Of a stretch of DNA of 36,107 nucleotides, positions 1 to 36,107 are shown one piece after another. The number at the start of each line of letters is the position of its first letter. Position 1 is the stretch's first letter. This DNA comes from an uncultured Bacteroides sp. (GTDB taxonomy: Bacteria; Bacteroidota; Bacteroidia; Bacteroidales; Bacteroidaceae), in contig CALUOO010000021.1 in the NCBI GenBank assembly GCA_944322345.1, positions 1 to 36,107 of the forward strand, read 5' to 3'. The position numbers and the translations under genes were made by a program. The notes beneath the pieces are model-generated. The model did no database searches and had not been told where the DNA came from. It worked only from the letters and a program-made list of their open reading frames with translations.

Positions 1-75
1 AACTTAAAAATAATCATTTCCGAAGAAAGAAGAAACACTCTTTCTATATTAAACTTTAAAATTTAAACAGGCTCT
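1..75. mobile_element. Partial insertion sequence, one end (left edge)
   Basis: Bases 2-75 are the exact reverse complement of 36034-36107. The outer tip reads GAGCCTGTTTAAA when read from the chromosome into the element. Inside, a frame at 3-59 (+) gives 18 basic residues ending in a stop just inside the tip, as expected for the C-terminus of a transposase. The element interrupts the EamA gene at about base 75. The family cannot be named from 74 bases. The same IS end at both window edges suggests assembly breaks inside two IS copies. Confidence 0.7.
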
Positions 76-420
76 AAATAAGAAAAACATTAATAGTGTT
101 ACAAAAACAGGATAGGTAAAATGAATAGTGGTAGCTACCCCAGCTCCCATAAATTCATATCCCCAAAGAAGAAACAGTGCAGAAGCAGTATAGAATACAG
201 CTAATACGACAATGATTAGAATATCTTTTTTGTTAATAAAAAATGGTTCTTTATGTATTTTCATCATACCAGCCAATGCAATAGTAGCAAATAGGAAACG
301 ATAAAAAAGAATAGAGTCCGCTTCCATTCCTTTCTGCATTAGAGGTAATGTAAATAAGGGAATAAGGCCGAATGTGATAGAAGTGGCCAAACCATAAATA
401 AAACCTTTCAGACTGTTCAT
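75..420 (-). pseudogene. EamA/DMT-family transporter, 3' part lost to IS insertion
   Basis: The first ~115 residues of a drug/metabolite transporter of the inner membrane remain. The sequence has four clear hydrophobic segments (about residues 5-27, 38-52, 67-88, 93-116) and the GLATSITFGLIP start typical of EamA proteins. A full EamA protein has about 290-300 residues and ten helices, so more than half is missing. The reading frame runs into the IS at base ~75 and stops at base 49 after about nine foreign residues (RACLNFKV). The substrate cannot be told. A TATCTTTG promoter box lies 40 bp upstream. A half-protein with four helices is unlikely to transport. Confidence 0.85.
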
Positions 421-459
421 AAATTATTAATATTCGTTGGTTATATTGAATAGAGAATG

Positions 460-467
460 CAAAGATA
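460..467 (-). promoter_or_regulatory. Bacteroidales -7 box for the EamA gene
   Basis: On the minus strand TATCTTTG matches TAnnTTTG and lies 40 bp before the EamA start codon at 420. No good -33 TTTG is seen at the expected spacing. Confidence 0.5.
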
Positions 468-486
468 GTTATTCTATCGTTGATTG

Positions 487-1107
487 TTATTGATTACAAA
501 AAAGATGTATAAAGAACGGGACACTGAGATCTAATAAAACGCCATGCATAATAGCAATTGGAATCATCTCTTTACCAGAGTAATGAGTAATGGAAGGTAA
601 CAATACATCCATCGAATTCACTCCCGCTGCTGAGATAGGAGCAAAATGACCAAAATATTTGCGTATCAGTGGCGCTCCTATTAATGACATCATTTCACGG
701 AAAATATTACTTAATAAAGCAATAGTACCAAGTTCTGTTGCTAATTGAAGACCTATAGAAGGTTCTTTAAATTGTGTAATTAGAATAGACGAAAGAGAAT
801 AATAAGCAAATCCGCTACCTACAGCCATACAATCAAATACACTCCATTGGCTTAATAGCAAACTAGCTACAGCCGAAAATAATAATGTTCCTATAATGGT
901 AGCGACAGGAATAAGTAGCATTTTGAGACTAACTTTACGTAAATTTTGTCGCAAGTTTTGATTGCAGCCTATACTGATACCAACTTGTAGCATCAGTATA
1001 TGGAGAATGTAAAGGGATATGTTATGAGCAGACGCTTCTACTTTATTTATTACGCCAATCAAACAACCTATACAGAAGATAGCAATGACAATTAAGCTAT
1101 TTTTCAT
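487..1107 (-). CDS. LysO-family exporter, C-terminal subunit
   Basis: A 206-residue polytopic membrane protein resembling the C-terminal two thirds of LysO (YbjE, DUF340), which exports lysine and toxic analogues in E. coli. The sequence shows about six hydrophobic helices, the LQVGISIG segment and the ATELGT segment (around residue 128), where LysO carries a conserved acidic residue. E. coli LysO is one chain of about 300 residues. Here the protein is split in two: the upstream 94-residue gene plus this one add up to 300, and they overlap by 11 bp (1097-1107), implying translational coupling and a two-subunit exporter. Such a split arrangement is known in Bacteroidetes, so it is probably not a frameshift. 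The substrate is inferred only from the family. Confidence 0.8.
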   Translation of the reverse strand: MKNSLIVIAIFCIGCLIGVINKVEASAHNISLYILHILMLQVGISIGCNQNLRQNLRKVSLKMLLIPVATIIGTLLFSAVASLLLSQWSVFDCMAVGSGFAYYSLSSILITQFKEPSIGLQLATELGTIALLSNIFREMMSLIGAPLIRKYFGHFAPISAAGVNSMDVLLPSITHYSGKEMIPIAIMHGVLLDLSVPFFIHLFCNQ

Positions 1108-1381
1108 TCTTCACCTCCTTTCCTAAAAAATATTGAGATATGAAACGGGTAACTAGTATACTTCCTCCAAGACTTGATCCAGCTAATACAGCAGCTTGCC
1201 ATCCAAAATGTCCTATATTTTCTATAATCAATTGATTAGAGCCAATAGACAACCCTAACACAAACAAAAGAAGAAAGACAGTAAGTGATGTACTTTTTTC
1301 TATATTTTGTAAGAACTTCCGGTTACGCAGAAGATATCCGGCAATAACCCCGATGGCCATTGTAGAGATGATGCTAAACAT
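1097..1381 (-). CDS. LysO-family exporter, N-terminal subunit
   Basis: A 94-residue membrane protein with three hydrophobic segments (about 3-18, 32-47 and 63-82), matching the N-terminal third of LysO/DUF340. The LFVLGLSIGSN segment is the counterpart of VGISIGCN in the downstream partner, so the two halves look like internal repeats of one fold. It is translated first, and its 3' end overlaps the partner gene by 11 bp. It lies about 200 bp downstream of a 36-residue His/aromatic-rich leader ORF that has its own promoter, so expression may be controlled by attenuation. Confidence 0.78.
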   Translation of the reverse strand: MFSIISTMAIGVIAGYLLRNRKFLQNIEKSTSLTVFLLLFVLGLSIGSNQLIIENIGHFGWQAAVLAGSSLGGSILVTRFISQYFLGKEVKNEK

Positions 1382-1511
1382 AATAAAAAAACTGTTAGAT
1401 GAAACAATTGACTAAAATTGATTGCAGAATTAAGGACATAAAAAGCCTAACACATCTTCTGCCAAACAATTCGCAGTACCTATTTAATACAGAATAAAGG
1501 ATATTAATGAC

Positions 1512-1550
1512 TATCCCAATTATCCAACTTGATTTTTAATCAATGGGATA
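1512..1550 (-). promoter_or_regulatory. Nested hairpins in the leader of the LysO pair
   Basis: TATCCCA (1512-1518) pairs with TGGGATA (1544-1550). Inside lies a second perfect hairpin, TTGATT/AATCAA with a 3-nt loop (1529-1543). The structure sits 28 bp after the stop of the 36-residue leader ORF and ~130 bp before the LysO start. No clean U-run follows, so it is a candidate control structure rather than a proven terminator. Confidence 0.4.
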
Positions 1551-1577
1551 AAGAAGTAATAAATAGTAAAGAAATAT

Positions 1578-1688
1578 TTAAGAAAAGCCATTGAACCAAT
1601 GTACATGTACAGGCTGACGATTGTCCATTCCATGTTGCAGATGGAAATAGAAGTTGTATTTGCTATGTATATGAAACATTGGACTCAT
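1578..1688 (-). CDS. Putative leader peptide, 36 aa, rich in His and aromatic residues
   Basis: The ORF starts at an ATG 22 bp downstream of a consensus Bacteroidales promoter. Of 36 residues, six are His (positions 6, 8, 16, 19, 28, 30), six are Phe, two are Tyr and one is Trp, a composition like amino-acid operon leader peptides. The frame is open further upstream, but those codons lie in front of the promoter and cannot be in the transcript. Downstream are nested hairpins and then the two-gene LysO-family exporter. I infer translation-coupled attenuation of the exporter. It could instead be a small His-rich metal-binding peptide, or a chance ORF in a long 5' leader. Confidence 0.45.
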   Translation of the reverse strand: MSPMFHIHSKYNFYFHLQHGMDNRQPVHVHWFNGFS

Positions 1689-1709
1689 TATATATTGTTT
1701 TTGTGGGCG

Positions 1710-1741
1710 CAAAGGTAATGCAAATATGCATATAATCCAAA
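1710..1741 (-). promoter_or_regulatory. Consensus Bacteroidales promoter for leader peptide and LysO pair
   Basis: On the minus strand TTTG (1738-1741), a 20-bp spacer and TACCTTTG (1710-1717) match the sigma-ABfr consensus exactly. Transcription should start near 1706, giving a ~325-nt leader before the LysO start codon at 1381. Confidence 0.7.
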
Positions 1742-1852
1742 TAAATATGCAATCAATCCTTTTAATGTCTACTCTTTTACCTAGTTGCATGTATCATCCC
1801 ATGGTAATTGATGACACTAGCCAAATATGAGAAAGAATCTTTGATAATACTT

Positions 1853-1884
1853 CTTGTCCGTTTATTGTATATGCTATACTTTTG
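1853..1884 (+). promoter_or_regulatory. Promoter of the MATE gene
   Basis: TACTTTTG (1877-1884) matches the -7 box and CTTG (1853-1856) is a 3/4 match to the -33 box with a 20-bp spacer. A GAGG at 1898-1901 is a plausible ribosome-binding site before the ATG at 1910. The promoter is divergent to the leader-peptide promoter. Confidence 0.6.
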
Positions 1885-1909
1885 AACGTTTTTTTGTGAG
1901 GTTATTGTT

Positions 1910-3259
1910 ATGATGATAGGAGCAGATATACATAAAAGTGATTTAATAAACGGAAATATTACAAAATCAATACTACGATTTGCATTGCCTCTAATGTTCG
2001 GTAATCTGTTACAACAATGTTATAATATAGCCGATACATTGATTGTAGGACGGGTATTGGGTGCAAAAGCATTGGCTGCTGTGGGATCTTCTTATGCGTT
2101 TATTGTATTTATCACATCAGTCTTTATTGGACTTTGTATGGGGTGCAGTACTGTTTTTTCTATGCAGTACGGTGCCCATGATTTGAAGGGAATGAAACGA
2201 AGTGTATTTTCAGCCATACTGATTATTGGAGGAGTTACACTATTGCTGAATATACTTGTATTGATTTTTCTGACACCTATTATACACCTGTTACAGACTC
2301 CACCTGAATTGGAACAGATGGTCTATGACTATTTGTTTATCGTGTTTTTAGGCATGATTCCTATCTGTGTCTACAATTTTTATGCTTTTCTACTTCGTGC
2401 TGTGGGAAACTCTGTTATTCCTCTTGTATTTCTTGTTGTATCGGTAATACTTAACATTACTCTCGACCTGGTCTTGATGTTGTGGATTGAAATGGGTGTA
2501 GAGGGAGCAGCCCTTGCAACAATCATATCACAGATGATAGCTGCCGTAGGATTGTATATGTATGTCAGAAAATATTTTCCAGAATTATGTCTATCTCGTG
2601 AAGATCTTGTAATAGATTCCCATTCTCTTCGCCGAATAGCATCTTATTCTTCTCTGACTTGTGTGCAGCAATCTGTAATGAATTTAGGGATTCTGATGGT
2701 TCAAGGATTAGTCAATAGCTTTGGCACATTAGTAATGGCAGCTTTTGCGGCAGCAGTCAAGATTGATTCTTTTGCCTATATGCCTGTTCAGGATTTTGGT
2801 AATGCTTTTTCTACTTTTATCGCTCAAAACTTTGGTGCCGGCAGACACGACCGCATCCGTCGGGGAATCCGCAGTGCAGTTTTGCTGATCACAGTGTTTT
2901 CCTTACTTGTTTCTACGCTTGTTTTTCTACTTTCTCCATGGCTTATGGCGCTGTTTGTTTCCTCTTCCGAAAAGGAGATTATTGCTATCGGTGTGGAATA
3001 TCTCCGTATAGAAGGGAGCTTCTATGTAGGTATTGGTTATCTATTCTTGCTATATGGATTTTACCGAGCCGTGGCACAACCGTCTATGTCTGTCGTGCTC
3101 ACACTTTTCTCTTTGGGAACTCGAGTGGCATTGGCCTACGTGCTGGCTTCCATTCCTTCGGTGGGATATATAGGCATCTGGTGGTCGGTTCCCATCGGAT
3201 GGGCATTAGCGGATATTGTTGGAGGTTATTATTTGTTTAAGCGAAACTTTTGCCGATAA
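1910..3259 (+). CDS. MATE-family multidrug/Na+ efflux protein
   Basis: A 449-residue inner-membrane protein with about twelve hydrophobic segments and two MatE repeats (about 20-180 and 240-405). It has the typical N-terminal LPLMFGNLLQQCYNIADT segment, where many MATE proteins show P..xxxLxxxxYNxxDxxxVG. Length is normal for the NorM/MepA group, which exports cationic drugs or metabolites using H+ or Na+. Start: two adjacent ATGs (1910, 1913) after a GAGG. Its last 31 bp overlap the convergent DUF1847 gene on the other strand. The substrate is not predictable. Confidence 0.92.
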   Translation: MMIGADIHKSDLINGNITKSILRFALPLMFGNLLQQCYNIADTLIVGRVLGAKALAAVGSSYAFIVFITSVFIGLCMGCSTVFSMQYGAHDLKGMKRSVFSAILIIGGVTLLLNILVLIFLTPIIHLLQTPPELEQMVYDYLFIVFLGMIPICVYNFYAFLLRAVGNSVIPLVFLVVSVILNITLDLVLMLWIEMGVEGAALATIISQMIAAVGLYMYVRKYFPELCLSREDLVIDSHSLRRIASYSSLTCVQQSVMNLGILMVQGLVNSFGTLVMAAFAAAVKIDSFAYMPVQDFGNAFSTFIAQNFGAGRHDRIRRGIRSAVLLITVFSLLVSTLVFLLSPWLMALFVSSSEKEIIAIGVEYLRIEGSFYVGIGYLFLLYGFYRAVAQPSMSVVLTLFSLGTRVALAYVLASIPSVGYIGIWWSVPIGWALADIVGGYYLFKRNFCR

Positions 3260-3885
3260 TAAGATTCTGCCGTATAAAGTGCTGCTACCGGATTATTACC
3301 AGTTACACGATCTTTGGTGACAAGCGTAGTAACATACGCTTCCGAATATTTGTAGAACAGACTGTCATGTCCCACACACAATCCAATAACTACATTCAAC
3401 TCCGTATGTGCTTCGTTCAGCAAGCGTGCTTGAAGAATGGGGTTACACATAGCTGCGCCAATTGATTCACATGCTTGCGGAATTCCTACCGACGACTTCT
3501 TTTTCCCAGCTACCTTACATATAACGCTATAGGGTTCAAATCCGTTGGCACGCAGAATGCGGGCAAAAATACGCGCTTCTTTGATGAGCCCTATACAATT
3601 GGCTATTCCAATTTTGTGTGCTCCAATTTTTCGTGCAAACTCCATAATCTCTTCTACACGTGTCCATCGGCAATATCCCTCATATTCTACTTCAGCACTG
3701 GCTACCATGATGCTGTGGTTTTTATCTTCTTCATACCGTTTCTCTGCCCATTGTAAATCTTTGTCCTGTAAATGAGTTGTCAGGCAGAACTCTGGATAGG
3801 TGCGTTCTTTATATTTACAGTTTTGAGTTCCGCAATCAACACATGAGAGTGTAATGCCTGTTGAATTATTTTCTGAATTATTCAT
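3229..3885 (-). CDS. DUF1847 metal-binding-type protein
   Basis: A DUF1847 protein of about 218 residues. An N-terminal cysteine cluster (CVDCGTQNCKY, then C about 12 residues on) suggests a bound metal or Fe-S centre. Further on come EGYCRW, a region like ‘KIGIANCIGL’ (about residues 92-101) and a C-terminal GLCVGHDSLF segment. The function of the family is unknown. I chose the ATG at 3885, 16 bp after the YgiQ stop; an alternative ATG at 3918 would overlap ygiQ by 17 bp and add eleven low-complexity residues. It is probably co-transcribed with the radical SAM gene upstream and collides with the MATE gene at its 3' end. Confidence 0.85.
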   Translation of the reverse strand: MNNSENNSTGITLSCVDCGTQNCKYKERTYPEFCLTTHLQDKDLQWAEKRYEEDKNHSIMVASAEVEYEGYCRWTRVEEIMEFARKIGAHKIGIANCIGLIKEARIFARILRANGFEPYSVICKVAGKKKSSVGIPQACESIGAAMCNPILQARLLNEAHTELNVVIGLCVGHDSLFYKYSEAYVTTLVTKDRVTGNNPVAALYTAESYYRQKFRLNK

Positions 3886-3901
3886 AATGCTCCCGTTGCT
3901 A

Positions 3902-5713
3902 TTATTTTTTCTTTCCATACAGTTTGTCTATCAGATCTTGGCGTCCGATACGACGTAACTCACCAATGATGTTTCGCCGTTCTTCCGGCTTGTACCAGAA
4001 GAAAAATTGACGTTGTGCAAGCTTTTCCCGTTGTGTTTTAGCGCTGAACACCGGTTCTAATGTATAAGGATGAAAGCCTGTGTACCATGCTTCGGTGCTG
4101 ACAGTCATAGGTGTAGGGGTGAAATCCTGTACTTGTTCCAGATGGAAGTCGAGACGTTTGGTGATAACTGCCAGTTCCGCCATATCTTCTTCTTTACACC
4201 CGGGATGACTGGAGATGAAGTAGGGGATAATCTGTTGTCGCAATCCCTCTTCACGATTGATGTTGTCGAATATCTTCTTGAATGCCCCGAACTGAGCAAA
4301 AGGAGGTTTGCGCATCATGCTGAGAACGCGGTTACTGGTGTGTTCAGGGGCAACTTTCAGACGTCCGCTGACATGACGTGTGATAAGCTCCCGAGTATAC
4401 TCACGGGCACTTTGGTTAATCTTGGAGTCTTTGCTTTCATGAAGCAGAAGATCATAGCGTACACCACTTCCGATGAACGACTTCTTGATGCCCGGCAATG
4501 AGTCTACCATGTGATAGAGTTCCATCAGTGGCCGATGGTCAGTATTCAGATTCGGACAGATTTTAGGATAGATACACGAAGGGCGTTTGCACTTACGGCA
4601 CAGCTCCTGATTGGTTCCCCCCATCCGGTACATATTGGCACTGGGACCTCCCAAATCACTCAAATACCCTTTGAAATCGGGTAGTTCAGTGATAGCTTTT
4701 ACCTCCTTAATAATACTTTCTTTACTACGGCTTACTATGAACTTTCCCTGATGGGCTGAGATTGTACAGAAAGCACATCCTCCGAAACATCCTCGATGTA
4801 TGTTGACCGAGTGCTTAATCATGTCGTATGCTGGAATGCGTTTTCCCTTGTATTTGGGATGGGGCAGGCGAGTGTAAGGAAGATCGAACGAGTGGTCAAG
4901 CTCTTCGGTGGTCATTGGCGGATAGGGCGGATTGACCACTACTGTCCGTCTGTCTACGGCCTGAAGAATACGAGATGCAGCATATTTGTTGCTTTCTTCT
5001 TCTATGTGACGGAAGTTTGCCGCTTCTTTCTTCTTATCTTTCAGACACTCTTCATGAGAGAACAAGATAATGTCCCCTTCCTGTGGGGTGACTTTGCTGG
5101 ACAGATAGGCAATTTGAGGGACCTCTTCCAGACTTTCTCCGCGAAGCATACGGTGTGCCAATTCAACAATGGGCTTTTCTCCCATGCCATATACCAATAG
5201 GTCGGCACCACTGTCTGTCAGAATGCTGGGACGAACGCGGTCTTGCCAGTAGTCATAATGAGTCAGACGACGCATGCTGGCTTCGATACCGCCCAAAACG
5301 ACAGGAACGTCGGGAAAGAGTTTTTTCAGAATTTGTGTATAGACAATAGAGGGATATTCGGGACGCATGTCCGGACGTGCATCGGGCGTGTAGGCATCAT
5401 CGCTACGTAACCGCTTGTTGGCAGTGTATTTGTTTACCATCGAGTCCATACATCCGGCTGATACACCGAAGAAAAGGCGAGGACGTCCTAATTTTTTAAA
5501 ATCACGCAGATCGTCGCGCCAATTGGGTTGAGGGACAATCGCTACTCGCAATCCTTCAGCCTCAAGAATACGTCCGATAACAGCAGCGCCAAACGAAGGG
5601 TGGTCTATATAAGCATCGCCACTAAAAATGATGACATCCAATTCTTCCCACTTGCGGAGTTCTACCTCTTTTTTGGTTGTGGGCAACCAGTCGGTCAGTC
5701 TATATTCTTTCAT
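3902..5713 (-). CDS. YgiQ-family radical SAM protein
   Basis: A 603-residue protein of the YgiQ (UPF0313) family. Domains in order: an N-terminal B12-binding-like segment (about 1-150, with VILFSGDAY-type start and VVLGGIEASMRRLTHYDYW), then the radical SAM core with the [4Fe-4S] motif CFGGCAFC near residue 320, then a C-terminal YgiQ domain with APEHTSNRVL. A second cysteine group, CRKCKRPSCIYPKIC (about residues 378-392), could hold an auxiliary cluster. Length agrees with the family. The reaction is not known; S-adenosylmethionine radical chemistry is inferred. Its promoter almost abuts the start codon, so the mRNA may be nearly leaderless. DUF1847 follows in the same direction. Confidence 0.92.
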   Translation of the reverse strand: MKEYRLTDWLPTTKKEVELRKWEELDVIIFSGDAYIDHPSFGAAVIGRILEAEGLRVAIVPQPNWRDDLRDFKKLGRPRLFFGVSAGCMDSMVNKYTANKRLRSDDAYTPDARPDMRPEYPSIVYTQILKKLFPDVPVVLGGIEASMRRLTHYDYWQDRVRPSILTDSGADLLVYGMGEKPIVELAHRMLRGESLEEVPQIAYLSSKVTPQEGDIILFSHEECLKDKKKEAANFRHIEEESNKYAASRILQAVDRRTVVVNPPYPPMTTEELDHSFDLPYTRLPHPKYKGKRIPAYDMIKHSVNIHRGCFGGCAFCTISAHQGKFIVSRSKESIIKEVKAITELPDFKGYLSDLGGPSANMYRMGGTNQELCRKCKRPSCIYPKICPNLNTDHRPLMELYHMVDSLPGIKKSFIGSGVRYDLLLHESKDSKINQSAREYTRELITRHVSGRLKVAPEHTSNRVLSMMRKPPFAQFGAFKKIFDNINREEGLRQQIIPYFISSHPGCKEEDMAELAVITKRLDFHLEQVQDFTPTPMTVSTEAWYTGFHPYTLEPVFSAKTQREKLAQRQFFFWYKPEERRNIIGELRRIGRQDLIDKLYGKKK

Positions 5714-5717
5714 GCTG

Positions 5718-5748
5718 CAAAGATACGATTAGTTGATGAGTTAACAAG
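5718..5748 (-). promoter_or_regulatory. Promoter abutting the ygiQ-type start codon
   Basis: TATCTTTG (5718-5725) and CTTG (5745-5748) with a 19-bp spacer. Only four bases separate the -7 box from the ATG at 5713, so transcription should begin at or next to the start codon. Confidence 0.6.
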
Positions 5749-5765
5749 AAGACAGGAACCGGACC

Positions 5766-6461
5766 TTAATCTGTAATTTCAAACCGTACCAAAATAGAAT
5801 AATTCTTTTTTATTGTACGAAAACTATCGAACGAAGAAGCGTCGGATGAACGGACGTTGCTTTGTGCGCTGAATAATGTGCCGACTCCTGCATTTCCTTC
5901 TTCTACGATGCGAATTACACCTCCCAGTTTCTTTCCTGCCGCTTTTACCAAATAAGTCGCTTTTTGCTGTGCAGCCTTCAGAGCTTCTATTTTGCCTTTT
6001 TGGTGATACTTCAGCATATCCTTATTTTCCAGTTCACCGATACGCATGGTATTGATGCCTTTCGTATCGATACATCGGATTATGTCATTTATCTGATTGA
6101 AGTCGGTCAGTGTAATGTCAAATTGCTTGGATATCAGAAAATCCTGTCCCTGCTTTCGCCAATAATCACCGATTTCTTGTGTACGGACGGCATCTTGAGG
6201 AATACCAGCTTCGACAAGGTCTTCTCGCAGCTTCTGTTCTATCTGCGACAAGGGAACTTTAGTGTGATACTCCTCCGGTTTTGATTTCCCGTCAAATTCT
6301 TCTTCAAAATATTCTCGTATTTCGATGATGTAATGAATTTTGTCGGGAACGATTTCTATCTCGGAAGTCCCCGTTACTTCGATATAACGCTCATTTGTCT
6401 GTGCATTTATCGAAAGAGAGGCAAGCATCATTATTGCCGGTAAAAGAAATCTTGTTCTCAT
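5766..6461 (-). CDS. Secreted SIMPL-domain (DUF541) protein
   Basis: A 231-residue protein beginning with a signal peptide (MRTRFLLPAIMMLASLSINAQ, cut after residue ~20), so probably periplasmic. The rest is one SIMPL domain (DUF541): ERYIEVTGTSEIEIVPDKI at the start, central LSQIEQKLREDL, and a C-terminal VRFEI strand. SIMPL proteins such as E. coli YggE form oligomeric rings and are linked to oxidative stress; what this one does is unknown. It lies in the direction of ygiQ with a 52-bp gap that contains the ygiQ promoter, so the two are probably separate units. Confidence 0.88.
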   Translation of the reverse strand: MRTRFLLPAIMMLASLSINAQTNERYIEVTGTSEIEIVPDKIHYIIEIREYFEEEFDGKSKPEEYHTKVPLSQIEQKLREDLVEAGIPQDAVRTQEIGDYWRKQGQDFLISKQFDITLTDFNQINDIIRCIDTKGINTMRIGELENKDMLKYHQKGKIEALKAAQQKATYLVKAAGKKLGGVIRIVEEGNAGVGTLFSAQSNVRSSDASSFDSFRTIKKNYSILVRFEITD

Positions 6462-6497
6462 AAATGGCCTGATTTGCTCTGATTTTTATAAGTCAAC

Positions 6498-6731
6498 TTA
6501 TTTTTCTACCAATCCGTCACCGATCACAAATTGCAGTGTCATCTGTTCATCACCGTATATCTCGCGAAATCCGATTTTACACTCTGCCAAATATTCTTTC
6601 AAATCCTGAAATGCATCCGGTTGGCTCATGACAATCTCAATCTTCTCTTCCGGTGTGGCATGGCATATAGCCTTCATGGCTGGAATCAGTTGGCTGTATG
6701 CCGTTGTATCGCATGTATTTATACGCTTCAT
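6498..6731 (-). CDS. Small conserved-type protein, 77 aa
   Basis: I do not recognise the family. The 77-residue product is soluble, acidic, with predicted helix-strand alternation and two cysteine residues before mid-protein plus one later (CDT, ICH, ECK). The ending FREIYGDEQMTLQF recalls small two-layer folds such as TusA/SirA, but no CPxP motif exists, so I do not assign that function. Its ATG overlaps the stop of the upstream gene (6728-6731), which points to translational coupling. Confidence 0.7.
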   Translation of the reverse strand: MKRINTCDTTAYSQLIPAMKAICHATPEEKIEIVMSQPDAFQDLKEYLAECKIGFREIYGDEQMTLQFVIGDGLVEK

Positions 6732-7057
6732 GACTCTGCCTCGCCTTCTTCCTCCTCATCTTGGGTGGAGGACATCCAAGTGAGGTATAATTTGATGAGT
6801 TGTTGCAACCCGAAGGCTTTCATATTGTTATGATAGATAACGTCAATGCAGAGATCCAACAGGTCTTTGCTGTCTTCTTCCTGACTGGCAATAAGCGAAC
6901 GAATATTAAGCCGAAGTTTCTCCAATACACTTTCGTCAACAATGCCGTTACTGTCGATAAGATGGCGGAAGAGTCCGTATTTCTCGATAGTTCTCAGATT
7001 TTCGTCAGACACCTTGATGCTGCGGGTGCCACTGGGATTTGCTTGAATAGTATACAT
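6728..7057 (-). CDS. Small protein with acidic tail, 109 aa
   Basis: Not recognised. I place the start at 7057 (MYTIQANPSGTRS) because the frame further upstream to 7216 has unlike, lysine-rich composition and would reach into the intergenic region. The product is mainly helical, ends in a strongly acidic tail (QDEEEEGEAES), and overlaps the next gene by 4 bp (ATGA), so the pair is an operon. A cluster of three palindromes lies 214-287 bp upstream of the start and may control it. Confidence 0.7.
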   Translation of the reverse strand: MYTIQANPSGTRSIKVSDENLRTIEKYGLFRHLIDSNGIVDESVLEKLRLNIRSLIASQEEDSKDLLDLCIDVIYHNNMKAFGLQQLIKLYLTWMSSTQDEEEEGEAES

Positions 7058-7412
7058 AGTTATTCTGTTTTTTAAAGAATATTGCTTTTCAGTTTTATCA
7101 GAGGCAAACTTACGGATAATTATTGATTTCTTCCACCTGTTAAAGAGTTTCTTTTGCCTCGGTAGGCTAAAAAACGTTTCATTCTCTTGATGGAGAGGAG
7201 TTGATTCCCTATACAAGGTACGTATGATTCTCTATGCAGGCTCTCTACTATCCGTATCTGACAGTAATGATTCAATGTTGAATTAAATATTAATTATGGA
7301 TGAATTGAATATTGATTCAATATTGAACGTATATCCGATTCAAAATTGAATCAATACCTTTAAATGTGGATAGGAGAGTGCTTGCATAGGGAATCTGTGG
7401 ATGGATATATAG
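7058..7412. promoter_or_regulatory. Intergenic region with three TTCAA-N2-TTGAA palindromes
   Basis: This 355-bp gap holds three copies of one palindrome: TTCAATGTTGAA (7271-7282), TTCAATATTGAA (7316-7327) and TTCAAAATTGAA (7339-7350). The third extends to a perfect GATTCAA-N2-TTGAATC; the first two share the GATTCAA arm. Further half sites (GAATTGAAT at 7302-7310) lie between. This looks like an array of operators for a dimeric regulator. The spacing is 45 and 23 bp between copies. No clear -7/-33 promoter is seen beside it. Confidence 0.55.
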
Positions 7413-8159
7413 CTAAGGTTCGTCAGGCTGTGTGCAGGGGAGGACTTGCAGAGAGTGGCTCACCGAACGGGGATGCTTGAGCAGGCGCGAAGTACTGTAT
7501 TGCGTGGTAACGGTCAGGGTATACTCGCCGGGAGAGAGGGTTTCGGGGATTAGAAGATTGAGTTGAGTAGGGGTATTGGTGGTAATCAGTCCTTTTCCGA
7601 TGCGTGTGACGGTGCCGTCGGGAGCTGTCAACGTGACACCTACGCTGGGATGTGTCCCTACCAGCTTGATGAACTTTCCTTTCAGGATGAAGTTGCGTCC
7701 GATGGTGGCTGTGAATCCGTAGGTCTGTGTGGAGACGTTGAAGCAGTTGTGCAGAGTGATGGTAGACTGTTTGGCCCCTTGCACGCAGACAATGTTGTTG
7801 CTGATGGCTTCGCGCAACTCGGCGCTCTGCTTAAACTGGACGTAGAGTGAATTTTGATTGTCATCCCATTGCATGCCGTTTGCTGCGCCACGGCTTTGGA
7901 TGGATGCATCGAAAAGCGAGGTCTTGACACGTGCGCCGCTGACCAGCAGGCTTTTGAGAATGCGCATGCTGAACTGGTAGATGGAGCGCACGGTCTCCCT
8001 CTCGTATCCGGGATTGATATTCATGATTTCTTCTACCACTCCCTCGTCGTCGACTGTCCGTGGATGGAATACCCGGAAGATTTTCTGATTTTCCTCGCTG
8101 GTAGCCACGGGATTGTCTACCACATCTACATTAATCTGATATTTGATGTCTTCTTCCAT
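7413..8159 (-). CDS. HU-like DNA-binding protein with DUF4469 C-terminal domain
   Basis: A 248-residue protein. Residues ~5-125 resemble the HU/IHF-like N-terminal domain found in Bacteroides DUF4469 proteins (starts IKYQINVDVVDNPV, contains RSIYQFSMRILKSLLVSGARV). Residues ~135-240 form an Ig-like, all-beta DUF4469 domain (GKFIKLVGTHPSVGVTL, SPGEYTLTVTTQYS). No signal peptide is seen. Members are abundant in Bacteroides and probably bind DNA or act as chromosome-associated proteins; the exact role is unknown. It is a lone gene between the secreted amidase-like gene (41 bp upstream side) and the palindrome array. Confidence 0.8.
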   Translation of the reverse strand: MEEDIKYQINVDVVDNPVATSEENQKIFRVFHPRTVDDEGVVEEIMNINPGYERETVRSIYQFSMRILKSLLVSGARVKTSLFDASIQSRGAANGMQWDDNQNSLYVQFKQSAELREAISNNIVCVQGAKQSTITLHNCFNVSTQTYGFTATIGRNFILKGKFIKLVGTHPSVGVTLTAPDGTVTRIGKGLITTNTPTQLNLLIPETLSPGEYTLTVTTQYSTSRLLKHPRSVSHSLQVLPCTQPDEP

Positions 8160-8200
8160 TATAAGATAATTGTTTTATAACTTGCGTATTTTAGAACTCA

Positions 8201-11131
8201 TTACTTACCATTCTCTTCTCCCAAAAAATGCAGGATACTTGCCATGATTGCGGCACGATCGGTTTCGGACCGAATACTTTCGAAAGGGAACCCCATGACG
8301 AATGTACGATAATCGTCGCCACGATAGGCTATGGCAGCGCTTTGATTTCCGGATTCATAAACAAAGACAGAAAAAGCATCAGGAGAGGGGAGGAGGCAGT
8401 CGGGTTGACAGACTGCATAGCTCTCTTCGTTTGGTAAGCGCGGGATATAGACCGTGCGCCCCAATCCAGTAATGGCTTCGGAAGAAGAATCGGACAGGCT
8501 TGTTTCAAAAGAGAATTTCAAGATGTTTGACGTAAACTCACGGTTGCCTTGCGTAGCGTTCATATCGCTTCCCACATAGGAGCCGCTTACAAAAATTCTA
8601 CCGCCCGAGTGGCAATAACTGCTGATGGCGCGTTGCATGGGTGATGAAAAGGTTTTATAATAGACTCTGTCTGTTGCCGATTCTTTCTCCAATCCCAAGA
8701 TGAGATCGACGATTGGATAGTCCTCTAAAGATACAATGCCGTCTTCAACGGCTTCGTCGCTGCAGGAGCCAAAACTGTATGCGCCAGCTGCCTGAATAGC
8801 CTTTCCGTGAATAAAAGGATAGTCAAAAGTGTTGCCTGCAATTTTCACTCCCTCTAATTCGTCGGTACTATAACCTAAACTACCTTTACCTTCTTTACCT
8901 CCTGCAGCACGGTCAAAACAAGTTTGTGCCCCACAGAAGGAGGTATTGTACAGATAGGGTACTCCGGGATCTTTACTGAGGTCAAAACCTGCCTGTGAAG
9001 GGGTATTGACAACGGCAGGTGCGCCGATGCGGTCAAAGCCGTTAACAATAAGCACTCTTTCTCGTTCGCGTTTTGCTTTATAGGCAGAAAGAATTTCGGA
9101 TGGGAAACTTTCTCCTCCGCGATTGACAGCTGTCACTTTGAATGAATAGACGATGCCTGGCTCTATCTTTACAGTGTGCGAGGGTTGGTTGACGAGCGTT
9201 CCGTTGTCGAATCCTCCTCGCCCGATACGGGTGTAGACAATGTACTGTCGTGGGCGTGCTGTAGGTTCCTGTGGATCATTTTCGGGTGTCCATGTCAGTT
9301 CGACAGTATTTTTCTTCTTACCAAAACGTATAGCGAAATGACTGACAGGAAGAGGCTGTACGACCGATTCACGGTTGTGTTGTCCATTCAGAAAACGCAG
9401 GATACCTTTGTAAATAGCACGTCCGACGGTGAACTTGAAGTTCGGGTCGTGACCAAGTTGCATGTCTGCAAAGTTCTGATGTGAAAGCAATTCTACAATT
9501 GCTGATGGAACGGCAGGCAAGCGAGTCTCGCTATAGTTACGATTCCACAGACTGCGTCTTGTCCACGGCAGGTTGTATGCCGACTGTATGTCACTCTGTA
9601 TTTGGGTAAGCAGTATATCTGCCAAATCCCGTGAGGCATAGCGATCTGTACCGTCGTTCAATTTTCCATCGTTAAAATCAGTAGTGTAAATGCCAAGAGT
9701 GCCGATGATATCATCAGACGGATTATATCCGGCGTCGCTATGGAGTGCCATTGTCATTTCCAACGGTACTCCCAATCCATGTTGATTAGGATTGTAGACT
9801 GAACCTCCAGAAAGATAATTGATAACATTGGAGCGTGTATTGATATCGTCTGCATAGTCGTTCTCTCCCTGTCGTCCGGCATAGGTTTCGTAGGGCATCC
9901 CCGACCATTGTGCCATATATCGAGCCCCTTCAAGATAACGGGGCAGCCCGCTCGTTTTTCCATCTCGGGCTATGTTGCCCATTCCACCACCAAAACGCAC
10001 TGCATCGGCACAAACGACTCCCTCTTCGTCGCTTTCATTACTCAGCACCACCATGCCATAATCGTTACTTCCTTCGTCAAACTCAAACGTGCCAAGGTAA
10101 ACCCAAGTCCCGCCTCCAATCTGTTGGTTTACTTTAAATTCAGTAACTCCTCCGTTGTGGAATACCAGATATTTGGCATCACTGACGCTGTTAGGCTGTG
10201 TCTGGTAGGATACATATACGGAATACCAGCCATGTACAGGCAAGGTAGGTACCCATTCGGCAAAAACCTGTTCCCGCTTTTTTTTCTTAGGTTTTTCTGT
10301 GCGAATAATACGGCAACTTCCTGTAGTAAAAGGATTCTCTCCTTCAGTGTAGATTTTTTTGTGTTGTGCGAATCCCTGACCGGATGCTGTTTCCCATTGC
10401 GCCTTTTTGCCTCCTACTTCCAGATAGAGGGAGGCGTTTGGGGTATCATTGTCAACGATAATCTCATGTGCCTGTATATCTCGTTCACGAGGGGTATAGA
10501 CGATAGCTCCGGCATTTTCGAGCATAGGAATTACGTATGGCAAAATAAATGATTGGGTGAATAGGTCTTCAGTGGTACAAAAAAGCCGAGGACGTTGCCA
10601 CCCCCATTCTCCCTTGTCATTCTTGAAATAACTACCATGACTTTGCCACAGGGCAATATGACGGTTCTGTAACCCCTGCTGAGCTTCGTAAGGACGAGAC
10701 ATGTTCTGTATCCACGGAGCGCCCCTATATTCCGTATGTAAAGACATTCGTTCCTTATCTCTGTCTTTATTCTTGCTACGATATATATTAGGGATTAGCT
10801 CTTCAATAGCTTTTCCATCGGTCATTAGTTTTATCTTGTAATAATAAACAGGACCAGGAAGAATGGATTGGATTTGTTTATATATAGCATCTACAGTCTC
10901 CTGTTTAAAAGGTTGATAAGCGAAACTTTCCGAAGCATAGATAGTAAGTCGCTTATGCTCATAGTCAATATTTAGGCTATCCAGTTTAACTGAGCTGATT
11001 TTAGCCTGTGTTGAATAAGTATTAAAATAATGAATCAGCCGCTCCTTTACGTTTCTTTCAATATCTTGTGCAAATAGTGTATATTGTAATCCGATAGTAA
11101 GGCAAATCAAAAATAATAATCTCTTTTTCAT
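8201..11131 (-). CDS. Secreted amidase-like protein with golvesin and FN3 domains
   Basis: A 976-residue protein with a signal peptide (residues 1-21, ending LFAQ). The central part (about 145-580) looks like an N-acetylmuramoyl-L-alanine amidase-3 fold split by a golvesin/xanthan-lyase beta domain. Zn-ligand candidates appear in order: SHG (IALWQSHGSYF), E in CTTEDL, H in MALHSDAGY, and the catalytic E in AIVELLSHQNF. The inserted golvesin domain is about 290-385. A fibronectin-III domain follows (about 595-690), then a C-terminal ThuA/xanthan-lyase-like domain to the end. Database names are often ‘xanthan lyase’; I regard peptidoglycan amidase activity as more likely since all Zn ligands appear present. 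Acts outside the cytoplasm. Confidence 0.8.
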   Translation of the reverse strand: MKKRLLFLICLTIGLQYTLFAQDIERNVKERLIHYFNTYSTQAKISSVKLDSLNIDYEHKRLTIYASESFAYQPFKQETVDAIYKQIQSILPGPVYYYKIKLMTDGKAIEELIPNIYRSKNKDRDKERMSLHTEYRGAPWIQNMSRPYEAQQGLQNRHIALWQSHGSYFKNDKGEWGWQRPRLFCTTEDLFTQSFILPYVIPMLENAGAIVYTPRERDIQAHEIIVDNDTPNASLYLEVGGKKAQWETASGQGFAQHKKIYTEGENPFTTGSCRIIRTEKPKKKKREQVFAEWVPTLPVHGWYSVYVSYQTQPNSVSDAKYLVFHNGGVTEFKVNQQIGGGTWVYLGTFEFDEGSNDYGMVVLSNESDEEGVVCADAVRFGGGMGNIARDGKTSGLPRYLEGARYMAQWSGMPYETYAGRQGENDYADDINTRSNVINYLSGGSVYNPNQHGLGVPLEMTMALHSDAGYNPSDDIIGTLGIYTTDFNDGKLNDGTDRYASRDLADILLTQIQSDIQSAYNLPWTRRSLWNRNYSETRLPAVPSAIVELLSHQNFADMQLGHDPNFKFTVGRAIYKGILRFLNGQHNRESVVQPLPVSHFAIRFGKKKNTVELTWTPENDPQEPTARPRQYIVYTRIGRGGFDNGTLVNQPSHTVKIEPGIVYSFKVTAVNRGGESFPSEILSAYKAKRERERVLIVNGFDRIGAPAVVNTPSQAGFDLSKDPGVPYLYNTSFCGAQTCFDRAAGGKEGKGSLGYSTDELEGVKIAGNTFDYPFIHGKAIQAAGAYSFGSCSDEAVEDGIVSLEDYPIVDLILGLEKESATDRVYYKTFSSPMQRAISSYCHSGGRIFVSGSYVGSDMNATQGNREFTSNILKFSFETSLSDSSSEAITGLGRTVYIPRLPNEESYAVCQPDCLLPSPDAFSVFVYESGNQSAAIAYRGDDYRTFVMGFPFESIRSETDRAAIMASILHFLGEENGK

Positions 11132-11150
11132 TTTTCATTGATGTTTTCTG

Positions 11151-11158
11151 CAAATGTA
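11151..11158 (-). promoter_or_regulatory. -7 box of the amidase-like gene
   Basis: TACATTTG on the minus strand, 20 bp before the start codon at 11131. It sits directly beyond the terminator of the upstream gene; no good -33 box is visible. Confidence 0.45.
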
Positions 11159-11166
11159 GACAAAAA

Positions 11167-11197
11167 AAGAGTGAGAGGCATTCTACCCCTCACTCTT
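11167..11197 (-). terminator. Rho-independent terminator of the NagB-like/PIG-L gene
   Basis: Inverted arms AAGAGTGAGAGG (11167-11178) and CCCCTCACTCTT (11186-11197), about 11 pairs with a 7-nt loop, followed on the minus strand by a T-run. It lies 21 bp after the stop codon of the gene upstream. Confidence 0.85.
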
Positions 11198-11217
11198 CCT
11201 TACCATTTTTATACAAT

Positions 11218-13209
11218 TTATAATGGAATATATTCTACAAATGCTTCCATTGCTTCGTAGGAAGCTAATCCTAACTGGTCGTATAAAGTAGCTGTGCCCC
11301 GATTGCGATCTTCACTCCGTTGCCAGAACAATCGCTCGTCATTACCAAGGAATGGAGCACTTTCCATTTGTGACTGATGTTTCAATATGGAATTACGTTT
11401 TGCTCTAAGCTCTTCGGGACTGATAGGAACTGCCATTTCGATATTTTCAATTTCCCATTCTGCCCATGCACCTCTATACATCCATATACGACATTCTTTC
11501 AGCCATTTGGCTCCTTCTTCTTTTTCGAGGTCTATAGCCGCAAATACCGCATCAGTACATACACGGTGTGTACCATGTGGATCAGCAAGGTCGCCGGCAA
11601 CAAAAATTTGATGAGGTTTCACCTCTCGAAGTAAATTACGTACAATTTCCACATCTGCCTCGCTAATAGGATTCTTCTGAATTTTACCAGTTTCATAGAA
11701 CGGCAAATCGAGGAAATGGCAATGATCCAGCGGAATATTGTTGTATGTGCAGGCTGTACGTGCTTCTCCACGACGAATCAAACCTTTTATTGTAAGTATA
11801 TCCCTTGTATCCATATCGCCATCCTTTTTCTCTTTCAGGAAGTTACGAATTTCCGCATATTTTTCATTTATCACTTGGTCTTCGCTATTATTGAATAGCT
11901 GGTTGAATCCATTGATAAAATGCAAAAAACGAACTACTTCTTCATCGCCTACAGCAATGTTTCCGGAAGTTTCATAAGCGACATGTACATCATGTTTCTG
12001 TTCAACCAAACGACGGAGAGTTCCTCCCATGGAAATCACATCATCATCAGGATGAGGAGAGAAAATGATAATTCGTTTTGGATAAGGTTTGGCACGTTCT
12101 GGACGATATGTATCATCTGCATTAGGCTTACCACCAGGCCATCCCGTAATAGTATGCTGTAAATCATTAAATATCTTTATATTTACATTATATGCAGAAC
12201 CGTAAAGAGCAAGAAGTTCACTCAACCCATTTTCATTATAATCCTTATTTGTCAGTTTTAAAATAGGTTTTCCTGTCAATTGGCACAACCACACAATTGC
12301 ACTACGAATCAATTTATCATTCCACTCACATGATGTCACTAACCAAGGACGTTGGATACGCGTCAGATTCATGGAAGCCGAAAGATCGACAATTACATGG
12401 GAATTGTTGTGAGTCTGCAAATAAGAAGCTGGAATAGTATCTGAAATAGCTCCTTCTACACATTCTTTAATCATGGCAGCTTTATCTTCACCCCATGCCA
12501 GCAGGAATACTTTTTTCGCTCCCAATATGGTAGAGACTCCCATTGTGATGGAACTGATCGGAGTATTTTCCAAAGTCCCAAATATTTTAGAGGCTTCGTT
12601 ACGCGAAGCATTGTCCAACAAAATAAGACGTGTAGTAGAATTCAATCGTGATCCCGGTTCGTTAAAAGCTATATTTCCTACTCGTCCGATACCCAGTAAA
12701 GCAATATCAATACCACCAAAACTTTCAATACGTTGTTCGTACAACCGGCAATATTCAAAAATTGCATCTTTTGCAATAGTTCCGTCTGGTGAAAATATGT
12801 TTTGCCGGTCAATATCAACATAATCCAGCAACATGCTTTTCAAAGCGTTGAGGTTGCTATTGATAGCTTCTGATGTCAAAGGATAATATTCATACATATT
12901 AAATACTATCACATTGCGAAAGCTTAACCCCTCTTCTTTATGCATGCGAATCAATTCTTTGTATACATGACTAGGAGAGTTTCCTCCGGGTAATGCCAAT
13001 ACACAAAAACGTCCTGCTTTCTGTTTCTCACGGATAGTCTGTGCTATTTCACAAGCTATATAGCGTGCCCCTTCTTCCACTGACTCATAAATGTCTGTAG
13101 GAATTTTTTCAAGCCTTGTCAACACCGACTTTTCAAATGCATTCTCCGGTCTATAGTATTTGGGGGAGACTCTGTGGAGAGTGATTTGAGAACTAAGATT
13201 TGTTTTCAT
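11218..13209 (-). CDS. NagB-like domain fused to a PIG-L/LmbE deacetylase
   Basis: A 663-residue cytoplasmic fusion. Residues ~30-290 are a glucosamine-6-phosphate deaminase (NagB) fold with the phosphate-binding LALPGGNSPS loop. Compared with E. coli NagB, Asp72 is Tyr106 (FNMYEYYPL), Asp141 is Val177 and His143 is Asn179 (GIGRVGNIAFNEP); only Glu148 (Glu184) is kept. Isomerisation/deamination is therefore doubtful; a sugar-phosphate sensor or binding role is possible. Residues ~380-650 are a PIG-L/LmbE de-N-acetylase with intact Zn motifs SPHPDDDV and HGTH. The fusion is common in Bacteroides and often named nagB. Function inferred: amino-sugar deacetylation governed by the NagB-like part. 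Own terminator at 11167-11197. Confidence 0.88.
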   Translation of the reverse strand: MKTNLSSQITLHRVSPKYYRPENAFEKSVLTRLEKIPTDIYESVEEGARYIACEIAQTIREKQKAGRFCVLALPGGNSPSHVYKELIRMHKEEGLSFRNVIVFNMYEYYPLTSEAINSNLNALKSMLLDYVDIDRQNIFSPDGTIAKDAIFEYCRLYEQRIESFGGIDIALLGIGRVGNIAFNEPGSRLNSTTRLILLDNASRNEASKIFGTLENTPISSITMGVSTILGAKKVFLLAWGEDKAAMIKECVEGAISDTIPASYLQTHNNSHVIVDLSASMNLTRIQRPWLVTSCEWNDKLIRSAIVWLCQLTGKPILKLTNKDYNENGLSELLALYGSAYNVNIKIFNDLQHTITGWPGGKPNADDTYRPERAKPYPKRIIIFSPHPDDDVISMGGTLRRLVEQKHDVHVAYETSGNIAVGDEEVVRFLHFINGFNQLFNNSEDQVINEKYAEIRNFLKEKKDGDMDTRDILTIKGLIRRGEARTACTYNNIPLDHCHFLDLPFYETGKIQKNPISEADVEIVRNLLREVKPHQIFVAGDLADPHGTHRVCTDAVFAAIDLEKEEGAKWLKECRIWMYRGAWAEWEIENIEMAVPISPEELRAKRNSILKHQSQMESAPFLGNDERLFWQRSEDRNRGTATLYDQLGLASYEAMEAFVEYIPL

Positions 13210-13275
13210 AAGAAGTTGTTATTAAGTTATGTAATTTAAGATATTAGAGCCTTAAGACTGTTCTTTTGGATATGG

Positions 13276-13283
13276 CAAAGGTA
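13276..13283 (-). promoter_or_regulatory. -7 box of the NagB-like/PIG-L gene
   Basis: TACCTTTG on the minus strand, 67 bp before the start codon at 13209. No convincing -33 box. Confidence 0.5.
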
Positions 13284-13353
13284 CAAAAGAGTATGGATAT
13301 AGCTCGTTTGTTTCTATGTATTGTAGTATTGATAAGATGTTTTTAACTTTTGT

Positions 13354-14169
13354 TTAATCACTACATAAGATTCGAAAAGAGTCTGAATCTTTCCATACTG
13401 GAAATTTGTTTCTATATGTACGGAGTGAAGATAAACTTAAACTTATTGTGCTTATTCCATCCTCTCCATCAGGTATTGATGTTAATTCTTCTCCTAAAGG
13501 TGAATATACAATACTTCCTCCATTATAGTCAATTTGATTATTATCTGTGCCAACACGATTAACTCCACATACATAACATTGATTTTCTAAAGCACGAGCG
13601 CGCAGCAGAGTATCCCATACAATTCGGCGGGAAGCAGGCCAGTTTGCTATATATATCAAAATGTCGTATTCGTTATCAATGTTCCGACTCCATACAGGAA
13701 AGCGCAAATCATAACATATAAGGGGGCATATATTCCAACCATGATAAGGAACTATCAGTCTTTTATTTCCTGAAGAGAAGTTCACATTTTCCTGTCCCAT
13801 TCTAAATAGGTGTCGCTTATCATAATAGTATTCTTCACCTTCTGGTGTAAAAAAGAAAAAACGATTATAAAAATGACCGTTATCTTCTGCTATATAACTA
13901 CCACAAATTGCAGTCTGATATAACGAAGCCCATTGTTTTAATGTCGATAATGTATCGCCAGATGCGTTTTCGGCAAGTAAACAGCTTTTCATAGTGAATC
14001 CTGTAGAAAACATCTCTGGCAAAACGACAATTTCTGTGGCTCCATGCACTTGCTCAAGCTTTTGCCGAAACAAACGAAGATTCTCCCGTTTGTTTTCCCA
14101 AATAATATTTGTCTGTATAATTGTTATATGGAGGATATCCATTTGTTCATAGGGTTGGAATATAGTCAT
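13354..14169 (-). CDS. Nitrilase-superfamily amidohydrolase (YafV/omega-amidase type)
   Basis: A 271-residue carbon-nitrogen hydrolase with the full Glu-Lys-Cys triad: Glu in VVLPEMFSTGF, Lys in YYDKRHLFRMG and Cys in PLICYDLRFPVW. The YDKRHLF and CYDLRFPVW motifs point to the YafV/Nit2 omega-amidase branch, which hydrolyses alpha-ketoglutaramate-type amides and so repairs by-products of glutamine transamination. Length is usual. Its first 4 bp overlap the stop of the acyltransferase gene upstream (ATGA, 14166-14169), so it is translationally coupled as last gene of a three-gene operon. Confidence 0.9.
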   Translation of the reverse strand: MTIFQPYEQMDILHITIIQTNIIWENKRENLRLFRQKLEQVHGATEIVVLPEMFSTGFTMKSCLLAENASGDTLSTLKQWASLYQTAICGSYIAEDNGHFYNRFFFFTPEGEEYYYDKRHLFRMGQENVNFSSGNKRLIVPYHGWNICPLICYDLRFPVWSRNIDNEYDILIYIANWPASRRIVWDTLLRARALENQCYVCGVNRVGTDNNQIDYNGGSIVYSPLGEELTSIPDGEDGISTISLSLSSLRTYRNKFPVWKDSDSFRILCSD

Positions 14170-14723
14170 TCAAAATCTCCAAGGACAAAATTTTCAGGAT
14201 ATTTTCCTTTAAAATCTTTGAAATACATTTTTATTTCTCGCATATCTTCCTTTATGTTTCCTGAAGGAATGATATATTTAGTGGCAGTTATTATTTTTTT
14301 CTCATAATCGATCCCTATCAAAACAATAGGAACATTCGCTTTAAGAGCAATATAATAAAATCCTTTTTTCCATTCAGGATTCGCTTTACGAGTTCCTTCC
14401 GGAGTTATGGCAAGATGAAATTCTTGAGATGAGATAAAACGTGTCGCCATTTGTTCGACTAATGACGTTTTTTTACTACGATCTACAGGAATACCACCTA
14501 TAGCTCTGAAAAAGATTCCTAAAGGGAAGAAAAACCATTCCTTCTTCATCATAAAACTTGCTTTACGTCCTAACGAACCATAAAACAGTTTACCAAGAAA
14601 AAGATCGAAATTAGTAGTATGGGGGGCAGCACAAATGACACATTTAGGGAGATTAGGGACTGTCACATTTGTTTGCCACCCCAAAATACGATGGTAAATA
14701 AAGCTATAAACGGCTTTTTTCAT
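14166..14723 (-). CDS. PlsC-type lysophospholipid acyltransferase
   Basis: A 185-residue acyltransferase. It carries the catalytic HX4D motif as APHTTNFD (about residues 33-40), GGIPVDRS (about 77-84) and PEGTRK (about 110-115), which are PlsC blocks I, II and III. There is no strong transmembrane helix, and at 185 residues it is shorter than typical 1-acyl-glycerol-3-phosphate acyltransferases (about 240). Short relatives are frequent in Bacteroidetes and may act on other lipids. Second gene of the operon (7 bp after the 89-aa gene, 4-bp overlap with the nitrilase gene). Confidence 0.88.
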   Translation of the reverse strand: MKKAVYSFIYHRILGWQTNVTVPNLPKCVICAAPHTTNFDLFLGKLFYGSLGRKASFMMKKEWFFFPLGIFFRAIGGIPVDRSKKTSLVEQMATRFISSQEFHLAITPEGTRKANPEWKKGFYYIALKANVPIVLIGIDYEKKIITATKYIIPSGNIKEDMREIKMYFKDFKGKYPENFVLGDFE

Positions 14724-14730
14724 CCTGCTT

Positions 14731-15000
14731 TTATTTCAGATTTCCAATAGCCTCAATGAATTCATCTACTTTAACATTAAAATCAGATTTGAATTTCTTA
14801 TAGAATTTTTTTGCGCTTCCAGGTTCTGTATGGCTAATCCGGCCGATAAATTCATCTTGCGCTTGCAGAATTTTATTCATTAAGACATTGGCTTTTTCCT
14901 GATCAGTCCCCGGAATGAACATACTATTAACTAGACATTCTGTGAACAATTCTCCTATAATATAGTTTACACTTTTTTTTAGTTGTCTTCTGCTTGCCAT
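14731..15000 (-). CDS. Small helical protein of unknown function, 89 aa
   Basis: Not recognised by name. The product is basic at the N-terminus (MASRRQLKKSVNYI), mainly helical, without signal or membrane segment. It is the first gene of an operon with the acyltransferase (7-bp gap) and nitrilase-family genes. The composition and codon use are like the neighbours, so I take it as a real gene conserved in the genus. Confidence 0.75.
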   Translation of the reverse strand: MASRRQLKKSVNYIIGELFTECLVNSMFIPGTDQEKANVLMNKILQAQDEFIGRISHTEPGSAKKFYKKFKSDFNVKVDEFIEAIGNLK

Positions 15001-15247
15001 AATCTCTACATTTTATAGTTAATAATAAAAATATCTTGGGTAAAGATAGTGACTTTGTACGATATGGACGAATAAAAGTAAAAAAATAGTCAATAAAGAA
15101 TATAAATATTCTCTCAAAAACTTACTTTTTTGAGTTGGCATTTAATATGTATATTACTGATATATTGATTATTACTTATTATCTGTAGATATATTACTTA
15201 TTATGAAATTAAAATATCCTCGCACCGCTAAATGCTATATCATAAGA

Positions 15248-15281
15248 ATAAGAAAGGAAATACAGATATTTCCTTTCTTAT
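15248..15281 (+). terminator. Orphan 15-bp hairpin, terminator-like
   Basis: ATAAGAAAGGAAATA (15248-15262) pairs perfectly with TATTTCCTTTCTTAT (15267-15281) around a CAGA loop. A T-run begins ~14 bases later on the + strand. No known gene ends here, so it may close a short unannotated + strand transcript or insulate the promoter that follows. Confidence 0.5.
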
Positions 15282-15322
15282 GAAAGATGTATATTTTTTT
15301 TTGAAAAAAATAAATTGAGTCC

Positions 15323-15352
15323 TTGCATATTCATAAAAAATATCTACCTTTG
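15323..15352 (+). promoter_or_regulatory. Promoter of the SRP RNA-tRNA unit
   Basis: TTG (15323-15325, in CCTTG), a 19-bp spacer and TACCTTTG (15345-15352). Transcription would start near 15356, just before the SRP RNA. Confidence 0.7.
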
Positions 15353-15361
15353 CACTCGCAA

Positions 15362-15463
15362 AACGGGTAAGTCCTATACGGCCAGCTCCCTTCGAATCCT
15401 CCAGGGCTTGATCGCAGCAAAGGTAGTTGGTTGTAGCGGCGCGATATAGTAAGCTTACCCACC
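15362..15463 (+). ncRNA. ffs: Signal recognition particle RNA, small bacterial type
   Basis: About 100 nt that fold into one long hairpin. The ends GGGTAAG (15365-15371) and CTTACCC (15454-15460) pair. Further pairs form inside (GTCCTATAC with GATATAGTAA region, GCCAGC with the GTTGTAGC side). The apical part CCAGGGCTTGATCGCAGCA resembles the Ffh-binding CAGG...AGCA element of 4.5S RNA. The 3' tail CCCACCC recalls E. coli 4.5S. No ORF covers it, it starts right after a strong promoter and it leads directly into a tRNA. Identification is from structure and motif, not from a covariance search. Confidence 0.65.
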
Positions 15464-15464
15464 C

Positions 15465-15538
15465 GCCTCTTTAGCTCAGTTGGCCAGAGCACGTGATTTG
15501 TAATCTCGGGGTCGTTGGTTCGAATCCGACAAGAGGCT
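15465..15538 (+). tRNA. tRNA-Thr (anticodon TGT)
   Basis: A complete cloverleaf of 74 nt. Acceptor arms GCCTCTT/AAGAGGC; D arm GCTC/GAGC; anticodon loop TTTGTAA giving TGT; T arm GTTGG-TTCGAAT-CCGAC; discriminator T. The anticodon stem (CGTGA/TCTCG) has one T-T mismatch. CCA is not encoded. It follows the SRP RNA by four bases and very likely shares its transcript. Confidence 0.93.
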
Positions 15539-15548
15539 CAAAAGAAAG

Positions 15549-15578
15549 AAGATTCACTAAATGTGATCTTCTTTTTTT
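15549..15578 (+). terminator. Terminator of the SRP RNA-tRNA unit
   Basis: GAAGAT-T-CAC (15549-15558) pairs with GTG-ATCTTC (15564-15572), followed by a T-run. It lies in the short gap to the convergent enolase gene; an A-run on the other side may let it serve both strands. Confidence 0.8.
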
Positions 15579-15587
15579 TCTATTAAA

Positions 15588-17398
<1,811 letters not shown>

Positions 17399-18808
17399 AT
17401 GGGAGGTTTTTTCGGAACAGTCTCGAAAGATAAATGCATCACAGATTTATTTTACGGAACAGATTATAATTCACATTTAGGCACAAAACGAGGAGGATTA
17501 GCTACTTATAGTCAAGAAAAAGGTTTCATCCGTTCTATCCACAATTTAGAAAGCACCTATTTCCGTACAAAATTTGAAGGCGAATTAGATAAATTCCAAG
17601 GAAATGCTGGTATTGGTATAATAAGTGATACAGATGCTCAACCCATTGTTATTAATTCGCATTTAGGACGTTTTGCAATTGTCACTGTTGCTAAAATAAC
17701 CAATATCCAAGAACTGGTAGAAGAGCTACTTAATAAAAATATGCATTTTGCTGAATTAAGCTCAGGTACCACCAATCAGACAGAATTAATAGCATTATTA
17801 ATTATTCAAGGTAGGACTTTTGTTGAAGGTATTGAAAATGTTTTCAGGCACATCAAAGGGTCCTGTTCCATGTTATTATTAACAGAGGAAGGCAGTATCA
17901 TTGCAGCTCGTGACCAATGGGGACGTACTCCTATTGTAATAGGGAAAAAAGATGGTGCATATGCAGCAACAAGCGAATCTTCAAGTTTTCCTAATCTTGA
18001 TTTTGAAATTGATAGATATTTAGGTCCTGGTGAAGTAGTACAAATGTATCATAATCGTATTGAACAGCTACGTAAGCCTAATGAAGATATGCAAATATGC
18101 TCATTTCTATGGGTATATTATGGATTTCCCACTTCCTGTTATGAAGGAAAAAATGTAGAAGAAGTACGTTTTATGAGTGGATTAAAAATGGGGGAAAAAG
18201 ACAAATATGATGTTGATTGTGCATGTGGTATTCCAGATTCAGGAGTAGGTATGGCTTTAGGATATGCTGAAGGAAAAGGAGTGCCTTATCACCGTGCTAT
18301 CGCAAAATATACTCCGACATGGCCACGTAGTTTTACTCCCAGTAATCAAGAATTACGATCGTTAGTAGCTAAAATGAAGCTTATCCCCAACAGAGCAATG
18401 CTGCAAGGAAAACGTTTGTTGTTCTGTGATGATTCAATCGTGCGTGGAACACAATTACGTGACAATGTAAAAATCCTTTATGATTATGGTGCAAAAGAAG
18501 TACATATGCGAATAGCTTGCCCACCTCTTATTTATTCTTGCCCCTTTGTGGGATTTTCAGCTTCTAAAAGTGACTTAGAGCTGATTACCCGTAGAATTAT
18601 CAAAGAATTAGAGGGAGATGAAAATAAAAATCTCGATAAATATGCCACAACAGGTTCTCCTGAATATGAAAAAATGGTAAGTATTATAGCTGAGCGATTT
18701 GGCCTCACCTCTTTAAAATTCAACACTTTAGAAACTTTGATTGAAGCAATTGGATTGCCTAAATGTAAGGTTTGCACCCATTGTTTTGACGGTAGTAGCC
18801 ATTTTTGA
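17399..18808 (+). CDS. Amidophosphoribosyltransferase-like protein lacking the glutaminase cysteine
   Basis: A 469-residue PurF homologue. The N-terminal class II amidotransferase domain (1-~230) is present, but the chain begins MGGFFG where PurF has MCGIFG (or a propeptide and then Cys), so the N-terminal nucleophile Cys is replaced by Gly. Other glutaminase parts (RGGLATYS, NSHLGRF, SGTTNQTE) resemble the family. The phosphoribosyltransferase half has the PRPP loop LLFCDDSIVRGTQ and RAIAKYTPTWPRSF. The ending CKVCTHCFDG resembles the Fe-S ligands of B. subtilis-type PurF. Function inferred: an ammonia-dependent or regulatory PurF paralogue; it may not be the purine-pathway enzyme itself. 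Confidence 0.85.
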   Translation: MGGFFGTVSKDKCITDLFYGTDYNSHLGTKRGGLATYSQEKGFIRSIHNLESTYFRTKFEGELDKFQGNAGIGIISDTDAQPIVINSHLGRFAIVTVAKITNIQELVEELLNKNMHFAELSSGTTNQTELIALLIIQGRTFVEGIENVFRHIKGSCSMLLLTEEGSIIAARDQWGRTPIVIGKKDGAYAATSESSSFPNLDFEIDRYLGPGEVVQMYHNRIEQLRKPNEDMQICSFLWVYYGFPTSCYEGKNVEEVRFMSGLKMGEKDKYDVDCACGIPDSGVGMALGYAEGKGVPYHRAIAKYTPTWPRSFTPSNQELRSLVAKMKLIPNRAMLQGKRLLFCDDSIVRGTQLRDNVKILYDYGAKEVHMRIACPPLIYSCPFVGFSASKSDLELITRRIIKELEGDENKNLDKYATTGSPEYEKMVSIIAERFGLTSLKFNTLETLIEAIGLPKCKVCTHCFDGSSHF

Positions 18809-19188
18809 TATGTAAATAACATAAAGAAGCTCTTTTACATACTAATAGAGACAAAAAGAAAGTTGCTATTTTAAGGTAAATATCGATAGAGTTAAAATTA
18901 AACTCTCATGGTTAAAAATGGATTTAGAAGGAATTCATTTATAGCTTATTATCGGTAATGTTCTAAAGTAGCTCTCTATAGATTTAGTTAAAAACAAGAC
19001 TTGATGAAATTGTAACAACTCTAAAGAATTGAGCCGTTGGACTTATTGAGATACTTATAAAAATGCTAAACTAAGGAAATTCCATATCCTATAATTCCAT
19101 AGTCTATTTCTTTATAAAAACGAATGATATGAAAATATATCTGCTTTATTTTGATATACTTTCATATCATTGTTCAATAAATCGATCT
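18809..19188. other. Intergenic region after the PurF-like gene
   Basis: AT-rich, 380 bp between two genes that converge. I see no ORF or promoter. A hairpin at 19124-19170 is the only structure. Confidence 0.5.
19124..19170. terminator. Hairpin between convergent PurF-like gene and gcvT
   Basis: ATGATATGAAA (19124-19134) pairs with TTTCATATCAT (19160-19170), an 11-bp perfect stem with a long AT loop. It lies 19 bp beyond the gcvT stop and probably ends that transcript; no long T-run is present. Confidence 0.5.
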
Positions 19189-20277
19189 TTACAATTTTCT
19201 AAATGGAGGCTTTACAACTTGAGCTTTTAGTTTTCGCCCACGTATATCCAAATAAATCTCAGTACCAAGTTCTGCATATTGAGGGTAAATATACCCCATG
19301 CCGATACCCACTTTTAATGTAGGTGACATAGTTCCAGAAGTTACAGTTCCAATGCATTCTCCATCTATATTCATCAATTTATATCCATGCCGAGGAATAC
19401 CACGATCTATTAATTTAAACCCTATTAATTTACGAATAACTCCTTCTGCCTTTTGCTGTTCAAGTAATGTTCGGCTAATGAAATTTTTTCCTTCTATAAA
19501 CTTGGTAATCCATCCTAATCCTGCTTCTATAGGAGAAGTACTATCATCTAAATCGTTTCCATAAAGGCAGAACCCCATCTCGAGTCGAAGCGTATCACGT
19601 GCACCCAGTCCTATGGGTTTGATGCCATATTCCCGACCAGACTCAAACAAAGCATCCCATATTTTTTCTGCGGCTTCTGGATAAAAATAAAGTTCAAAGC
19701 CACCAGCTCCGGTATAACCTGTATTTGAGATAATTACTTGCTTTTCCCCAGCGAAATCACCAACTTTAAAAGAATAATAAGGAATCGTTGAAAGGTCAAT
19801 CGAAGTAAGTTTCTGCAATACATGTATTGCTTTGGGCCCCTGCACTGCAAGCTGTGCTATATGTTCGGAACTATTCTCTAATTCAGCCCCTTCAATATTA
19901 TGTGCTATACACCAATTCCAATCCTTTGTGATGTTGGCGGCATTGACTACTAATAAGTATTTTTCTGATTCGTAGCAATAAATGAGTAAATCATCAACAA
20001 TTCCCCCTTGTTCATTTGGAAAACAAGTGTATTGTGCTTTTCCAGGTGACAGTACTGCTACATTATTAGTTGTCACTTTTTGTAGGAAATCTAGTGCTTT
20101 CGGACCTTTTACCCAGAATTCACCCATATGTGACACATCAAAAACTCCTACAGACTGACAAACGGTCATGTGTTCATCAATAATACCAGAATATTCTATT
20201 GGCATATTATATCCAGCAAACTCATGCATTTTAGCGCCTAAGGCTATATGCTTTTTGGTAAATGGAGTGGTTTTCAT
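19189..20277 (-). CDS. gcvT: Aminomethyltransferase (glycine cleavage T protein)
   Basis: A 362-residue GcvT, which moves the aminomethyl group of glycine to tetrahydrofolate with release of ammonia. Typical parts: [34 protein letters not shown], the [11 protein letters not shown] substrate-binding region, [20 protein letters not shown] and the C-terminal [12 protein letters not shown]. Length is the family norm. gcvH and gcvP are not in the window. It follows pepT by 74 bp in the same direction and may be co-transcribed; I find no glycine-riboswitch-like structure in that short gap. Confidence 0.97.
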
Positions 20278-20351
20278 GAAATAAATACAATAATTATTTT
20301 TTAGTTTGTATCTTTATAAGCGCTATTTTAGTAGAGAATAAAGAAATCTTC

Positions 20352-21575
20352 TTATTTCTCAGATATCAATTTTACAATGTTTACAATAACGTTCATTGCT
20401 TTCTCCATATTTTGTATTGGAACAAACTCATAACGTCCATGGAAATTTAGACCACCAGCAAAAATATTAGGACACGGCAATCCTTTATAAGAAAGTTGTG
20501 CTCCATCTGTACCTCCTCGTATAGGTTTAACATTCGGTTTCACCCCTGCAACTTCCATTGCAGCAAAAGCTATATCTATTATATGCATAACCGGTTCTAT
20601 TTTCTCACGCATATTATAATATTGATCGCGAAGCTCAAGCGTAGCTATTCCTTCGCCATACTTTGCATTAATCAAAGTAACTAGCCGCTCTATTTCTTTT
20701 TTTCTCTCTTCAAATTTTAATCGGTCATGGTCGCGAATAATATAGTTTAACACAGTTTGTTCAACTTCTCCTTGTATACTTATCAGATGATAAAATCCCT
20801 CATATCCAGATGTATATTCAGGTGATTCTTTCGTTGGCAAAAGTGACATAAAATAATTAGCAATACGAATAGAATTAATCATCTTATTTTTTGCATATCC
20901 AGGATGTACATTCCTTCCTTTAAATACAATTTGGGCAGAAGCAGCATTAAAATTTTCAAATTCTAATTCTCCTATCTCCCCTCCGTCCATTGTGTAAGCC
21001 CATTCACAACCAAATTTTTCTATATCAAACTTATGAGCTCCTTCTCCAATTTCCTCATCCGGATTGAATCCAATTCTAATTTTGCCATGTTTAATTTCAG
21101 GGTGATCCTTTAAATATGCAATAGCTGAGATGATTTCTGCAATACCAGCCTTATCGTCAGCGCCCAACAATGTTTTACCGTTGGTTACAATCAAATCTTC
21201 TCCAATATGATCAAGTAATTCAGGGAACTGTATAGGAGAAAGAATAATATTATCTTCTTCACAAAGTACAATATCCTTTCCATCATAATTTTTCACAATA
21301 CGAGGATGTATATTTTCACCTGACATATCAGGACTAGTATCCATATGTGCGATAAATCCAATAGTAGGTATTTCCTTGTCAGTATTAGCGGGAAGTGTGG
21401 CAAACAAATAGGCGTGTTCATCCAATGTTATTTCTTCCAGTTCTAATGCTTCTAGTTCTGATTTTAAATATTCCGCAAAAATCATTTGCTTAGCAGTACT
21501 AGGAGTAAGTCCTGTCGACTCATCAGACTGTGTGTCGAAACTTACATACTTTAAGAATCTGTCTATTAAAGTCAT
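20352..21575 (-). CDS. pepT: Peptidase T (aminotripeptidase)
   Basis: A 407-residue M20B metallopeptidase that removes the N-terminal residue of tripeptides in the cytosol. Metal-binding and catalytic residues are in place: His and Asp in IAHMDTSPD, Asp in GADDKAG, Glu-Glu in NPDEEIGEG, Asp in TMDGGEIG and a C-terminal His in [10 protein letters not shown]. Starts [19 protein letters not shown] as in other PepT. Length is normal. First gene of a likely pepT-gcvT unit. Confidence 0.97.
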
Positions 21576-21621
21576 ATTTATTTACAAATTATTACATTAC
21601 CAATAATAGCGGTAAAAATAA

Positions 21622-21662
21622 AAAAAGGATTGTGAACTACCAAGTAATTCATTGTCCTTTTT
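21622..21662 (-). terminator. Terminator of the 61-aa gene
   Basis: AAAAAGGA (21622-21629) pairs with TCCTTTTT (21655-21662), with further pairs inside; on the minus strand a T-run follows. It lies 41 bp after the stop at 21703. Confidence 0.7.
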
Positions 21663-21702
21663 AGTAGTTTTTTATAAACAACAATATCTCCTAAAAAATA
21701 AA

Positions 21703-21888
21703 CTATTTTTTCTTATTACGGTTTGCACGTTTCCAACGAATTTCTGCCTTCATTTTCGCAGCTCCTGAACCATGTAATCCACGAATATACGTTGCTTTTT
21801 TCGCCTTTGTCTTTACTTTTTCTTCTTTGGGCTGATCTTTCTTCCCTTTAAACACGATTCCACCCATCATTGCATCTTTTATGCTCAT
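21703..21888 (-). CDS. Small, very basic protein, 61 aa
   Basis: Not recognised functionally. I start it at the ATG at 21888 (MSIKDAMMGGIVFKGKK) since a -7 box lies just 26 bp upstream, which excludes the longer frame to 21933. About one third of residues are Lys or Arg and the end is RWKRANRNKKK, so it could bind nucleic acid or ribosomes. Own promoter and own terminator: a single-gene unit at the edge of the conserved chromosome. Confidence 0.75.
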   Translation of the reverse strand: MSIKDAMMGGIVFKGKKDQPKEEKVKTKAKKATYIRGLHGSGAAKMKAEIRWKRANRNKKK

Positions 21889-21913
21889 ATAGTTATATCT
21901 TAATTTGATACAG

Positions 21914-21921
21914 CAAAGATA
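21914..21921 (-). promoter_or_regulatory. -7 box of the 61-aa gene
   Basis: TATCTTTG on the minus strand, 26 bp before the ATG at 21888. This decides the start codon. Confidence 0.6.
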
Positions 21922-21976
21922 CATCTTTTTCAAATTCAGATCATTAGGATCTCGTTAAAATCGGAATAAATTAATA

Positions 21977-22590
21977 TTAATCAAGCAACCTTGGAAAAAG
22001 TGGAGAATTAAGTTTTTTGACATCATTGAGATTAGTCTTTTCAAACAATCTTTAAACCATGTTGTCCGTAAGAGAGAGATACTTAGAGCTGGCAGAACTT
22101 CATATATTGACCGTTCTAATCTCATGCCATGTTGGATCATAAAACAAGACAATAATTGATAATGACAGTACTGATTTGAATTCAAACGGAATTCTTCGTA
22201 GTACTCCAAAACTTCTTAATTCTTAGATGTAGTTTTAATCATATGAAGAACAGTTCAACGTACCAGCATTTTTATAAAGTTAGACGATTTCAAGTGAAAT
22301 GAGATAAAAAGCATTAGTAAAGAAGACAAACTCTCTACCATGATTCTCGTCTCTGTACTTCACTAATCGCAACCGTTCAGGATACCTCTGCCGAGCAATT
22401 ATGTCGGTAAGTTCTATCACAGAATTGGTAGGTACGTTCTCTGTCTATCTGTGTCTCCATCTACTTCATAGTTTTTTAATCACATACAGTTGCCATATAG
22501 ATATGGAAGATACAACAATGAGCTTTGCACCACCTTTCTTCTTGCGAAACTTGGCCCATCAAAAGACAGTTAGTAGTAATCCCTGAATGT
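21977..22590 (-). pseudogene. Decayed IS4-type transposase
   Basis: Read on the minus strand in shifting frames, pieces of one IS4-family DDE transposase follow in the right order: WAKFRKKKGGAKL (around 22550-22500), DIIARQRYPERLRLVKYRDE then GREFVFFTNAFYLISLEIV (22420-22280), LYKN (22270), RIKKFW (22210), MIQHGMRLERSIYEVL (22140-22080), and RLFEKTNLNDVKKLNSPLF with a final LLD-stop at 21977. Several nonsense codons (one TGA directly before WAKF) and at least three frame changes exist. The N-terminal part is not recognisable. A dead relic inside the accessory region. Confidence 0.75.
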
Positions 22591-23308
22591 GCGAAGTCGT
22601 TGTTCTTTCACGACTTCACATTGCTGCGCATTGCGACATAGGCAAGAATATCCATGTTTGAGGTATCTCAGCTTCTATATAAGGGGTTCTTCATTCTGCA
22701 AATTATCCAATGTATGTACGGTGCTAACTGTCCACGCAAACGCCATCATAGTTGTCGTAGTCTTCGGGATTGAGTATTTCTGTCCGTATGTCAAAATGGC
22801 AATTGTAGGTTCTCTCTCTTTACTTGCTTACCTTGCAAGTTCTGTTCTTTTGACGCTACAAAGATAGAGAGATGCCAGTGGATATAAGAGAGTAAAAATA
22901 AGGGAAATGTTACTCTCTCTTATATAAATCATTGATTATTAATAAAAATTTATTATAGACATCCCAATTTAAATTTTTATTTTTACTTAAATATCCTTTT
23001 AGGGTAGATTTGTCAGTTTGGAAATCTTCGTTATCTGATATTCCTATAAGTTACATTATATGCGTCCTTCTCTCCCTTCCTGTAATTAGTGAAAGCGGTG
23101 ATAAAGAATCAAAAAATAATTTGAATCTTTGGGCAAACAGACAGATTCTTTTGGTTGTGCTTATGTTAGTCTGTTCTTGTCTCGAGTAACTCACCATTTC
23201 TATATTATCATTCAAGTGTGCTATGTCAAATTCGTTTCTAGGCTTAAATCTTCGAAGTGTTCTTGACAGCATAATTGTATGAATTTAATGGCATTGGCTG
23301 TCGCTATT
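22591..23308. other. Decayed accessory DNA
   Basis: About 700 bp without an intact gene. There is an inverted repeat at 22882-22925 (ATATAAGAGAGTAA versus TTACTCTCTCTTATAT, with a 2-base bulge), which may be an old IS end. A 73-codon minus-strand frame (23051-23272) has some coding look but no recognisable product. I regard it as remains of the older element. Confidence 0.45.
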
Positions 23309-23462
23309 TTAAGGATAATTTTTCCATTGAATTTTAAGGTTCTTGTTTAAAATTATATGGCCTATAAGAGGATTGTCATTAGGAGCTTCTTCATATTGGG
23401 ATATGGCTTCCAGTAGTTGCTTGACTTCATCTACTGGAGATTTATCACGTTCTGAAACTTGC
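23309..23462 (-). pseudogene. Fragment of an unknown gene, C-terminal part
   Basis: An open minus-strand frame of ~50 codons without usable start, of good coding quality (DEVKQLLEAISQYEEAPNDN, ending IQWKNYP-stop). It begins right after in-frame stops next to the integrase fragment. Probably the tail of a gene of the older element, joined to the integrase head by deletion. Family not recognised. Confidence 0.4.
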
Positions 23463-23471
23463 TAAGATTCC

Positions 23472-23560
23472 TCAAACCTCAATAGGTGATAAACCTCTTT
23501 TGTTTTGCTTACTTTCTCTCAATGAAAAGTAAACTATCGTACAATGTTTCCATATTAAAA
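23472..23560 (-). pseudogene. Tyrosine recombinase, N-terminal fragment
   Basis: The minus-strand frame gives VYFSLRESKQNKRGLSPIEV before a stop. This aligns with the arm-binding N-terminus of the intact integrase (ILFAIRESKARKSGKAPIEI) at 32576-33793. The remaining ~95% of the gene is missing. Position, orientation and the upstream control sites match those of the intact integrase relative to its own repeat. It is the relic of an older element of the same group. Confidence 0.75.
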
Positions 23561-23562
23561 TG

Positions 23563-23888
23563 ATTGTAAAATGGAGTATATCCCATTGTACTATAGCTGA
23601 TAATATAAGTTTTTGTAGCCCATTTTTGAAAAATGGCAAATTGGGCTGCAAATGGGCTGCAAAAATCACTTTTTCAGGACTTAATTAAGTGATAATTGCT
23701 CTGCTCCTGGGGCTTGACTGCAATAGCCTTTGGAAAAACTATATTTTTAGATTATCATAGTCTTATTTTTCTTCTTACTTGATAAGACAAGATAAACAAA
23801 GAGAAGTCTATTAGAATATCCCTAAACTATAAATTACGGTAAATAAAAAACTCCTGCAACCATTTAGATTACAGGAGTTTATATATTC
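23563..23888. promoter_or_regulatory. Control region of the relic integrase
   Basis: TTGTAGCCCA (23613-23622, inverted, one mismatch) and two direct copies of TGGGCTGCAA (23642-23651 and 23653-23662) with an 11-bp period. The last copy is 227 bp from the repeat at 23889. The intact element has the same layout with another sequence (33877-33925). A terminator (23849-23879) ends the region. Confidence 0.6.
23849..23879 (-). terminator. Terminator after the displaced GGGtGRT 3' end
   Basis: AACTCCTG (23849-23856) pairs with CAGGAGTT (23872-23879); on the minus strand a T-run follows. It matches in position, not in sequence, the terminator behind the intact gene. Confidence 0.75.
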
Positions 23889-23967
23889 GATTAAGTATAG
23901 ATTACTTATTCAAAGCGGTAGCAACGTCAACTGCACATGCAACTGTACATCCTACCATAGGGTTGTT
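23889..23967. repeat. Distal attachment repeat, 79 bp
   Basis: Identical to 34149-34227. Beyond 23967 the match continues at 93% to 24080 (8 differences in 113), then ends abruptly. Confidence 0.85.
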
Positions 23968-24078
23968 GCCGATACCCAAGAATCCCATCATTTCTACGTG
24001 AGCAGGAACTGATGAAGATCCAGCAAACTGAGCATCTGAGTGCATACGCCCCATAGTATCTGTCATACCATAAGAAGC
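23902..24078 (-). pseudogene. Displaced 3' end of the GGGtGRT gene
   Basis: The last 58 codons of the GGGtGRT gene (from ASYGMTDTMGR to the stop). All eight base differences from the intact gene are synonymous, so the protein sequence is unchanged. The fragment can be read from a chance ATG at 24087, but has no promoter or first 278 residues. It marks the far boundary of the element. Confidence 0.85.
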
Positions 24079-24087
24079 AGCGACCAT

Positions 24088-24386
24088 GTATCCCTGTAAC
24101 CTTGAATTATTCTTCTATAAATAGTTGTGTTACAGTCTTATATATCAATATTAGAAAGAACTATCCAGCTTATTAATTACTGTAATATTGTCAATTGGTC
24201 GTGAATAAGTCACAAATGACTAATTACTGACCTTTGTTATTCCATAAAACAAAGATACTCTTTATCCTTTAAACCACAATGATATGCTACAACATTTTAT
24301 TTCTTGGGACTTATAATCTGAATATTCTCTTAAGATGTAGTAGCTTTATAAAAGAAAACAGCATGAGAGATTCCTCAAATACTGTA
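24088..24386. other. Left-end intergenic region of the element
   Basis: About 300 bp, AT-rich, with no ORF. It should include the left arm of the attachment site, but I see no clear repeats. Confidence 0.4.
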
Positions 24387-24548
24387 TTAATTCATTTCTC
24401 TTGCCCACCATAAAAAGGCTCTAATTTCTTCATCCTTGATATTCTCATAGAATTTGTCTGGGTCTTTCCAATATTCTTCCTTAGATAATCCAAATTTATC
24501 TAACACTCCCTCTATTCTTTTTATCAAAGCTTCTACTGATACTGTCAT
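24387..24548 (-). CDS. Small protein, 53 aa
   Basis: MTVSVEALIKRIEGVLDKFG... ends with FLWWAREMN. It is acidic, helical and has good codon use. No family is recognised. It lies 73 bp beyond the PBP-like gene, behind that gene's terminator, so it would depend on read-through or an unseen promoter. Last gene before the left end of the element. Confidence 0.6.
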   Translation of the reverse strand: MTVSVEALIKRIEGVLDKFGLSKEEYWKDPDKFYENIKDEEIRAFLWWAREMN

Positions 24549-24565
24549 AATTATTTATTTTAAAA

Positions 24566-24599
24566 AACAGCATAAGAGTTTTTAAGCTCAAATGCTGTT
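24566..24599 (-). terminator. Terminator of the PBP-like cargo operon
   Basis: AACAGCAT (24566-24573) pairs perfectly with ATGCTGTT (24592-24599); a T-run follows on the minus strand. It begins 22 bp after the stop at 24622. Confidence 0.85.
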
Positions 24600-24621
24600 C
24601 TTACATAAAAATTAAAATCGG

Positions 24622-25644
24622 CTATTTAACCATATAATCTACTATCTGCCTAAACACCTCACCAGCCATAAATCCAGCAGCAGGTAATTCTTCTTTATTG
24701 ATAGAAACGATAATAGAATACTGCGGATTATCAGCAGGAAAGTAACCGCAAAATTCTACTAAATAACTTTCATCTTCAAGTTGTGCCGTCCCAAATTCAC
24801 CTGCAACTTTTACCTTCTCAGATTTTGCAGATTGTCCAAATCCATCAGTAACGATATATTCCAAAGCCTGTTTCAGACTGTCAATATTAGCTTGACTTGC
24901 TATCTGTGGATTGATAACTGTTGTGCTGTCTTTGTAAAGTTGCGGTTGTACCATTTTACCATTATTGGCTATCGCATTATAGAAAGTCAATATCTGGATA
25001 GGAGCTATCTTTTGTTCATATCCAATGCTGAGCCATGCAAAAGTTGTTTCTTTTGTAGGAACATTTATAAATGCAGGTTTTAACTTGGCTATCCCCACTA
25101 TGCTATCTGGTTTGCCATAATCCATTTTGCTTAATTGATTGGAATAGCTTTGTGGTTTAAAAGACTTTTCCACTGTTTTATAGATAACAATGTTAGAACT
25201 TGCAGCTAAACCTTCGTTAATTGTGAGCTTTCCATATCCACCTCTATGCCAATTATGATCTTTCAACTCTCGATCTTGTATAGAATAAACTCCTTCTCCC
25301 ACATCTACAGTATCGGACAAAAGAACTTTACCTGTTTCCAATGCAGCCAATATGGATACGGGGTGCATGAGTCCTGTTTCACGTGATTGGAAAAAGTTCT
25401 CACTTGGTTGATAGTTTACACTATCTTTCCTTTCAAGTCCTACCATAGCTTTTATCTGCCCGGTCTGAACTTCCATGATTATGGCTTGTCCAGATAAGGC
25501 ATTGAGTTCTGTTAGTTTATTCTCTAAGATAGAGGTAACTTTAGTTTGCAAGGTACAGTCTATTGAAGAGCTAACATTTTTATTGTTCGAGCAAGACGTC
25601 ATTCCTATCATTGATAGGAATAATATCCACTTATGTGTTCTCAT
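24622..25644 (-). CDS. Penicillin-binding-protein-like lipoprotein without catalytic residues
   Basis: A 340-residue protein with a lipoprotein signal (lipobox MTSC, Cys18) followed by SNNKN, without the acidic surface-export signal of Bacteroides; it is probably held in the periplasm. Residues ~40-340 match the transpeptidase domain of FtsI-type PBPs: LAALETG, DTVDVGEG, the SxN motif SSN (149-151), IGYEQKIAPIQILTFYNAIANNG. But the nucleophile motif SxxK reads LMHP (92-95) and the KTG triad reads EFG (283-285, in AGEFGTAQ). So the fold is kept and activity is surely lost. It stands last in a row with three small genes. Possible roles: decoy or partner for a host PBP, immunity, or regulation; all inference. 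Confidence 0.85.
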   Translation of the reverse strand: MRTHKWILFLSMIGMTSCSNNKNVSSSIDCTLQTKVTSILENKLTELNALSGQAIIMEVQTGQIKAMVGLERKDSVNYQPSENFFQSRETGLMHPVSILAALETGKVLLSDTVDVGEGVYSIQDRELKDHNWHRGGYGKLTINEGLAASSNIVIYKTVEKSFKPQSYSNQLSKMDYGKPDSIVGIAKLKPAFINVPTKETTFAWLSIGYEQKIAPIQILTFYNAIANNGKMVQPQLYKDSTTVINPQIASQANIDSLKQALEYIVTDGFGQSAKSEKVKVAGEFGTAQLEDESYLVEFCGYFPADNPQYSIIVSINKEELPAAGFMAGEVFRQIVDYMVK

Positions 25645-25676
25645 TCTATTTGCAATAAATCCTCTTCTTATTATTT

Positions 25677-25994
25677 TTACAGATTCATTTTTGCTGCTAA
25701 TAGCAAGGAAGAGCCTGTAATTAAATCCATGCTACCAAAATCTTTAATAATGGGAATCATATTATTTATAATATATGAATCAGAAATAGGAGGTTTGCAT
25801 CCTTGTGCATATTCTTTAAAGAAATAGAATAAACAGTTATCCCTTTCTTGTTCAGAAAGATGTTCTTGTTCTTTGAGTAGATAATGAATGGCTTTAAGTT
25901 CCTTTGCCATTTGCATTTGATTATTAAGATGTCCACCGACCATCATAGCTCCAAAAATAGAGCGCATCACTTTTTTCTGTTGATCTTCATTCAT
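25677..25994 (-). CDS. Unknown helical protein, 105 aa
   Basis: Not recognised. Helical throughout, with a heptad-like stretch LKAIHYLLKEQEHLSEQERD (about 33-52). The N-terminal FGAMMVGGHLNNQMQM and C-terminal SLLLAAKMNL parts are moderately hydrophobic but no real membrane helix is seen. It lies 32 bp before the PBP-like gene and 25 bp after the 99-aa gene, all in one direction, so they form an operon. Confidence 0.7.
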   Translation of the reverse strand: MNEDQQKKVMRSIFGAMMVGGHLNNQMQMAKELKAIHYLLKEQEHLSEQERDNCLFYFFKEYAQGCKPPISDSYIINNMIPIIKDFGSMDLITGSSLLLAAKMNL

Positions 25995-26019
25995 ATTTAA
26001 ATAAATTGACGTTTTGTTC

Positions 26020-26319
26020 TTATAATAATTCTTCCGCTTGCTGTACTAAAGATGCTGCTATTCCATGCAGATCCATTATTGTCATTTTTTTGCCCTTAAA
26101 ATAATAGGGTGCAAGAAAAACACTTCGTCCTGCGTTTTGTAATATATCTGTTATTTCGCCCATTAGAACAGATACTGTACCACATTCTACTCTCAGACGT
26201 TCTTTGTTGATATGGCTAGGATAGTTCAGTTCTCTTGCAATATAATCTAAATGTGGTTCTAGCTGTTTAATAAGAGTATTAATGCGTCCAATAGCATTGT
26301 AATTTGAAAAAAATCCCAT
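26020..26319 (-). CDS. Unknown protein, 99 aa
   Basis: Not recognised. A soluble, mainly helical product starting MGFFSNYNAIGRINTLIKQL and ending HGIAASLVQQAEELL. The middle has GEITDILQNAGRSVFLAPYY. The motif-like FFSNYNAIGRINTLI could anchor to a membrane or partner. It lies between the small membrane protein gene and the 105-aa gene in the cargo row. Confidence 0.7.
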   Translation of the reverse strand: MGFFSNYNAIGRINTLIKQLEPHLDYIARELNYPSHINKERLRVECGTVSVLMGEITDILQNAGRSVFLAPYYFKGKKMTIMDLHGIAASLVQQAEELL

Positions 26320-26425
26320 AAAGATAGATTGTTAAGAATTTGAAACGATGCGTATATTATCAATAAAGATGGTTACTTATATTGAATATTCCTATTTATG
26401 TAGTTGTAGAAGAGTTGGTACTCTC

Positions 26426-26701
26426 TTAATCAGAAGAACCAAAGAATGTATTTGGATGAATAAATAGTCCAATAATAAATGCTACCAAACAAATAAATCC
26501 TCTTATTGATTCACCACCGAAACCTAGCGAACCTAATATTATTGAGCTAATTATAAAAGCTCCTAAGGTAATTAATAAGGCTACCAAAATTCGTCCTACA
26601 ATATTTCCCAAAAACTGTCCCATATATTTTATTATTATGCTTATCGTCCCCATATAAGCAATTAATAATCTGATAAAAAGCATTGAGGAACACATAACCA
26701 A
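26426..26701 (-). CDS. Small membrane protein, 91 aa (or 65 aa)
   Basis: Two strong hydrophobic helices (about residues 36-58 and 66-82, numbered from 26701) joined by GSLGFGGESIRG. With the start at 26701 a further hydrophobic N-terminal stretch is added; an internal ATG at 26623 (MGQFLGNIVGR) gives 65 residues and looks equally natural. A TATATTTG box at 26737-26744 suits the longer form. First gene of the cargo row, 106 bp before the 99-aa gene. Function unknown. Confidence 0.65.
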   Translation of the reverse strand: MVMCSSMLFIRLLIAYMGTISIIIKYMGQFLGNIVGRILVALLITLGAFIISSIILGSLGFGGESIRGFICLVAFIIGLFIHPNTFFGSSD

Positions 26702-27408
26702 ACTACCATCTGATTATCAATGCTTATAAAACCTTGCAAATATATTAATATTATTCAGCATCAAAGAAACATAAAAGAAATAAAACTATATAAAGCACTG
26801 AATTTTAACAATTAAAGTTGGTATGAGAACCAATCTTCCCCATATAAAGAAGAAATTCTGCATTTTCCCACCCAGCTGAAAGATTCTGTTTCAAGTCAAC
26901 ATATGTTGGTTTCTTATAATTGCTCAAATGTCAATTCTGGAAAATCAAACTTTAAATGTATCTGAACTTCGTTTTTCCTGTTAGGTATGAAAATGGAAAT
27001 TCCCCATATAAAGACTATTTTTTGAATTTTCTTACCCGCCTTGAATTTCAATCTTTAGGTCAACATATTGTTGGTGATTCAGAAAGTGCTATCTCTAACC
27101 GAATTAATAAGAGTTGAGATAGTTCTACAGTCTGTTAATTGGTGGAATTGAACTACTTTTATAATAGAGAAAAACCAAACTTTAGAAAATCAGACTTTAG
27201 ATGTATCTAAGCTCAATATCTTTAAGTTACTACATTTTGCCTATTAAAGGCTATATCTCCAGCTGATTTTTTGGGGGTAGGACAAACTTGGATTGGGGTA
27301 TATAAAGCTAACCTTGCTCTTAATCTGTCCTACCTGTAGAAGTGAATATAAAAAAGGACTACTAACTGAATAGCTGTTCTTTCTTCATTATTAATAATGT
27401 GGTATCTT
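26702..27408. repeat. Long intergenic region with duplicated and palindromic repeats
   Basis: It holds two diverged copies of a ~92-bp unit (26820-26911 and 26984-27078) with shared blocks GGTATGA, TTCCCCATATAAAGA, TACCC/CACCC and GTCAACATAT-TTGGT. Each is linked to a copy of a ~28-bp palindromic motif (26939-26970 and 27185-27214; consensus GACTTTAGATGTATCTAAG). There is also a 9-bp inverted repeat GGTAGGACA/TGTCCTACC (27276-27284 and 27326-27334). A -7 box TATATTTG (26737-26744, minus) serves the small membrane protein. No gene is seen in these 707 bp. Confidence 0.6.
27276..27334. repeat. 9-bp inverted repeat downstream of the toxin gene
   Basis: GGTAGGACA (27276-27284) and TGTCCTACC (27326-27334) are perfect reverse complements, 41 bp apart. 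It lies 75 bp after the toxin stop and might act as terminator or as a binding site. Confidence 0.5.
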
Positions 27409-27684
27409 TTATTTCTTGGCGTAATGGTATCTCATGGAAAAGATATAAACCTCTATTGTATCATCGTGCACAGAGTAGACAATTCTATGCTCGGCATTGA
27501 TTCGTCTTGACCATTTCCCTGCCAGCTCATATTTAAGCGGTTCTGGTTTTCCTATTCCAGTATATGGATGTACGACAATATCTTCCAATAAAGTTTTGAT
27601 TTTATTTAAGATAGCCTTATTCCCGCTTTGGATGAAGTATAGATATTCTTTCCGTGCCTGTTCTGATAATGTTATTCTGTACAT
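27409..27684 (-). CDS. YoeB/Txe-family mRNA interferase toxin
   Basis: A 91-residue RelE-superfamily ribosome-dependent endoribonuclease. Family features: ITLSEQARKEY at the start, HPYTGIGKPEPLKYELAGKWSRRIN in the middle and the ending IFSMRYHYAKK with the catalytic His-Tyr. Length agrees with YoeB (about 84-90). Its start overlaps the antitoxin gene by 13 bp, the usual antitoxin-first order. It likely stabilises the integrative element. Confidence 0.93.
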   Translation of the reverse strand: MYRITLSEQARKEYLYFIQSGNKAILNKIKTLLEDIVVHPYTGIGKPEPLKYELAGKWSRRINAEHRIVYSVHDDTIEVYIFSMRYHYAKK

Positions 27685-27962
27685 GCTGCCCGTTTTAAGA
27701 AATCCTCTATGCTTTCACCTTTATTCTGGGATATAGAATTACCATTCTTAATATCCTCTTCACCTTTATGTATTGCTTCCATTGTTTCAGGTGAAGACAT
27801 GATGTATTCCGTTTCCTTTAGAGAATTGTATTCATCCAAAGAAATCATTACCACTCCTTTGCCATTTCCACGATTGATAACTACGGTATCATAATCATCA
27901 ATGACCGCATCAATGTAGCTTTTCAAGTTGGCTCTTAAATCTGTGTAATTGGCTGTTTTCAT
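27672..27962 (-). CDS. YefM/Phd-family antitoxin
   Basis: A 96-residue partner of the YoeB toxin. The N-terminal Phd/YefM DNA-binding domain is clear (MKTANYTDLRANLKSYIDAV, TVVINRGNGKGVVMISLDEY), followed by an acidic, likely flexible toxin-binding tail. A strong AAAGGAGG ribosome-binding site precedes the ATG, unusual in this window. It has a near-consensus promoter containing a small palindrome where the protein may bind and repress its own operon. Confidence 0.93.
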   Translation of the reverse strand: MKTANYTDLRANLKSYIDAVIDDYDTVVINRGNGKGVVMISLDEYNSLKETEYIMSSPETMEAIHKGEEDIKNGNSISQNKGESIEDFLKRAACTE

Positions 27963-27983
27963 AAATCCTCCTTTGCTGTGTTA

Positions 27984-28015
27984 CAAAGATATGTACTTAT
28001 TTACGTACCTACAAA
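27984..28015 (-). promoter_or_regulatory. Promoter/operator of the toxin-antitoxin pair
   Basis: TTTG (28012-28015), a 20-bp spacer and TATCTTTG (27984-27991) match the consensus. The spacer contains two GTAC elements 12 bp apart (GTAC-N8-GTAC, 27993-28008), a candidate autoregulatory operator. Confidence 0.65.
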
Positions 28016-28095
28016 TATAAATGGTTAATTATTGGATATTTAAGAAAAGGACATCCATAAAGAATGCCCTTTTCTCTCTCAATCAATAAGCTCAT

Positions 28096-29115
28096 TTAAT
28101 CAATGAACCATTTATATCTTTCATCACCATGCAAAGCCGCATTGATTCCCAAAGCCATTTCTGTAGCATTCAGAGAACGGTCTAAGAATGAATCAATATA
28201 GCTTGACTTATTAGCTCCTGTCAATAAATTATAGAATTTCCACATATTAAGCTCACTCCCAAAACTGCCAAAATTATCATCATTGATATATGCTTTTGCA
28301 ACACTGTTTATCTGTGTATCAGTAAGCAACATTCTTGGCAGTGCCTTTTGATAGCCTGTTGGCAAGCATTGATAAAGACGCATCTTGCCTATTATTTGGC
28401 AGAATTGGTGTTCACTCATGCAAGTGTTGCCCAATTGCTGCATCAGATAAAGGTGTTTGGCTGGGTTGTAGTTACTGAAAAGTTCCAATGCTGCACGATA
28501 GAGTTCTGTAGTATTGCTTACCCTCAAATCATCCTTGTAGCCATCCGTAAAAATGCACATGTTACAGCAGACTTGATTCTTAAAACCTATAGCCAAGCGG
28601 AAAAGTTCCGGTACTTTCTTGCTGTACAAGTTCATTTGGTTATAAGCTCTCACACCTACGATGGAAAGATTCAGTTTATTTTCACCTACCGTTTCATAAA
28701 TGGTAGGAATGTCAATGCTAAATGCTGCCCTTTCATAATAGATAGTTTTGTCAGATTCCAACAGTTGGTTGGCTGGTTTGTGGATAGCTTCAGGGATTCT
28801 GCCTTTTATGATATGGCTTGTCCTGATAGTGGCTTGTTCCACTTTCTCACCATTAAAGAAAGACAATGCTGCATCCTGTATGGTTTCCACAAACTGAGCA
28901 TGATTAATGGTCAGTTCATTGTCTTTAGAGAACACTGGAGTGATGCAATCATTCTTCAAATGATTCAATGTTACTTCCTGTGTGTTGGCTTCGATGAAAT
29001 GATTGGCTGGTTTTACTGATTCGTCCATGATAATGGTAGCTTCTTCTGCATATTCACCCAAATTCATTCTCTCACGATTGTTTGCCATTGATGGCATAAT
29101 AATTAAATTTCTCAT
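28096..29115 (-). CDS. DUF3871 family protein
   Basis: A 339-residue protein with the DUF3871 pattern: an N-terminal variable part, ELTINHAQFVETIQDAA, VEQATIRTSHIIKGRIPEAI, SIVGVRAYNQMNL and GFKNQVCCNMCIFTDG, ending with NLLTGANKSSYIDSFLDRS and HGDERYKWFID. Two adjacent cysteines and a third (CCNMC) may bind metal. The family is spread by Bacteroides mobile elements, and resembles phage/plasmid proteins of the DUF932 type that persist near replication or anti-restriction genes; the role is unknown. Start MRNLIIMPS at 29115; a later ATG (29094) is possible. Confidence 0.85.
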   Translation of the reverse strand: MRNLIIMPSMANNRERMNLGEYAEEATIIMDESVKPANHFIEANTQEVTLNHLKNDCITPVFSKDNELTINHAQFVETIQDAALSFFNGEKVEQATIRTSHIIKGRIPEAIHKPANQLLESDKTIYYERAAFSIDIPTIYETVGENKLNLSIVGVRAYNQMNLYSKKVPELFRLAIGFKNQVCCNMCIFTDGYKDDLRVSNTTELYRAALELFSNYNPAKHLYLMQQLGNTCMSEHQFCQIIGKMRLYQCLPTGYQKALPRMLLTDTQINSVAKAYINDDNFGSFGSELNMWKFYNLLTGANKSSYIDSFLDRSLNATEMALGINAALHGDERYKWFID

Positions 29116-29589
29116 AATGATTAATTGTTTAAAATGATTATTGATTGAATTAACTCCAGAGCAATGAATCGTCCATGAAGCAATGAATTGCTTCGATTGC
29201 CTCTTGGTACGATTACAAATACTCTTGGTACGTTTATAGGTGTGATACGATTAGGCTATTTATATAATCCGTGTATTTGTGTATCATCCTATAGAGTCCA
29301 TCAATGATGTGAGGTGAATAGTAAAATTTATAATGGTTGAGGGGGTGGGTAGGTGTCTACTAATTTTCATTTTTCTTCTGCTTGGTGAGAGGGGGAGTAA
29401 AATAGTGGTATGGTATCTCGTGCAACGTTTTGGAGATTGGTGTTATAAAATTCATTTTTTGCCTTAAATGTTGTGCCCATCTTAGAAATCCTGCTTTAGA
29501 TGTCTCTAAAGTCAAAATAAGATAGGTGTGAGGAAAAAGTTATTGATATTTAATTATATAATATAACAGTCTTTTTCCCCACTTCTGAC
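29116..29589. promoter_or_regulatory. Intergenic region with palindrome, paired direct repeats and a dispersed motif
   Basis: Upstream of the DUF3871 gene lie a perfect palindrome GAAGCAAT-GA-ATTGCTTC (29177-29194) and two direct copies of CTCTTGGTACG (29201-29211, 29222-29232), 21 bp apart, i.e. two helical turns. A copy of the element's dispersed palindromic motif is at 29484-29513 (GCTTTAGATGTCTCTAAAG). These look like operator sites. No clear promoter or gene is seen. Confidence 0.55.
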
Positions 29590-30237
29590 TTATTTAGTCT
29601 TTAGAATGAACTGAGGTACGAATCTTTCGTTCAGGTCTTTCTTGCTAAACTTTATTTGGTCTTTAAAGTCTGTTTCCAAGATATATTCATCACCTTTAAG
29701 AATCAGTTTTCTTTCTCTAATAGATAGTAGATCTTCCCCCAATAGTGCTCTTACATATTTATCATAAGTCTTATTATCCATGTGAATCAGCTTAGTGATA
29801 TTAGGTTTTGTCAGTTCAATATTGGCAAACTTGGAAATAAGAACCAATTGCATAAAGAAACCTATCTGGACAGCTTCTAAATCAAGCCATATAATCTTAT
29901 CAGAAAAGGTTACGCATTCTTGTTCCATAGGTGGAACACGATAGACGTTGCGTCTAGTTTTGAACACAAATCCATTATCTACATAATAGGGCTTGATATT
30001 TAAGAACTCTTTGAATTGCCTGTTAAAGTCATTCAGGCTTTTATCTCCTGTTGTCCTTTTAAGTTCGTCTAAAGTAATGTGTACATAATAGTATTCATCC
30101 CTGCATAATTAAATAGTATTGGTAAACACTAAATCTTTCTTCTCACGTTCCATTTTGTAATAATAGGCAGTTCCAAAATATATCTTGGCTTCCTTTCTGT
30201 TATGGAACTTCTTTCCTATTGATAGATGAATTATCAT
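29590..30237 (-). pseudogene. Winged-helix-like protein gene broken by one TAA codon
   Basis: From the ATG at 30237 the frame codes MIIHLSIGKKFHNRKEAKIY..., runs 42 codons to a TAA at 30109-30111 and stays open in the same frame to 29590, about 215 codons in all. The part after the stop (EYYYVHITLDELKRTT...) is clearly one protein with the first. The C-terminal half (NITKLIHMDNKTYDKYVRAL) looks like a winged helix-turn-helix, as in replication or regulatory proteins. The downstream 125 residues could only be made from a GTG at 29967. CAA to TAA is the simplest change. Confidence 0.65.
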
Positions 30238-30258
30238 ATTGGTTTAAATATTAGTAAA

Positions 30259-30431
30259 TTAATAAGATAGTTTCTGCAATGCGATATAATAAGTAGAACC
30301 TTTCCATTCTTCTTTCTCTTTGTCTTTAGATAGTTGTTAAGATTAGCCTACAATCCAATGTGAACCCTGTTATCTTTTACTCCCTATTCAAGAGCCTTAG
30401 CCCTTATCTGTCCATAGGTAAATTCTTCCAT
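30259..30431 (-). pseudogene. Small gene with two TAG codons and a frameshift
   Basis: From the ATG at 30431: MEEFTYGQIRAKALE-stop-GVKDNRVHIGL-stop-ANLNNY, then a frame change, then KEKEEWKGSTYYIALQKLSY-stop at 30259. The pieces read as one protein of about 57 residues of the kind found beside integrase modules in Bacteroides. The second TAG fits a lost Trp (TGG), the first a lost Gln or Trp. It ends 22 bp before the next broken gene. Confidence 0.55.
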
Positions 30432-30626
30432 TTTAGATATTCTGAATAGTTTGTAGTCCGCTTATCTGTGTGGTGGGATTATCTGGATGGGTACTATAAA
30501 AGGCAGTAATTCTATGAGTGGGTAACTAAATAAGACCAGACATTTAAGAATCAGACTTTAGACTATTCAGAATGTCTAAGGACTTGGGGAGAGCAAGCCC
30601 ACCTGTCACGTGGGCTATCGAACAGG
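30432..30626. repeat. Short region with inverted repeat and hairpin after the ParB-like gene
   Basis: TTAGATATTCTGAATAGT (30434-30451) recurs inverted at 30560-30579 with one difference. The second arm is part of the fourth copy of the dispersed motif (from 30545). A perfect hairpin AGCCCAC-N7-GTGGGCT (30596-30616) begins 10 bp after the ParB-like stop; no T-run follows on either strand. Confidence 0.5.
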
Positions 30627-31511
30627 CTACTTCTTTATTTGTTCTGTCAATTTAGTTAGAGCTTCCTTATAAGATTTGGCTTCCATACTCTGACCTGCGA
30701 TTGGGGTGAAGTACTTATTCCAATTCTCTTTATTGATATGTTTGATAGTATTTACAACTATTTCTATATCCTTACATTCAGTAAAGAATGCTTTCAATCC
30801 TGCTCCAAAACGTCCAGTAAACCTATCATTAGAGATGAAACTGTTAGATTCTAATGCCGCTAAGATTCTATCTCCCTTATCTTGTGTGTCTTTGCTGATT
30901 TGGACTTTACTAAAGTCAGAGAGTTTCTTATATCCTTGTTGGATTGACTTGATTTGTGCTGCTGTCAGATTAGATGTTCCAAGAGTATAAATGTTGAAAA
31001 GGAATGCAGGAATATAGCCTTCTTTTCTTTTACTAAGAATATAGTCTGCATTAGTATCTCCTGTTGAAATATTGGAAGCATAAAAATCATCATTAGACCA
31101 TTTCCTGCCATTGTTACGTATTGATATGTAAGCCAATATATCCATATTCTCTTTAGAGAGTTTTACTGGCTGATAAGTAGCTGTAACATCATTCAATTCA
31201 TCAAACATGAGGGCTATTGTTCTATGCTGGCCATCGCCACAAACACCATCGTACTTGTCATAGTCTGCTTCCTGTACTTCAACCATTTTAATCTCGAAAT
31301 TGCTGATAGTAGCAGAGCCTTCCCCTTTCTTGCGAGCAATAGTAGGTTTGTACAACTTTCTACCGCCTAATTTATTCTTAGCTTCTTCCATTGGGAAGTA
31401 TTCAATAGGCATTGTTTCAATGAATCCCCATGCCTTAATCTTGTTGTAAGATTCAACTACGTTAGAATTGTCAATTTTAGTGCGGTTGCCTTTAATAAAT
31501 AATAAATTCAT
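30627..31511 (-). CDS. ParB-like (DGQHR) nucleotide/DNA-binding-type protein
   Basis: A 294-residue protein. The motif GDGQHRTIAL (about residues 92-101) is the signature of ParB N-terminal/sulfiredoxin-like and DGQHR-domain proteins. Upstream is the matching strand segment IEYFPMEEA. The C-terminal half (about 130-290) is helical with KSIQQGYKKLSDF. No HTH of classical ParB and no ParA partner is present, so plasmid partition is uncertain; transcription control or a CTP-dependent switch are alternatives. Its promoter start point carries a palindrome and the 60-nt leader can fold completely. Confidence 0.75.
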   Translation of the reverse strand: MNLLFIKGNRTKIDNSNVVESYNKIKAWGFIETMPIEYFPMEEAKNKLGGRKLYKPTIARKKGEGSATISNFEIKMVEVQEADYDKYDGVCGDGQHRTIALMFDELNDVTATYQPVKLSKENMDILAYISIRNNGRKWSNDDFYASNISTGDTNADYILSKRKEGYIPAFLFNIYTLGTSNLTAAQIKSIQQGYKKLSDFSKVQISKDTQDKGDRILAALESNSFISNDRFTGRFGAGLKAFFTECKDIEIVVNTIKHINKENWNKYFTPIAGQSMEAKSYKEALTKLTEQIKK

Positions 31512-31520
31512 TTTTTTGAG

Positions 31521-31581
31521 GCTTTCAGGGATTAGTCTGTGGCAACGTGCCTGCCAGCTTTCTGAAAGCGGAGCAAAGATA
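31521..31581 (-). promoter_or_regulatory. Promoter, palindrome and structured leader of the ParB-like gene
   Basis: -7 box TATCTTTG at 31574-31581. The expected start point falls on GCTTTC-A-GAAAGC, a palindrome at 31557-31569. The arm CTGAAAGC (31562-31569 as read on +) can instead pair with GCTTTCAG at 31521-31528 to enclose nearly the whole leader, with an inner GGCA/TGCC stem (31541-31551). The two pairings exclude each other. Confidence 0.5.
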
Positions 31582-31646
31582 TGTCTCTTAAATAGGGTAT
31601 GTAAGAGTAAGTTTTACATCCCTGTTTTTTACGCTACTGAATATCA

Positions 31647-32489
31647 TTATGTTAGCATCTGATAAAGTGTAATATTAAAGTCTTTGAAGTCTCTCATTAA
31701 CTTGTCAAATGTAGCGTTGTTATCTTTGGTACAAACGTATGCAGGGATGCCCATTAGTAATTTGCAGAGATATAGGGTGCATAAGGCAAAATCTCTTTCT
31801 GATTGTACAAATTTTACATCCTCTGGCTTCTTTACTTTGATGGGAAGATAGTCCAGCAATGTCTTGACCAAAGAATATTGGATAGTGCGTTCTCGTATTC
31901 TTTTATTCTCTCGCTCCACAAGATAGTGTGAAACCTGTTCATGAGAAGAATAAAATTCCAGCATAGAATGAATAAATAAGGAGTTATCAAATTCGAAATT
32001 CTTGCCGCCTACTTTGATATTCATTTTCAATTTGGTATTAGGCTGTTCCTCTAAAATTGAGAGAATGTTGTTTACCCTGCTAATCCCTGTGGTTATTTGA
32101 TTCTCGCTCCACACTTTGACAATATGGTATAAGAACACTATAAACTCAAAAGTAGGTTGGGGTAGTAACCCTAATTTGCTGATAGCTCCCTGTATCAATG
32201 CAAAATTATAAAATTCATCTTCTGTAAATGGCAACTCCTTTAAGTAAGTAGAACGGCTACGGTAGTATGCGAATGGTGCTTGAAGCGGTTGGTAATCGTA
32301 CCCATTGAAGAGTGGATAGTTCCTGCAATAGATTCTGATATATTCTATACTGCCTAGAATGGACACAATATCTTCCTGCAGATATTCGCGTTTGAAATCA
32401 TCTTCCATGTTTTGCTCCATTTCAGCTAACAATTTTCGATCAATATTGAAGACAATATTCTGTTCTTCTACGTTTGGGGTATCTGTCAT
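31647..32489 (-). CDS. Unknown protein of integrase-linked elements, 280 aa
   Basis: Not recognised. A soluble, mainly helical protein, acidic at the N-terminus, with EYIRIYCRNYPLFNGYDYQP (about 48-67) and FEFIVFLYHIVKVWSENQ (about 112-129). It sits between the integrase and ParB-like genes. A TAATTTTG box (32514-32521, minus) 24 bp before the start suggests its own promoter, since the integrase terminator lies in the same gap. Possibly a regulator or directionality factor by position, but it is large for an excisionase. Confidence 0.7.
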   Translation of the reverse strand: MTDTPNVEEQNIVFNIDRKLLAEMEQNMEDDFKREYLQEDIVSILGSIEYIRIYCRNYPLFNGYDYQPLQAPFAYYRSRSTYLKELPFTEDEFYNFALIQGAISKLGLLPQPTFEFIVFLYHIVKVWSENQITTGISRVNNILSILEEQPNTKLKMNIKVGGKNFEFDNSLFIHSMLEFYSSHEQVSHYLVERENKRIRERTIQYSLVKTLLDYLPIKVKKPEDVKFVQSERDFALCTLYLCKLLMGIPAYVCTKDNNATFDKLMRDFKDFNITLYQMLT

Positions 32490-32527
32490 AGTATTTTTTA
32501 CTATAATTCAGTACAAAATTAAAAAAT

Positions 32528-32559
32528 AATCCCCACCTGCATTGCTGCAAGTGGGGAAT
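32528..32559 (-). terminator. Terminator of the integrase gene
   Basis: ATCCCCAC (32529-32536) pairs with GTGGGGAAT (32551-32559), with an inner GCA/TGC pair; a T-rich run follows on the minus strand. It is 17 bp after the integrase stop. Confidence 0.85.
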
Positions 32560-32575
32560 TTGTGGATGATATGCT

Positions 32576-33793
32576 TTAGTAATCAGAATTTCCAGTAAAC
32601 GTATCCATGAGTTTATCCATCTGCTCACCTATGCACTTATCTATTAGCTTTGCATAATGGGCAGTCATTCGCGTATTGGTATGTCCTAACATCTTAGAAA
32701 CAACTTCCAGAGATATGCTATTAGCTAAAGTAACTGTACTTGCGAACGTATGGCGACTTGTATGAAAACAGATTCGCTTATTAATTCCACAGAGTATAGC
32801 TATATCCTTTAGATATTTGTTGATGTCCGCAGGGTCTTGAATAGGGAGTAACTTCTCTCCATCTTTGTACTTATCCAATATCAGCTTGGCGATAGGGAGT
32901 AGGGGAATGCGTGATAGAATTCCTGTTTTAACTCTACGCTTTTTAATCCATATTCTGCCTGCACTGTCTTTCTCAAAGTGTTCTGGAGTCAAGGTCTTAA
33001 TATCAATGTAACTAAGCCCAGTGAAGCATCCAAACAGAAACATATCTTTAGCTCGTTCCAATCTTGGTAGGGGAGTATCAAAATTGATAATCTTCCTCAA
33101 TTCTTCCTCATCCAAGAAATCAATTTCTACAGGTTCACGTTCCACCTTATAAGTAGAGAATGGATTGAACGCCATATAGGAGTTGGCTACTGATAGATTG
33201 ATAATCTTCTTCAATAGCTTTAAATGTTTAGTGGATGAGTTCTGTGCCATGCCCTTATCGATTCTTAGGAATGAATGAAAAGATTGGATGAAGTTTAGAT
33301 TCAATTCACGTAAGTATAAATCTTCTCGTTTGTATTTCTGCTGAATAAATTCTCTTAATAATCTGATGGTATAGACAGACACCCAATGAGTAGCTTTAGA
33401 AACTCCATTACCTATCAACTTCTCTTGCTCTTGGTTATGTTCTTCAAAGACTTCAAACAGGCTTCTCTCTTTAATGGATTCTACCTTATCAAAGTAAGCA
33501 TCACGCAATAGGTCTGCTGTGATTATAAAACCTCTGTCTAACAGTTCTGCTTCTTTCTGATATAGTTTAGCCTTAATAGCTTTTAGGTAGTTGTTGAGGC
33601 TTTGAGCTTCTTCATCCTTGCCTTTTACTTGTTGCTTAACCTTGTCCCATTTATCAATGGCTACTAGTTTGCCTGTTGAAAGAGTGCATCTGTCACCGTT
33701 TACTGTAATTGTAATCTCAATAGGAGCTTTACCACTCTTTCTTGCTTTACTTTCTCTTATGGCAAAGAGAATAGAGAATGAACTTCTTACCAT
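32576..33793 (-). CDS. Tyrosine recombinase (site-specific integrase)
   Basis: A 405-residue integrase. An N-terminal arm-binding domain (about 1-90, ILFAIRESKARKSGKAPIEI) is followed by a SAM-like core-binding domain (about 105-205) and the catalytic domain (about 220-395). Catalytic residues: His344 and Arg347 (HTSRH), His371 (LGHTN) and Tyr380 (AHYAKL). The box-I arginine is replaced: CFTGLSYIDI has Ser where TGLR is usual, as in the IntDOT-type integrases of Bacteroides conjugative transposons. It points away from the attachment repeat and host gene 356 bp upstream. It is expected to catalyse integration into the GGGtGRT gene's 3' end. Confidence 0.95.
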   Translation of the reverse strand: MVRSSFSILFAIRESKARKSGKAPIEITITVNGDRCTLSTGKLVAIDKWDKVKQQVKGKDEEAQSLNNYLKAIKAKLYQKEAELLDRGFIITADLLRDAYFDKVESIKERSLFEVFEEHNQEQEKLIGNGVSKATHWVSVYTIRLLREFIQQKYKREDLYLRELNLNFIQSFHSFLRIDKGMAQNSSTKHLKLLKKIINLSVANSYMAFNPFSTYKVEREPVEIDFLDEEELRKIINFDTPLPRLERAKDMFLFGCFTGLSYIDIKTLTPEHFEKDSAGRIWIKKRRVKTGILSRIPLLPIAKLILDKYKDGEKLLPIQDPADINKYLKDIAILCGINKRICFHTSRHTFASTVTLANSISLEVVSKMLGHTNTRMTAHYAKLIDKCIGEQMDKLMDTFTGNSDY

Positions 33794-34148
33794 AGTTTAA
33801 TCATTTAAAATTAGACATTAGGGAAGTCCTTTAAAATTGATGTATCTATCTGTATATTAGAATAATATAATTGATTTTGCGACCACTTGTAAAGATTTGA
33901 TAAAATGGTCGCAATATGGTCGCAAATATAGCTTCAATTTAGCTCCATTTTAAGGATAATCAGTCACATTTACCCTTAAAGATTCAAGCTCCATTTAAGC
34001 CATAATTTGCTTCAATTCTATTATTCAATCACAGCCTATTATAAAAGAATAGCAAGAGGTAATGAGTAATTAGATAGGGGATAATCATTGCAGTAGAAGT
34101 AAAATAAAAATCCCCATAACTCATGGAGTTACAGGGATTTACTATCTT
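33794..34148. promoter_or_regulatory. Integrase upstream region with candidate arm sites
   Basis: It holds one inverted and two direct copies of TGGTCGCAA (33877-33885 inverted; 33906-33914 and 33917-33925 direct, 11-bp period). Two further pairs of direct repeats follow: GCTTCAATT (33931-33939, 34009-34017) and AGCTCCATTT (33941-33950, 33987-33996). These are candidate integrase arm or accessory-factor sites. A terminator for the host gene is at 34108-34140. No gene is seen. Confidence 0.6.
34108..34140 (-). terminator. Terminator of the GGGtGRT gene, carried by the element
   Basis: AAATCCC (34108-34114) pairs with GGGATTT (34134-34140), with inner TAACTC/GAGTTA (34117-34130); a T-run follows on the minus strand. 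It lies outside the shared repeat, so the element supplies it to the host gene. Confidence 0.8.
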
Positions 34149-34227
34149 GATTAAGTATAGATTACTTATTCAAAGCGGTAGCAACGTCAACTGCACATGC
34201 AACTGTACATCCTACCATAGGGTTGTT
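34149..34227. repeat. Proximal attachment repeat, 79 bp
   Basis: Identical to 23889-23967. It covers the last 22 codons and the stop of the intact GGGtGRT gene plus 13 bp. Confidence 0.85.
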
Positions 34228-35172
34228 ACCAATACCAAGAAATCCCATCATTTCTACGTGAGCAGGAACTGATGAAGAACCAGCAAATTGAGCATCTGAG
34301 TGCATACGACCCATAGTATCTGTCATACCATAAGAAGCAGGACCAGCAGCCATATTATCTGGGTGAAGTGTACGCCCAGTACCACCACCTGATGCTACAG
34401 AGAAATAAGGCTTACCTGCCAAAACACGCTCTTTCTTGTAAGTACCTGCTACTGGATGTTGAAAACGGGTTGGATTTGTAGAGTTACCTGTAATAGATAC
34501 ATCTACACCTTCCTTCCACATAATAGCTACACCTTCACGAACATCATCCGCTCCATAGCATTTTACTTTTGCACGAGGACCATCAGAATAAGCAATCTCA
34601 CGGACAACTTTCAGTTCACCTGTATAATAATCAAATTGAGTTTGAACATATGTAAATCCATTGATGCGAGAAATGATTTGAGCGGCATCCTTGCCTAAAC
34701 CATTTAAGATACAACGAAGAGGTTCTTTACGTACCTTATCTGCCTTGGCTGCAATCTTAATAGCTCCTTCTGCAGCAGCAAAAGATTCATGACCTGCTAA
34801 AAATGCAAAACACTTAGTTTCTTCTCTTAACAACATTGCAGCCAAATTTCCATGCCCTAAACCGACCTTGCGATCATCAGCTACTGAACCTGGAATACAA
34901 AATGATTGTAGCCCTATTCCAATAGCCTCAGCAGCTTCAGCAGCATTTTTACAGCCTTTTTTGATAGCAATAGCACAACCTACTACGTATGCCCATTTTG
35001 CATTTTCAAAGCATATTGGTTGAGTTTCTTCACACGTTTTATAAGGATCGAGACCATAAGACTCACAGATAGCGTTAGCTTCTTCAATGTCTTTTATTCC
35101 ATTAGCGTTCAATGCAGCTAAAATCTGTTTGATACGGCGGTCTTGGCTTTCAAATTTTACTTCTCTAATCAT
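34162..35172 (-). CDS. GGGtGRT protein
   Basis: A 336-residue member of the GGGtGRT family, named from the motif seen here at 262-268 (SVASGGGTGRTLHPDN). Other conserved parts are AFLAGHESFAAAEGAI, YVQTQFDYYTGEL and the glycine-rich C-terminus GFLGIGNNPMVGCTVACAVD. There are several cysteines, including GCT and ACA near the end. The family is regularly encoded after a NifU-like scaffold gene, as here (18-bp gap), suggesting a role connected with an Fe-S cluster or metal cofactor; the reaction is unknown. The 3' end is the insertion target of the element; the protein is complete. Confidence 0.9.
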   Translation of the reverse strand: MIREVKFESQDRRIKQILAALNANGIKDIEEANAICESYGLDPYKTCEETQPICFENAKWAYVVGCAIAIKKGCKNAAEAAEAIGIGLQSFCIPGSVADDRKVGLGHGNLAAMLLREETKCFAFLAGHESFAAAEGAIKIAAKADKVRKEPLRCILNGLGKDAAQIISRINGFTYVQTQFDYYTGELKVVREIAYSDGPRAKVKCYGADDVREGVAIMWKEGVDVSITGNSTNPTRFQHPVAGTYKKERVLAGKPYFSVASGGGTGRTLHPDNMAAGPASYGMTDTMGRMHSDAQFAGSSSVPAHVEMMGFLGIGNNPMVGCTVACAVDVATALNK

Positions 35173-35190
35173 TATTTCTTCCTCCTTATA

Positions 35191-35892
35191 TTATTCGTGA
35201 CGTGGATCAATATATTTCACAGCGCCCTGTTCCGCAGTGAAGCGACCGTATGTTCCAGTTACTTTCTTCAATGCTTCATTAGCATCTGTTCCTTTCTTAA
35301 TTTCATCCATAAATTTTCCAAGGTGTACAAACTCGTAACCGCAGATTTCATCGTTCTTATCAAGAGCGATAGTTTTAATATAACCTTCGGCCATTTCTAG
35401 ATAACGAGGTCCCTTTGCCAATGTACCATATAATGTACCTACTTGACTACGCAGACCTTTACCTAAATCTTCTAGGCCAGCACCAATCATCAGACCACCT
35501 TCAGAAAAAGCAGATTGGGTACGTCCATAAACAATCTGCAAAAATAATTCACGCATAGCTGTGTTAATAGCATCACAAACTAAGTCTGTATTCAAGGCTT
35601 CAAGAATGGTCTTTCCTGGAAGGATTTCAGAAGCCATTGCTGCTGAGTGAGTCATACCCGAGCATCCGATTGTTTCAACTAGAGCCTCTTGAATAACACC
35701 TTCCTTTACGTTCAGTGTTAGTTTGCAAGCACCTTGTTGGGGAGCACACCAACCAATACCATGTGTTAAACCTGAAATATCAACGATTTCTTTTGATTTT
35801 ACCCATTTGCCTTCTTCGGGTATGGGAGCCGGACCATGGTTAGGACCCTTCTTTACAACACACATGTGTTCCACTTCGTGTGAATAAGTCAT
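35191..35892 (-). CDS. NifU-like iron-sulfur cluster assembly scaffold protein
   Basis: A 233-residue IscU/NifU-N-type protein. Scaffold cysteines are present in GIGWCAPQQGACKL and in VETIGCSGMTHSAAMASEIL, which matches the GC(G/A)xxxASAS region of IscU. A third, CDAINTAM, follows. The C-terminal part (150-233) is specific to this subfamily. First gene of a two-gene operon with the GGGtGRT protein. A consensus promoter lies 64 bp upstream. Cytosolic; a special Fe-S delivery role for its partner is inferred. Confidence 0.88.
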   Translation of the reverse strand: MTYSHEVEHMCVVKKGPNHGPAPIPEEGKWVKSKEIVDISGLTHGIGWCAPQQGACKLTLNVKEGVIQEALVETIGCSGMTHSAAMASEILPGKTILEALNTDLVCDAINTAMRELFLQIVYGRTQSAFSEGGLMIGAGLEDLGKGLRSQVGTLYGTLAKGPRYLEMAEGYIKTIALDKNDEICGYEFVHLGKFMDEIKKGTDANEALKKVTGTYGRFTAEQGAVKYIDPRHE

Positions 35893-35955
35893 AATTAGCT
35901 CTTTTTTAAAGATAAATAAAAAAATTACGTAGTTACGATTTCTTTAAATCGCATG

Positions 35956-35987
35956 CAAAGTTAGTTGATTTATTTGGTTTCTGCAAA
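35956..35987 (-). promoter_or_regulatory. Promoter of the NifU-like/GGGtGRT operon
   Basis: TTTG (35984-35987), a 20-bp spacer and TAACTTTG (35956-35963). The -33 box is part of a 14-bp direct repeat TTTCTGCAAAAAAG (35978-35991 and 36003-36016; 25-bp period), which may bind a regulator. The IS begins 18 bp beyond. Confidence 0.7.
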
Positions 35988-36033
35988 AAAGGACTTATTA
36001 CTTTTCTGCAAAAAAGTATTAGTACATCCACTA

Positions 36034-36107
36034 AGAGCCTGTTTAAATTTTAAAGTTTAATATAGAAAGAGTGTTTCTTCTTTCTTCGGAAATGATTATT
36101 TTTAAGT
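36034..36107. mobile_element. Partial insertion sequence, one end (right edge)
   Basis: Exact inverted copy of bases 2-75. The tip AGAGCCTG adjoins the upstream region of the NifU-like operon. As at the left edge, the interior frame (36050-36106, minus) gives a basic C-terminal peptide. Both edges show the same IS end, thus two copies in opposite orientation. Confidence 0.7.

Follow-up and report, generated by a model that had tools for sequence, protein, structure and literature searches.

A 36,107-nucleotide stretch of DNA from an uncultured Bacteroides sp., called the window here at its full length, carries a gene for a pseudo-transpeptidase lipoprotein (PBPL), and we hold with high confidence that this is a mobile, selected pseudo-transpeptidase related to FtsI. 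As catalytic residues have been lost and selection keeps the protein, PBPL probably works by binding and not by building cell wall. Its family grades from motif-complete to fully eroded members and would show an essential cell-wall enzyme turned into a binding protein. A role as decoy or immunity protein is our tentative preference, held at less than even confidence. We found no description of the short PBPL family in the open-licence literature searched.

PBPL and its element

The sequence-only reading had recognized an FtsI-like transpeptidase fold, and a domain match and a structure model, which gives the fold with high confidence, bear this out. The TP domain spans residues ~25-340, starting after the lipobox (MTSC), and the N-terminal TM helix and pedestal domain are absent. 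An intact frame, a lipoprotein signal and a strong terminator had likewise been read from the DNA, and all are present (Table 1); the hairpin behind the gene was found by folding energy and missed by a simple terminator consensus scan. At the active site, GLMH aligns opposite STFK with no Ser at the nucleophile position, the KTG site is EFG and SxN is intact as SSN. A Ser-x-x-Lys at another place in the active site had been named as an observation that would speak against a dead enzyme; where the active-site helix starts, the alignment and the structure model disfavour one. From these motifs PBPL is probably catalytically inactive and should bind no penicillin covalently. Besides PBPL, two further genes in the host genome encode full-length proteins of this type, open frame 723 (FtsI-like) and open frame 626 (PF00905). 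PBPL is 44% identical to the host's FtsI-like protein over 24-336.

The element is flanked by repeats inside the 3' end of a GGGtGRT gene. Its array genes have 30-37% GC, and the cluster of the small frame behind PBPL, c11, occurs in six loci, the window counted. A YoeB/YefM-type pair stands where other elements often have a 195-aa tyrosine recombinase, and protein clustering found no such recombinase in the window element. Elsewhere in the window, 30627-31511 encodes a protein without a Pfam or PADLOC match that bears a DGQHR motif, known from DndB-like proteins.

Table 1. Features of the PBPL element and its insertion site in the window
Feature	Position	Strand	Basis
Element end repeat, PBPL side, remnant of GGGtGRT 3' end	23841..24086	(-)	repeat alignment
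53-aa ORF (cluster c11), between PBPL and element end	24387..24548	(-)	ORF clustering
Terminator-like hairpin and U run, directly 3' of PBPL	24551..24612	(-)	-18 kcal/mol, z -4.9
PBPL, pseudo-transpeptidase lipoprotein, 340 aa	24622..25644	(-)	ORF, domain search, alignment, model
105-aa gene (c50), co-oriented, 32 bp upstream of PBPL	25677..25994	(-)	no Pfam match
99-aa gene (c24), co-oriented array gene	26020..26319	(-)	no Pfam match
~90-aa ORF, hydrophobic stretches (by eye), co-oriented array gene	26426..26701	(-)	no Pfam match
Toxin-antitoxin pair: YoeB-like toxin 27409-27684, Phd/YefM-like antitoxin 27672-27962	27409..27962	(-)	E 1.9e-27, 1e-18
DUF3871 protein, marker of element family	28096..29115	(-)	Pfam E 1.3e-163
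Tyrosine integrase, arm-binding, SAM-like and catalytic domains	32576..33793	(-)	Pfam
Element end repeat, integrase side	34102..34345	(-)	90.3% over 247 columns vs 23841-24086
GGGtGRT gene, 3' end = insertion site	34162..35172	(-)	annotation and repeat alignment

Erosion of the active site

Homologues with similar losses, which the sequence-only reading had advised seeking, occur in many genomes. The catalytic Lys is present in one of 33 distinct short proteins (identical proteins collapsed; near copies L153, L156, L157, L158 and L160 left out) and is replaced by H, R, Q, Y, C, E or S in the other 32, and SxxK (regex, before the helix) likewise occurs in 1/33. Ser stands in the nucleophile column of five members. 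SxN is kept oftener than SxxK (S in 21/33, N in 23/33); AGK[TS]G occurs in eight of the 33, and the G of KTG in every one. Judged by alignment, the specific loss in the short family is in SxxK; retention at the six catalytic positions jointly is not significantly lower than at 103 other FtsI-invariant positions (p 0.07). The claim that every motif but SxN is lost thus describes the window copy but not the family, in which SxN erodes too and one protein, L119, has all three motifs.

L119 (8989-10086) is a short lipoprotein with SLCK, SSN and KTGT, a Pfam score of 1.1e-43 and 57% identity to the window PBPL. L162 (with flanks, L182:8526-9725) keeps Ser, SSN and KTGT, has lost only the Lys (to Glu) and begins, by eye, with a TM-like stretch. 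As L119 is motif-complete and L162 lacks only the Lys, inactivation seems to have taken place inside the family, and SxxK loss as a family-wide trait is overturned by L119. In most lineages the serine was perhaps lost by codon deletion; in the alignment, substitution to Gly or Ala would fit equally. The start of L119 overlaps an upstream lipoprotein-like gene by 4 bases.

Kinship, spread and selection

A genome scan returned 44 loci, of which 28 (L001-L027 and L043) have the same short protein as the window; the remaining 16 encode full-length proteins of the FtsI type (15 Bacteroidota, one Bacillota). Short members occur in at least 12 of 158 genomes among the rows listed by a genus-wide search, and in at least 16 of 301 genomes sampled from the host family. 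The short proteins form one clade (100/100) with a long stem, grouped with Bacteroidaceae FtsI (92/83), in a tree that flags a long-branch risk for L055 and L057. A second tree, which further omits L004 and L024, places L162 as the earliest branch of the short family (100/97), with a long-branch warning that it may join FtsI falsely. The family alignments leave out L018 (contig end), L019 (split frame), L043 (fragment) and two copies of L022 (L021 and L023), and the L014 protein was read from an internal codon.

Shared segments point to the same kinship. In alignment A3, a DHNW(H/Y)RGG loop and a PASGG.MAG segment are present in 10/10 Bacteroidaceae FtsI rows, and mostly in the short proteins too, and are absent from 6/6 FtsI rows of other Bacteroidota. 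The loop, DHNWHRGG, aligns with P. aeruginosa PBP3 residues that presumably line the rim of the active-site cleft. Within a retention set of 27 proteins (without L119, L162, L163 and the near copies L017, L022, L056 and L053), the FtsI residues N131 and W132 are invariant, R134 is kept in 26, and F298, C299 and G300 are kept in 27 each; family-specific residues include L92 (27/27), Y155 (25/27) and E297 (24/27). Across 63 pairwise comparisons (dS 0.1-1.2), which are not independent of one another, the median NG86 dN/dS is 0.24; for the pairs with dS >0.1 among 45 listed, it ranges from 0.15 to 0.50. The many family members and the median dN/dS disfavour an isolated pseudogene.

Side of the membrane

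A lipobox is found in 26 of the 31 short proteins read, five of them (L002, L005, L006, L015 and L026) re-read by eye where the script had picked another cysteine or missed the box. It is missing from L004, L024 and L055-L057; by eye, L055-L057 have an ordinary signal peptide. According to PMC5080379, surface lipoproteins of Capnocytophaga carry an acidic export signal right behind the cysteine, and one such signal is reported in B. fragilis. At +2 to +6, none of the short proteins carries more than one acidic residue, the window copy reading MTSC-SNNKN, so by that rule PBPL should face the periplasm. From the same arrays, six lipoproteins of clusters c18, c71 and c72 have two to four acidic residues at these positions, and other array lipoproteins have 0-1.

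Loci of the relatives

Counting the window, 18 of 29 loci contain DUF3871. Of 66 listed DUF3871 rows, 40 were retrieved, and contig ends truncate six of these regions (L087, L092, L093, L099, L109 and L111); 11 of the 40 elements carry the short protein, and in the other 29 it was not found. In 26/29 loci PBPL has a co-oriented gene whose end lies no more than 60 bases upstream, and a 195-aa tyrosine recombinase occurs in 16/29. By our own ORF calls, this recombinase is followed in 16/16 loci by at least two co-oriented genes below 41% GC, with some opposite ORFs between. A 9-mer count for conserved intergenic motifs in the arrays gave mostly AT-rich words. For 89 array proteins, 25 of whose 61 Pfam families were inspected, no named immunity family appears.

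Some neighbours of PBPL have known roles in conflict. Downstream by 16 bp in L016 lies an AbiP2-like reverse transcriptase (11043-12728; PADLOC E 9.1e-161), and in L043 a ZorB-like gene (1.9e-14) and a weak ZorA-like one (1.5e-05) precede a PBPL fragment. Proteins of the TerB, DnaJ, WG and Sel1 types each neighbour PBPL in a single locus. An array module resembling that of the window and made up of c61, c294, a TerB-like gene (Pfam 0.0011, below cut-off), c24 and c50 occurs without PBPL in L110, so none of its genes is an obligate PBPL partner. A phage origin was also considered and is disfavoured: viral contigs hold only one PBPL locus, PHROG gives no match, and the 21 matching records in phage collections are all below 60% identity.

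Nearest known systems

The closest relative is FtsI/PBP3, the class B PBP of Bacteroidaceae, with which PBPL shares the transpeptidase fold, the DHNWHRGG loop, FCGYFP and MAG near the C-terminus. It differs in lacking the TM helix, pedestal, SxxK and KTG, in having a lipobox and in sitting on a mobile element, and the host retains its own full-length FtsI-like gene beside it. The arrays resemble recombinase-associated acquired interbacterial defence (rAID) of Bacteroidales, for which PMC12247911 gives the rule of at least two co-directional genes below 41% GC downstream of the recombinase. Sixteen PBPL relatives lie downstream of the 195-aa recombinase, among short, AT-rich, co-oriented variable genes. 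The window element has its own integrase and DUF3871. rAID calls for an upstream tyrosine recombinase homologous to BF9343_RS08045. We do not file PBPL as rAID, because clustering found no 195-aa recombinase in the window element and no named immunity family was seen among the inspected Pfam families.

Anti-phage defence of the AbiP2/DRT and Zorya-like kinds on integrative elements shares neighbourhoods with PBPL in L016 and L043, but PBPL itself has no PADLOC match at 0.01. The penicillin-sensing domains of BlaR1 and MecR1 are a further case of the PBP fold in a non-synthetic role. Those domains keep an acylatable serine and are part of a sensor-protease; the window PBPL has neither.

What PBPL may do

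We propose a model where the TP domain of a Bacteroidaceae FtsI was copied and cut from its membrane anchor and pedestal, gained a lipoprotein signal in most cases, and was taken up as cargo by small integrative elements. Most lineages, that of the window copy included, would then have lost the nucleophile Ser and catalytic Lys with the fold still under selection. Lipid-tethered in the periplasm, PBPL would neither crosslink peptidoglycan nor be acylated by beta-lactams. It would act by binding, presenting an FtsI-like surface to an FtsI-attacking toxin, a contact-delivered effector or a phage factor, and the true enzyme may thereby be spared.

A decoy or immunity role is favoured because of the conflict-like cargo context and the kept FtsI-like features. 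It stays tentative, since no toxin, effector or phage partner was found in the neighbourhoods and array proteins examined; the whole TP domain would also make a large decoy. Counting against it too are the 29 of 40 DUF3871 elements in which PBPL was not found, the PBPL-free module of L110, the single locus in viral contigs, the motif-complete L119, the joint retention test with p 0.07 and the array families inspected, none of them a named immunity family. The sequence-only reading had supposed a gene kept for a non-enzymatic role as decoy, antagonist, regulator or protection. Its first half has stood up well, with an FtsI-derived lipoprotein on a mobile element that is present in many genomes, has a low median dN/dS and an intact fold and almost always lacks the Lys; its second half gained no partner or toxin. 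It is tempting to speculate, although we think it somewhat unlikely, that this family of FtsI look-alikes gives gut Bacteroidaceae immunity by mimicry of an essential target, with the dead enzyme in the periplasm soaking up FtsI-directed interbacterial toxins or phage inhibitors. Should PBPL indeed be a decoy, this would point to an unknown class of weapons in the gut against the division transpeptidase FtsI, and PBPL would be a handle by which to find them.

The main rival is that PBPL modulates the host divisome: PBPL and FtsI would compete for a partner contacting the TP domain, and division would be slowed or redirected to the benefit of the element. The FtsI-derived domain with its FtsI-specific surface motifs would suit such a role, as would a gene with a weak tubulin/FtsZ match (2.2e-07, below Pfam's cut-off) behind the PBPL fragment in L043. 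Class B PBPs, however, meet FtsW and FtsQLB mainly through the TM and pedestal part, which PBPL lacks; it is also dispensable cargo, carried by at least 16 of the 301 sampled host-family genomes, and no link to an element function was seen. We therefore regard divisome modulation as rather doubtful. PBPL might also bind a ligand in its cleft without catalysis, be it the peptidoglycan stem peptide or some other, for instance as an envelope sensor or tether; the modelled PBP fold, the universal G of KTG and the kept rim loop are consistent with this. In active enzymes the stem peptide is held by K and T of KTG and by S and N of SxN, and because these differ between members we find this explanation quite improbable.

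Part of the family may be enzymatic, because L119 retains all three motifs; the near-complete L162 and the five members with a nucleophile-column Ser lean the same way. Enzymatic activity, whether by way of other residues or confined to some members, nevertheless strikes us as very improbable, with no nucleophile Ser in the window copy and the Lys replaced in nearly every relative. Hardly credible is decay of a gene without function. Broken copies do exist, L019 lying in two frames and L043 being a 92-aa C-terminal fragment, but intact frames in distant members, the dN/dS values, the high-confidence fold and family-specific residues such as L92 and E297 argue against it. Domain searches label genes of this type penicillin-binding transpeptidases, a label to be treated with caution in annotation.

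Additional observations

In L052 (1483-2943) and L053 (1465-2916), the C-terminus of PBPL is extended by a ~140-aa domain that belongs to no Pfam family. It occurs in 16/301 genomes in varied places; 12 fetched regions showed varying neighbours and no PBPL gene nearby. The same domain forms a separate lipoprotein-like gene at L025:10956-11504. In L043 (6535-12904), genes resembling radical-SAM proteins by eye lie past the tubulin/FtsZ-like gene. The L005 contig is titled as an uncultured Clostridium MAG and has a Bacteroidaceae-type array, likely a binning error.

Eight DUF3871 elements without PBPL (L078, L084, L085, L086, L089, L090, L091 and L101) carry cargo lipoproteins of 134 to 536 aa with near-alike signal peptides of the MKTFRL..SC(G/S)DDE type. 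Their mature parts resemble each other in L084, L086 and L091 and differ in the others.
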